NCBI GenBank assembly: GCA_905221605.1
Contig: CAJNDS010002716.1
Location: forward strand, 62,001 to 126,000
Length of the DNA stretch: 64,000 bases
Source of the DNA: Symbiodinium natans
Lineage: Eukaryota > Sar > Dinophyceae > Suessiales > Symbiodiniaceae
Reading direction: 5' to 3'
How positions within the stretch are numbered: the first letter of the stretch is position 1; the number at the start of each line of letters is the position of its first letter. Shown piece by piece: positions 1 to 64,000 of this stretch. The notes beneath the pieces are model-generated. The model was given only the letters and a program-made list of their open reading frames with translations. It was not told the origin of the DNA and ran no database searches. The position numbers and the translations under genes are program-made.

Positions 1-1060
1 AGAGGCGCGCAAGGAGCAGCCGGGCGTCGGGCGGGGTCACGCGGCTCCTGAAGGGTAGTCGCGTCACCAGTCGCGTCACCAGGCACGAGGGGCTCCGACA
101 GCAGCGCCTGGCGAGCGGCGGAGACCTCCCCAACCCGGACGAGCCGTACTGCCCGGTCCGCGCGCGCCTCCGGGTCGTCCCTTGCCGGGCAGGTGACAGG
201 TGGCGGAGCACCCGACGCGCATGCCTCCCGCAGAAGCGAGGCCCAGTCCCCGCGAAAGAAGCGTGCAACCCGGGCCAGCAACGCCGGTTTGTCTATGCGA
301 GGTGTACCGTTTGGCCGGAAGAGCAGCATACGTGCCAGAGTTTCCAAGCGCTGCCCGGTGCGGCCCCCCGGATGCCCGTCAGGGCAAGTGTCAGTGCCCG
401 GCGGAGGGGTCCTCGCATGAACCCCGACGGCGTGCGACACGTGGCGCACGGGCGGCCGAGCACGTCCTCGGCATCGAAGTCCGCCAAAGTGGCAAAAGCG
501 CGCCGCAGACTGGATCCCTGCAGGGCGCTTTGGTCGGGCGGGTGCTGGGTCGTCACTGGAGGCGCGCGCTTGGGGGCGGCTTCCTCCCGAGGGCTGAGCC
601 CGACCCGGGACCCGGAGTTATTGGAGCTGGAGCTGGAGCTGCTGGAGGTAGCTCGTGGCACCGGCGGGCCACCCGCTGGGGTAGCAGCGGCCGCACGGTC
701 GGGGAGGGGGAACCGGTTGAGCGCCGACGCCAAGTGGATGCCGCCGTAGCATTCGAGTAGGGCTTCCTGCACGGGCGCCAACAAGTAGCCGTCCGGCACC
801 CGGAGCTGGCGAACCGCCCAGCCGACATGGACGCGAGCACTGCTGGGCAGCGCCGCGTCCACGACACGTGAGAGCAGGTCCGGAAGGTGGTGTTCATGGG
901 CAGGCGCAACCTCGCGAGCGCGTCGGACGTGAAATCACCCGCAGCCGCACGGAGGAGGGGGACGGGGGCGGTCCACGCGACCGCCAGAATGCACGGCCGG
1001 CGCCCCGTTCGACGCACGGCCCAGTGCGGCGTCGCTTGCTGGGGGTGGAGCACAGAGTCC
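1..1060 (-). mobile_element. LINE-like retroelement fragment, region N-terminal to reverse transcriptase
   Basis: GC-rich minus-strand coding remnant broken by at least two frameshifts. From about 920 down to 345 one frame reads through a Ser/Asn-rich linker to GPLRRALTLALTGI and GSAWKLW. After a one-base frame change near 340 it continues as LARMLLFRPNGTPR, then FFRGDWASLLREA and GEVSAARQALLSEPL, and ends at the window edge in DPARRP. The order AWKL..L.RMLL.RP, then GxxSAARQAL, then DPARRP is what I know from the stretch upstream of the reverse transcriptase in dinoflagellate LINE-like ORFs. The RT itself would lie left of base 1. Another frame upstream (about 1050-930) reads VPLLRAAAGDFTSDALARLRLP, so a further frameshift is likely. 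It is probably a dead copy. The family call rests on remembered motifs, not a search. Confidence 0.7.
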
Positions 1061-1604
1061 CTACAAAATCACTTGCGGTGGCAACCACATCCACAGCCAC
1101 ATGCAGTAGTTTATGGGCAGTCCATCGAGCCCGCTCAAGTTCACGTCTGGGTTTTGGCTCCTTGTGGGCATCATGACTTTTTGAATGGCCGCTCTGCGCT
1201 CCATCGTGGTGTGAACCTGCAGCGACCTTGTCGTCGATTTTGTGCTTGCCACCGACTCACTCCAGCATGCTCTGTTGGAATTCTGCGCACAATCAAGCGC
1301 GCCAGCGATGGCGCCGTCACGCGTTGTCCCTGGACACATTGTTCAGCACGGAGCCCCATGTCAATGGCACACGAAGTATCGCACGTAATGTTGCATTTGT
1401 GGCTCATGTATGCCTTGCCGCTGCGGCGTGTGAGATGTGAGTGCGCTTCCAGAGTGGCGCTTTCACACAGTATATATGCATTCAAAATGTCAGTAGTTTC
1501 TTGACATTGTCACGTTTGCTTAATTAAATTCATCGTGACACACACACGATCGCTCAAGCACCCGTTTCTCTCTCTTTCTCTTTATTTCTTGTTTCTTTGT
1601 TTTT
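1061..1604. other. No gene recognised; T-rich tract at the 3' side
   Basis: No coding exon or RNA gene is recognisable. Positions 1560-1630 are a T/C-rich run (TTTCTCTTTATTTCTT type). Confidence 0.5.
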
Positions 1605-2420
1605 TTATTTCTTTCTTTTTTCTTTTTCGCATGACTGGACTCCTGTTGTGTCGCAGTTTGCTTGTTGTGCTGTTGTTGCTCCGGTGTTTGCCGTTTTTGT
1701 TGACACGTTTATGTTTTTGTCAAGTAATATTTTTGTGTGACACGACATGTCAGAGACTGAACATTGATGTGCTGATGTAGAAAAAAGCGCAAGCTGCTGC
1801 CGGAACCCGGAATACATGGCCCTCCTTCGCGCGCCCCAAGAGCATCGCGGGCAGCCGGCACCCTTGTCTTGCGACACGTCCGCGGTCCCATGCGGTCCCT
1901 CAGCCAGGCCGTCTCGAGCACGCGCTCGTCGCATGCATGGGCGGCCCCACGCTGCCAGAGGGACTGGCTGGCTCGTCGTTGCAGAGGACGGGTCCGGTGG
2001 GGCGGAGAAATCGTCATCCCAGGTCGGCACCGCGTCGCCGCGGCCACTGCGGTGCAGTTTGCGTGGTGGCGGGGAGCTGGCCACCTGCGTGCGAAGGGAA
2101 AGCAGCAAGCGGTCAGCCGCCGAAGTTGAGCACGTCTGCATAACAGGGAGGCTGTCCATCCAGGAAGCCCTGCCAGCGGCATGGCGGTCGGCTGTGGCCT
2201 TGCACAAGCCCAAGCCACCGAAGCACAATGGCAGGCGCACCGCTCGCCTATAACCGGAGCTGAACGCCGGCGGCCTGCAACAGCTCGTGCTGTTGGGGAG
2301 CGAAGTTGGAGCACGCTGGAATGTCGATGCGCGCCAGCTAGTTCTACCTGATTCCAGCGGTTTGAGAGTCGACGGTTGCGTGCTCTCCTCTAAGCGCTGC
2401 CCGTGCTCCCCGACCTCCAA
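1605..2420 (-). mobile_element. LINE-like retroelement fragment, C-terminal side of reverse transcriptase
   Basis: The minus-strand frame contains YRRAVRLPLCFGGLGL followed by ASWMDSLPVM and AADRLLLSL. The RLPL-x-x-GGLGL ... ASWxDxLPV ... ADRLL succession is typical of the segment just after the RT catalytic core in dinoflagellate LINE-like ORFs. Upstream (about 2420-2290) the frame changes, and IDIPACSNFAPQQHELL is readable in another frame, so the copy is frameshifted. In an intact element this piece would lie downstream of the type seen at 1-1060, yet on the minus strand it precedes it. The two are therefore separate or rearranged insertions. Confidence 0.65.
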
Positions 2421-2539
2421 GGTCGCATGGCTTTTTCTGTCCTACTGTGCGTGCCCTCGCGCGCCAGGACCTCATCGAGGCTCCCGGCGCCGCGGCCAAC
2501 GCGGGTTCGGCCATGCTTGCTGCATGGTGACCGTCTCGT

Positions 2540-3440
<901 letters not shown>

Positions 3441-3442
3441 CA

Positions 3443-3790
3443 TCATCTTGCTGCGCAGAAACGACGAGCATTTTCAGCGACGGGCCCATGCTGTTCGCGC
3501 AGGGGCGCGCACACCTGGTGGGGGGGGCGCGGTGTGCGCGGAGGGCGACCAAACAGCGTCACCGCATCCTCGTACACCTCGCAGCCGAGCGCGCATAGGC
3601 TCTGCGCCCCACCGGCCACCAGTTCCGGGGTAAGTGGCGTGCTTGCGCCATGTGGCGGCCCTTGGGACAGCCTCATCTGCCGCCGGGATGGGGCGCGCCG
3701 TCGCGTTCAAAGGCGACACGAGGGTCGCATCGCAGCAAAGGGCGCCACCCAGCGGCGTCCCCGTAGATGATTTCGTCTCTTGTGATGTAT
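3443..3790 (-). mobile_element. LINE-like retroelement fragment, post-RT C-terminal domain
   Basis: The minus strand reads GGALCCDATLVSPLNATARP, then TWRKHATYPGTGGRW. The second frame gives TPELVAGGAQSLCALGCEV and ENARRFCAAR. Dinoflagellate LINE-like ORFs end in a domain with GGAxLAVDATLVSP ... YPEL ... R.L.VL..EV ... W, and then a helix ending in QRAFAA; this matches with one frameshift in the middle. The two frames overlap, so the fragment is non-functional. The long minus-strand ORF that extends rightward from here to about 4960 is low-complexity translation of the pyrimidine tract. Confidence 0.65.
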
Positions 3791-3929
3791 TGTCATTCTC
3801 AGCATAAGCGTCCACATTGGGGTGATGAGTACTTCCATGCCGCTTTTGTTCGTTGTGGTTTTTGGGCCACGTTGACGAACCATGCATGCATGTAGCACCT
3901 CGTGAACTTTGATCGTTAGCTTTAGCTCG

Positions 3930-5105
3930 TTTGCTTCGTTTCCCTTTTTCACTTTTTCCTTGTTTCCACTCTTTTTTCCCTCCTCTTCCCTCTTTTTCCC
4001 TCTCTTTCCCTTTCTTTCCCCCTGTTTTCCCTTCTTCCCCCTCTTTCCCCCTCTCTCCCCCTCTCTCCCCCTCTTTCCCCCTCTTTCCCCCTGTTTCCCC
4101 CTGTTGCCCCCTCTTGCCCCCTCTTTCCCCCTGTTTCCCCTTGTTTACCCCTTTTTTCCCCCTCTTTCCCCCTCTTTCCCCCTCTTTCCCTCCCTTTCCC
4201 TCTCTTTCCATCTGTTCTTTTTTAACTCTTTCCCTCCTGCCCTCTTTACCCTCCTTCCCTCTTTTCCGTTTTTCGTTGTTTCCATCCTTTCCCTCATTCT
4301 CTCCTTCTCTCCTTCTCTCCTTCTCTCCTTCTCCCCTTCTCCCCTTCTCCTTTTCTCCTTCTCCTTCTTCTTCTCCTTCTCCTTCTCCTTCTCCTTCTCC
4401 TTCTCCTTCTCCTTCTCCTTCTCCTTCTCCTTCTCCTTCTCCTTCTCCTTCTCCTTCTCCTTCTCCTTCTCCTTCTTCTTTCTCTTTCTCTCGCTCTCTC
4501 TCTCTCTCTCTATCTTTCTCTTTGTCTGTTGTTTTCTGTTTTTTCCACACCTTCCGTGTGGGGTTGTTAGATTTTACACTCAACTCTTCTCCTCGCCCGG
4601 AACTGTTCTCCTCGCCCTGTCTACTACTCCTAGAGACTCCCTGCAGTGCCCAATCCCAGAGATTTTGTGGGCACCAACCCCAAAGACTACCTGGAGTGTC
4701 CAACCCCAGAGACCCCCTGGAGTGCCCAACCCAAGAGACACCTGGTGCCCAGCCCCAGAGATTCCCTGGAGTGCCCAACCCCAATTGCAAGCAAAAACGA
4801 AGAAAGCGTATTTGAATCAATGTGTCTTTGTTTGAACATTGTCTTTGCGCTCTTTCATTTATCGAGGAGCAAGTGGGGATGTTCGAAAATGTTTTTTTTT
4901 TACTCTCTCTCTCTCGCTCTCTCTGTCTCTCCTTTTGTTCTTCTCTCTCTCTCTCTCTCATTCTTTCTCTTTGTCTTTCTTTCGCATTCTCTCTCTCTCT
5001 CTCTCTTTTTCAGTCTCTCTCTCTCTCTCTCTTTCTTTCTCTCTCTCTCTCTCTCATTCGCTCTGTCTCTCTCTCTCTCTCTCTTTCGCTTTCTCTGTCT
5101 CTTGT
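3930..5105. repeat. Pyrimidine tract: CTTTCCCC, (CTCCTT)n and (CT)n
   Basis: Three zones: degenerate (CTCTTTCCCC)n at about 3950-4210, a nearly pure CTCCTT hexanucleotide array at about 4290-4475, and CT/CTTT runs at about 4490-4530 and 4895-5105. The strand bias is almost complete over more than 1 kb. Confidence 0.95.
4634..4792. repeat. About 25-bp minisatellite, 6 copies
   Basis: Diverged tandem units with consensus near CCTGGAGTGCCCAACCCCAG plus AGA. Copies begin near 4638, 4665, 4688, 4714, 4740 and 4764. It lies between the hexanucleotide and CT zones of the pyrimidine tract. Confidence 0.8.
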
Positions 5106-7379
5106 TGGTTACCTCCGCATACCTCCCGCGGAATAGTCGGGATGCAGATGTTGGGGGGCCCACATGAGCCGATGAGGCCTTGGATGCTTGAGCCGGCGGA
5201 TTAAGAATCGACTCGGGCAGCCGTGGAGGTGAAGTGACCTTGAGCACGCAACAGACACCAGCTACGTGCGTACGAATGTGCAGGCCTGGCGGTGACCATG
5301 CGCGATTGAAGTTGCGCGCGCAGGCCAGGCTATAGCTTCAGCTTCTTCACCCGTCACGTGCTCACAGAAGATGCCGCAAAACATCGCAAAGCGAGCATGC
5401 AGGATGTCGTTGGTCGTGCGGGATTCCTTCGAAATTTGCAATGGCCATTGGGATTATTGGGTGGTCGACAGAAGCGGCTTACCTGAACCAAGTTCGTTTG
5501 AAATGGATGCTTGTGTTTGGCAGGAAATGCACACCAAGCCCAAAACCCGAGCACACGCCTGGCCGTGCGAAGGCGTGGGAACCAGACGGCTACATTGGAG
5601 AAGGCCGATTGTGATGCTTTGCATGTGCCAGATTCTACCTGTGCATCTCGTTGACCGCATTTCAGGATTTTGATGGCGACACGTCGCCGGAAGAGGCAAC
5701 CGGGGTTGGCTCATGTTGGCTCCAGCTTTTTGTGGTGCAGAGGTTGGATGCGCAAGAAGCAGCTCGAAGAGTCATTGTTTCATCCATTGCAGTGTTCCAA
5801 TGGGGGCTTCGTGCTTTCGAGTTTACCTGCATCTGGGATGTGTGGTTTCATCAGTAAGAGGTGCCAGTTAAACATTTTCTGTTGTCTGGATATCGGTTAT
5901 GTGGCTTGGAAACCACAGCAAGAGATAACAAATCAGAACAGAGCCTGAGTTGAACCCAAGACGGCTAGAGAAACACCGGCTCTCCAACATGTGTGTGTGT
6001 GGGTGGGAAAACGACTTCGACTTCACAACAGACCAAGGGACAACTACACAAACAATGCACCTAATGGATCTGATGAAGGCATATGCTCATTGCCATTGTG
6101 CTGATGCCAGGAGCTAGCTCGGCTTACCAACCCGCAGCAGAATGTCGCCATATTGGGTACGCGGGATTGCACCTACAACCACCAACAGGCCATCAAGCGA
6201 TGTTATGTTGTGCCACCATGCCGCATTGCCCATGCATTCCGTAGTATTCCGTTCACGAGCAAGCCAGATGTGAGAATGAATTGAGAATGTGAAGAGAAAA
6301 CCACAGCAAGCTTGTGCGCTTCGAGGAGATCGAGGCGCTCACCCAGGCGGACGGGAATCGCCCTTCTTCTGCGGCTTGTGCAGCGGACACTTGTACCTTT
6401 GAAAAGTGGAACCATGCCTTGGTTTCCACTGAGTCCTTAATCCTTTGTGGTTCATGGCTGAAGTTTGTCGGTGTGGAAAGTTGCTGCACCTCCCGTAGCC
6501 TAGCTCAGTGCTGAAACGCCATCTTCTGTACACGTCCATCTGCCTTAGCGTCGGCCGTTAGCGGTAGTTCTTGTACCATTTTGTTTTACGTGCTGCTGAT
6601 TTTGCTCCGCGTCGCAATGTCAGCATGTGTTTTTTTCACCGCAGACTTCGAGACTTTCTGGTTGTTGGTGAAAAAGAACTCCGCCTTTGTGTGAGCCCTG
6701 CCAGGGAGGCCATTGCCCGTGGGGGAAATCTGGACTCCACTCATGCCTTCTGCCCTTGCTCAGCCTGCTGGTCTACACCAGCAGGATATGAGCCCAACGT
6801 GTGACTACGGCACCGCCATGTTGCAATCACCCCGGCCCACCTCTAGAAAGGGATGGTTTGCCGTGACAGTGGGCATTGCACCGAGTGCCTCGAGTGCCTG
6901 GGGAAGGGCATCAGTGGGCATACACATGCATACACCGACATGAGGGGTGTACAGCCTCAGGAAAAATTCCACAAGTCTACCGCCAGTGAGGGTTTGTGGG
7001 CAAACTTGCAATCAATTCCACTTCTACATCCTTGGGATCCTTGCTTGTGGCAGTGACGAAGAACCTGGTGATGCGCCTGATGCTCGTTCAGCACCTGGAT
7101 CTTGGGATTGACACACCTTATTAATGTAGGCATGAAGGAAAACACGAGCGTTATCCGGACCAGGCCTTCACAGGGGCTCAAGGTGTGATGAGTGCTGCGG
7201 ATGGACTGGTCTCTGCGGCGGTTAGTAACATTAAGACTCAGCCCCAGATCAACAGAAACCCCTTATTAAGATGTAATTGCATGTGTGAACGAAAAAGAGG
7301 AAGTGACTACAAACCCGTGTGTGAGCGAATTTCCAGCCCTTTTGACCGCTCTCTCCCCCCAACCTCTGTTCCAAAGTGA
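5106..7379. other. No gene recognised
   Basis: Open frames exist, for example 5371-5673 and 6571-6804 on +, but none shows a family motif or a convincing splice context on either strand. Confidence 0.4.
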
Positions 7380-8450
7380 TCTCATGTGACCACTGCGTTG
7401 GATTCAGAACCCAGTTCTTCTTGGTTCGCTAGTACTATTGCCTTCATACCCTTCTAGCCCTTATGTTTTTTTTTATGATTCACCTTTAGGACAAAGTTGA
7501 TAGGATTATCCCAACCTATGAACCGTGTCCAAATCATGAAGGTGATAACTCCTGATGTTGGGGTCCCAAGGGTGGGTTCCTTGTTCCGCTCGTGCATTCA
7601 TTGGGTTTATCGCGCTCATTTCGTTCGCTTATAAACAAATTCATCTACTCTCTTCACCTTTATTCTAATTGTAATAAGACAACAGAAGAAGGGAGTGTAT
7701 AGTTGTATAAACGAGCTAGCGACAGTAATTCAATTATTAGCGCGCACTGAATATTATTGTTTAGAGTTTTTATTAGTGTTTTTGCGGTGAGCCCAACAAG
7801 AATATTAAAAAAAGGGGTTTAATACTATTTAAATGTGGGCTTTTACTATTTAAATGTGGGCTTTTAGGAGATTGCGGAAGGTTAGACAGGCGGTGGGGGT
7901 CCCGAGGTAAAACCCCCAATTGATCACATGAAAAGGCTTTTGTTTCATTTGCCCTTTCACTAATATTTTTACGAGGGCTTTTTAGGGGGTAACTTCCTAT
8001 TCAGAAACGCATCTATGAAGGACTTACCGTGTGTCAATCGTTTCTCCTAACCTTAAAACCTTTCCCATCTATTTTCTGAACAGGGAAAAAGTGAAAGACA
8101 CCATGTTCAAGATATGAGAGTTAGGGTCTTAAGGTGTGACAGGGAGCAAAGAGTGAGGGTTTTTCAGTGCTCCAAAAACTCCTTAAAATAGTATTAAATG
8201 AGTTGGTCTTTGGGTGCGTGTAAATCCGATATAAGCGCGAGAACGAAATTCGCTCACTCGTGCATGAAATTTACGCGTCCTAAAAGTCCTTGTAATTTAG
8301 TACATCATTCACTCTTCCACACACCACACTATTAATGCGCTCTTCTGTTTAGAAAATGTGGGAACGACGTGAAGCGAAGAGCACACGAACACAATATAAC
8401 GAGGAGAACGAAGTGTACGCGTGAATTATATTTGAGTGCCTACATCAAAC
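7380..8450. other. AT-rich island, possible LTR or 3' end of the adjacent copia-like fragment
   Basis: Base composition falls clearly below the surrounding sequence in G+C, with runs such as TTTTTTTTATGATT and AATATTAAAAAAA, and no coding exon is visible. A 21-bp unit ACTATTTAAATGTGGGCTTTT is tandemly duplicated at 7824-7844 and 7845-7865. The minus-strand copia-like pol fragment at 8570-8945 ends just to the right, so this island sits where a 3' LTR would be. That link is inference. Confidence 0.45.
7824..7865. repeat. 21-bp perfect tandem duplication
   Basis: Two identical adjacent copies of ACTATTTAAATGTGGGCTTTT. Confidence 0.95.
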
Positions 8451-8569
8451 GAGCAGAAGACAAGAAGAAAAGAAAAGGAAGTAAAATACCTAGGGACCCC
8501 ATTCAGGGCCTTCTTCCACACGAGCATTCGACTGTGCGCAGGAAAACCATTTCGTGACCAATCACATGG

Positions 8570-8945
8570 GTCCAACTTATTCAGCACATGGGTGGTCACA
8601 TACTTGCCACCACTCTTCACCACCCTGAGCATTCGCATTTGGACCAATTTTTGAGCACACAGAAAACGCAACTCCACACGCTTGGTTTTCTTACCAGCTC
8701 CAAAGCCGGAGGCCGCTGATTTGCAAGCAGGGCTGTCAGTGTGAGCAGTCACGCTGACCTATTTGGCGAATCTGGACCCCAAAAGCATGGACTGCACCCA
8801 CCAGTGCCAACCACAACAATTTACCAACAGCAGTCCGGTACACTGAATGATCTTTAGCACTCAGCGGTGTATCCAGAAAAGTCTTCACAATCGTTGCAGC
8901 CCCCGGCGCGGCTAACGTTTTGGCATCCTTCCAGACAATACCACA
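8570..8945 (-). mobile_element. Ty1/copia-like pol fragment (RT end joined to RNase H)
   Basis: Read on the minus strand, 8942-8770 gives APGAATIVKTFLDTPL, then HSVYRTAVGKLLWLALV. This is the hallmark YR.AVGKLLWLA segment at the end of a copia reverse transcriptase. About 8752-8590 gives TDSPACKSAASGFGAGKK, then RVELRFLCAQKLVQM and LRVVKSGGK, matching the copia RNase H order DSSAA...G.G...R..ELRFLW.Q.LV...L...KV.G. The roughly 100 residues normally between these blocks are missing, and the frame shifts between them, so it is an internally deleted, dead copy. The AT-rich island immediately downstream may be its LTR. Confidence 0.75.
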
Positions 8946-10211
8946 CTCTGCATTGATGGATTCTTACTGCTTTGTCAAACCAGGCTCGCTGAACGGTTGT
9001 CGCATCGCCTCCAGATGGCTTGGTTGACGCTTCGGCCGGGCTCTACCTGCCTAGTCGAACTGAGTGCTTCTTGCGTGAACGCAACCATGTTCACTTCCAC
9101 TGGAGATGCAGGCTCAATGGGTCGAGACAGGACGAAATGGATGACGTGGCGACTAAGTCTGACTCATGGAGGGTGGCCCACCTGCCGCCCATCCGGACTG
9201 TGGCCCGCTCGCTTGCCGACACTCGTTTTGCGCTTCCTCGGCTGGTTTTCGCGAGCAATCGATTCATCGATCGCTTGAAGTTGGATTCGGTACATGGTGG
9301 CCGCGTGCGATGGGCAGACACGACCACCTACCGTAGGAGTGTGGTCCGTCCTCCACATACACCGAAGCAAGTTGCTTCGATCAGATGTTAGTTCGATACT
9401 TCGGTGATAGCGGTGACGTGATCTATATCTTGGATCAAGCATGCACCGCAAACACCTGCCACACTCGGTTTGCATCGAGGGTTTCGATTTACCTTCGAGA
9501 GCGCATTAGTCGTTTAGAAGTCTAGATGTTGTCCCGGCTTTGGCTGGCAGGGACACGTGGAAAGGGGGCATCGCATTTTCACGTCAGGGTCGACACCTCA
9601 GTATATCGAAGGCTGATGGGGCGGTGTTCGTGCGGCTGGGCGCTTTGTGGTGAATTGTGAAGTGGTTGGATCCCGTTTTTTCTCCTGTGATCCAGGTCCA
9701 GCGGCACAAACTCGGCAGTGATCAAAGCAGTCCTTGACAAAGGAAGGCGGGGTCATGCTGCGAAATGTCAAGCAAAGTACATAGTGGGGGCGTAGGGCAT
9801 GGGGGGGCAAGGCGGCAGGAGGTCACTCTAGTCTTGTGCGCCTGCGGGTGCCAACTGCTTTCATTCATGAGCTTTGAAAACGCTAGGGCTTTAAGGGCCT
9901 TGTTCTTTTGCGTGAAGAGGGCCTCTGGGCTGGAAAGTGGTGGCACAATTCCCTGTTCCAGTTCTTTAGGTTATGTGTTCAACGCAGATTTTTTCTACAC
10001 GCTGCATCACGCAACGCAGTGACATGTTTGTTTTCCGGGCAGCTGCCAACATGATAGGCTGTCATTTCAGCATCTATGGGCATACTCTGTTGGCGTAACG
10101 TCCATGTTCAAGTTTCGCCTTCTCCCTGCCGTTCTGCATGTTGCTTCATGGTAATGTTCGGGGCGCACGACAACGGCTCCTGCAGCATGGGAGATGTCTG
10201 TAGATGCGCAG
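8946..10211. other. No gene recognised
   Basis: Both strands have open frames at 9000-9480 but neither contains a motif I recognise. It may be further decayed retroelement sequence. Confidence 0.35.
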
Positions 10212-10459
10212 ACGACGCCAGGCCTGAGTTGCTCACAGTTGAGCTTCCACAAAGCTTGGAAAAGCAAGACGACGAGGTTCAGGTGCTTCAGTTCTCCGAG
10301 AATGCACTCCTCCAGTTAGCTGCTTTAGCCTCCCTTCTTGAGGTGCTGCTGGAGAGGTGCAAGGAAGAAGGGGTGACAGTATGTCCCCACAGGGAATGCG
10401 ACCACTTGGAGCTTGCTGCCGCTGCTGCGAAGTGCCCTGGTTACAAATTCTTCCAATGA
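10212..10459 (+). CDS. Terminal coding exon, unknown protein
   Basis: A CAG acceptor at 10209-10211 is followed by an open frame, entered in phase 1, to a TGA at 10457. It contains VELPQSLEKQDDEVQVLQF, then NALLQLAALASLLEVLLERC and ECDHLELAAAAAKCPGYKF. The Leu/Ala/Glu-rich composition predicts helices, and codons are G/C-ending. No family is recognised and upstream exons are not identified. The next 4 kb shows no obvious continuation. Confidence 0.4.
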
Positions 10460-11523
10460 ATCTTCCGAAAGACCTTTGTATTGGGAGGTTATGATGGGTC
10501 AATGCCTGAAAGGAAAAATCCAGCCCTCAATTAATAACCCTGGGTTTCTCAAGCTGAGGGCCCTCCTTTCTTAAGCAAATTAGAGAAGCAGTTCCCTGTA
10601 CGATGCGTGCTACTCTGTGATTTGGCGCCGAAGCCTGCAAGGATGGATAGTGTTCTGAAGACATCCTCTCAGGTGCAACACACGCATTCTGGGTCAAGTA
10701 GACAGGCCCGCTTCTGCATGCCACGATGCACCATGCACCACGCATGCGCAATCGGCAAGCGCATCACACAACTTGGCGTGCAGACTGGTGGTTTTCGCCA
10801 CCCACCGCTCCGACAAATACTTGGGCTTGGTCAAGGAGGCGTGCGTCTTTAAATGCAAACTCCGAAACAGAGGCGCAGCTGCAACCCGAGGCCAAGAACA
10901 ACAATGTGATGGTGGCGGCCTTTAACGTCGAAGTGTGACTGCGGCTTTTGCACGGACCTCATGGGGCTTGCTAAGAGTTTGTAAGTGGGGGTGATTGAAT
11001 GTTTCCCAGGTGCCAAAACCAGCTGGATTTTAGACCGGGTTCAACCTGAGGCATGGAAGAATTGGGCAACCCGCTGGCCGGGAAGCTTGCAGAAGTGCTA
11101 GCTTGCAGATTCTTTCAGTTTCAGTGATGAGATGTTGGGAGTTTGCAGTGCATGCTTAGCGCCTGTTTTCCTGCAGCATTTCCGCCGAGCGTGCTTCTTT
11201 TCCCGCTTCTTGCGCCGCTAAGCTAGATGTTCACAAATGGCACGTCTAGCTGGAATGGAAAGCTGCTAAATGACCCATGTATACAAGTATGCACAACATG
11301 GATACCTTTGCACGCAGGACGCTTCGGGTCTAAGTCCATGTGAATGTCTTCCTTGTGTTATAAATTTGTTTAGCGAGGCTGAAACGCTTGAAGCACAATT
11401 GTCTCTAAAATCTTTTTCTCACTTAAGCTCTTCAAGTGTTTTAAAGCCCGAAGCAGCGAACATTTGAGCTTCAAGGGCTTCCCCGCCCCGAATTAAAACA
11501 CGTGATTGAAGCACCTAAAATTC

Positions 11524-11690
11524 GAGGCGCTTGTCACAGAAATGTCTCCCTGGACATGTATTTGTGTTTCAAGTACTTCGGGCGTTCCACATGAAATCTA
11601 AACAGAAATGTTCGGTTTCAAGCGTTTCAAAAGGAACCGAAACACTTGAAACAAAAATGCACCCGTGGACACGTCTGTTTCAAGTGCTTC
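11524..11690. repeat. Diverged about 55-bp repeat, two copies plus flanking fragments
   Basis: 11524-11579 and 11639-11690 align over their length through CTTG..ACA.AAATG, CC.TGGACA.GT and TGTTTCAAGT.CTTC. Related CGCTTGAAG or TTTCAAGCG pieces occur from 11385 to 11730, in both orientations. Confidence 0.7.
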
Positions 11691-12423
11691 AATTGTGGCC
11701 AGGATCCCGCCCCGAAGTAAAACGCTTGAAGGAGTTACTCTTCGGTCGTGGTTTCTGGGGATTTTGAGGAGCCTTCGAGATGGGGGGGGGGGGGGGTTGT
11801 TTCTGTAGGGATTTTCAGGGAGTGCCGGGGTTTGAGACTTTGGGGTTGGTGGGGAAAAGGTGGAAAGGGGGTTGCAGCACAAAGGGGACTTTGGGAGCTT
11901 ATCTGTTTTGGGAGCTTGGAAACCCTTCCTCGTCAAAAATCCGTAGGCTGAGTGGATGGATTGTCAACTGCGCTTTACATAAAACTCTCAAGCAGCAGAA
12001 CGTGAACGAGTCCGGAATTCTCTGTAAGTCGCATGTTGATAAAACATCTAGATATCTAGTTGCAAGCGATGTCGAAAACGAGTTTCTCTGGATTTGGCTT
12101 GCTTTTTCCCTACGAGCTTGTGCATCAATGTACTGAACGACGTACAAGATTTGCAGCAACAGCGTCGACACACAGAATAGTGTGGGCAGATACCTTCATT
12201 ACACCTGAGGGGTGGCTTTTTGTGTGAAACTTATGCAGAGAAATGTGTTCTCGCCTCTATCAGCAAATAACCTTCTCTTAGTTAGCCTTGTTTTGTCGTT
12301 TACGAAAGTTCTGTAAGAAGCTCTAGCAATGGTCGCTTTACACACATGGCTGCTAAAACTGAGTTCCGAGAAAAGGCATCGTAGAGCGCACCCAATCTCA
12401 TCGACTTTGTGCAGTCAGTATTC

Positions 12424-12470
12424 ATATACACACACACACACATATATATATATATACATATATATGCATT
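12424..12470. repeat. (CA)n/(TA)n microsatellite
   Basis: ATATACACACACACACA followed by a run of ATATATAT. Confidence 0.9.
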
Positions 12471-13163
12471 AGAGGTCCTGCAAGTCAAAGTTGACTCTTG
12501 GGTTGTGTCAGGGCTTAGCAGCTTTGCATTTGCAACGATGCGCTGTTTTCCTGTTGCAAATTATTATGATCTGACGGCGGCTGTGCATTGAAGAAGTCTG
12601 GCATCTTTGCCGCAAAGCAACTTGGATGCAGCAGGTGCGTCCCAGGTTGTTTACTCCACAAGCTGGCCTCAAGCACAGCGCAGAATGTCTTGCAGCCAAG
12701 GCATCTCCCCCAGGCAAAGGGTACAGTGTCCAGATGCGTTCAGCATCTCCAGGCTGACAGACCGCACGTGTTGAACTGTTGAACCTTCGATTTTTCCGTT
12801 TCGAAGACAGACCTGCAGTGCTCAGACTCGTGAGTTACCGTGAGTTGCGACTACGGAGGAAAAGTTCGTTGTCATGCAGTGTTGTCGATGATCGAAAATG
12901 GACACCTCTCTCAGCCACACATTGTGAAGCGATCTGTCCCAGGGTTTCACCGGAGCACCAGGCTGCTTGACACTTGTCATATCTTGTCATGATGCTCGCA
13001 CATGGCTCGCAGGTGTGAGTTGGGCTCAAGACGGGGACTGCCGAAGGAAATCAACAGATCCAGCTTGGGGCTGTCTTCTGACCCCATATGACCCAACATG
13101 ACCCCCTAAGCCCCTATGACCATCATGTGCAGTCTCCCCGGATGTGTTGCACAGTTTGATGAG

Positions 13164-13203
13164 ATGGCCGAGTATATGTAGCTATGGCCGAGTATATGTA
13201 GCT
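13164..13203. repeat. 20-bp perfect tandem duplication
   Basis: Two adjacent copies of ATGGCCGAGTATATGTAGCT. Confidence 0.95.
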
Positions 13204-14512
13204 ACATGTGCAAACTACATAGCAGCCCACGTCATGGCTCCCAAACGTGGCAGGGGAGGACCAGCGGGTGACCAAAGTTTCCAGCAGACAGCCAAGATGA
13301 GCAGATGCAGCTAGCCAGTCCTTGGCACAGGAGGTGCTGGTCAGCACACCTTGAGTTTCTGGATGCGGTCCAAAAACATTGAAGGCTTCCGAGTTCTGAA
13401 TCTGCAGCATCTTTGCATGTCTGCTTGGCGTTGAGGTGGAGTGCGTGATCGCTCACGGTCCCCAGTGCAGACTGACGGTTCCGCACTGCCAGAGGACAGG
13501 GACACTGCAGGAATGTTCAATCAACTCACGACTCGATTGGCAGACCATCCAAGGACGGGCAGAATGATGTCAGTGACGGTGGATTCTGCAGTGCCAACCT
13601 GGCCACGGCCCGGCTTCCAGAACGCTTCGGAAGGTTTCAAGCTGTTTCACAATGGCTTCTTGAAGATTCAACGAAGACCGTTGAGATGTCTGTAAGATCT
13701 AGGAAGATCCTTAGCTCTTGAGGCGAAACCATCGTTGCGACAACGGCTTGCTGCCCGAGGGGCGGCGATGTCTGCGTCACCCCAGGTGTGGACAAGCTGT
13801 CGTGTAGCATGTGTAGCAGACGCAGTGTCTTCACGCCGCAGGTTCGCGAGCACTTGCGGGGTAGTGTGCCAAAGTCCTGCGTTCAGCAGAAGCTGCTCTT
13901 TCCGAACTCTCCGCCTAGTGGTGCCAAAGCCTTGGCCACGCCGTGCCGAAGCCCTTGTCGCTCAGACTTGCGCATCTCTGCCTAATAGAATGCGGGCCAT
14001 GGGATACCATGCGTTCGCAGCTGTGACCCTATGTGATGGCGCAACAGGGACTGGGGCCTGAACCGGCATGCTCACCGAGGCAAAGATCCTGACACGTTGG
14101 AATCCCAAATTCGGCAGGTGCCCGGGAAGCTGAAGCTGGTTTAGGCATGGTGCAAGTATGCCATGCCGTGCGTCACACCGAGGAGGAAGATCCAAAGCAG
14201 TGTGCGGTACATGCCAGCATCAAGGAGAGGCGCGTGACAGGGTCAGATTGTTGTGAGGTGAGTTTCTTGCCCCAAATCCAAACCAGCCTTTTTGCAGCAA
14301 GGCTGCCAGATGCGGAGTATCGTGACGAACGTGAGGACAATGCGCTGGCAATGGCTCGTTGCAGCGGTGTCAGTGTCCCTGAGTCTGCCAACAAAAACAA
14401 CCACTTTTTCTCCTGAATTTCCAAAGCACGAGCACGGAGCCTCGTGAAGCTCCGCAGGATCTGCAGGCTCTGTTTCTGCTTGTGTTTCTGTTTGCGAGTT
14501 CGTGTTCGGCAG

Positions 14513-15544
14513 GATCCTCGTAAGGCTCGTGAAGAAGAGGCCTCGGAGGAGGTTGCAAGAATCTTGCGGTTGGCGAAGAAAAGAGAAGGGAAGGAGGGAA
14601 AGGATTTCTCTGAAGGCTGCGACTTGGTCTGGGCCAAGGCGGTCTTAGGCTTGGATGACTTGGATGCGGATGCAACGGAAGTCTCTTTGGTTCAGCAGAA
14701 ATTCCGATCACTCATGCGAAAGCTCCACCCCGATCGCATTGGGGCCTGCAGCGGGGCCACTGCGGCCATGGATGAGCTCCGCAAGGCCAAACAGCTGTGT
14801 GAACACAGGTTGAAATTCCAAAACCTGCGCCCACCTGGGGCACCTGTACGTCTGGCGTTTAGTATGCTCTGCGCGGCACCGGGCCGGCGGCGCATCCGAA
14901 TTTCTTGGCAGCCTCCTTCAGCATCGGCATCGTCGCCAGTGCGGAAATATTTCGTGGCCGCTTTGGATCCCTCATTCGGTCAGCCACTCACAATCACTGT
15001 CCTGGAGGAATGGAATGATGAGCTCAGGAGATGTCTGTCCGTGGATGAACTGACAAGCTGCATCTTGTCAGAGGAAGACTTGGTGAAGATGCCTGCCTTT
15101 TTCCAGCAAGCGGCAGCAGTTGTCTATGTGGCGGCGGGCAATGAAGCCGGCCAGTCGAAGTGGGCAACCATCAGTGTCCCGTTGCGTGGCCCTGCTGCGA
15201 TGCAGAGTGCCGGTGAAGTGCCTGCGCAGCCAGCAGGCAAGGTCGATGCCAAGGTCGATGCCAGGGTCGATGCCAGGGTCGATGCCAGGGTCGATGCCAG
15301 GGTCGATGCCAAGAGCACCCAGGGCAAAGTATCATCCCGGCAGTGCAAGGACTTTGAATCTGCTGCGCATGCACTGCTGAAGAAGCCAAACGGAGCTGCG
15401 GAGCTCTGTGCTTGGCTCCGCAAGCAGAGCAGAGGATTGCTTGCCAGCTGGTTGCAGTCCCAAGCATGGCCCACGAAAGGTTCGAAGGCAGAGCTGGTCG
15501 ATCGTGTTGCTTTTGCTGTGGGCGCCATTGGAAAAGCCAACTGA
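14513..15544 (+). CDS. J-domain / fibronectin-III-like / SAP-like protein (3' part)
   Basis: A pyrimidine-rich stretch ending in GGCAG at 14512 opens a continuous frame to TGA at 15542. A charged Lys/Glu helix is followed by a J domain (QQKFRSLMRKLHPDRIG; HPD at about 14726-14734), the Hsp70-stimulating motif. Next comes a fibronectin-III-like unit running from PGAPVRLAF through IRISWQPPSA to AGNEAGQSKWATISVPL. Then come six VDA(R/K) tetrads encoded by a 12-bp tandem repeat (about 15240-15312). A SAP-like helix pair (LCAWLRKQSRGLLASWL ... GSKAELVDRV) ends the protein. This order matches a large family I know from dinoflagellates, probably nuclear or RNA/DNA-associated co-chaperones. The frame extends upstream to 14444 without a stop, but the Cys/Leu/Arg stretch there looks like intron pyrimidine tract. 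The true start exon is not identified. Confidence 0.75.
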   Translation, partial: DPRKAREEEASEEVARILRLAKKREGKEGKDFSEGCDLVWAKAVLGLDDLDADATEVSLVQQKFRSLMRKLHPDRIGACSGATAAMDELRKAKQLCEHRLKFQNLRPPGAPVRLAFSMLCAAPGRRRIRISWQPPSASASSPVRKYFVAALDPSFGQPLTITVLEEWNDELRRCLSVDELTSCILSEEDLVKMPAFFQQAAAVVYVAAGNEAGQSKWATISVPLRGPAAMQSAGEVPAQPAGKVDAKVDARVDARVDARVDARVDAKSTQGKVSSRQCKDFESAAHALLKKPNGAAELCAWLRKQSRGLLASWLQSQAWPTKGSKAELVDRVAFAVGAIGKAN

Positions 15545-15881
15545 GCTGAGATAGCTGAGAAGCAAAAACGAATTCCAAATTTCTTAAGGATGTACAGGCG
15601 GAATGTCATTCTTGGGTCAATCCTTGTGTCTGGTCACCTGTTAGCAGGCTGAGCATACTCGGTCGATGAGGGGCACTGATGGGCACTGGGGGCAGGTTTC
15701 AGGTTGCTGTCACATCGCTGTACAGACTTAGGTGGGGCATGATGAGAAGTCAACAGCTTTGCCTGCCCGTACCAGACACAAGACATGAAATCTAGAAGGG
15801 GTTTGACTTGTCGCGGGTGGCATCACCGGCATCAACAAAGGCCGCAAAAACTGACTGGTTGAGTTTTGCATCGTTCGCAAA

Positions 15882-15884
<3 letters not shown>

Positions 15885-15926
<42 letters not shown>

Positions 15927-16012
15927 AAAATAGAGATAGAGATAGATGGAGATAGAGCTAGAGATAGAGATAGAGATAGAGACAGAGGTAAAGAAAGAGA
16001 AAGAGAAAGGCG
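15885..16012. repeat. (GA)n / (GATA GA)n microsatellite
   Basis: GAGAGATAGAGAGAGAGAGA followed by AGATAGAGATAGA units. Confidence 0.95.
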
Positions 16013-16264
16013 AAACTTCTCAGGAGAGGAGCCGGAGAGCACTGTGCACAGCGAGAATCGAAGCCTGCACAGCTATTGCTTCATGTTGCTGTTTTTGACC
16101 AGAAGAAGAAGTGTAGCTGCAGCGGCCATGACAAGACATGCAAACAGTAGCGTGTAGCAGGGTGACATTTAAGCCAAACATGTAAAAAACACGGGTAACC
16201 TGCGGACGTGTTCATCATCTTTTGTCTACCGACTCTAAACACTGCGTCAGCAGCCCTCTGCTAA

Positions 16265-16416
16265 ATGGCAGATGAGCTCTCCGACGATAAACCTTCGCTG
16301 GAGTTGGATCGAGATGACATCCAGCGTTTGAAGGAAGTCATGCGCTGCTTGAAGGCATTTGGAGGCAAACGTATGCGACAAACATGCCAGAAGATGTTTG
16401 ATGCATTCTGTCGATG
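16265..16416 (+). CDS. Candidate first coding exon, unknown protein
   Basis: A stop (TAA) abuts the ATG at 16265, and a possible splice acceptor (CTGCGTCAG) ends 15 bases upstream. This suits a spliced-leader acceptor with a short 5' UTR. The frame begins MADELSDDKPSLELDRDDIQ and continues RLKEVMRCLKAFGGKRMRQT to CRCE, where GAAG/GTCCAG offers a GT donor (phase 1). A further open stretch from about 16596, after TTTGTGCAG, contains AVNAWIDEAMSVLFHWISKQ and may be the next exon in another phase. No family recognised. Confidence 0.4.
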
Positions 16417-17106
16417 CGAAGGTCCAGATCCCGACTGGATTTCATTCTCATCTACAGAGGCGCGCTGGATAAATTTCAACCCGCAGATGCGCGCACCTGG
16501 CCAGTGAACAGTTGCGCTTGATTTTTGATCGTTGCTTACATGTGATTACATATGGCTACTTACTTTTCGTCGCATTCATTTGTGCAGCCATCTGGCGGCC
16601 AAGGCTGTCTTCGGGAGAAGCAGGAGCTGCCGGTGTGATGAAACTGCGGTGAATGCATGGATCGATGAGGCCATGAGCGTGCTCTTCCACTGGATATCGA
16701 AGCAGACGCCTGATGCAATTTTGCGCCCCACATGTGCACTGCTAAGCATGCCCGAACCTTTAATCACCACGGCACCACTCCGGCGTTTGACTTTGGGGGG
16801 CCAGAGACAAACAGGGACACCATGAGCAGAGGTCGGCCGCTTTGATTGTGGGGTTCGAGGGCTTGGGGTGCATTAGGGTTTGTGGTGGTTCAAAAGGGCT
16901 TGTGATGCAAAGCTTGAAAGGCAGAACACGTTGCAATCGTTGCAATCGTGTCGTTGCACGGCGTCGAAAGCTGTCGGATCACAACGCCTGCAACTCAAGC
17001 TGGCCAAACGCGACATTCACACAAACCACGTCAAGGTCGGAGGTCACGTACTGCCCATCCAGTACCTTCTCGCTTGCTTCCTCACAATCTTCGGAGATGT
17101 TGATGC

Positions 17107-17373
17107 CTTCAAGAAGCACTCAACTGGCGCATGCTTGTGGAACGTCGGGATGTGCTCCTGTTGGTTTCAGACCGACGAGACCAAAATTCACCACGGCATC
17201 GTCTGCGGGAAGCGGTGCGCCAGTATGCTCTCGCGAGTGGTGCCAATGTGAGCATCGCTCGGCGGTGCGTGCTTCAGCACGGTCGGAGACTTGGCAGTGT
17301 TCCCCACAGTTCGCGAAGATCGTTGAGTTTGCAGGCAGTGGTGAGTCCACAGGTGCTTGAGCAGGGGCCTTGA
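17107..17373 (+). CDS. Possible coding exon, unknown
   Basis: The frame reads LQEALNWRMLVERRDVLLLV, then RLREAVRQYALASGANVSIA. It looks like a beta-alpha-beta segment, with G/C-ending codons. Two other frames are also open over much of this stretch, so the choice is weak. Confidence 0.25.
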   Translation, partial: LQEALNWRMLVERRDVLLLVSDRRDQNSPRHRLREAVRQYALASGANVSIARRCVLQHGRRLGSVPHSSRRSLSLQAVVSPQVLEQGP

Positions 17374-18559
17374 CCTGTTGCCGGAATCTCGCCAATGACG
17401 CCTGCGGAGGCGGAGGCTCCCTGAGATGGCGGAGGGGACGGCGCCGTCAGGCAGCAGCGCCCTGCGTGCCGAGTCCATCCATCCATCCACTCATCCATCC
17501 ATCGCTGAGTTTGCACAGTATGTGTGAACCAACCAACCAACCAGCCAGACGCCGAGCAGCCGAAGACCTTGCCTCAGGGTTCTTTAGGGTGTAAGTTTTA
17601 AGGTTCAAGCTTTCACTGTGACGAATGGCATATAATTCCGGGGTTAAACCAGTAGAATATAGTAGAATAATACGGTATCGGCGAAGCTGTTCTACTTCCC
17701 CCTTCTAAAAATGAGTTACCTGGCCTCGCTATGAAGGATTTAGACAAGGGAATCTCAGCTTTAGACCTGGCCTCAAGACTTGAGATCCTGACGCCGGGCA
17801 GCCTGAGTTCTGGAGGGGCTCGGGCTCTCAAGTTTCAGTGTTTCAGCTTTGTTCAGGCTCAGATCTCGGAAGCAAACTCTTAGGAAGCTGAGACCTTCAA
17901 ACTTTCAGATGAGCCGAAAACGTTAACACAATTCTGGGGCATGACAATGTGATTCCGTTCAATACTTTCGGAACATCTTACCGCCATTTCGGGGGATTCG
18001 TCTCGTCAGCATGTAGCATTGGCGGGTGTGGGCGTCTCCTTAGGTTTTAGGGGTGGATTTTCATTTTGGAATTGAGGTTGGCTGTTTGAACAGCTTTTGC
18101 GCAAAGGGCCTTCGCCAAATTTGTGAGGATCATCGCAACTGATGCCCGGGCGGCGCTCTTCCGCTCTCTGGGCCGTGGCTGGATTTGGATCCAGCTCTCG
18201 TCTTCAGGGGGCAGGCGCCTCCGCAGACTTAACTTCAAAGTGTATCAAAGTGCATAAGGGCTGAGATCTGTTGTCATTTCCGGATGCTTTAGGGATGTTT
18301 TGGATTTCGGGTTTGGGCCGTCATGCCGTGTGTTAGAATGTGAGACGCGGGGAGCCCTTGAGTAGCTACGGGTACGGGGAGCAGCGATGGTTGTGAGCAG
18401 CAGCTCTGCCACTGCGCCAGGGAAGACAAGAGCAAACTGCCAGAGGAGCAGAGAACTCGCTTCAAGTGGTGGTTCGAGAATCTTAGCCGCTGCTTGGCAG
18501 GTTTGTTTGTCTGCAAGCGGGGGCTCACACCATGGCGACAATATGTGCATCACATACCC

Positions 18560-18764
18560 CCGAGGTGTGTTGCGGAATAGGCAGCATGACATCGACAAAT
18601 TGAAGTTGAAGGGTGAGATGCTCAAGAAGTACACCACGGGTTATATGCCTCTGTCAGAACTAGTCTTTCTGATCTATGGCATTGCGCCCGCGATGCCGAT
18701 CATCGGTATCCAGAAGTGGTCTCCGCACTACAAGGATTCTTGGCAGGAAGAAGCCGTGCTTTAG
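18560..18764 (+). CDS. Possible terminal exon, unknown
   Basis: The open frame with RQHDIDKLKLKGEMLKKYTT and PLSELVFLIYGIAPAMPIIG ends at a TAG at 18762. It reads like protein but has no recognised family and no firm acceptor. Confidence 0.25.
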
Positions 18765-18949
18765 AGGGGTCTGCCTGGGGCTTGGGCCCATATGGGAGTC
18801 TGGACTATGTTCGCAGACTTGGACGTGCGCGCCACAAGCATCGCATCTGCCACCATCGCACACAACAGAGTGGGCGATAGCACTTTCCCCCAGGAGTCTG
18901 TGGGGCGGAGGGTGGGTTCTTGTTTGGGCAGCTGGAACGGGCAGGGGAC

Positions 18950-19805
18950 GCCGTCACGCAGCATCTGGTGGGTGAGGGCCGCGGGATGCTGGGGCCGGGA
19001 CGTCTGTGCGCTGCGACAGGAAATTCACGCTGCGTGCTTCAGGACGCCCTGCAGCCTGGTAACAGAGGGTTTCAAACAGAAGCGTCTTTCTCTCTCCCTT
19101 CCTTCTGTCACTTCTTGTTCCTGCCCTTTCCTTTCCTGCTTCCCTTCCTGTTTCCCGTATCCAGTTTAAATCCTCACTCATTCCTGGTTCCTTTCCACCA
19201 GGAAGAAAGTCAAGGAAACGCGAGCGGAAGTGAGGTGGAAGAGGAAGGACATAAGGTGACTGAAGAGGAGAACTCCTCCTCCATTCCTCGTGGCTTCCCC
19301 TCCTCTCCTCCCTTGTCCTCTGTACACTCCTTTTGTCACTGCTCGTCAATGGCACGGAGGAAAGGCAAAGGAATGAACAGAGAAGGGGACACAAGGCCCC
19401 TCCGGCCGCTGTCTTTCCCTTCATTCCTTTTCCTCTTCCTTGTGCATCCTCCCCTGGGGAAAGCGAGGAGGGATGGGGATGAGAAAGGGAGAGGGAACAA
19501 AGAAAGCAGAAGAGAAAGGAACCATCGAGAGGGAGAGGGAGAACTGTCAAATCGAAGATAACAAGCCGCAACGAGAAGCGGAGAAGGGAATTTGCAGAAA
19601 GAGGGAGGGGGAGGGAGAGAGGGGGGGCCGGATAGAGAGAGAGCGAGCGAACGAGAGGGAGAAAATCCATGAACCCGAGGAAGGAAGAGATGCTGCGTTT
19701 GCTTCTTTTTCGTATGACGAGGAAAAGGAAAGGAGAAGAGGAAGAAGACCAGAAGAGAAAGCAGACGAAGATGGCGAAAGAGACGAGAGAAGAAGGAATT
19801 CACTG
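18950..19805. repeat. Low-complexity pyrimidine- then purine-rich region
   Basis: 19085-19200 is C/T-rich. 19330-19800 is strongly G/A-rich (AGAGGGAGAGGGAGAA type). Long Glu/Arg/Lys or Ser/Leu ORFs across it are composition artefacts. Confidence 0.7.
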
Positions 19806-20079
19806 TGATCAAGTCAGCTCTTAACCTGACAGACATCACACCCCCTTATTGAAAGAAGCTGGCGGTGTGGTGCAAGATGTATAGCATGTCACGGGCCAGA
19901 TGCCCAAGTTTCTATGTTTCAGGACAATGTGTGTGGGGTGAGGCAGCTGCGTCTTTCTGTGTAGCATGCAGTTATCCCCAACTGCAACTTTGTATACCAG
20001 GGACGCGGCGGGAGTGCATGGGATTGTGTTCCCCTAGTTTTCGTTTCTCGGCCTGACCTTGTTTTGGTCCGTTTTGCAG

Positions 20080-20224
20080 AGCCTGGAGCGTGCTGCCTTT
20101 CGAGGAAGTTGACAGATGGGCTCGGGATGACCTCGTGAGGAAAGCAGTCGAGAAACCGATCGCATCAGAGGCCGAAAGGCAGGAGTACGCCGCTCGATGG
20201 CAGCACGTCCTTTGTCGCCTCTGA
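20080..20224 (+). CDS. Terminal coding exon, unknown protein
   Basis: A strong acceptor (CCTTGTTTTGGTCCGTTTTG then CAG) ends at 20079. After one base the frame reads AWSVLPFEEVDRWARDDLVR, KAVEKPIASEAERQEYAARW and HVLCRL, then TGA at 20222. The last 46 residues form a charged amphipathic helix with G/C-ending codons. There is no ATG inside. The upstream exons are not recognised, and no function can be assigned. Confidence 0.5.
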
Positions 20225-20526
20225 TTCGCACGTGTGGTCAGACTTGGCGACTGCATGAGAAGTTGCCGAGGCAGCGCATGTGGAGCAGCAGAAGACCCGC
20301 AAGCAGCGACAGAGCTATGAATGCAGAAAGTCAACACAGCATGAGGCAGAGCCCACTGAAACGTTTGCAGAAGGGTTTTGGTTTGTTGCATTAACGCGCA
20401 GCCCAGGAGAGAGAAGCAGAAGATGAAGAAACAACAGCTTCAGCAACACGAAGACTTGCTAGAAGATGCGAGCCCAAAGCTTCCAGGGCCAAGGCGCATG
20501 GAGCAGTCAAACACAGACTCTTATTC

Positions 20527-20578
20527 GCATTTGTTCGCATTTGTTCGCATTTGTTCGCATGTGTTCGCATTTGTTCTG
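20527..20578. repeat. 10-bp tandem repeat TTCGCATTTG, 5 copies
   Basis: Five head-to-tail units, one with a G for T change. Confidence 0.9.
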
Positions 20579-20859
20579 AGCAACTTTAGAGGTGACCCTG
20601 CGCTTTTTTTGGGTTGGAACGGTGCGTTTCTCTGGACGACACTTGCGGCATCTGTAGTTTAGGAGGCGCAACTTGCTACACGTTCCTAGCCTGCCGTCTT
20701 TGTAACCTTCTTCAGCTGACAGATCAGTGAATCAGTGGCCGTGATGGCGTGGCTTTCGAGAATCAGATTCTGGCAGCACAAGGGCTTGCACAGCACGCGG
20801 CCTGCCCACGTGAAAAATTATCCCCCGCAAGAAAGTCACTAAATGAAGAAAGTCGCGCA

Positions 20860-21189
20860 ATGGCAGCCCAGGAGTTTGAAAGCTTGCTGGCATCCTTGAA
20901 AAGAGAGGCCGGCCTGGCACCAGGTGACACTTCTCCGGACGATGCGTCACCAGACGCTGACTTGTCCCCTGGCGCGGACGCCGATGAGGATGTCGTAGCT
21001 CAGATCGCTAAGGAAGTGAAGGCCAAGAAGGCTGCAGTGGCCCGGAAGCCCGAGGTAGACAAGGCCGAGAAGGCCGAGAAGGCCGAGAAGGCCGAGAAGG
21101 CCAAGGACATGGACGACAACGACGAATTTCTGGACTGTTTCAGTGACGAGGGCCCAAATCATGCACGTGATGTTGTGGCTCCTTCTTGA
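20860..21189 (+). CDS. Acidic Lys/Glu-repeat protein, single exon or 3' exon
   Basis: From the ATG at 20860 the frame begins MAAQEFESLLASLKREAGLA. It continues through an Asp/Pro-rich stretch, VVAQIAKEVKAKKAAVARK, a KAE tandem (about 21058-21100, 9-bp repeat) and MDDNDEFLDCFSDEG to TGA at 21187. The frame is also open upstream to 20749, so this ATG is a choice, not a proof. It is a disordered, highly charged protein with no enzyme motif. The in-frame repeat with clean termini supports real coding. Confidence 0.45.
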   Translation: MAAQEFESLLASLKREAGLAPGDTSPDDASPDADLSPGADADEDVVAQIAKEVKAKKAAVARKPEVDKAEKAEKAEKAEKAKDMDDNDEFLDCFSDEGPNHARDVVAPS

Positions 21190-22441
21190 TATGTGTGACA
21201 GAAAAGTGCGCGACTTTGCCTGTGCTGGTGAATGTCATGCGGCCTTTAGACTGGCATCATCTGGCATCAATGACCATCTGAGGCATTCAGCATTCTTACT
21301 TGCTTTCATGTGAATCAGAAGCTGTTTGGGACAAGGAGCATGGGAGGGAAGTAGAGGATCTGCTATCTACGGTGGCGCACGGTGGCGGCGGGGTCCGCGG
21401 TCAAACTGGACGCTGGACACTCAGATGATCCAGCACTGTATGTTGATTCAAATGAAAAGTGCCTTGGGTGGATTTTGGTTGTCGCCATCGATCAGTGCGG
21501 TCTTTGCTTCATCTAAGGCCCCTTCGCCTACTCAATTCCACATCACTCCCTCCGTCACTGACTCAGTCACAGTCTTGCCCGCGAATTGAAGTGCATGCCG
21601 ACTGGCGGCTGGCAAACGTAAGACTGGCAAATGAAGCACTGGCAAGTGGCCGCAAGTGGCCGCAAGTGCAAGCCCTGCACATTCTCAGGACGACTTGACA
21701 AAACACCCGTGCAAAGATTCCAATGCTGTGCTGTGAAGGAACCCATGGCAACGATGACATCAGTTCTCCCCTCCGTCAGCGCCTGAGCCTTATCTTGAGA
21801 ATTCATTCCTCAACCGACTTCAGCTGAGGTATCCAACGCTGCTGGCCAGGAAGGCAAGAACATGTGAGCCCAAGCATGCGGCATGCCCAAGCCATCCCTT
21901 CATGGGCAGTCATGAACACAGGATTGATTTTCCTTCTGCGCTCGGATCTCACGAGAGCGCTCCGTAAGCTTACATTGGCTTAGATATGCTTAGATTAGAT
22001 GCTAAATTCTGAGATTCCCGCACTCACAGCCCATGTGCACGCCTTCTCTGGACTTGTCTCGATTTTACAGAAATTGTTGCAGGTAAGCAGTATAGAGTAG
22101 AGCAGTAGAAGCAGTAGAGCTCCGTTGAGGTGCCACTGGCATGTGGAACGGTCTGAGTGCAGGTAAATCCTCGAAGGCGCAGGCTTGCCGCTTGCGATCT
22201 CCAGCCAAAATAGTTTTTTGTTGCCAGGTTGTGATGTCTTCACTGTTGCGTCTTTGAAAGCTGTGAACATTCCAGAAGCTATGACCGCAACTCACTGGTC
22301 TGCACCTGCAGCCAGCCAAGGCCTGCCACAGTTCGAGTGGTATCTGGGGCCGATGTATCGCAGGTGCCACTTGGCGCTTGCGCATCACCTCGCAGCTGTC
22401 GTAAGCAGTCGTAGGCAGTTCCTGCCAGGTATGCAGAAATC

Positions 22442-22727
22442 ATGGCTGAACGTGAACGTGCTAACACGGCGCAGTTCGTCAAGAAGAAGGCAGCACCTCC
22501 ATGCGCGGAAATTGAAAGCTGCGGAAAAGGGAAGACTGTGGCAGGTGACGCCAACAGTGCCAGACGAGCCTGCTTGAAGCTTAGGATCACGAGCAAGATG
22601 CTGGATTCCGGCAAGGTGCTCGAAGAAATCTGTGTGCCAGGCTTACATCAAGCACATCACCACACGCACACCGGTGTATGCCTTCAACGAAGCCATTCAC
22701 GATCGACCTCTCACTGACATGGGCAAG
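22442..22727 (+). CDS. Candidate two-exon 5' gene segment, unknown
   Basis: Exon 1 is from an ATG at 22442, 13 bases after a CCTGCCAG acceptor, reading MAERERANTAQFVKKKAA and later LKLRITSKMLDSGK, where AAG/GTGCTC at about 22615 is a GT donor. Exon 2 follows GTGTGCCAG at 22640 and reads AYIKHITTRTPVYAFNEAIH, then DRPLTDMGK, with a GC donor at 22728. The second exon is the better-looking one. No family recognised, and the joining is inferred. Confidence 0.35.
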
Positions 22728-23599
22728 GCTGGGAGTGAAGCACAGAATGACTTATCTGCGCTGGGGCATGACTCCATCGCCTCATGCCAGCCTCCAGGCC
22801 TATGTCACGATGATGCCAGCACGAAGGAAGGAACAAGCTCACCACCCGGCATGAACTCATGCGATGTTGATCGATGTTGCAAGTCCATGTTTCAGCCAAC
22901 AGAAAAACAATCCCAGTAGAAGGAAGTAGTTGAGGATGCTACGTAAAAAGTACCATAAGGCCCTTCTGCGGCCTATCGTAGGGCCCCTTAGATGTAATGC
23001 TGTACAGACTTCCGGCTACAGGCTCATACCGGCCACTGAGCAGTATGCAAGCTCTGGATGGCTGAGGTCCGCAACGGAACTGACTCGAAGATGACCACCC
23101 GCTAGGAGGGCCAGGGTTTGTGGGTGTACTGGAGTCTTTCTGTACCTAAGAACTGACTTGGCGCAGAATTCGGTCCTGTTATTTTCCCACGCTTGTCAGC
23201 TTCTGTGCCCTGCTAACATTCCAATTCCAAGAAGTACCCAGTCACGAAGACGCTGTCTTCAATAAGGCCCTGGCGGCCGCATCTCCGCTCACTCATAATT
23301 GCCAGGTCTTGCAGTCAACCAACAAGTGAGTAATGCCTACGCCAATGTCAAAGCAAAACGGCACGACAAATTACGGCTCAGCAATATGATCTATCTACTT
23401 CTTGTTGGTATGCGCATCTGGGTGATGATGAGAGTACCGTTTCAGTTGATTGTTTTCAACATCAAGCAGAAAAGTGTAATTGACATTAATTTGAAAGTCT
23501 GGAAAACGAAAGCACTCTTGAACACAAGCAGTTGGGCAAACCGCTTACCGCCATATTTGCACATTGATGACGCCTTTTGGTGGCTACGTTGTGCGCGTT

Positions 23600-23806
23600 T
23601 GTTGCGAGCAGGGGGCACCTTCTCCATGGATAGAGCAGGTGCCAATGCTCATCTACCCATTGGACGCGGATCCTGCGCACATGTGCTTGCAGCCTTCGGG
23701 CCTCTTCACTTTTGCAAACACTTCCACGAGACTCAACGAACTCGCCTCGCCTCTGCCCGCACCGTCACTTCTGAGCCACCAGTCGCCCCGACATTCGGAG
23801 CATTGA
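23600..23806 (+). CDS. Possible terminal exon, unknown
   Basis: The frame with SPWIEQVPMLIYPLDADPA and LFTFANTSTRLNELASPLPA ends at TGA 23804 and has strongly G/C-ending codons. A competing open frame covers the same bases, so confidence is low. Confidence 0.25.
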   Translation, partial: CCEQGAPSPWIEQVPMLIYPLDADPAHMCLQPSGLFTFANTSTRLNELASPLPAPSLLSHQSPRHSEH

Positions 23807-24724
23807 CCATCTGACTGCCCGAGCTGCGAAATTGCAGGGCAGCGGTATTTGGGCTCATACCCTGCTGGGCATCAGGCTCAGCTTCAGCATTCAGGGCATT
23901 CGCAAACTTAGACTCACATGAAACATCATGAAACCATGGCGAGCGGTTCAGAAGCGGACTTGCTTATTTCCTCCACGATGCAAAGCCAGGCCGGCGGGCT
24001 TTAAGCTTCTTGGACTGTGACCGGGCCCTGCTGTCAAAAAAGTTCTTCATGCCCAAAGGTTATCACGTAGCCATTCCTTCGAGCATGGACATCACGTGGT
24101 TTCTTGCACGTCGGCATCGGGGCTTTGCAAAGGCGAGGTTTCAAGCTCCATTCGAACCCCAGACTATGCACCCTTGCCGGCCGAATCACATTGGCACATC
24201 AGCAGTTTAATTAGGGCTTGCACGGCGCGGGTTCAAAAAGCGTTTAGGGTTTAGAGACCTGAAGGTTTCAAAGAACCGTTCCGGGCTCCAGGTCAGGAGT
24301 CTGGCGTCTGGAACATGCATTGTGCAAAGCACCAAACAAGCCTTTCGTTCAAACAAAGCCTCCCAAAAGGCTTCTGACGGCTCCGAACGTAGTACGAATT
24401 CTCTGAAGCCTGTCAAGAAAACACATGTCAGAAACACAGGTTGAACAAAGTTTGTCTGTGCTGGTGAAAGTGTGCAGGAGAAGGGCGCGTGGCGTTCCAC
24501 GTGGTCCTAGCCAAGATCTGATGACAGAATTGAGCTGTCTAGCCTGGCATGCGGCAAGCAGATGTCACCGGACTCAGTTTTTTATGGTTGCGTTTCTGGG
24601 CGCTAGTTGCTGCTGGTCCCACCCCGACATTTGCTGAGCAAATGTGTCGGACACGAGCAGCTGGAGCTTGGCAGCAAAACAACGTGTCATGGGCCTCGCA
24701 CAGCTGCGTCTGGTTGTGCGCAAC

Positions 24725-25140
24725 AATCCAAAGTTAGTAGTTAGTAGTAGTTGGTACCAGGTAGTAGTAAGTAGTAGTTAGTAGAAGTTAGTCGTAGTTC
24801 GTAGTAGTTCGTAGTGGTTCGTAGTGGTTCGTTGTGGTTCGTAGTGGTTCGTAGCGGTTCGTAGTGGTTCGTTGTTGTTCGTAGTGTTTCGTAGTTGTTC
24901 GTAGTAGCTAGTCAATAGTCGTGGTTTGTCGTGGTTTGTCGTAGTTAGCAGTCGCTAGTAGTACGGTTGTTAGTAGTTCGTAGTCGCTAGTAGCTCGTAG
25001 TACTTCGCAAGTTAGTAGGAGTTCGTAGTAGTTCGCAGTAGTTCGCAGTTGTTCGTAGTAGTTTGCAGAAGTTCGCCGTAGTTCGCAGTAGTTAGTAGTT
25101 AGTAGTTAGAAGTTAGTAGTTAGTAGTTCGTAGTTACACA
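24725..25140. repeat. Degenerate GTAGTTCGTAGT / GTAGTTAGTAG repeat field
   Basis: About 400 bp of 9- to 12-bp units built from GTAGT, GTTCGTAGTG and GTTAGTA, with no fixed period. A pure (CTC)n run follows at 25163-25215. Confidence 0.95.
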
Positions 25141-25162
25141 GAAATTGCTTCGTGTGCGCCCT

Positions 25163-25215
25163 TTCCTCCTCCTCCTCCTCCTCCTCCTCCTCCTCCTCCT
25201 CCTCCTCCTCCTCAT
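25163..25215. repeat. (CTC)n microsatellite
   Basis: About 17 CTC triplets. The poly-Leu reading is an artefact. Confidence 0.95.
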
Positions 25216-25674
25216 CGTCTGTTTTCCCCGCGCTCTGCTCTGCTTCTGTCTGGGTGCGTTGGGCGGGGTGGGAGCTTGGCGCCTGGGCGGTGCCACAGCA
25301 ATTGTAGGGCTTGCTCCAGGTCTTCCCTGATGTGGTCTGGGTTCTGGTGTGCTGCTAAGCTACGATATCGTATGTGCTTCTGCACCCTGCAAAGGTCTTC
25401 TTGATAAATACTAAACAACCAAAAATATGCCCGAGTAAGCCTGATGTTGAATTAACATCGGGCTTATGTTGAGATTATTATTCTGCGGTTTTCTCAGCCG
25501 TGCTATTTGGGGTTTATGTTGATTTTACTCTTCTGCTTTGTTTTGCACAGCCGTCGGTCACCGCGAGTCTGCTGCCTCATCTATAGGCATGGTCCTGACC
25601 CACTTCTTTGTTACTTATTCTCTTGGGGTTGAGAATTGTTGAAATCCCCACGCCTAGCTTCGCTGGTGGATAGC

Positions 25675-25694
25675 GGGGGGGGGGGGGGGGGGGG
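25675..25694. repeat. Poly-G run
   Basis: About 18 consecutive G. Confidence 0.9.
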
Positions 25695-26369
25695 TGTCTA
25701 GGAAAAGTTATGTATTGCCGAAAGGGGGAAGGGGGGATGATTTCAGAGCCAAAGCGAACTTTTTTCCTACCACATCTTCCATTACCTTCCCATGTCCTCA
25801 GTTCCAGTAGCCACAAATTAAGGCTTGCCAGAACTCCTGCAGCTTCTAGCTAGGGCCAGCGTTCTAGGGTTGTGCGAACTTCTGCCACCAGGTTCGGGTG
25901 TAGTACAGCGATGGGTGGCTTTGAGTACTTGTATAGCTGGCCCCCCACGGCCCCCTTTCTCCCGCTACTGGTGTGCATTTCCAGCTGTTGGTTAATCTAG
26001 CCTTCAAGCCCCCGTGTTGTCCACATAACGAGCCCCTGCCAAAAATGTCTTCATTCTTGATCTCCGGTGAATCCCATACTGCGCAAGACGAGCCTGGCTG
26101 TTGGTACATCGATCTCGGGGGTCAAAGAAAGCTTCCGAAGGCCTTCCATGAGCTAGTTTTGGTTCAGAGGGCAGAAAAATGAAAGGGCAGAAGCATGGAG
26201 ATGCAGTGTGCAGCAGGCTGCGCGATGTATTTCCCAACCGTTCGTGCTGTCGGCTTAGTTCGGGTCAAGGCAGCAGAACTTTTGTTCACCGATCCAGCAA
26301 TCATGCTCTTGTCATGGTTACAACGTACCCTCACCAAAATAGTGCTTCGTCTTCAGCCAATGCCAAGCC

Positions 26370-26661
26370 GTGCAGCTTCCCCAATCAAGCAAGTGCCGCC
26401 AAGCAAATGCCTCCCAGTTCGCATCAATTTCTTGATTCATTGGCTCAGCGAGCACTGCGTCGGTATCCCCTCGGCAGCGGATGGACGGAGCCTGACCAGC
26501 CTGATGTGTTCTGCGAGCACCCCGAAAGAACGACACCCCATAGATACATCCGTGTCACCTCTGAGGCACAGCCGCCGCCAAAACGGCCCAGGGATGGTGA
26601 GGAAGCACAAGGAGCTTTTGGCTTACCGTACAACATACCGAGCATCGGGCATGGCTCATAG
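26370..26661 (+). CDS. Possible 3' coding exon, unknown
   Basis: The frame reads SSHQFLDSLAQRALRRYPLG, TEPDQPDVFCEHPERTTPH and EAQPPPKRPRDGEEAQGAFG, ending at TAG 26659. The basic PPKRPRD stretch could be nuclear-localising. A second frame is also open over this region. Confidence 0.3.
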
Positions 26662-26795
26662 TGAGTTGGGCGGGCTTCTGTCACAGCTGTGCAATGTGTA
26701 AGCATGTAATTGGAGACTCATGCTGAACGTTCCGGCCAGCTGTGTTGGCTAGCGGTAGCTGGCGGGTCCACTGTGGATGGGTTGCCTCGAACGGC

Positions 26796-26827
26796 ATGGA
26801 TGGAAAGACAGCCGCGCGTCTGAAGGA
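26796..26827 (+). CDS. Possible first exon of K+ channel copy A
   Basis: ATG GAT GGA AAG ... runs to a textbook donor GA/GTAAGT at 26828. If joined (phase 2) to TGCTGAAGC after CAG at 26896, the frame runs straight into the exon that starts at 26988. This is inference; copy B shows no matching start exon. Confidence 0.25.
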
Positions 26828-26987
26828 GTAAGTTGCGATGCGGGTGGGTCCCAGTCCCTGCTGATTCAAATTGCGGCATAGATGCGTCTTGCCCAGTGCT
26901 GAAGCTATTAGCGTAATTATTGAAAGCTATGAGCTGTTAGCTATTTCGGAAGCTGCTCTCTTAGCTGAAAGCTCTGTTGCTTTAGAG

Positions 26988-29212
26988 GCCGAGCTGGACA
27001 TTTCCTTCCGTGAGCACTTCGACACCCTGATCTCCAAGCTGAGAGCTGCCGTGACCTCAGCATCCTCAGTTTCACCTCTACTCATTCTGCGCATTCCGCT
27101 AGCTTTCAGAGAGCTTCAAGAAAGTGCTCCTGTCTCCTCCGAAGGAATTGCTGCATCACTACGACAGAGATGTGGCATCGCGACCAGAACCGGAGTCTGA
27201 GAATCAGGTGGACACTGAGGCGTCTTATTCTTCAAGGTTTTCACTCATGCAGAGCTACACGTCTGTAAGATGAATTTCTTGCCCTGTGGAGGTAGTTCAG
27301 ATCGTGCAGGTCATGCCGGGCATGTCGGCCTCCAAGGGCAACGGCTCAGATGGCTCCGACTCAGAGCAGATGGAGGCCGGAGCCCTTCCCAGAGAGACTG
27401 CGAAGTTATGAAGGAAAGCAATGTGACTGCACGAAGCACGGATCGCTTTGTAAATTCAGCACAAGTGGAGTTAGCCCGCTCGAGCGGGTGTGGTTGTTGG
27501 GGGCGAGGGGTGGGCATTCCGTAACGCTCCAAGGCCACGCCTTGGACACTTTTTCACGCAAACGGCAGCTTTGGCTGACAAGCGGCGCCGTTTGTAGAAA
27601 TGGCGTCGTTTGCGCAGCAATGCACACGCTTTCTCGACAATGCGCACGTTTTTCCTCGACAAAGCGCACGGTCGAAACACAAAAGGGGTTGACGGCGTCG
27701 CTGGTAGAAACGGCGCGCACAGGACACCTTTGGCGCAAAGGTCATCTTTGAAGCCTTACGGTTCCCGCCAATGTGTGTGCACCTGGCCACCTAGGACGGG
27801 GGGTGGTGGTGGATCAGAATCCGCCCGGGTTTGAAAAACTTCGATGAAATTTGGATATGTCGGAAAAGACGAGGGAAGCTTCTATAGCAGCTAGGACTGT
27901 ACTTGATATATTAACTCGTGCACAGATGCCCCGCTGGAATATTTGCAGTTAAAGTAAGACTGTATCGTAAAGCAAGCAGGCTGGAAGATCGGAGGCAAAG
28001 TACGACCCCACCCTGAACACTTAGAAAATATGTGACAAGCATTCTGCATACTCTTACGCAAATGCCATGTGCAATTCGAGGATCCGGCAGGGGATGGGCC
28101 CTAGTTGCAGCTCAGATCCGTGACCATGACATGCAGTTCACTCTTCATTCTTTCTTCTCTTTCTGCCTTTGCCCTCTCGCCTTCTCTGTTCATCTGGTCC
28201 GAACTCCTCTTCTGTTATTTGTCTTTCTCTCTCTGCTTCTAGATGCGCAGTTGCCAGTTGCAAAAATCTCTAGAATATATTGTGTATTCATATTATATAT
28301 ATATATATATACATTATACATTGAATGTTAGACGGATCTTGTAGGACCTGAGGAACACCATTCTCGGATGATCCCGTGGCCATGATCGGAAAGAAGTTCC
28401 CTTGTTGAAAGTGTGTTTTGTGTCTGTGTATGTATGTCTGTATGTATGTATGTCTGTATGTCTATCTGTATGTCTGTATGTATGTATGTATGCATGTATG
28501 TAAGGTATGTAATGCAATGTAATGCAATGTAATGCAATGTAATGCAATGTAATGGAATGGAATGTAATGTATGTAATGTATGTAATGTATGTAATGTATG
28601 TAATGTATGTAATGTATGTAATGTATGTAATGTATGTAATGTATGTAATATATGTAATGTATGTAATGTATGTAATGTATGTAATGTATGTAATGTATGT
28701 GATGCACTGCAGTGCAATGTAATGTACTGTATTGTATTTTATTGTATGCATGTATGTATGTTCTGCATCTTTTCGTGCTTGGCCGAAAGCCATGGACTTG
28801 TCAGAAAACAATCACAGAATTGCCAGGAGCCCCAAATCCAAAGTCTACACCAATCCGGCCTGGAAACCGGACCTCCGCCGCAGCCGGAATCGTGTCACAG
28901 CGCTCCAAGACCGCTCGTGGTACCAATGCACGACAGCTCCGATGAGTCGGAGGACGAGGTGCCCACCTGGATGATAGCATGTGGCAGTGTAGTGCTTGTT
29001 CTGCTTGTTCTTCTCTTGGAGGTGGGTATAGGATGTGATGCATGTAGCTCTCATTGCAGTAGTTTTCGCTGACGCGAGTGCCGCTATCAGTCTGCTGTCG
29101 GCCCTCGGTTCAGGTGTCTGAATCCAGCCTGGGTGACGGAGAGCTTAAAACACCGAAAAAGAAGACGCTACCGGTGAACCCTTGTCGCCCAGAGCTTCCG
29201 GATCTTCCACAG
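26988..29212 (+). CDS. Copy A, N-terminal cytoplasmic exons
   Basis: Exon 26988-27047 reads [20 protein letters not shown]. 27112-27207 contains [18 protein letters not shown]. 27301-27399 is Gly/Ser/Asp-rich ([18 protein letters not shown]). 28818-28958 ends [10 protein letters not shown]. 29114-29212 contains [13 protein letters not shown]. Four of these align with copy B exons at 34416, 34591, 35242 and 35559 (SFGVHFDQLIARVRS, EELLQHYERD, DSSSSDED, MELKTPKARF). That is what identifies them as real exons despite low complexity. Confidence 0.65.
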
Positions 29213-32200
29213 GTGCGACTATGCACTTCCAAAATGCTCAGAGCTTCCTGCTTGTTGCCTGCAAGGAGGACGCAATAGCTGCCCCGAAAGCTACACCAAA
29301 GATGCTTCTGGTGTCGCAGGCACGTTTCCTTGTACATCAGTTGCGCACTCTGCCAGGTAGAGCGACAATGAAATCACCAGAAGTGCTGCAATGAGCTTGC
29401 CCAACTCTGCACACAAGATAGAGCAACCAAGTGATAAGTAACTATTGCTCATTGTGCGGCTTGTTGGTCTTGGTGTGAGGTGGCTCCAAGCTCCATGGAG
29501 CATCTGCCATTGCCAAACACCTTGGAGACCCAGGCTGACAGGTTTTGCAGCCTAGGTTCAGCGATTCAAAATGTATCGAAGTCGTTGAAAGACTTGCAGA
29601 GAAGTGAAGTTTGAAGTGTGTGGATACGTGTCTGCTTTCTCGTCCACAGCCGCCTTGAAGGATAGCGCACGCATGGAGACTTTGCGCGTGCAGGCCGTCG
29701 CGTCACAGGACTGCCGGGCTTTGCAAGTCTTCTGTCGCCAATGCTGGTTGTCACTGTTTGATTGATCGTCAGGGCCACAGACCCTCAGTGAATTCTGCAA
29801 TGAATTCATCGAGACGTGGCAACCCGACCGACTCCGAGTCCAGCTTCGAATCAAGCAGCGCCGCTGGGATTAAACTTCATGAAACTCATACCTTCGAGTT
29901 TCTCCAATTCCAAGTTGAGTAATGATGCAGGCATCGGAGAGCATGACGGGCGTTGTTTTGTGATCCTGCACTCAGGATGACGAGGACGGCCTGTACCCAG
30001 ATGGCCACACACCGTCAAACAGCTTCTGTGCCTGCAGCAGATTCGGGGAAAGGGGTGGCGTTGTTGTTCGCTGCAAGCAAAGCGATGACAGCCGGGGAGC
30101 TGCGCAGTTTTTCTCGCCGGCAGGGGGAACCCAAGGGCTTGGTTCAACTGATTCAGCGTGCGGGTACAGGCGTACGCCAACAACAAGTCTGAAGGAACTT
30201 GCCCTGAAAAGCTTTGAACCGCTTCAGTGCGAGATCTCAAGAGCACGGGCCACCTCTCTGTCAGCTGTGGTCAAGGGCTCTTGCAGCAGAATTTGCCTTA
30301 GTCAGCCCGGTTTCCCATCGGGCCAGGAGAGCTAATTCAGCTAATGACGTTGCCACCAGATGTAGATGCCTGTTGACTACCTTGTTCAAGGTCGATTGAC
30401 CAAGAAGCGAATTAGCAATGCCTCCATGGCCGATTTCTTCAAACGGGAGCCCGCTGTTTCTCGAGTGTGGCTCTTCCTGGAGGTTGCCGAGCTGGCTATT
30501 AGCTACTATTTGCCAGTTTGCTGCAGGGGGGGTTGGTGCAGTCGAGAGGTTAGCTGGTAGTTGCAGTGATGTGGCACGTTCGACATCGATGGGGCTGTTT
30601 TGATAGTGCGCAGGCTTCTGGAGTTGTATCGATATACTTGTGTCTTCGGGGTGCTCTTCTTTTGGCGCAGAACAATGTGAGATGATGTGAGCATGAGGAT
30701 CCCGACTCCAGCCGAGCGGCATATTGGTTTGCCACACTGAGCAACCAGTTCATCTGCTTGAGCATCATTTTCACAATTTGGCAAGCGTCGGATCATCCAC
30801 CCTTTTCCGCATTGGCGGAGGGCGTTATACAGATAGCTGTTGAGGTGCTGGGCTCAGACATTACCAGGGGGCACAGTTTTGATAGTCCGTAAAAGCAGCA
30901 GCAGCGGCAGCAGCGCCAGCAGTGCACTCTGTCTTTGTCGTGTTTTGTCGTGCTGCAGGTACTGTTGTAGTAGATACAGGCCCTGTAGGACCAACAGGCA
31001 TCACTTTACAAGCTACGGTACAAGAAGGCAGGTGGTGCACAGATTCCGGGATGCCATCCTGTCTGCATGTGTCTTCTCATGTCGCTGCAGTTGTATCTGA
31101 CAGCCTGTTGAACTGCATCATCTTTCATAGCCGTTCTAGCTGTTGCTAGGTGCTGCTGTTGCTGGAGTTCACCACTCGATGGATTGCGTCGTCTGGACCG
31201 AAAAGAGCACCTTGGCCGAGCTCAACATGTCTCACAAACACGGTATTTGTGGCGAAGTCGACAGTTTCTTCTCTAGGAAATAAACGCCAGAGAGTCCACC
31301 CATGCTTCCAATCTCTTCCGCGTTGACTCCTCCACTTTCAGGATGTCATGAAGAATCCGTACAACGTGATCGATATTGCGGCATTTGTTCCAACCATAGT
31401 TCGGCTCGCTGTTGGTGTTGAGACCCCTTCGGCGGCCGAGAACCCACCAGCGCACTATCTCTTGGTCTGCTTTGTTCCGGTGGTGCGGCAGCTCAAGCTT
31501 ATTCGTCGCTTTCAGAAATTGCAGCTGCTGCTGCACCTTGGTCGCAGGGAGCGCGAGGAAGGCAAACTGTGACTTCTTTGTAAGGTTCGTAGGCCCGAGC
31601 CTGCCGAGCCTTCCGTGAATGATGACCCGACCAGTTGCTTCGAAGGCATGTACTGACTACTGTCATCGACGCGCTGAAGCTGCTACTGTTCATGGTTTGC
31701 TTGATTGCGGCTTGGACCTGCAAAAGCTACAAGTGCGGTGATCACTTGCGGGAACTTTTTCTTAGCTCAAGGCGTCACATCGGGAGTACGTTCGTTTGGC
31801 TTGCGTCCGGTCTCTGCTTGAGCTCCAAACGTACGAAACCGATATCGCATGCCTGTCGAGCATCCTCTTCTATGCTGGAGGTTCCAGTGGAAACCTTGTG
31901 TTCGCTCCCGTTTTCCGTTCTCAGGGAAGGCTACAAAGGAAGCCTTGGAGCCAAGTCTATGTCTACATGTATCTACATGTACTGTAACTGTACATCATGT
32001 ATCACATCCAGGAATTGAAACTTACTTGCTTCTGTCGCTCAGCCACCAAGAATTCGTGTGAAGTGTTGACCGCCACATGCGCCAGCAGTGGAGCAGCACA
32101 CGGCTACAACAGCCAAGGTCCTTTTCTTTGCTGCGGTGCTCTACATCGTGGAACCACAAACTGCCATAGACACGCTTCCAACTTCGATATGGCTGTGCAT

Positions 32201-33195
32201 TGTGACTGTTACGACTGTCGGTTACGGTGCTCCGCTCAGCCTGCTTTCTTTGCACGGTTCCACATGGCTGCCCTCTGGGACCACGATACTAAAAAGGAGA
32301 GTGCCTCACCTGGTTTGTCCAAATAATTGGATGAGTGAGCGATGAGATCGCTGAGGAGACGTGGCGCCCTCAACTTGGCCCGGGCGCATTGTGGCTGGAA
32401 CCCTTTGCTTCATTAGTGTCCTCTTCATGGCTATGCCACTTTCGGAGACTTGGCATTCATGGTGACACGACCTGTAGATCCTGCAGTCGGCACGCACATC
32501 CCGGATACAAGCAGCATGCGTTGAACACGGCGCATTTCATGATGCGATTCTGAGGTTCTAGGAAACGCGATGTCCCAAACATGGGCAGATCGACATCGCA
32601 TCCTCCTCATGACACGCACTCGGTCTCGCCTGAAGAACCTGGGCTACTCCGCACGTTGCCGACTCAGCTTGACTGATGAAGTCAAAACGCATGTCCGTGC
32701 GGGATCGCTGTCGGCCTGCGCACCAAGATGACATGCCCAAGCTCTTCAAGAAGTTCGACACAGATAATAACGGCGAACTGGAGCTAGAGGAGTTCTGTGC
32801 TACGCGACAGCAAGAGCTTGCGAACCTCAGTGCGGTGTGTAGCTCTGTGTACTGCATGCACAGGATCATCCAGCGAGCTTCCTAACAAGTCAGCACGCAG
32901 CTTCGGATTCTTCGGATTGTGGCATTCTTTGGCTCTGAGATGCTCTGAGGACCTGGTCGCCAAAATGAAGGTTGGTGTCAAGCCGCATGAGGCAGATTCT
33001 CGTCGGGACGGCACTTGGTTTCCAAATGTTTCCAATCAGTGTCAATCGGTGTGGCGTCAGGCGTCCGAGCTCTTCATGGCATTTGACGATGATGGAAATG
33101 GAGGGATCGATGAAAGAGAATTCATGAAGGCACTTTTCCCACTGGACTATCGGCGGATGTACAGGCGAGCCTCTGGTATGACATTCGGGGCATAA
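26988..33195 (+). CDS. Voltage-gated K+ channel with two EF-hands, copy A (15 exons, start not fixed)
   Basis: The inferred product of about 550 residues is a plasma- or organelle-membrane K+ channel gated by voltage and probably Ca2+. Exons: 26988-27047, 27112-27207, 27301-27399, 28818-28958, 29114-29212, 30391-30482, 30698-30844, 31150-31206, 31342-31532, 31646-31706, 32118-32226, 32356-32444, 32555-32654, 32728-32798, 32950-33195. Phases close from 30391 to the stop. The N-terminus is Ser/Asp/Glu-rich. S1-S3 lie in the exons at 30698-31342, S4 carries repeated Arg/Lys ([14 protein letters not shown]), the pore has TVTTVGYG, and S6 has [12 protein letters not shown]-terminal loops [12 protein letters not shown] and [12 protein letters not shown] are canonical EF-hands. 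The exon after 29212 must be incomplete in my model, because 30391 needs a phase-1 donor; 29977 may start it. Donors are GT, GC or GA. Copy B follows about 1.2 kb downstream on the same strand. Confidence 0.8.
28425..28745. repeat. Compound GTAT / AATGC / 9-bp AATGTATGT microsatellite
   Basis: (TATG)n with TCTG variants at 28425-28500, (TAATGCAATG)n to about 28558, then about 15 units of the 9-mer AATGTATGT to 28700. It lies inside an intron of channel copy A. Confidence 0.95.
30391..31706 (+). CDS. Copy A, voltage-sensor exons (pre-S1 to first half of S5)
   Basis: Pre-S1: [16 protein letters not shown] (donor GT at 30483). S1: [19 protein letters not shown], exon 30698-30844. S2: [16 protein letters not shown], 31150-31206. 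S3-S4: [20 protein letters not shown] and the charged [14 protein letters not shown], 31342-31532. S5 first half: [17 protein letters not shown], 31646-31706. Charged residues every third position in S4 mark a voltage sensor. The last three exons here use GC donors. Confidence 0.8.
32118..33195 (+). CDS. Copy A, pore, S6 and EF-hand exons
   Basis: 32118-32226: [13 protein letters not shown], then [15 protein letters not shown]; the K+ selectivity filter is interrupted by a phase-1 intron within the last Gly codon. 32356-32444: [20 protein letters not shown], then VLFMAMPLS, ended by a GA donor. 32555-32654: [16 protein letters not shown], a post-S6 linker. 32728-32798: first EF loop, ended by a GC donor inside the F helix. 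32950-33195: [12 protein letters not shown], the second EF loop, and the tail ending GMTFGA then TAA. Confidence 0.85.
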
Positions 33196-34415
33196 GGCGC
33201 CCGGAAGATTAATGCCTTAGACCCTGACATGTTTCACCCTTGCATGTTTCCACGTGTGCAAATTTAAAAGATTACGTCGCGATGGAAATCGCAGCATGAG
33301 TTGCGAGCACTATCGAGCACTGTTCATTGGTGTCAGACTTGTTGAACTAAGCGTATCTGGAGATCCATGCAGTTGGTTCTACCACTTGCCTCAATTGCCT
33401 TCACACGGTCGCAACCTCGACAACTTTCTGCAATCACCCGAAAGAACCCGCAGTGCCGAGGCAGGCTCGCTTACATCGTAGCGGCGGTACACATTCTCTG
33501 CAATCGTTTGCTGAAGGCAACGACTTGCGGAAGCTGCTTGCTCTATGCGCTGCCTTATCTTTCAAAGTACCTTCGAGAGCATATTGCCAGAAAGCTACAG
33601 CACGCTGAGCAAGTACTTTTTTTGGTTGGCCTTCTGCCTTGGCAAAACTGCCAAGGGTAGTTTCGTCGAATCACAAGGCTGGAGGCGCCAACTAGGCAAA
33701 TGACTCAAATAACCCGCTTGCCAGCAAGCTGCTCCGGCGGTGTGCTATCCCGATTATGCAGTTTAGATTTATGACGATGGGCCTGTCATACTATCGCGCC
33801 TCCCGACTTCAGCGCGGATACACGAATGCTGAAGGAAGCTCACATTCTTCCAGGCACAGCGGATTGCATCTATGCTTGCGCTGACCTGTACATAACGGTT
33901 GGTCGCCCGAGACAGCTCAGGCCGAACGTGTTATTGAAGGCTTTCAGTGCCCGTTGTTGCTGCACGTGAACTACTTCAGTGACCGAATATCTGAACCTAG
34001 TGCACGCTGCTGTCTATCACAAGTGCCATGTTGTCCAGTCCTTCGTACACGCTGCGGGCTTTGTGGTTTAAGTGCCTGTGCCTCTGTGGCCCCCCATGGG
34101 ACCCCATGGCTCCCTCAAACTCGCCCAATCCTCAGAGTTTCGTCCGCTCATGGTCTTGACATGACTTGACACCGTGAGCCTCTGCAAAAGATCCGCGAAC
34201 GGGCTTGCGAAAGGAAACTAAGTTTTCTTAAAGTTTTGATTCTGACGAAAGTCTAACTTGCCGGCTCAAGAAATCCGATTCTTGGAGGTAAATGTAGCCC
34301 AAGACTGGCGAAGAAAGTCCTGCGCAAAGTCTAAGGTAAAGTCTAACGTATCGTGGCCAAGCCCTTCTTTGGATTGGAACCCCATTTTCATGCCAAAGCC
34401 GTTCAGCACGATGAG
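33196..34415. other. Intergenic spacer between the two channel copies
   Basis: No exon recognised. The first exon(s) and any spliced-leader acceptor of copy B should lie here but cannot be picked. Confidence 0.4.
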
Positions 34416-35669
34416 GTTGACATGAATGACTCGTTCGGCGTTCACTTCGATCAGTTAATCGCTCGGGTCAGATCTGCTTCTCGCCTTGATTTACTGTGTG
34501 TGGTGTTTGTAGCAGCGACTGCCGTCGCTGCATGGTCCTGGTGTCCTAGCGACGTTTAGAAGTTTGACGATTCTAGAACTGTCCCAGCAGACGAGCTCGC
34601 TACATGTCGTGGCCCTTTTTGAGGAGCTCCTCCAGCACTACGAAAGGGATATCCAGGTCAAGGCTGACAGCCAGAGTTTCATCCCTGTCAGGGACGAGGC
34701 GGCCCTGAGCATCAGTCAGGGATGTTTGCCACGTCCGAATAAATTCAACGACGCTCTGGAAGTACTTTGGAACCGTTCATCTTTCTCCGACACTGAAGAA
34801 GAAGGCATAAGGGAATGACCATTGGGACTACTGTTGCAGTGTTTGCTGATGTGTGCCGGCTGCGCAGTGCAGCCTTCAAAGTAGGGTTGCCATTGGGCAC
34901 TACTTGTGGCATCGTCGGGTGCTAACGTGATGGTCCTGTTTGGAAGATAATGGGACCACCATTCGCAGAATTTACCAGATCAGGATGTCGAATTAGATGC
35001 ATGGTTGCAGGGGGTCTGCCTAATTTGGTAAGAACTTGCAGCACCCAACTCTTGCTCTGTAGGTGTTGCCACCCATCAGTGCGAAGCCACAATTCCTGCG
35101 TTTGTCTCCGAAGAAGCAATGGAATTCCTCCGAGTGGGGGCCTGCTTCTTGAAATGCAAAACTTCAATGAGCAGTTGCAGTCCGAACAGGGCGTGAGGTT
35201 GGAGCTGCAACCATGCAACTGGAGCAGCCTCTTTAACTAAGGTGTCTTCCCCTCTCAGCAACTTCAGGCAAAGCCCTGTGTTCTCGAAAGGGGATTCTTC
35301 ATCCAGTGATGAGGATGCGTCTTGGCTGCGACGCTGCTGTGCTTTCAAGCTCTGCTTCCAGCCTAGACTAACCAGCTCGATGTCGCGATAAGAGACAAAA
35401 ACCTTCAGGAACCACATGGGAAAATCGGAGTCGTTCATCACCGACTGACTTCCAAGTCAGCCGTGTCCGATGGCTCCCAGGTCTCTCACAGCTCCGCCAT
35501 GGTGTTGTCCCTCTTGCACTTTGCATTTTTTGTCGTGCTTTGCCGGTAGGCGACGCAGCCGTCGGCAGATTCCCCGAACATGGAGCTCAAGACACCAAAA
35601 GCTCGGTTTCCCCAGCTGGAAGCACAGCTGCCGCGGCCGCCTTCGGAAGCAACTGCGTTGGCAACTTCA
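34416..35669 (+). CDS. Copy B, N-terminal cytoplasmic exons
   Basis: 34416-34475 reads VDMNDSFGVHFDQLIARVRS (GC donor). 34591-34686 contains LFEELLQHYERDIQVKA. 35242-35316 ends DSSSSDED (GC donor; copy A has GT here). 35559-35669 contains NMELKTPKARFPQLEAQLP and ends at TCA/GTAAGA. The first two exons match copy A exactly in length. Confidence 0.65.
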
Positions 35670-38600
35670 GTAAGAGCGTTCTGAGCTGGTGTTGGTCGCT
35701 GGGAGTGCTTATCCTAAGCTTCAATCGAGTTGACGGCGGTATGTTTTGTCCCTCTTCAGTCTTTAGTCTTTAGAATCTTTAGAACATGTTAGAACTTTAA
35801 CAGTGGCTTGGTTCCACTCAGGGAGAAGCAGATGCGCCGCCTGTGTCTCCGCAGCTGCTCTTGACTACGAGCGTGGGCACCCCAGACACGGCAGATGTTG
35901 CCTTGCGGGTCCCGCGTTGTTGTTCCTAGGTGTGGTGTGGCGGGGGCCTTCTATTTCCTAAGTGTTTCGGCCTGCTTGGTCCCGGCGGTTCCTTGCTCCC
36001 CTTGTCCTGCCGTTAAATGCCACGTTTTCTATTGAGCTCGGTTGTCCTTGTCCTTGTCCAACAGTGTCACATAAGAACCCCTTCAAAGACAGTGAACAGC
36101 CCTTCTGTCTTGCGTTCGCTTCCTCATTGACTTTCCTGCTCACTTGGGACGGGCCTACAGGCTAGTGATGCGATTATACGGACACGCATGCATATAAGTT
36201 GAAGCCCGTATTACTTCATATTCATACTAGCCCGTAGCAGGAAGTGGTGGCTGTGTTATGCCCTTCTGCAGGCCCTGGCATTGTCAGCACTTCAGGCAGG
36301 AGTGTGGCCCTATGGGCATCCGAGGCCGAGCATCCTGGACCTTCTGATGCCCCATCCCCGTCTGCTTCCGATTCCCGTCGCGTTCCGGGCACACCGCCTG
36401 AAGCCGACCGCCGTTCTGTTTTCGACAACGTGTTGCCCGCGAGTCTGGCTCAGTCAGCTGCCTCTGTCCAGTGCCTGACTGTGGGCAAGGGGACGTTTCC
36501 AAGGGCGACCGGGTGGACTTCACACATCACACTGCCATGCGGCCGCACCTCAACGACCACAGTGCCGGCACGCTCGTTGCCGGACGCCTCTGTGCGGCGT
36601 TAAGTCGCACGAAGGGGCCGACCCTTCCCAGCCGTCCCTAGACGAGATCGTCTCAACCTTCATCCCCAGCTTGCGCCCCGCCCGAGCCACTAAGCGACGC
36701 TGCCAGCGTTTGTTTGACGGCAGGAGGGGCGAACTATGGGATGAGCTCGACGGCACCCGCCGCTTTGCCTGCCGACGGCAAGTGCGGTGACCTTTGCCCA
36801 GCTCCCGCAAGTGCCCCTGGCGCCCGGCAGCCGTCAAGCGCGCTTCGGCCCCAGTCCCGAGGGGCTCGCGTCCCGACCACCTGCGCTCGTCCAGGTTGCG
36901 CAGACGCGAATGGAGCAGGATCTCTCTGCCCATGTCGACAAGGCTCCTTCGTCCTCGCTGCCGGATGCCGCCCTGTGTGCACCTCCACCTCCTGCGGCAG
37001 TTTGGTGCGGGGTCTTGGCTCCATAACCACGAGGCACTCGGGCTGCATGTCGAGCCCCACCTTTTCCAGGTCCTCCTCCGGCTTCGTTTGCGTCTGCCGT
37101 TGCTTCCTGCCGTTGCTTCCTCCGACGGTTTTGCCATGTCTGCGACGGCGCCGCGGCCACGACCGCGACCGCGACCGCGACCGCGACCGCGACCGCGACC
37201 GCGACCGCGACCGCGACCGCGACCGCGACCGCGACCGCGACCGCGACGACGACGACGACGACGACGACGACAAACAAATTTGACTTTGTCTTTTACTGGG
37301 CCATGTCAGGGCAGAATCAGTTTCAATTGTTTTTTGGGGGGAAATGGGGGGTGGACACTGAAGAGGGTGCAACTTGATTCGGGGCGCCCAGGGCCTACTC
37401 CAAGGTGCTCTGACTCAAAGTTGTTCGCGTTTGTCAAGAATTTGGTTTGAAGTTTGCATTCCAACAGGGGTGCCATCTTTCATAGGCGCTGTATGTAGTG
37501 GAATCGTTGGAACTCGTAGTTCAATTCGTTTCAAGCAAAAACACAAAACTGAAGGCATTCTTGCACGAAACGCTTGTTGCCCAAAGGGGAACTAAGGTCG
37601 GGACACCCAACCAATTTCAAGCCAATGTGAGAAGCTGGTCTTGTGCCCATTTGATACTGTCAGTTCAGAATATAGAAAGGGCGAAAAACACTGTTTCTAT
37701 ACTGTGAGATCGGAGAAACAATGTACTTTACCCTGAGTACAGCGCTAGCACATCAACGGGAAACCGCTTGCCTCCATGCTGGGCTTCGACAGTTCATGTG
37801 CAATGCCCAGATATCCAGGGTCTTCGCCGCATGTTTTTGTTTGCACGGTTGGGAAGTCTGGGGAAGCTTTAGCAAATCTTGCTTTGCAGGGTGGTCTTTG
37901 CCCGATGCTGCCAAATAATCCTGAGGCCTGGTGCAAAGCTGTGCGAAGATTTGCGCAAATGTTGTGAACACGAATACTTGGCATACACGACAAGCAACGA
38001 CCCTAACGTCATGCACAGGAGGCTGACGGCTGCCTGGGCGAGACAGGTGTTGACCTTCAGGCACAATCTTCAGTAATCTTCAGTAGCTCACGAACGACAG
38101 GAAGACTTGAACGATGCGCAGGATCAGAAGGGCAACCAAATCGCCGACAAGAGCTCTGCGAAGAGCTCAGCGTCATCAAGCAGCAGCAGCTCAAGCTCGA
38201 GCTCTGCCAGCTTCACCAGCACGACCGACAACAACGATGCTTGGCCAATAATTTGCAACTTGTAGATTATGACACTAACGTCTGAATTCGTGGCTTTCTG
38301 TGCGGTTTGGCTTTGCACGGTTCGAGTTGCACTGCTCAACTTACAAGCTCAGGCTTCTGGGAATGAAGGTCAAGGAAGCCACCTGTCTGCAAAAGCTTCT
38401 AAGGTGCAAGGTGAGGCAAGGTGCCAGGAGGGCTGTCAAAGGAGCAAGTGTGGCGTTAGTGTGGCGTTACTCCAAGGCAGGAAAGTGATGAAGCGTGCGA
38501 GCGAAAGCTCCATTCCATCTTTCTTTGACAAAGAAGCCGCCTCCAGTCTGCTGTGGCAGTTTTTGGAGGAGCTTGGCCCACGGCTTCTTTATTTTTATGA

Positions 38601-41600
38601 GGGTTCCTGCTTTTCTTTCTGCCCAGATCTGGGCTCGGTTATGGCACCAGTGTCTGCTTTTGACAGGTCGGGGCCAGGGCCCAGGGTAGTTCCTTTCGTC
38701 GCAGGACCCTGATTCGAGTCCAGCGGCCTTCTATTTTGCCACAGCTTGGAACTACTTCATCACACTCTCCATTGTGGTGACCATTCTTCAGGGTAGCCAA
38801 AGCCCAATCATTCCTGCCAGTACGGAAGGCTTTCTCCAGGTCTCCGTGGAGGCTCCGCTACCCGGAAGAGGGTTTAGGGTTTAGGGGTTTAGGGGTTTAG
38901 GGGTTTGGGGGTTTGGGGGTTTGGGGGTTTGGGGGTTTGGGGGTTTGGGGGTTTGGGGGTTTAGGGTTTAGGGCCTGTTGATGCAACCCTTGCCAAAGGC
39001 AAGAAGGCCCTGCTTTCAGGTGTTGCCGGCAGCCTCCTCAGTCCGTGCCTAAAACGAGTTTAGGGTTTAGGGTTTGGTCTATATGGAGGAAGAGGGGGCC
39101 GATTCATGGGAAGTGTTGAGACCCATCGCAACATGAAGTCTTGACAGAAAAACCTGCAGCGCTGAGTGCTGGCAGCTCTCTTTCGTCGCAATGTCCTCAA
39201 TGTTACTGCAAAGGAAGGCCGTGTTTTGACTGCATAAGAAAACGAAGCTCAAGCCTTCGAAACTGCTCAGGCCGAGCGCGCTATAGAGCCGAAGCCGTGC
39301 CTAGATTCTGAGATTGACTCAACCACAGAGTCAGAGATCTTTCCGCTGAGATAGCCTTTTGTGGCCTCACTTTTTTTGAATCTGAAGAATCCCGGTCTGG
39401 CTTAGAGTCTGAAGTACAAAGCAAGTCTAGAGTCTACATGCATAAAGTGTTGTGCGTGTGGTGTTCACAGCCACACTTTCACTACTGCCACCTTAGTACT
39501 AGTATAGTCAGAGTGTCACCGGAGAATGTAGTGGTGACGTTTCAGCAGAGGCGAAGCTCTCATTTTCAAATTTCAAGTTTCAAGCATAACGCTTTTCGCA
39601 GGTGGCCCTTGCGCTTGAGTTCCTCGCGCATATTTATGCCAGCACCAGCTGCTATGCTTGGACCCCGGCACGGCTTAGGTGGGTTCAGGCTTGGAGTTTA
39701 TAAGGTTGACATGCTTGCTTTCTATCATGCATTCGCAGTTCTTTTTCAACGGGGTTTGGGAGGAGCGTTCTCTTTTTGTAAGGCGTTCGTCAAGAGTCCG
39801 TATAACATCATTGACTTCTGCGCGCTGCTGCCATTGGTGATACGAATCATCGCCGGTGTTGAAACGCCCACGCTGGCAGAGAACGCAGTGGTGCACTACA
39901 CGCTCGTATGCTTCGTTCCGCTTATCCGCCTGCTGAAGTTGGTCCGGCGATTTAAGAAACTACAGCTGCTTCTGCCTCATGGCCAAGCCAGCAGAAACTG
40001 CTTGCCTTTTTGCTGTTGTGGCGGTGCTGCTTGCCGTTTTCCACCAACATCCCCACCGGCTAAGGCATGTTCTGTCTTCGGTAATTGATGCTTTGAAGCT
40101 CCTGCTTTTCCTCATCAGTATCATTGCAGCTTGGATGATCTGTGAACGTGTGAGGGCCCGGTGCGGGTGCGGTGGCTTGCATTCCAAAGCTGTGCTGTAC
40201 TGGAGGTGCTAATCTTTGCCACAGCCCTGTACATCACGGACCAGCCGGATAACATTGATTCACTGCCGTTGGCCATCTGGATGTGCACAGTCACCGTGAC
40301 CACTGTGGGCTATGGCCCCATCCTTGGCTGGGCCATGAGACGGCGCCCATCAGACAGCTCTCATTCAGGTTCATGTTCATAGTGCCTGTGGAACAACTGA
40401 GGTGACGTGACTCCATCGACGTGGCCAGCAAGAGGTGTTGCGGGCATTCTTTGCTTCATCAGCGTGTTGTTCATGGCGATGCCGATTTCCGTGCTCAGCT
40501 CAAATTTTTTGTTGCAGCATGATTCCTTGTTCCAACTCGAGCGCCAATGGACACCAAAGCGTGCCCAACATGAAAGGTTGCACGAACCCCAGTTTTGATT
40601 GGCTGAGGTGGTGGGAAACGCAATGTCACAGACATGGGCAGATCGGAACAGAATACTTCTTGTGACAAGAGCTCGACAGCGCTTAAAGAATTGGGGCGTC
40701 TCTGCCAGTTTCTTGGCCAAGTTGGTAGCTCAATGTAGCTCGTCAAACCTTGGCTTGAGGACTAGCCGCGTCGAGTGATCCCTCTCTGTAATGTTAACTC
40801 TTGGAATCTGCTTTCATATGTTTTATATGGCTCCTGGCAGTTTCGATTGACTCGGGCGCGCGGCATGGCTCGAGCCGATTTGTGCAGACCCACCGCCCGG
40901 ATGCCAGCGGCACAGTGAAGCAAACCACACCTGTTGTCGCTTTGGGGCAAAAGCTCCAAATCCACACCGGTTCAGGCACAATTGTAATTTCCTCGTTAAT
41001 GTATTTGGACTGTTTTTTTTCTTATGCTGTACGCTTTTTTTCTTATTCTCTCTGTGCCCCAGAAGCTGTTCCAAGCTCTTATGCTCCACCTCTTTTCGAA
41101 TCGTTCAGTTATGCTACCGTTTCTGTCGTTATTCTTGACGTTTTTTTATTCTGCTGACCTGACTTTTTCTTATGCTCCCCAGTCCTCCCGTTATTCTCCT
41201 CCCTCCCTTCTCCCCCCCGCTTCCCCCCCTCCACGTCCCCTCCTCCCCTCCTTCTCGCTCCTCTCCTCCTCCTTCCTCCTCCCCCACCACCTTTCCCATT
41301 CTTATCCAACAGTCCCACCAATACCCACTCACCGACCATTGCTCGCTATCCTACTGTCCACCCGCCATGCAACATCATCATGTCCCACATTTCCCACCGA
41401 TATTGCCGCCAGTCTTCGCCATCCCTACCATCACATTTCTCGACGTTCCTACATTTCCACAACTCCCACCAATACCCGTTACCCAGCATTCCTTTCTTTC
41501 CTGCCACTATCAGTCACTATCAGCTACTCTCTACCCCCACAAGTGCCCAGTACCCACCAACCCAACCAGTACACCCCACTGTTACCCATTGCCCACCAGT

Positions 41601-44396
41601 GCAGACCACTCACCCGCCATTTAGCCTAAACCCTATAAACCCTGTTTAAACTCAAATCCCCCGAGACTGCCCAGGCTCCGCCGTTATTCACTGCCAGTCC
41701 CAACCTTACCCATCACTACTCACCATCCTACCCACCATGACCCACCATGCAACACCCTACCCATCCACCATGCAACACCATACGCATCGCACCATGACCA
41801 ATAATTCCCACCATTTCCCACCAAGATTCTGCCAGTCGGACCGTTTCCCACCATTCGCCACCCCCACCATCACACACCACTACCCAGGATTCTCACCCTT
41901 CCCACCATTAATTATACTCGAAATGCCAACCATTTCCACAACTCCCATAAGCATCCGCCCATTCACAGCCAAGTCAACCAAGCCATGTTTTCCATTAATA
42001 TATCTCCCTGCAGGCCCAACGAATTGGGGGAGGGGGGGTGGTGCTGCCCTCAACCCGCAACCTTCCGGGAACGTTTGCATCAAGCATCAGCCCAGCCACA
42101 GCCGACCCAACCAAGCCATGCTTTGAGCAAGACTTTGGAACCCAACAAAGCGCTCGGTAAGGCGTGGTGTCCGCAATGCAAAAACACCAAGCCAAAACAC
42201 CTTTGTCATGCCGGCGTGCTTGCATCAGCCATCAATCCCAGCCAACCCTACCAAGCCGCGCTTTTGTATTAACATGTCCCTCTGGCTGCTTGAACCCAAC
42301 CGCCCTTGATGAGGTGCAAAGGGGGCGAGGAGTGCATGCGCCCGCCCAAACTCCCCACTCTATGACAAAGCTGAGGCCCAAACCAGGCCCAAGCCAAACC
42401 AAATTTTACAAGCCGGGCTCGATTGCACAATCATCAGGCTTTTGCTTTGGGGACGTCCTCAAAGACCACCCCACCCTGAAACCACACACACACAACTCAA
42501 AGACAAGCCTACCCTGTACCTGAAACCCTACGGTATGGGTTCAGGTATAGGTCCTTATGCCCGGAGCTCCTAAAGCCCTACAGGTTGTTATGCAGGGGCC
42601 CAAGGTAGGCCCCCCACACAGAATTCCAAGCATAACAGGAGAAAGTGGGCAGCATAAAAAGAAGCACCTTCAGCTTAAGAAAAAACACCCTCAGCATAAC
42701 AGGGGCCGGCAGGGCATCGGTGCAGCATAAAATAGACATCGCGAAGGCAAGCAGCATAAGAAAAAGCGGGGTCAGCATAAGGAAAAAAATTCCTTTGGTT
42801 TTAGGAGTTGTTCACGCATAGTCAGGAAGAATGACTTCAGTGAAGAACGACTCCACAAAAGCATTTTGTAGAAATGTGACTTGCTCTGGGAGCATATTTG
42901 ACGTCCTCCTGCTCCGAGTCCGAGTATCATTCCGAGGCCGTCAAGGCCAGGATGCCAGGGCCCTCGTTCCTGGTGATTGCACCGACCGAACTGCCTGAGA
43001 GGCCTCAGGAGGCCGAGGGTGGAGTTGCGGAACCCAGAGCCCGTGGCGATCGGTCGCCTGTACTCTGGGATCCAGTTGAAGCCCAGCTGCCCTGCTCGAA
43101 GAAGCACCAACAAATCGCCTCGGCCGCAAACTGCGTACTGCGTGGTCGCGGCCAACAAAGAAGGACCCCCCCGCACCCAGGCTCCACGGCGTCCACAGGA
43201 ACGGGCCGTGGCGCAGACAGCAACCGCTGGTCCGTTTGCATCCCATGAACCACGGGCCTAGGATTGCGACAGGCCAGGCGAAGATGAAGAGGAATACAAG
43301 GAAAAGCAGGCGGTGCAGCCGAGGCAGCTCGTGTCTACGGCGTGCCAAACACCCAGCCACCGCCGCCTGGTCCAGCCGAGGAGGCCAGGTCGGCGGTTCG
43401 CCTGGTGAGCCGGACACCAAAATGGCGGTCGGACGCTAAGTCACGGCTTCGTCTGCAGGACTACGTTTATGCACTAGCCAGCTAGAAATCCCAAGGGGGC
43501 ACCGGAGCCTCAAGCACCATCGATCTCGGTGTCTTTTTTCGGTACAGCGCACAAGAAATTCCCTGTGACGGTACTGGTCTGGTGTGCTGTTGGGCACGTG
43601 GAAATGGCGTGTGAACACGCTGCCTGGGAGTCCCGAGGCAGTGGCCTATCTTTTAGCATATTGTTATCGCGGGCTCTTTTTATGGAATTTGTCGTCCGGC
43701 CACCGCTTCTGATTACAGGCTCGGTTTGAAGTCTTTTGCTTTCAAATTTCCGTATCTCACCCATGAAGTCAGGTATGCCATTTACGCCACCACCAGGCCT
43801 ACCCATGGCCAAGTCTAAGCAGACCGCAACAGTATGTTCGCAGAGACGATGGCAAAACGAACGTTGAAACTCAAAGAACAGCATTTGGGATCTCTGATCA
43901 CGACCTTTTGGAGTTTAAAGGTGAAGCTTCATACATGGTCTTGTTCACCTGGTATACTGAGGTGATATGCCCAGGCTTTTCAAGAAGTTTGACCAAGATG
44001 GCAATGGTGAGCTTGGTATGGATGAGTTTTGTGATGCTTGTGCAGCATACATTCAAGGATACATAGCGCTGATTGTCTTGACCCAATGTGTTGCTGGGAT
44101 CAGAGCTGTCACGACAGCTTTGAGTCTGGAGCCTCCGTTGGCCCGAGGACTTGATTGCAAGGATGAAAGTTGGGATGAAGCCTTCAGAGGTCGGTTGCAA
44201 GTCCAAAGTGAGTGCAGAGCTTGTGGCCATGTGTCGCCCATTGGGCGCTTTTGAGCGGGAGGCATCTGACCTCTTTGTGGCCTTCGATACGGACGGCTCT
44301 GGAGGGATCGACGAAAGAGAATTCATGAAGGCACTCTTCCCATTGGACTATCGCAGAATGTACAGACGAGCTTCTGGCATGACTTTCGGGGCTTGA
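34416..44396 (+). CDS. Voltage-gated K+ channel with two EF-hands, copy B (14 exons, start not fixed)
   Basis: Paralogue of the channel ending at 33195. Exons: 34416-34475, 34591-34686, 35242-35316, 35559-35669, 38477-38568, 38705-38851, 39602-39655, 39783-39973, 40065-40125, 40206-40314, 40402-40490, 40608-40707, 43962-44032, 44148-44396. From 38477 all phases close to the stop. All exon lengths from 38477 match copy A, except S2 (54 against 57 bp) and the last exon (249 against 246 bp). Motifs: S1 AFYFATAWNYFITLSIVVTI, S4 LIRLLKLVRRFKKLQLLL, filter TVTTVGYG, S6 [15 protein letters not shown] loops DQDGNGELGMDE and DTDGSGGIDERE. No stop or frameshift is seen, so both copies look functional. 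Introns are larger than in copy A (2.8 and 3.3 kb) and hold transposon-like inserts. An exon between 35669 and 38477 is missing from the model; 38122 may start it. Confidence 0.8.
36240..37095 (+). mobile_element. LINE-like retroelement fragment, N-terminal zinc-finger region
   Basis: GC-rich plus-strand remnant in an intron of channel copy B. One frame reads CLCPVPDCGQGD, then RVDFTHHTAMRPHLNDHSAG: a C-x4-C ... H-type finger followed by the MRPHLxDHxAGxL signature I know from the N-terminus of dinoflagellate LINE-like ORFs. A second frame from about 36635 reads SLDEIVSTFIPSLRPARA and RCQRLFDGRRGELWDEL, also typical of these ORFs. The frames are broken by stops, so this is a dead 5' part. It runs into a (GACCGC)n array at 37158. 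Confidence 0.55.
37158..37270. repeat. (GACCGC)n then (GAC)n microsatellite
   Basis: About 15 hexanucleotide units GACCGC followed by nine GAC triplets, ending the GC-rich LINE-like block. The Arg/Asp or Arg/Pro repeats in its ORFs are artefacts. Confidence 0.95.
38477..40125 (+). CDS. Copy B, voltage-sensor exons
   Basis: 38477-38568: pre-S1 with SIPSFFDKEAASSLLWQFLE, ended by a GA donor where copy A has GT. 38705-38851: S1, GC donor where copy A has GT. 39602-39655: S2, VALALEFLAHIYAST. 39783-39973: S3-S4, SPYNIIDFCALLPLVIRIIA. 40065-40125: [17 protein letters not shown]. The last three introns start with GC in both copies. Confidence 0.8.
38869..38973. repeat. Interstitial telomere-like repeat, TTTAGGG / TTTGGGGG
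   Basis: About 13 units of GTTTAGGG(G) grading into GTTTGGGGG and back. It starts 18 bases after the S1 exon donor of channel copy B, inside the intron. Two more TTTAGGG units lie at 39059-39073. Being intronic, it is not a chromosome end. Confidence 0.9.
40206..44396 (+). CDS. Copy B, pore, S6 and EF-hand exons
   Basis: 40206-40314: VLIFATALYITDQ and the filter; GC donor inside the last Gly codon where copy A has GT. 40402-40490: DVTPSTWPARGVAGILCFIS, GT donor where copy A has GA. 40608-40707: [16 protein letters not shown]. 43962-44032: EF loop 1, ended by a GA donor where copy A has GC. 44148-44396: the second EF loop and a 31-residue tail identical in protein to copy A. Confidence 0.85.
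41021..42780. mobile_element. Element bounded by inverted arrays of TTATGCT
   Basis: The left flank carries TTATGCT or TTATTCT at 41022, 41043, 41079, 41109, 41129, 41146, 41170 and 41191. The right flank carries the complement AGCATAA (one AGCTTAA) at 42629, 42651, 42672, 42693, 42724, 42753 and 42774. Spacing is 17-36 bp on both sides. The core is C-rich, with CACCAT-type repeats (41700-41830) and a triplicated unit of about 135 bp. No transposase-like ORF is seen, and it sits in the last large intron of channel copy B. Arrays of a short motif in opposite orientation resemble subterminal transposase-binding sites, so a non-autonomous DNA transposon is my best guess. Precise ends and target-site duplication are not evident. 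Confidence 0.6.
41965..42305. repeat. About 135-bp tandem repeat, three diverged copies
   Basis: CAGCC-x-(A/C)CC(A/T)ACCAAGCC(A/G)(T/C)G(C/T)TTT recurs near 41969, 42103 and 42243. The second and third are preceded by GCATCA(A/G)(G/C)CATCA(G/A)(C/T)CC. It lies within the TTATGCT-bounded element. Confidence 0.65.
42898..43440. other. GC-rich block, coding status unclear
   Basis: Several frames on both strands are open, with sense-like composition. It lies in the last large intron of channel copy B and is probably another retroelement remnant, but no motif decides it. Confidence 0.3.
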
Positions 44397-45431
44397 CTGA
44401 GTTGGCTCCGAGAATATTCCAGGGGCTGAGTTTTCCATGGGCCTGAGGCCGCCCACCGTGAAATCGGTGCAAGCCGCACGTAGAGAAAGTGTGAGTTCGA
44501 ATCTGTGTGTGCCGCTGCAAACCGTACACTACTATTGATACCATCACGTGCTGAAACTCCTGATGCGCCATCTGATGAGTGCGGCAGTCGAGTGTCACTC
44601 CAAATGCGCGCCACACCCATAAAACCTGAAGCTGGTTAGACGGACATCACACGGATTTGAACTCAACAGAGGCGGCTACTGGCATCGGTTGGGAAGTTCA
44701 TCTTTCCACCCTCTTGGCCCGGGGCATAGGAACGGATAACTGTCGTGCAGGGCGGCTGCAGTACTTAGTCACATGGAATCGCGGAACAGAAAGAGTAGCA
44801 TTCATTCAAGGTGGGCTTAAGGGGGATTCATTTTGTCAAAATTGACTGCGTGCACAATCTGATCGCGTCGGTTCACGACTTCAATCGCCGGTCCTCTTGG
44901 GCCCCTCAGATAGTCTGTCAGTTTGTGTCGCCACCGGATTGAAGTCCAGCAAGTGTCACCAAGCTGATGTGCTATTGCTCTTGGACGGACATTGCGCACA
45001 ACAAGGATGCGCAGAAGGTTTTGCTTATGGTTGGGTTTATTGTTTTTGAGACGTCCCGAGCAAGGTGGCACATCTGCATGTGGTTTTAAAGTTCTGCGGC
45101 GAAGCAGTGATCGCATGCACACCAGCTGGCCTCAAGGGAAGCGGAAGTGCGCTCAAAAGTAGCTCGCAATTAGTCAGCGAGGACCGGCATGTGAATTGGG
45201 AGGTTTTCACGCTACGTAGTTGCATGCTCTAGACAGTAGAGGGCCTGTGCGCTTGGGCATTCTGGCCTGGCTTGCCCACTGAGAGTTCAATATATAGTTC
45301 AACTGCGAAGCAAGGAGCTCAGCCGATGACCCTTCACGTGAAGAAGGCGTTGCACAATCTGCAAGAAACACCATGTTGGTGTTAGCTCAGGTTTAATAAA
45401 GCGTTTAGTTTAAGGGGGTGCTGTGTGCCAG
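44397..45431. other. Intergenic, no gene recognised
   Basis: Follows the TGA of channel copy B; no exon recognised before the ubiquitin-like exon. Confidence 0.4.
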
Positions 45432-45704
45432 CCACAAGGCGGTGGCAGGCGACGCCGCGGCCTCCTTCGACCTGACATTGCCCGTGTCGGCCACTGTCGG
45501 CGAACTGGCGGTCCAGCTGGTCGAGACCTGAGCTTTTGCTGCAACTCATGGCGGTAGTGGTGGCACCGTTCGCTTGCATCTTTGAAGGCAGAAAGGGAGG
45601 GCTGCGAAAGCGAGCTCATCACCATCGTCAGCCGGGGCAAGCCGCTCAAGGACCCCTTGCATAAAGGACACATTGTGAAGGAGGGAAAGCTTGGGATCCT
45701 TGAG
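45432..45704 (+). CDS. Ubiquitin-like domain, two exons
   Basis: Exon 45432-45519 reads AASFDLTLPVSATVGELAVQ and ends at CTG/GTCGAG (GT donor). Exon 45588-45704, after TTTGAAG, reads AEREGCESELITIVSRGKPL, KDPLHKGHIVKEGKLGILE and ends at GAG/GCATTT (GC donor). Joined in phase 0 they give the ubiquitin-like order: strand F-x-L-x-L, TVGEL helix, then I.L...GK.L.D, then a final IVKEGKLGIL strand. There is no terminal Gly-Gly, so it is an internal domain and not a conjugated modifier. The first exon is probably further upstream. A histidine-phosphatase exon follows at 46386; the two may be one gene. Confidence 0.55.
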
Positions 45705-46385
45705 GCATTTGAGACTCAAGATGACTCAAATGCTTCAAGAGCCAGACAAGCCGACAGGATTCTGGAGCGAAGCTCAGTGATCTAGGTGGAGGTTTGATCG
45801 TGCTGCGTTCCGTTGCAGTGGCATCAGCAAACTGGACTGGGCTCAACACGTGTGTTTGCCAGGCTTAGAGGAGAAGTTGCCTGTTGTGTACATAGTGCGC
45901 AAGCCGGCGAGCTCGACAGGACTGATTCTCAGCTTCTCAGCACTGCACACAATCGGAAACAGCCTCGTCCTGCATGTTTCGGCATCTGGAATCATCTGGA
46001 ATCGACAGCTTGCAGTCGCAGCTTCAATTGGCACCCTTGTCAGGGGCGGTTGCTGCAGCCACTCCGTCGACGGGAGCAAAGACGACAACAGCAGTGCCAG
46101 CCTGAAGAGAGCGCTGCGGCCAACAGCCCCGTGCAGTCAAATGATGTCAAATGTTTGTCTGGTCCCATTGCCTTGTTAGAACTGGGCCCAGGTAGGCACC
46201 TTACGCACCCCGAGTTCAAAGCCACACCCTCTTGTACCTCTGAACCTTCAAATGCCAATCCTCCAAATTAGTCTGGTAGTCTTTTCCCGAGGCGTCTAGC
46301 ACAGAAAGTGCGAAGCCGTCGAAACCAGGCCTGGGGGCAGCGGGCTTGCCCAGTCGTCCTGCGTCATCCTGCCCACCCTTGTCAG

Positions 46386-47780
46386 GTCGGCGAGTGATCT
46401 TGATGCTGCGCCATGGCCAATGTTGCCATGAGGGCGAACGTGATGAGCTGAAGGAGCTCACCCAGCATGGCCACAAGCAGGCTGAGGACAGCATCGGGTG
46501 TTTAGCTCTCCCCCAACAACTTGACCTCTCGCTAGAAAGCTTTAGTCCTCGAGTTGCGTTTGGGCTCTGGATAAGGGGGATCTAGGAATCTAGGTCCTCA
46601 GGGTCTTTTTGCTTTGTCTTCAATGTCTTTGTGAATTAATCCGGTTTGGTGCTTTGGCTGGATTTGTGGCCGGACTCATTCATGCCATGCACCGCATGTT
46701 GCACAGGTAAACTTGCTGTTACACCTCAAACGCACCACTCAGTGTTTGAGAGCATGCCGGCTCCATATTCGGAGATAGTCGGTTCCACGACTTGTCTGCT
46801 ATGCAGTCGCCAGATGCCAATCCATCTCTGCCTGTTGCCCAAGGGCTCTCCCCCTCCCCCCCAACCGCTGCGGTGCCTCACGATGCCTCCTGGGCGCTCA
46901 TAGCATTGGCCATTGGTCTTGCTTGAAAAGATGTAGCTGTTCTATTTGTATGTAGACAGGCAGTAGACATATCCGAATCACCAAGCAAATCATAAGAGAA
47001 TATGAGAAACTTCTCTCGGGGGATCAAGGTCAATGCGGCAACCTCTTGCTTGGATGGGAAGCTGCTGTTGCCCCAATCCCGAGGACACAGCGCGTTTCAT
47101 CAGCCAGCGCTCGGCTCAGAATCCCTGCATTGCAGGATTGGCGTCCTGGTGAATAGCGATGTGTGCAGCTTGTTCCCTGTATGGGGCCCTCAAGTGCCCT
47201 TGGCTGCATCTCCAATGTGCTCAGGTTGTTTGCTGCCGGAAAGTTCCCATCGAAGCGAGCTTTGTTGCACAGCACCAGCAGGCGCATCCATCACAACGGC
47301 CGGACATTCTGCAATTGCTGAGGAGTTCTGGCAGACATCGGTAGTTTTGCGTAGCTGGCATGTGAACCGTGATGTTCTGGAAAGGAAAAATTGAATTCAA
47401 AAATGGCAGGCGGGCGCGTGAAACTGCAGCGAAATTGCCAGTTCACATCCAGGACCTGGAGGTCTGGCGTCTTGGCTTTAGCAGTAAATCAGCCATCGGC
47501 AGCCAGCCAGTGCCAGCATTTTTCAAATGTCCCGTCGTCAGCCCAGGAATGCAGACTTGCTTCGCGAGACGGCGCAGCCCTTACGAGGGCGCGTCGCGTA
47601 AACGCCATATGCGCAGAGGCGCATTTGCACACGAACAAGGCCAACAGCCTAGTCTTTGTTAATGGTGGTTGTGATGTTCTTGTGCTACCGAGGATCCGAC
47701 GAACAAGCCGTTTCGGGCGGAAGAAGTGTTCAACCGGCTTTTTGCGACACCAGAGGCCAGTGGAGAAGACACTTGTTTCT
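46386..47780 (+). CDS. Histidine phosphatase (phosphoglycerate-mutase fold, PGAM5-like), partial
   Basis: Exon 46386-46490 reads RRVILMLRHGQCCHEGERDE, then LKELTQHGHKQAED. LRHGQ is the catalytic RHG motif whose His is phosphorylated, and the ELTxxGxxQA helix is standard for the fold. Exon 47410-47466 reads RARETAAKLPVHIQDLE, the segment that follows the SDM-x-RA site. 47547-47588 reads ADLLRETAQPLRG, close to the DLLREGAP stretch of PGAM5. 47693-47780 contains RAEEVFNRLFATPEASGED. The exons carrying the SDM-type segment (between 46490 and 47410) and the second catalytic His are not identified. PGAM5-type enzymes are protein Ser/Thr/His phosphatases, but the assignment to that subfamily is tentative. 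Phases are compatible with GC donors at 46491 and 47467. Confidence 0.6.
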
Positions 47781-50715
47781 CATGTTTTGATCGCATGCCG
47801 GCTGCAATCTGGGCATGAAGGAAACCCTGCCGAGAACATACTGCAAGTAGGTATGTAGCAGGAGGTAACAGGAATCTCAGGTCCCTTGTGCCCGTATTCT
47901 GGCTATATGCCTACTATGTAAACTGCGGGGTTTCCTGTTTTGGGTTCCTGTTGAGTTTCCTTTGGCATGGGGCAGGCTGGTGACTCTGACACTCTGATAA
48001 TCGTTGCCCACAACAACATCATTTTGCACCTTGGTATCTGACTGTCGCCATGCCTCACTCACCTTGTTTCGGAGCACTTGCGGGCGTAAGGTACATGCTG
48101 ATGCGCGTAGCCCTCGGCAGTCACACGCATTCTCTGCATGGAGCAGTCAAATGCCGTCCTCTTCCGTCTTGGAAGGTTTGAAATCAAGCCATGGAAGCTC
48201 TCCGAGCCCCTGCTGTGAGGTGCCGCAGGAGTGCCGATTGAACGCGCTGCACAGGTGGCGGGCAGATTGCGCTGACCAGACGCCCCAATGATTTCAAATG
48301 ACTTCAAGCGTTCCGACACGTGGTAGGTGGTGGGGCAGCAACTAGCTCTGTCACGCGTGAAGGCTTGGACCCTGTTTCATCTCCGACACGCGTCCATCAC
48401 TCGTGTGGATGTCAGCTCCCTCGGCACGACGCAGGCAAGGCTGGCGCTTCGCTGTTGGACGTCTTAGCGTTTCGGTACATACCGCTACGTCGCTACCCAC
48501 ACATGTCATTTCCGATGGCAGTGAGCTTTTTGGTGAAGTTGGGCAAGCGATCCCCGTGGCAGGTGGTTTCCATTGGGGCGTCTGCACACATTGCAGACAC
48601 CGTTGCTGCCTCAATATTAGGGTGACCTCGGTTTTGCTGAACTCTGTCGGGGCGCAGCACCATGCAATCCCCGAAAACCCACGCCCAAAGTGAAACAGCA
48701 CCCCTGCTCGATATTTTGCAGCTTTTGGCTGCTGCATTCCTGTGCTCATTACAGATGCGAGCGCTCCGGAAGAGCTGTGAAGCTGGTCAAACGTGCACGC
48801 AGGCAATAACCTGGAAAAACGTCACGGGCCACATCCTCAGTTGCCAAAGCTGCAATTCCATGGCAAGGGGCAGACCGGCCTGTCATGGGGTTCGCAATGC
48901 CGTGCTCGCGCTTCGATCGGAATAACGGCCCTAGTACTCTTATGCGAGCAATCTCAACGATGCAACGCGCTGTTGACATGATAATCGAAGTCCGTTGTAG
49001 TTTGGGGCTGTGTGCACGTTTGAATGCTCGTGTGCCAGAGACACATCTCTCTTAGCATCAGCCCTGATCCTGCTGAATGACAGGCTTGTGAAACTGTGTT
49101 GCCCCTTTGAAGGTGCTGACATGTCTGCGTGGAAAGGAGGAGGTTCCGAAGCTGAGCTGTGCAGCAGTCGGGTAGCAAACGCATGCGCAGCTGAAGTTTC
49201 ATAATGACCCCTTGCAGTGAGACTTCTAACACTCTTCAAACACTCTTCAAACCATCTCCGCGCCCCAGGCCCAGAGCGGCACAAGTTTGGCGGCCGCATG
49301 CTGGTTTTAGCTGTGGCGCTCAGTGCAGTGCACCTGCAGTGTTCAATGCTGGAGGAGGGCCCCGGGGGTCGCACTGCACTTTACATGGAATAGCTATGCG
49401 TTGCCGCAAAACAAGTGTAACGTCACGGGACTCTGGCGAAGAGATGTGACATGACAGTGCTGGTAGTGGCACTGAATACTAAACGAGGTGAGACAAGCCG
49501 GCGGCGAAGGCGCCTTCTTCGCAGGGTGAACCGAAGCACTTGAGCATTTGGCAAGCTTACTCCTAGCTCTTTGGTGGGAGCTCCTGTTCCAAGCTTAGCC
49601 GTAGGAACAAGTAAGCACGGCTTTTCGACCGCATGGACCTTCGACCTTTACTCCTTGCACGCATCCGAGTCCATCCGCAATGAAAGCCAGGAGATGGATA
49701 TCATGTGAGAACCCACCCCCCCACATTTTCACGTGACTTCTGTTGAGCTCACTTAACAGTCATATGACTTCAAGCACAGGAGGGAGAACGAAAGAAAGTG
49801 AGGAAAACAAGCACTTCGGTCCGGTCGGTCCGGGCAACCCGCTATAACTCGCCTTTAACGCTCAGCTCAAATTGTGAATCTGCAGTTAGTATCGGAAGTA
49901 TCTGCCACCATGCAGCAAAAACAGTGCCGAGACCGTCCTTTGAAGTTGTTCGCGGATGTTCCCGTTGGTTATTGCAAGTCTGCGCAAATTCCACAGTCGA
50001 TCCTGGAACCAGCAGAGCAGACAGTGCTCATCATACATTTCGCAGAGCGCTTTCAAAGCTGCTTCCATTCAGGGCCTTGCCGTGTCAATCGTCTTGTCAG
50101 GCACTGGCGCTGAGATCAGCCAACAGATGCAATCTGTTGCAGACCACGTCAAAAGTCTCAGCGGCTACATGATGTTGCCGCCTTGGCTTCTCAGGCTACC
50201 AACCGGTTTATAGTGCTAGCGTGTGCTTCTTGAGGTCTGGAAAGGCAGTTGTCCGAGCCTCAGGCGTGTCCAGCCGCACAGAGCAGAGAGGCGACTTTCC
50301 TCCACGTCCAGAGTGGACTCCGTGTACCAGCGCAAGGTTGCTTGCACCAGCAGTGCGCAGTCGACAGCTGCTGTCCTCGCCAGCAAGTTCAAAGCTGCAG
50401 CTGGGTCGCATGGATCCATGATGATCCAAGATACAGCAAGTACAAAGATGCTCAAATTGCGTTTGCAGAGTTGCGTTGCAATGTGTTTGAAACTCTTCAA
50501 AGGTGCCACAGCTTTTTCCAGACAGCATCCTGGAGCAGCCTGAGGCTTGCTTGCCTGTCCCGGCAGCCTTGTATCACTCTTGTATCTCATCCTTGGTCAG
50601 CGTTCAGGCAGCTTTCCTTCAATTCTTCCAGGCGCCTGATGAAGGACTCGACGCTCAAAAGCTGCGACGTTCATGCTCCCATACCTAAATAGGAATATAC
50701 TTGTTCTTCTCGCAG
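47781..50715. other. Unassigned; possible exons of unknown genes
   Basis: Isolated open stretches look exon-like, for example 49111-49168 (VLTCLRGKEEVPKLSCAAV after TTTGAAG, GT donor) and 50501-50600 (VPQLFPDSILEQPEACLPVP after CTTCAAAG). Competing frames are open over most of 49.8-50.6 kb, so none is called. Confidence 0.3.
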
Positions 50716-50796
50716 TACGATGTGCGAGGTTTAGGGCCAAGCCGCAGTTTGGCTTTCTCCCCACACGGGCAATATCTCCATGCACTGAGTTCATGG
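50716..50796 (+). CDS. Possible beta-propeller (WD40/NHL-type) exon
   Basis: After a pyrimidine-rich TTGTTCTTCTCGCAG acceptor the frame reads YDVRGLGPSRSLAFSPHGQY, then LHALSSW. The LAFSPHGQYLHAL pattern is the blade motif of WD40/NHL/lactonase propellers. Only one blade is visible and the neighbours are not identified. Confidence 0.35.
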
Positions 50797-51406
50797 ATCT
50801 TCTTCTCTTAGAGGCATGGTTCACAGATGTCAGAAAGAACGCCTTGCAACAGTCTATCCTGCAATGCCGCTTTTGCATCTTGACATCCCTCAGTCAATGC
50901 TGCGCAGTTCTCTGGACATCTTGCACACGCGATGCAAGGATCCCGAGACACGGTCGTCATAGTCTCGGAGGAGAGGATCAGAACTTGATCCACCAGACTT
51001 GTGCAGAAGAGGCTTTTGCAGGAAGGGTTGGCGGCTCAGTTGGTTGGACATACTGGCACTGGCTGCTGCGAGGACACTTTGCTGCTATACATGCTGCTTC
51101 GATCCCTCGGTATGCCGCTGGACTCAAGATTGGGCACAGCACAGTATGTACGTATGTGTGTGTGTGTGCTAGTGTGTGAGAAGCTGCATATCCATGTGGG
51201 ACCAGCTGTGGGTGGACGCCCAACCGTACTGACCAGAAGAGTGTCCCATACGGGACTCACAATGCCATGCATCCAGAGGATGCGAGAAGGGTGAACTGGA
51301 ACATTAAGCAGCACATTGCAAAAAGTATGTCAAGCACTACGGCTAGCGAACCAAGGTCCAAGTCAGAGCAGTAGCAACAACAATAACTTCAGTCGTACCT
51401 GTACTA

Positions 51407-51563
51407 GCATCAGTCGTCGTCGTCGTCGTCGTCGTTGCGTCGTCGTCGTTGCGTCGTCGTAGTCGTAGTCGTAGTCGTAGTCGTAGTCGTAGTCGTAGTC
51501 GTAGTCGTAGTCGTAGTCGTAGTCGTAGTCGTAGTCGTAGTCGTAGTCGTAGTAGTCGTCGTC

Positions 51564-51598
<35 letters not shown>

Positions 51599-51735
51599 TG
51601 TTGTTGTAGGAGGAGGAGGACCAGTAGGAGGAGTAGCAGCAGCCGTACTAGTACTCCTACTCCTACCCCTTCCTACTCCTGCTCCTGTTCCTGCTCCTGC
51701 TCCTACTCCTACACCTCCTCCTCCCACTCCTACTC
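51407..51735. repeat. (GTC)n, (GTAGTC)n, (GTA)n and (CTCCTA)n compound microsatellite
   Basis: (CGT)n at 51415-51455, then about 16 TCGTAG hexamers, then GTA triplets to 51600, then CTCCTACTC/CTCCTG units. All Val, Thr, Arg or Asp homopolymer ORFs here are artefacts. Confidence 0.97.
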
Positions 51736-51995
51736 CTACTCATACTCCTGCCAGCGACTGAGCCAGCTCTGGCAACGAGCGAGAAATTGCCCAGCACTAG
51801 CACGAGCCCGAGGGCAAGCGCTCCTGAGGTTCGAGCGTTGGGGGAGCGTTAGTACCTTATTTACCTTTCATCATCGTTTTAAATTTTCACGGTATATTTT
51901 GAAATTTTGGCACCTGGTGATTTATTTATCTTCTCATCAGTATTTCATTTTTTGTCATTTCTAATTTTTGTACCATTCCATTGTTTGTTTCCCAG

Positions 51996-52333
51996 AGTCA
52001 AACTCTTTGGAAAATTCCGAGAGAGTTGATGAACAGTATGTCTGTTTGCTAGGGTGCCTTGGCGGCATTGGAACTGTGGGGCTGCGTTACGGGTGGCCAG
52101 TTGTTTCCATCTCAGCAAGGTCCGCGGACGAGTCAAAGACAGCGTTGCCTCTGTACAGCATCGGCCACGGGTGCGATGCTCAGCTTGACGTTCCTTGGAC
52201 TGCTCGCATAGCTCGCCTTCGATGCGCGGGTGGTGGACACCGGGTAATCATGCGGTGTGCACGCAGCAAGAAGCGGCCCCGAGCAAGAGAATGGCATCCC
52301 GTCCTTTTGCCTGAGTTCTGTACGTACGTCTGA
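51996..52333 (+). CDS. Possible coding exon, unknown
   Basis: A strong acceptor (CATTGTTTGTTTCCCAG) ends at 51995. The frame reads SNSLENSERVDEQYVCLLG, TVGLRYGWPVVSISARS, SIGHGCDAQLDVPWTARIAR and then to TGA 52331. A real exon may end earlier. No family recognised. Confidence 0.35.
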
Positions 52334-53740
52334 ACTACTGCATAGCAAGCACGTTTGAGTTGGCTTTCTTTCCGGCACTTGGCCAGGTCGGTGACTTTGG
52401 TGAATCTCAGGAACGACGGCACCACCAAAGTCGTAGGAGCTTCTTGGCTGTCAGTTACAGCGAGAGCATGTTTTTTGCCTGCTACACCTGGCGTCTGATT
52501 TGTCAAGCGAAGAGACGCGGCAACAATGCCAATAAGGTTGGGGACTCGTACCACCTGCCCTTCGGTGACATCCCGAACTAGGGAAGCGACATCCTAGAGT
52601 CGTGTTTGCAAAGGGAACGGATCCTCGAAGGCGGCTTCTCCAAGCAAACCATGTGGGATTCAGATCTTCATGCAGAAGTAACAGTACTCATTCCTTTGCT
52701 GAAAACAGCAGGGAAGCAAGCTTGAGCATTGGCCACATGGGGAAAAGGCAGTGCGCGCGATCTTGGGTCAGCATGACACTTTCAGATGCCTTTGGCGGCC
52801 TTGCAAGGCGTACATACTTTTAATGCCGTACTGTTGACCCAGGCATGGTTGTGACCTGTCTCCCAAACACGGAGACCTGTCGCAACTGCAGGTGCTAGTT
52901 ATTTGGAATTCCAGGCGTGACCCCAGCAGCTGCTTCGGTTTGTTCGTGTCTTTGGGCAGCAATGGGCAGCGAAAGTGCTTTCTGTTTTGGAATGCTGCGG
53001 CAACGGCCGATTTTTACGGCATCATCATTTCAGCAACACGTCTACGTGAATACACTGAAATGTAGCTTGCGGTAGACGTTCAGATTTCACGTGCGTACTT
53101 TTTTTGCAGATGCCCCGGCCCATATCCTGTAATGATTCGAGAGGCTCCCAATAACAGCACTTCTGATTGTTACATTCTGACAGTTGACAGATGCGAGGCA
53201 TATCAGATTATTGCATTGCTTGCAGTCCCAGTCGCTCATTTTGTTTCTTTGTTTATTTTGTTTGGGGGGGGGAAAGGGGGAGGTGGCATTTGAAAGCCAT
53301 GTTCTAGAGCTTGGGCCAGGAGGTGCCCGGCACACGTCTCAGAACGTCACGTATCCATGTACGTAACCGTTATAGGTACTGCATGTTGAGAGTTGTTATT
53401 CGGAAAATGCTGCTCAACAAACGAATCACAAAAAGCATCGCCCTCGTGCCGGCTTCGCGAACTGTTTGTGATCCTTTGGTGATTTGGTGGGTGTCTGAAG
53501 GGGGTAGTGGGGAAGCACCCTGCGATGATGGGCGGATTGGTGCTCCTACTCACTACTACGACCCACCACTAAACCCCTAGTGCGAATTGCAGGCTATTGG
53601 GCTATTGAGGGCCATTGCAAGAAACCAAAGGCACAGACCGAAAAAAAAACTCTATTGAGTTGCACATGAGATGCCTGTTTTCGGACTTCTCAGAGTACCT
53701 CTTTGACACTTACTGATCACTTCCTTTCTTTACTGGACAG

Positions 53741-54217
53741 CGCAAACTACAACTTCAAGAGGGCTGTTGGAACTTCTTGACCTTCTTTGCCAGGAATGGC
53801 CTGCAATGTATCGGCTGCATCTATAGACGAAGTGGTCTGATCATGTCTGACCCAGAAGATACCAGCCCATTTTTTCTGGACATTGCAGGCTGCAACTTCA
53901 AAACTTTATTGGTGCCTTCGGCGTTCGGTTGTGTAGTTGGATTCTGCTTCTTGGCATGTCAAAAGTGGAGGGACTGTTTTTGGTTGCCCAACTGTAGACT
54001 GACTCGACAGGCAGTCGCGCGCTTTAGTGTTGTTTTGTTTGGACAGAGCCTGAAATACTTTGAGACCTCGACGAGGGTGATATCCAAATCAGAAGACATG
54101 ACCTTGAATCAGGCAACCGTGGCTCAGAAACAAGCAGGGGTCGAATCGGCAAATGCCACGAGCGATTCGGCAGCCATAGACACTCCAGGGTCCCCAGGCG
54201 TTCTTGTATGGCTTTAG
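53741..54217 (+). CDS. Terminal coding exon, unknown protein
   Basis: An acceptor after CTTCCTTTCTTTACTGGACAG opens 158 codons to TAG at 54215. It reads GCWNFLTFFARNGLQCIGC, MSDPEDTSPFFLDIAG and AFGCVVGFCFLACQKW, and ends in a Ser/Thr/Ala-rich tail (ATVAQKQAGVESANATSDSA). One hydrophobic segment could be membrane-spanning. Degenerate telomere-like repeats begin about 60 bases after the stop. Confidence 0.4.
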   Translation, partial: RKLQLQEGCWNFLTFFARNGLQCIGCIYRRSGLIMSDPEDTSPFFLDIAGCNFKTLLVPSAFGCVVGFCFLACQKWRDCFWLPNCRLTRQAVARFSVVLFGQSLKYFETSTRVISKSEDMTLNQATVAQKQAGVESANATSDSAAIDTPGSPGVLVWL

Positions 54218-54274
54218 TACGACAGGACAGAACTCTAAACGGGCCCCTATGAAGAAACAAGCGCTCGAGCAGCA

Positions 54275-55295
54275 GGGTGCAGGGTTTAGGGCTTTTTAGA
54301 GTGTAGGTCTTGGGACGTTTTGGGGCGGTTTCAGGGTTCAGGGTTGTTTCGGTTTAGGGCTCAGGTTTGTTTTGGGTTGAGAGCTTGGGGATTTAGGGTT
54401 TGTTAGAATTTAGGGTTTTGGGATTTTTTAGGATTTAGGGTTTTTGTAGGGTTTTTTCGGGGGTTTAGAGTTTAGGGGTTTTTCGGGTTTAGGGTTTTTT
54501 TTGGTTTAGGCCTCAGGGTTTTTTAGGCTTTAGGGGGTTTTCGGATTTAGGGTTTAGAGTTTAGGGGCTTTTAGGGTTCGGGGGCTTCAGTGTTTAGGGG
54601 TTTTGGGGCTTAGGGATGTTTTGGGGTTTGTAAGTTTGGGATTTTTATCCCCCCTTCCATTTGCAAACGCAATGAGAGTGAGGGGGGGGGGGTTTGGGGG
54701 GCGGTTGGGGGGCGGTGGGGCGGTGGGGTTGGGGGGCGGTTGGGGGGCGGTTGGGGGGTGGTTGGGGGGCGGTTGGGGGGCGGTTGGGGGGCGGTTGGGG
54801 GGCGGTTGGGGGGCGGTTGGGGGGCGGTTGGGGGGCGGTTGGGGGGCGGTTGTCGGGGTATGTCGGGGTTTGAGTTTTTAGGGTTTAGGGTTTTTGGGGT
54901 TTAGGGCTCAGGGGGGCTTTTAGGGTTTAGGGGTTTGTAGGGTTTAGGGTTTTTTTAGGGTTTAGGGTTTAGGGATGTTTAGCGCCAGGTTTTTAGGGTT
55001 TAGGGTTCAGGGGTTTTGAGGGTTTAGGGTTTTTACGGTTTAGAGTCTTTTTCAGGGTTTAGACTATTAGAGTTTAGGGGTTTTTAGGGTTTAGGGTTTA
55101 GTTTTTTTTTGGGTTTTTGGAATTTTGGGTTTTTAGGGCTTAGGCTTAGGTTTTTTTCAGGGTTTAGGGTTCAGTTTTTTTGGGTTGAGGGTTCAGGGGT
55201 TTTTAGGGTTTAGGGTTAAGGGATTTTTTAGCGGTTTAGGGCTTGGGATTTTAGGGTTTTGGGGTTTAGGGGCTTTTTAGGACCTGCAGTAGCAG
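54275..55295. repeat. Degenerate TTTAGGG telomere-like field with G-rich minisatellite
   Basis: More than 60 GTTTAGGG-like units, irregularly spaced and mutated (GGGTTT, TTTAGG, TTCAGGG), all with the G-rich sequence on the + strand. The core at 54700-54860 is a GGTTGGGGGGC minisatellite of about 12 copies. It lies between genes, so it is interstitial. Confidence 0.9.
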
Positions 55296-55371
55296 AACGC
55301 ACAGAAAAAAGATGCCTTGTGTTGTTCGTGACTTTGTTTTCTAAAGCACACCCTTAAACCCTATCATCTTA

Positions 55372-55475
55372 CCTTAGGTTAGGTTAGGTTAGGTTGGGGC
55401 ATGTTACGGTGCGGTCGGGGTAGGTTGGGTTAGGTTAAGTTAGGTTCGGCTAGGTTGCCCTAGGTTAGGTGCTCC
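55372..55475. repeat. TTAGG-like repeat patch
   Basis: GTTAGGTTAGGTTAGGTTGG followed by mutated units (GGTTCGGCTAGGTT). This is a different pentamer from the adjacent heptamer field, separated from it by about 80 bases. Confidence 0.85.
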
Positions 55476-55844
55476 GGTGGGGCTGGGTTTGCTGATTCGT
55501 GCCCTGCTGGTTGCTGTTTCGCCCCTTCTTGTTTTCTGATTTGCCCTCATGTTTGCTGATTCATACTCGGCTGATTCGCCCTTAGCCCACCTCGACGACT
55601 AGGTCCCTGCGGAGTCGCGCGAGAGCGAGGGTGGCAAAAAATGGCAGCAACGCCTCAAACACAGGGAAGTGAAGAGTCTCCTTGCAATGGAGCAGCAAGA
55701 AAGTCTTTTTTTCCCTTCGAAAGCCACAAGGTTGTGTATGAACACGCATCACGCGCCGTAAGCTCCCAAAGTCTCCGTGTACACCAAAACGCCTACTCAC
55801 CAACGCTATGTCGGCTCATAGCGTTGCCCGAGGTAGGCACTGCC

Positions 55845-56100
55845 ATGGCTTTGACGAAGAAAGCGTTGGAACTGAAGCAATATCTTCGGGATGCAAACTT
55901 GCCGGAAGAGTTCTCGAATCATTGCCTCCGCACTCTGAAGATGGGCTCTCTGGAAGAGTTTGTGTCTCATGTGAGCAGTGCCAACTACGAGGCGGAGCTC
56001 AAGTCGCGAGTTGTGGACACGTGCCCTGCAACAAAAGGCAAGCCAATCATCCTCGCAAGGGTGAGGTCTGCCTGGAGGTCTGCGAGAGCCTCTTTGCAAG
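55845..56100 (+). CDS. Exon with a domain recurrent in dinoflagellate predicted proteins
   Basis: From the ATG at 55845, 16 bases after GCCCGAG (55823-55829; acceptor-like AG, then GTAGGCACTGCC): MALTKKALELKQYLRDANLP, EEFSNHCLRTLKMGSLEEFV, a segment NYEAELKSRVVDTCPATKG, then LARVRSAWRSARASL, ending at CAAG/GCTTGG (GC donor, phase 1). I recall the same helical arrangement (LxEEF..H...TLK...L..F......YE.EL......T.....I..AR.R.AWR.AR) from many dinoflagellate predicted proteins, often transposon-linked. I cannot name it. The frame is open upstream to 55641 and downstream to 56366, so the boundaries are inferred. Confidence 0.5.
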
Positions 56101-56458
56101 GCTTGGAGCTCAGTCGCCAACATGTTGCATGCAGACTTCTTCCATGGCTACTTTTCATGCATCTCTTGATCATGTCGCTTGTTTGTCATGACACCACCGG
56201 TGGGCAATTGCAAGGCACAAATGCATCTCGAGTCGCATGGACGGAGCCCTCCGAGCTAAGCGACGTGTCCAAGGACTTGAGACGTTGTAGGGCATGTAGA
56301 AGCCAATCCAGAGGAGGCACTTTCACAATAAGCAGAGGTCCTATGACGTCAAACTGGTGGCAGTAAACTCCTACATGTGTTGCATGCGCCTTCCAAATGT
56401 AGAGCTTTGGGCGACGCGAGTGTGAACAGTTGCGACCCAATTTGCACAGAGACGGGAG

Positions 56459-57075
56459 GATTCCAATTCCGAAGCCGTCGAGTGCGACATTGGCTCCCTG
56501 ATCACACAGATCCAGACATACGTGTTTCACCGGCGTGTGCGCATCAAGGAACTGTTGCAGCAGTTGTGGGCTGGCACGCATGGACCCTGATCGACTGCAG
56601 GATGCCTTCAGGGATTTCGATTTGGCACGAAGCAACCGTATCACGAAGGAGAACTTTGCCCGCGTTCCCATCTCAGCAGGGCTCCCGCACTCATGAGACA
56701 CATTGAGACACGCATGTTCTCCGCTCTTCCGAGGCTCTTTGCACCTCAGCGCCTATATTGAAGCCTTTTGAAGTCGACGCTCTAGCTGACACTTGGCAAA
56801 ATCACTGCGATACGATTCATCAGTGCAGGCGCGTATTCACATTTTGCGTGACCTCAGGAACACTTTACAGAGAATGGGCTTCAGGCTCACTGATCAGCTT
56901 GTGAAGCTCATAAGGAGTGGGAGCTGTGTATGCCAAATGTTTAGTTGCTACGGCAATGCAGAAGGATGTTGAATGACATGGACATGTCCGATCTTTGCAA
57001 CGGCAGCCATCGCCCCAACTGCCAGGTGCGATGGCCGCGGGTGGTGAACTACATGTCGTTTTGCTTGGCCCTGAG
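56459..57075 (+). CDS. Degenerate-EF-hand protein, cilium-associated type (4 exons)
   Basis: Exons: 56459-56548 (IGSLITQIQTYVFHRRVRIK), 56601-56663 (DAFRDFDLARSNRITKENFA), 56871-56927 (RMGFRLTDQLVKLIRSGSC) and 57026 to about 57075 (VRWPRVVNYMSFCLAL). Joined, they give RRVRIKDAFRDFD-x-x-R-x-x-xIT-x-x-xF, then GFxLTxxxxxLI, then VNYxxFC. This is the EF-like module of a conserved eukaryotic family (FFxDFDxLRxGxxTxxQFRRxL ... VNYxxFC) that I associate with cilia and flagella. The first EF loop lacks the usual Ca2+ ligands. The first intron is GA-AG and only 52 bp. A similar half-module occurs at 60946, so the gene may be long. Confidence 0.5.
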
Positions 57076-57796
57076 CAGAGACAGAGAGACACTTGCTAAG
57101 ATGGGGGTCCTCGCTGCAGAGAGTGCTGGGGACATCTGGGGACATGCCAGGCCAAGCCATCGATGACATCTTTGGCCCCTCGAATTTGGAGAAATCCCCT
57201 ATGCACAAGGCACAGACGTTCTGTCGTCATGTGTGTTTCTTCTGGGTCTTTGTTTTTGTCGTGTTCTTGTTCTTTGTGTAGGTCCTGCCTGCACTCGGCA
57301 CGGCACAAACTTCAGGTTACTCACGTATAGGGGTCCCGGCCTCTTCGGCCACTGTCGCCTCCCTTTGCCGGAACCCCCGCAAAACCTTTACAGGTCTCTG
57401 TGGCATGGACCATTACACATTACTCGGCTTCGCTTTTCAGTCCTATGACTGCCAGACTGAAAGCCTTCAAGCTCTTGCCTTATTCTCTTTCAACCGTCTG
57501 TCTTTCAAAAACGCTTGGCGACGCTGCATCGCGTCTCTCTTCCGTTCAATTGCTCGGCTCACGCACCAGAGAAAACTAAGAAGGCTAGTGATAGAACTAC
57601 GAAGGCAGCGGTTCTCGTGTTTTGGCATAGCGAGCGCTCTTTCTCCCGCACGTGCCCTGCTCGCTGCATTGCGCGTTTCAGGTGATGAGCTCTCTCTTAA
57701 AGGCATTCAAAGCACTAAAGGTATCTTGGCGCGTTCGCGCTCCTTTTTGGTGTCCCGGCTCTCTAGAGGCGTTCAAAAGGTGTTTGGACCTAGAGA

Positions 57797-57798
<2 letters not shown>

Positions 57799-57843
<45 letters not shown>

Positions 57844-57846
57844 GTT
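57799..57846. repeat. (GT)n microsatellite
   Basis: About 20 GT dinucleotides; the Cys-Val reading is an artefact. Confidence 0.95.
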
Positions 57847-58094
57847 GGTTCTCGGGCATTTTGTGCCCCTTGTCTGCACGGAAACGAATAGTTCTCGTTT
57901 ACAGTGCACGAAATGAGGCTGTCAGTACAATCTGAAAAATAGAAGACTTCTTCCATGCAAGCATAGGAGACAGGACAAAGCTCTTTTGATAAGAAAGAAA
58001 TAGGGTTCACTGTTTTCATACAGAGAAACAGCCTTCCCAAGAATAGGGGACAGGGACGTTCGACTAGAATATGCTGAGCAGAGGCTTTCCTTTA

Positions 58095-58215
58095 GTAATA
58101 TTTCGGGGGCCGTATGGTTGGGGACAAACGGGGCTGTATACAGGGGGGTGTATGCGTGGGTATGCCCGGGTGTATTGGGATGTATGAAGGTATACAGGGC
58201 TGTATGGGGCTTCCT
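58095..58215. repeat. Degenerate TGTATGGGG-type repeat
   Basis: Units such as GGGCTGTATACAGGG, GTGTATGCGTGGG, GGTGTATTGGG and GGGCTGTATGGGG in tandem. Confidence 0.7.
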
Positions 58216-59227
58216 TCCAAGCGGAGGTGCCGCTTCCTGGAGAGGGCCTCTACTCAGCAGAATCCTTACATAGTACCAGAGCCAACTGTGTGACTTCCGC
58301 GAAGCCTTTCGGTGCCTGGTTGCTTGTCATTTTTCAACTACGTACTCGATTCCTAAGGCAGGTGGCTACCTCAAGCCTAGAACAGCCTGTGATGAGGCTT
58401 CGGCCCCAGCGTTGCAGCTGTCGCTGTCCCCACTGTGTTCGGAAGTGCCATAGAGGAGTCAGAGGAAGAGAGAGACGGCCCAGGAGCTTCGCACGGTTTT
58501 GCACAGAGCCGGGGCCCAATACCAAAATTCAGAGAAATCTCCCGTGTTCATCCAATCCGGACGTTACGCAGTGGCTACATGCGACGGTCGTCACAGTTCT
58601 CATGCAAGGCTGGGCCTGGTTCATGTAAATGAAAACAAACCCAGGAGCCTAAACAATTAAGCTGGCATAGACCCCAACAGTGTGACACAATCCAACCCCA
58701 AGAGCTGAAGAGCACTCCAAGCAGGCCAGAAGCGCCGGTAGTCCTCTGCAACATTCTGCAATCTGCACTTCAAGGGAACCGCGGCGAGAGCGAGATTGTA
58801 CTCTCTTCGTGAGGAGAGCAAGGCCTGAGAAAGTCCGCGGAAGGCGAGACCATAATTGTACTAAACGGGCACAGGACGTAGGGACACGGGGGGAGCGTGA
58901 TTTGGCACCTGACACGATGCGATGACAATGCGAGTTGCGATGTTATGGCAACACCCGACTTTGGCGTCGGCACGCACCCAGGGCCTGGATGAGATCGACG
59001 CGGCCACACAGCAACACCGCGAGCGTCATCCTTCGCGATTCGTAATGCGGGGGTCATCGTTCCGAGGCCCTGCGCACGTGTGGGCACGTCGCTGCGGCTG
59101 AGCGATCTAATAGTGGCCTGATGCTCGTTAGTTACTCTCAGCCTAGGACGCAAGAACCTGGAAGCGCAAGCACGGTTTAGGGAGAGTCGTGCTTACCCTC
59201 TATGTTTTCAATCATTATGTCTACCCG

Positions 59228-59384
59228 AAATCGTGTTTCCGCGTAGGTCACGTGCACTTTGAGGCCTGCACAGTTCTATGTCGCGAAAACGGAATAGCAC
59301 GAAATGGCACACGCCTCGTACAGTACTACACATTTCATGCCTGCGATCGTGCTCTCATGTAGGTTGCGTGCACGTTTTGAGTGC
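59228..59384. repeat. Diverged direct repeat of about 40 bp
   Basis: 59228-59266 and 59345-59385 share CGTG(T/C)T..C..GTAGGT, then CGTGCAC.TT.TGAG and GCC, in direct orientation about 117 bases apart. Confidence 0.6.
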
Positions 59385-60945
59385 CAAAAAAAAACGTGCT
59401 CGTCGTGCGTGTTCCGTTCTAGAAGTCGCCTGAACACGGATTCGGGTCCCCAAGTCGTGCACACGTGGTCTGTCTTTGGTCGCTGGCAGAATAGTAACGC
59501 AGGCGAACGCATATGTGGTTTGTTGGAGCAATTCTCTGACTCACCAATGTTCATGAAAACGCAGATGCCATGTCCCGTCGTTTAGGTTTTTTGGAGGCTG
59601 TTGATATACATCAACGTCATGTGAAGTCGCTGCAGACCAAAGTTTGCAAGGTCGCCACTCTTTGCAAGACTCGAGGAGTTGAGCTTCATCCTCAGGATCC
59701 TCAGTAGTTTGGAGTTGGAGAAATTGTGTCTTTAGGGAAGCATGAAGCTGGTGTGTTGGGACCTGGATCCCCAAGGTTTTCAAGCTGCCTGCGTGCTCGC
59801 ATCGATGCGGAGCAGCATGACATGCAATGATCTGCAAAAATTTTAAATTTGCCGTTTTTTCAGGTGAGGGAGTCCCTTGTTTGCCTGAGATGTGACGAGA
59901 GACAGCAAGCCTAGAGTCTCGAGGTTGGGGCGATCCTTAAAATAACCAGTGCCAGATACGGTTGCTGGCTCTGTGGGGAAGGGGGCAGAAAGATGAAGAG
60001 AGATGAGGGACAGCGATCAAGACCAAAATACAAACCTTGGCGCATCTTGCTGCCATGTCAGTCAGGTCCTAAATCCTGAGAAGAGGTCAACCTTTGACGG
60101 GCGGGAATTCCGCCTCAGATTGCTTCAGAGTCTATGTTCCTGCCTTGCCTCCGGTTTCCTGTTTGGTTTGGCATCCGATGGCTGTGCTGTCGGAGACACT
60201 GGGCAACGAGCCGATACTGGGGTATACTGGGGTAATGTAGCTGAATGTTTGACACCTTGGCGATGAGCAGAAGTGAGAGAGGGAAAAGCCAAAGCAGGCA
60301 CCAAGAGGCAATTGCCAGCCACCATGGGCACTAGGAATAGGGACGAGCTTTGTAGACTCTAGGCTGCAGTTTGCGAATATTTGGGGACGTAGTTTGTTTG
60401 CTGGTGGGAACCCGTGCTTTTCCGAACCAAACAAGGCGGAGCCTGTTTGTGAAATCCGCGCAAAGCTGTGCCTTGTACTAGGTGTGAAACGGGTGGACTA
60501 CCTGCTCAAGGGGGTGGGGCAAGTTTATTTGGTGGATCTGGCACAGGAGTGCTGAGAATGGCAATGGAGCCCGCTTTCTTAAATGAGGGAGGGGAATTGA
60601 GTTCCGGGCCTGGGTTTCTTTAATTGAGGGCGGGTGATGATTATGAAGTGGCTTTTCGTTCAAAAACTCATCAAAAAAGGCTGTTGCCTCGCAAACTTTT
60701 TTCAGGACGGCAGTGGTCTTCAAGCTGAGAACAAGTGCTCACAGAACTGTTGCACGATGACTGGCTCTTGCCACAGGCATCCCCCGAGAAGTGGCAAGGT
60801 AACTCCGGCAGTGCTTTTGCGCCGCTTGCCTTTCGTGCGCGGCGCCAAGCGGAATGGTTTAACGACCTGCGGCACCGCAAGCATGATTCGAATAATGCCC
60901 ACTGATTCTGAGCGACGTCGGGCGGTGCAGCGGCCAATTTCTGAG

Positions 60946-61006
60946 GACTGAGCTCAGCGAGAACGATTTGTCTGCGCTTTTGCAGCGCTACTCAGACGAG
61001 AATGGG
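60946..61006 (+). CDS. Possible second EF-like half-module exon
   Basis: After TTTCTGAG the frame (phase 2 entry) reads TELSENDLSALLQRYSDENG and meets a GC donor at 61007. It resembles the GF-x-LT-x-x-x-x-x-LI half-module of the exon at 56871-56927. No following VNYxxFC exon was found. Confidence 0.35.
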
Positions 61007-61372
61007 GCCAGGAACTGATTTGCCTTCAACATAACCTATGTTGAAGATGCCGGCAGTTAAGGAGACGGCTTGTGGTTTCTTAGCATTTCTCGTTCTGAGA
61101 TGGTGCACCTTCACTCCCTTGAGATGGATGTCCAAGACATCATGGAGGCGACCAGCTTGACAAGCAACTGCTAGTATCTGCTAGTTCCCAGTTTCGCAAC
61201 AATGGCAATTCCCAGTTTCCAGCCTTGTGAAGAGTGTTCAAGTTTCAATGGGTACGCGGCCTCACGAAAGCTAGCTCTGTGGATCTCTTAATTAAGTAAG
61301 TCACTAGGGGAAAGCACGTCCGGGACCTCGTCAGGTCTTAAGCCCAGTTTGAGGTTGGGGGGCCCGCCCCCT

Positions 61373-61436
61373 CCCACCTTGATTTAGTCAATTGCTAAAG
61401 TTGAAAGGAGACCTCCCACCCCCATCAAGGTGGGAT
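61373..61436. repeat. Inverted repeat / potential hairpin
   Basis: CTCCCACCTTGAT and ATCAAGGTGGGA lie about 38 bases apart in inverted orientation, flanked by C-rich and G-rich runs. Confidence 0.7.
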
Positions 61437-61896
61437 GGAGAGTGAGGGGGGAGCCCTTTCCTCGCTTGAGGTTCTTTCAGTTTTCTCACGCTGTGAGTGG
61501 CGTGAGTCGCTTCGATGGATGAGTTGCGGGCGCATTCTGCGAGTTTGCAAAGCTCGCATGCCTACACGCTAAACCTTCATCGTGTGCGGTTCAGGGTTCC
61601 GTGTCCAATGGAGCTCCTACATGCCAACACTTTAGCCCCCGAGCTTTCGTTTCCCCTTCTCACAAGTACAAACTTGTTAAAGAAGCTTTTGAGTCACAGG
61701 TGAACCGAGCAGAAGAGAAGGCGGCAGGCCCGGACTTCGGAATTTCCCAAAAGAGCTACGCGGCCTACGCGGGCTACGCGAGCTTACCCGAGCCACGCGA
61801 GCTACGCGAGCTACGCGAACAGGCAAGAGATTGTCAGAGCGACCAGGCGTCTATAGCGACGATGATGACATGGACGACGCGTTGTCCCGAAGTCAG

Positions 61897-64000
61897 GCCA
61901 GGATGACCAGGCAGAAAGACGGCTCCAGAGCCTGCACAGATTCCAGGAGATGCCTGCCTTCGCAGAAGCTCCCAAGGCACCAGAACTATGCAGAATGACT
62001 GCAAGCGCTGTTCAAAGGTTGCAGCACTCCTGTGCCAGGCTGTGCGGTCATGGAGAAGCCGAAGGTCCACAAAATATGCGCCACGCGAACATGTCGGATC
62101 CTCAAGGGATCCCAAGAGTTCCGAACCTGAGGCCAGTCAATGAGCCGAGTAGGGCTGGTTCATGGCGTTCAGCGCAAGGTTTCTACCAGGCCTTGTTCCT
62201 TGCAGCCGAGTCTTGGAAAGCAGTTTTTTTTCCGTTCACAGGTGTTCGCAAAGCTCCCGCGCCACATTATCGGCATGCCACATCAACTCATGGCATGTGC
62301 CCAGGGCGCGTATGGCGCGCTTTTCCAACAGGCCAGTCACTACAGTAAGAAAAGGAATTGAAAGGCTGACCCTCCTCCCCCTAGCATCCATCCCTCACAG
62401 AGCAGAAGCGTTCAAAGCTCTAGCTTTCGAAGCCACCTTCTTAAGTCGTGTCGGTGTACGGGGTATCTGGTTCTTTCTCCTCTTCTTTCCTTCTTTTTAG
62501 CTTTCTTTATTTCTTTGATTCTTTCTTTCGAACGCACCGAAGTCACATTCGCTTCACAACCTATACAGCAGGAAGACTGGCTTTTTTGCAAGGTTGGCCA
62601 CGACGACCATGGTCTATACCCAAAAACTTGTCGGCAACAACAAAAGATTAGCGTTGTAATGTCCGGAGGCAGGGGAATCACCATGATGATGTACGCAAGC
62701 TGTGACACGAAACAGACATCAGCGGCAATCCGGGCCTAACCGGCGCCCACACATTCGTGCACACCATGATGCAGTCAGAGCTTTTACCATTGACCCTTCC
62801 AGGGCTTTGATGCGTTTCAGCTGTAAGCAAAGAAGTTTCGACGGTTCATGCACAGTATATATGTCTTATCTGAGTTTAGCGGTTGTAGATGGACTTTTAT
62901 GCAAATCACGGCACGTAAGGGACATCCATAAAATGAACTTGCGCGGTGCAAGATAGCGCGCGAACAGAGGGCACGCGAGGCGCGGACGAAGACGCGGACT
63001 GAAGGAACGCGATGCGCGACGGAGGGCGAAATGCACAGGGAAGGCGTGCGAAGCGCGGACAGAGGTCGCGCGACGCGCAGAGTTTGGGTTTGTTTCACTC
63101 ACTTGGACGTTTTCGTGCATGATGTATTTGTCTATTTTCCGGTGTGCTTACAGTACCAGGCAGTAATGAAGCAAGGATGCTTTCTCTTGTGCTGCTCCAA
63201 CTTCGCCATTTGGGTTGGAAACACGTTGCCACCGAAGCCAAGGACTTCAGAACAGCAGCGCTCGATCAGGCATCGCTGGATATGTGTGGCGTGGCGTGGG
63301 AAAACAACCAAAACCAATGCCCAACATCGTCCATCACTGGTAAGACGACGGCGCAAGGGCACCTGCAAGGTTACCACACTTAGTACCACATGACATCACA
63401 TGACCATACGGCGCCAGGCCACAAACTGCTCCATCAGGACGCTGCAAGCGAGCCCTGGCCTTGGTCGGGATGGCCAGCGTGCTGATGCCATCTGATGCCT
63501 AACTGAGACTAAACCAGGGCATTTCAGGGGTTTCTTCAACGAGAGGTGAATGCAAAGCATTGCTTGAAGGTGGGACATTGGGAGCAAGAGTTGTTGGGCT
63601 CACGGGACCACGTTGTAGCTACTTTGGCACGAGGTACTTTACGCTACTAGCAGCCCCTATCTGGGAACGAGTACATGTGATTGCCCGCCATGGTTCTGGT
63701 TTTGGTTTCATTGCTTGCAACATTGGCTGCCTCCTCGGTTGCTGAGTGCAGCAGTGCAACCTGCCCACGACTTCGAAGTGGCCGTGGAATCTCTCTTTTG
63801 CAGGCGTCGCGCAACAAGTCAGCCCTGGCACCATCAGCGTCCGACTCTTCCAATGCCTCCAGCCTCGACGATGCTGTGGCTGTTGCAGAGGGCCTCGGCA
63901 ACGCTGCAGAGCAAGTCGTGTCAGGAAGCAGCGGAAGCGGATCCACCTCCAACGAGGACACTACCGTGGTCGTCCAGAATCTCAGCCAGCCTCAGGCCAC
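61897..64000 (+). CDS. Multi-exon gene running off the right edge, unknown protein
   Basis: Candidate exons with good splice context: 61897-62117 (ERRLQSLHRFQEMPAFAEAP, VQRLQHSCARLCGHGEAEG; GT donor at 62118), 62242-62344 (after TTTTTTTTCCGTTCACAG; VFAKLPRHIIGMPHQLMACA then QGAYGALFQQASHY; GTAAGA donor), 63154-63290 (after GTGTGCTTACAG; EARMLSLVLLQLRHLGWKHV, TEAKDFRTAALDQASLDMCG; GT donor) and 63804-64000 (after CTCTCTTTTGCAG; Ser/Ala-rich SALAPSASDSSNASSLDDAV, still open at the window end). That these belong to one gene is inferred from order and strand only. No family recognised. Confidence 0.45.
62945..63085. repeat. Degenerate GCGCGGAC / ACGCG repeat
   Basis: GCGCGGAC, GACGCGGACTGAAGG, GCGATGCGCGACGG and similar units alternate over 140 bases without fixed period. 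Confidence 0.6.
63804..64000 (+). CDS. Partial Ser/Ala/Gly-rich exon at the window edge
   Basis: A strong acceptor is followed by 65 codons with no stop, ending in TTVVVQNLSQPQA. Codons are strongly G/C-ending. The low-complexity disordered segment continues beyond the window. Confidence 0.55.

Follow-up and report, generated by a model that had tools for sequence, protein, structure and literature searches.

Donor switching between GT, GC and GA at homologous introns of two tandem potassium-channel genes of Symbiodinium natans, with a probable origin in introner insertion

Introners of Symbiodinium microadriaticum, in the parts of Gozashti et al. 2022 drawn on here (PMC9860276), have terminal inverted repeats and a 3' splice site borne by the element itself, and are flanked by a 4-bp target-site duplication (TSD) that, according to the legend of Figure 2B, supplies the 5' splice site. 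Seeding of donors by a TSD is therefore not a new mechanism. Introner elements of Amoebophrya contain internal inverted repeats, with short direct repeats across exon/intron borders, in the portion of PMC7789003 used here. For S. natans, Table 2 of PMC10666404 gives genome-wide donor shares of 23.6% GT, 58% GC and 18.4% GA, with AGG in 97.1%. The cited section of PMC5177918 names GC, GT and GA as the predominant donors in S. microadriaticum, and a weak 5' signal is remarked on in the cited part of PMC4083563.

The system described here concerns the family of channel genes to which the tandem copies A and B belong, in a genome other than that of S. microadriaticum. It resembles the S. microadriaticum introners as there described in the 4-base TSDs seen at paralogue introns and in one repeat family, and in the terminal repeats of that family; relative to that part of PMC9860276, it adds a comparison of later donor change among paralogues and a depletion of G at the second exon base. 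Donor set and AG|G border are those given for Symbiodiniaceae genome-wide in the sources above, so that each donor of A and B is ordinary for these algae, and what is added is limited to how donors behave from one copy to the other at homologous introns. In contrast to the non-canonical Amoebophrya introns without clear splice signature mentioned in the same portion of PMC7789003, +1 is G in all 30 introns counted here. If the reading given below is correct, the GC/GA donor oddity of coral-symbiont algae would be tied to intron origin at single-base resolution, in one gene family. Mendez 2015 is said to have found repeated intron boundaries with short direct repeats in a dinoflagellate tandem gene array; that array would resemble the present locus in having a gene in tandem copies and introns bordered by short direct repeats, and the study may already contain part of the present result.

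Two tandem channel genes and their paired introns

The window is the whole stretch of 64,000 nucleotides that was analysed; genome searches covered the assembly to which it belongs (759,417,921 bases, 2,543 contigs). A first-pass annotation made from the letters had rightly recognised a dinoflagellate setting and paired introns in two gene copies. Spliced alignment places the copies as follows:

26988..33195, + strand: copy A, EF-hand K+ channel (KCNB2-like); limits given are the first exon with homology and the stop codon, the real start being uncertain
34416..44396, + strand: copy B, tandem paralogue of A, by spliced alignment to P0007 (90% identity) and P0006

Copy A was delimited by spliced alignment to P0002-P0004, and Pfam was run on a provisional stitched A protein, on which PF00520 (Ion_trans), PF07885 and EF-hand families scored over the cut-off. 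The channel is classed as a voltage-gated K+ channel on the joint presence of a TVGYG filter, the Ion_trans domain and EF-hands; among solved structures, chains of K+ channel subfamily B member 1 match it best. Identity to KCNB2 of Symbiodinium pilosum is 88% for the A query, and the B query reaches 90% with P0007, whose source contig has 2,065 bases; some of the guide and orthologue proteins come from such short, transcript-like contigs. In the core, 241 of 362 residues are identical between A and B. An Rfam scan of the 64-kb window at gathering thresholds gave zero matches.

Junctions were called with our own spliced-alignment program, in which every donor dinucleotide is scored alike and only an AG acceptor is demanded. 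Guides were P0002, P0003 and P0004 on A, and P0006 and P0007 on B; runs on the core used P0001, P0003 and P0004 on A, and P0006 and P0007 on B. Fifteen intron positions are paired between the copies. Ten are firm core pairs, with junctions identical under every guide in all unrestricted runs; the five N-terminal pairs were matched by order and by shared motifs such as ELKTPK, and are less certain.

27048..27144, + strand: A intron, GC-AG, partner of B 34476; three guides
34476..34623, + strand: B intron, GC-AG, pairs with A 27048; one guide (P0007)
27220..27291, + strand: A intron, GC-AG, partner of B 34699; two of three guides; absent from the first-pass annotation
34699..35062, + strand: B intron, GC-AG, pairs with A 27220; one guide (P0007); likewise absent
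28959..29113, + strand: A intron, GT-AG, partner of B 35481; two of the three guides agree
35481..35549, + strand: B intron, GT-AG, pairs with A 28959; one guide (P0007)
29213..29265, + strand: A intron, GT-AG, partner of B 35649; three guides
35649..35821, + strand: B intron, GC-AG, pairs with A 29213; P0007 (P0006 gives 35653)
29320..29479, + strand: A intron, GC-AG, partner of B 35873; three guides
35873..37889, + strand: B intron, GT-AG, pairs with A 29320; both guides
30483..30697, + strand: A core intron FLE|DPD, GT-AG, pairs with B 38569
38569..38704, + strand: B core intron FLE|DPD, GA-AG, pairs with A 30483
30845..31149, + strand: A core intron VE|VLLL, GT-AG; GTGCTG opens both intron and next exon
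38852..39601, + strand: B core intron VE|VALA, GC-AG, pairs with A 30845
31207..31341, + strand: A core intron S2-S3, GC-AG; CTTGG at +5
39656..39782, + strand: B core intron S2-S3, GC-AG, pairs with A 31207
31533..31645, + strand: A core intron QLL|LHV, GC-AG, phase 2; CTTGG at +5
39974..40064, + strand: B core intron QLL|LHV, GC-AG, phase 2, pairs with A 31533
31707..32117, + strand: A core intron LI|VLFF, GC-AG; CTTGG at +5, ends CCAAG
40126..40205, + strand: B core intron II|VLIF, GC-AG; CTTGG at +5, pairs with A 31707
32227..32355, + strand: A core intron in the pore, GY|GDV, GT-AG, phase 1, pairs with B 40315
40315..40401, + strand: B core intron in the pore, GY|GDV, GC-AG, phase 1, pairs with A 32227
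32445..32554, + strand: A core intron PLS|VLGN, GA-AG; CTTGG at +5, pairs with B 40491
40491..40607, + strand: B core intron PIS|VVGN, GT-AG, pairs with A 32445
32655..32727, + strand: A core intron SA|HDMP, GT-AG, phase 1; next exon begins with A
40708..43961, + strand: B core intron SA|SDMP, GT-AG, phase 1, 3254 bases; CTTGG at +5
32799..32949, + strand: A core intron EFC|DLV, GC-AG, pairs with B 44033
44033..44147, + strand: B core intron EFC|DLI, GA-AG, pairs with A 32799
32992..33060, + strand: A core intron KPHE|ASEL, GC-AG, 69 bases, frame open; orthologues contiguous; absent from the first-pass annotation
44190..44261, + strand: B core intron KPSE|ASDL, GT-AG, 72 bases, frame open; orthologues contiguous; likewise absent

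The last pair may have been missed earlier because of its open frame. Donors in the 30 kept introns are GC in 16, GT in 11 and GA in three; that is, +1 is G in all, and +2 is C in 16, T in 11, A in three and G in none. With AG|G acceptors in 29 of 30, the Symbiodiniaceae-type signature of G at +1, T, C or A at +2, and AG|G is seen in 30/30, 30/30 and 29/30 introns. Donors are unequal in eight of the 15 pairs (core 6/10, N-terminal 2/5), so the switching first described as six of 13 was real and slightly under-counted. The last nine donor pairs of that description were recovered in the same order and, of its first four, GC/GC, GT/GT and GT/GC stand, while the fourth, a GT/GT given without coordinates, was not recovered, the alignment showing GC/GT at 29320/35873. 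The GA-AG introns at A 32445, B 38569 and B 44033 all hold in the spliced protein alignment. Phase was said to be fixed, as it is in all 15 pairs; exon length, also said to be fixed, is equal in 10 of 11 core exons, the exception being the S2-S3 exon (57 vs 54).

Guides disagree at some N-terminal sites. On A, P0004 gives 27178 for 27220 and 28956 for 28959; on B, the first three N-terminal sites are supported by P0007 alone and the fourth lies at 35653 by P0006, and the start of the first core exon varies by guide (38477 or 38460). Further N-terminal candidates were dropped before counting: on A, 26811 GC by a single guide, 27403 AA by two (P0004 differing), 29534 GC, 29709 GA or 29712 TG, 29860 GC or other by guide, and 30022 GC; on B, 35144 GC, 35311 GA, 37927 CC, 38236 GA or 38235 CG (GC at 38239 possible), and 38375 GA (GT alternative 38369). 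The dropped rows that lack an initial G (27403 AA, 37927 CC and some guide variants) lie in the poorly aligned linker.

Several simple arrays were seen in the window. TTTAGGG-like telomere-type repeats occupy 38870-38973, within B intron 38852-39601, and again 54919-55281; an ATGTA-type array (28430-28758) lies in the long A gap 27403-28883, whose junctions are uncertain, and a GCGACC-type array (37142-37247) lies within B intron 35873-37889.

Donor memory between copies

The +2 position keeps no memory of homology between A and B, the two copies behaving about as independent draws: +2 is identical in seven of 15 pairs against 6.3 expected by permutation (p 0.46). In this it behaves like other intron-start positions, while most exon-flank positions are conserved between the copies. 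Four-fold sites are identical at 36 of 113 (32%; random 26%), dS by NG86 is 3.8 and hence saturated, and no A intron aligned with its B partner. The donors look independent now because the duplication happened long ago, and saturation together with unalignable partner introns means that memory loss can be read from the pair, not a drift rate. The locus had been proposed as a natural experiment on donor drift; this holds for the lost memory and fails for the rate.

Further paralogues of A and B are present in the same genome. Copy D (contig C2358) has seven introns comparable with both, at which +2 in A/B/D reads C/C/C (QLL|LHV), C/C/A (LI|VL), T/C/T (filter), A/T/T (S6), T/T/C (SA|DMP), C/A/C (EFC|D) and C/T/C (KP.E|AS); at six of the seven the donor is unlike in at least one copy. 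With P0005 and P0001 as guides, D gives the same junctions at each of the seven introns, and from 4237 on; P0017 concurs at six of the seven, and over D as a whole it differs at three places (4230, 5048, and 7006 for 7012). At S6, the D intron starts with GTGC, as does its next exon, and the B intron also starts with GTGC; the A intron starts with GAGA. A's GA at 32445 is therefore probably derived.

No fewer than four proteins in the databases (P0034, P0039, P0041 and P0042) run straight on into introns of this gene family, a warning that gene finders misread such genes. If these are genomic read-throughs, they also give orthologous donors. P0042, a relative of A, goes on with Ala at the S6 exon, which would be GC against GA here; P0041, a relative of B, goes on with Val there and with Asp past EF-hand 1, which would be GT and GA, both as in B. 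P0034 likewise has Asp past EF-hand 1, and P0039 has Ala at two sites.

Paralogue introns, a repeat family and a probable origin of donors

Paralogues C and E carry introns at positions other than those of A and B, save SA|DMP in E; in the well-aligned part, C (L048) has zero intron positions in common with A and B, and its exons upstream of 4188, which vary by guide, were excluded from use. In E (L050, G000:C2208:42500-51500) a single exon spans S3 to past S6, where A and B have several. Three of five E introns (6306, 7426 and 7645) repeat exactly, at their start, the four bases that open the exon after them: GCTT, GTGA and GTTG. The borders of E6306 are those from guide P0019; P0024 gives 6310-6390.

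In a set of 25 introns from C, D and E, the intron start matches the start of the next exon at +2 in 16 (9.9 expected), +3 in 17 (6.4) and +4 in 12 (6.0), and the agreement is gone at +5 (six, 6.0 expected) and +6 (three, 4.8); exact 4-base copies number five of 25 against 0.69 expected under shuffled pairing. The donor of the D S2-S3 intron depends on the guide (GA 3420 or GC 3423), and this row was left out of the 25-intron test and kept in the 56-intron terminal-repeat and exon +2 counts. The same duplication test on the A and B introns gave no significant result (+2 11/30 vs 8.8 expected; exact 4-base 1/30 vs 0.61). Direct repeats at the A/B junctions were also considered as TSDs and rejected, with a mean slide length of 2.53 against 2.51 shuffled (p 0.47), and terminal-repeat pairing or complementarity over the 56 introns was no better than shuffled.

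The genome repeat search took two introns, E6306 and B 38569. The latter matched its own place only (one match), while E6306 is repetitive, with 912 candidate copies in the genome at a first look; 40 of these, own place included, were scored and all have at least 82% identity. Twenty of the 39 others were looked at. Both terminal repeats could be recognised in 18, on a criterion of three or fewer mismatches to CTTGGTAGCCCAG / CTGGGCTACCAAG. An exact duplication of 4 bases flanks six of these 18 clean copies (0.07 expected), none is flanked by one of 5 or longer, and an exact duplication is absent in the other 12. On sequence criteria such copies are genomic repeat copies and at most putative introns. 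As 4-base duplications flank copies of the family, the first four bases of E6306 are taken to be the duplicated target, its donor GN being the exon's GN.

A further regularity concerns the base past AG|G, which is G in two of 54 introns against 22.9% GG in A/B core coding sequence (P about 1e-4), though these rows are not independent, as A, B and D share positions. Removal of the ambiguous D row gives 2/53, and the contrast is weaker when coding sequence is restricted to an AGG context, where GG is 4/22. If GG is unspliceable, that would explain why exon +2 avoids G.

Taken together, we consider it likely that A and B contain spliceosomal introns of the kind usual in dinoflagellates, that these most likely derive from introners (MITE-like transposons), and that their donors were seeded by a TSD and then drifted. 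A MITE-like element would insert in coding sequence at a G and duplicate four target bases (GNNN); the duplicated GN would then serve as donor and the AG of the element's own 3' terminal repeat as acceptor, giving AG|GNNN. At birth the donor would thus repeat the two bases with which the downstream exon opens: GT, GC or GA according to the codon hit, with GG excluded. Later, +2 would hardly be read and would drift among T, C and A, with +1 G and AG|G remaining fixed. For A and B themselves an introner origin would rest on family resemblance and age; we infer that their introns began by insertion, that GG cannot be spliced and that +2 goes unread. Drift had earlier been offered as the only source of the donors; the paralogue introns suggest rather that a 4-base TSD sets the starting dinucleotide, so that unlike donors need no mutation from a GT ancestor. 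The seeding model predicts that in young introns the donor GN equals the downstream exon's GN, that exon +2 avoids G, and that orthologous donors decay neutrally.

That GT is ancestral, with GC and GA arising by mutation alone and without target-site copying, is unlikely. It would fit the non-significant duplication test in A and B, copies that are saturated, but leaves aside the tendency of C-E introns to open with copies of the next exon that stop at +4, the membership of E6306 in a family with 4-base duplications, and the depletion of G at exon +2. It should, however, be noted that the LI|VL exons start with GT, yet their donors in A, B and D are GC, GC and GA, unlike the expectation from duplication. 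Quite improbable is the proposal that GT, GC and GA are functionally distinct donors selected for regulation of both copies: GT donors may match CAG on the exon side slightly better than GC donors (mean 1.64 of 3 vs 0.88), but +2 identity between A and B stands at the permutation level and, with D added, six of seven introns have an unlike donor in some copy.

Downstream motif and junction placement

CTTGG, first noticed by eye and then tested, lies exactly at +5 to +9 in six of 30 A/B donors (31207, 31533, 31707, 32445, 40126 and 40708) against 0.05 expected; these introns have bodies too diverged to align with those of their partners. An open 5-mer scan with one mismatch allowed placed TCTTG at +4 (10) and CTTGC at +5 (9) on top. 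C stands at +5 in 19 of 30 A/B donors (22% background) and in 23 of 25 in C-E, and in E6306 CTTGG is the terminal repeat. Donor choice might, tentatively and against the odds, depend on G+1 together with a C(+5)TTG(G) element further along the intron, in place of the GU and of U1 pairing, with a transposon terminal repeat retained as splicing signal; if true, such an element would free +2 to drift. Pairing of donors with U1 amounts to 4.6 of 12 bases vs 4.1 at random G sites, with a longest run of 1.97 vs 2.06. The U1 RNAs of the genome carry the standard 5' end (ACUUACCUG / AAACTTACCTGG) in 15 of 16 matches, 11 of them over the family cut-off; CTTGG was rejected as a U1-pairing site, as that end is, by eye, not complementary to it. 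Five U1 snRNA genes of equal score and standard 5' end (L002-L006) share one contig (G000:C479:105124-129305), three of their four spacings being about 3.8 kb.

That the donors are misplaced, the real junctions being GT-AG sites close by, is scarcely credible at the protein level: sliding would be possible at the open-frame introns (32992, 44190) and in CTG runs, and an in-frame GT lies 36 bases past A donor 32799, but models with GT donors only cost 48-81 residues of indels in five of five guide runs, and orthologues are contiguous at the listed junctions, 25 matching proteins, for example, going on with VLGN past the S6 exon. In the core guide runs GT+GC costs 5-10 residues, GT+GA 29-35 and GT+GC+GA 0-5, the last set scoring the same as the unrestricted model. 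A decoy set of GG+AA+CC donors costs 25-34, fewer than GT-only in all five runs, and it outscores GT-only in both B runs, so that free donor choice helps by itself; it remains 155 to 185 points under GT+GC+GA.

Elsewhere in the genome, distant channel relatives (29-32% identity) with uninterrupted frames of 414-686 codons lie beside intron-rich relatives (G000:C1112:104324-118770).
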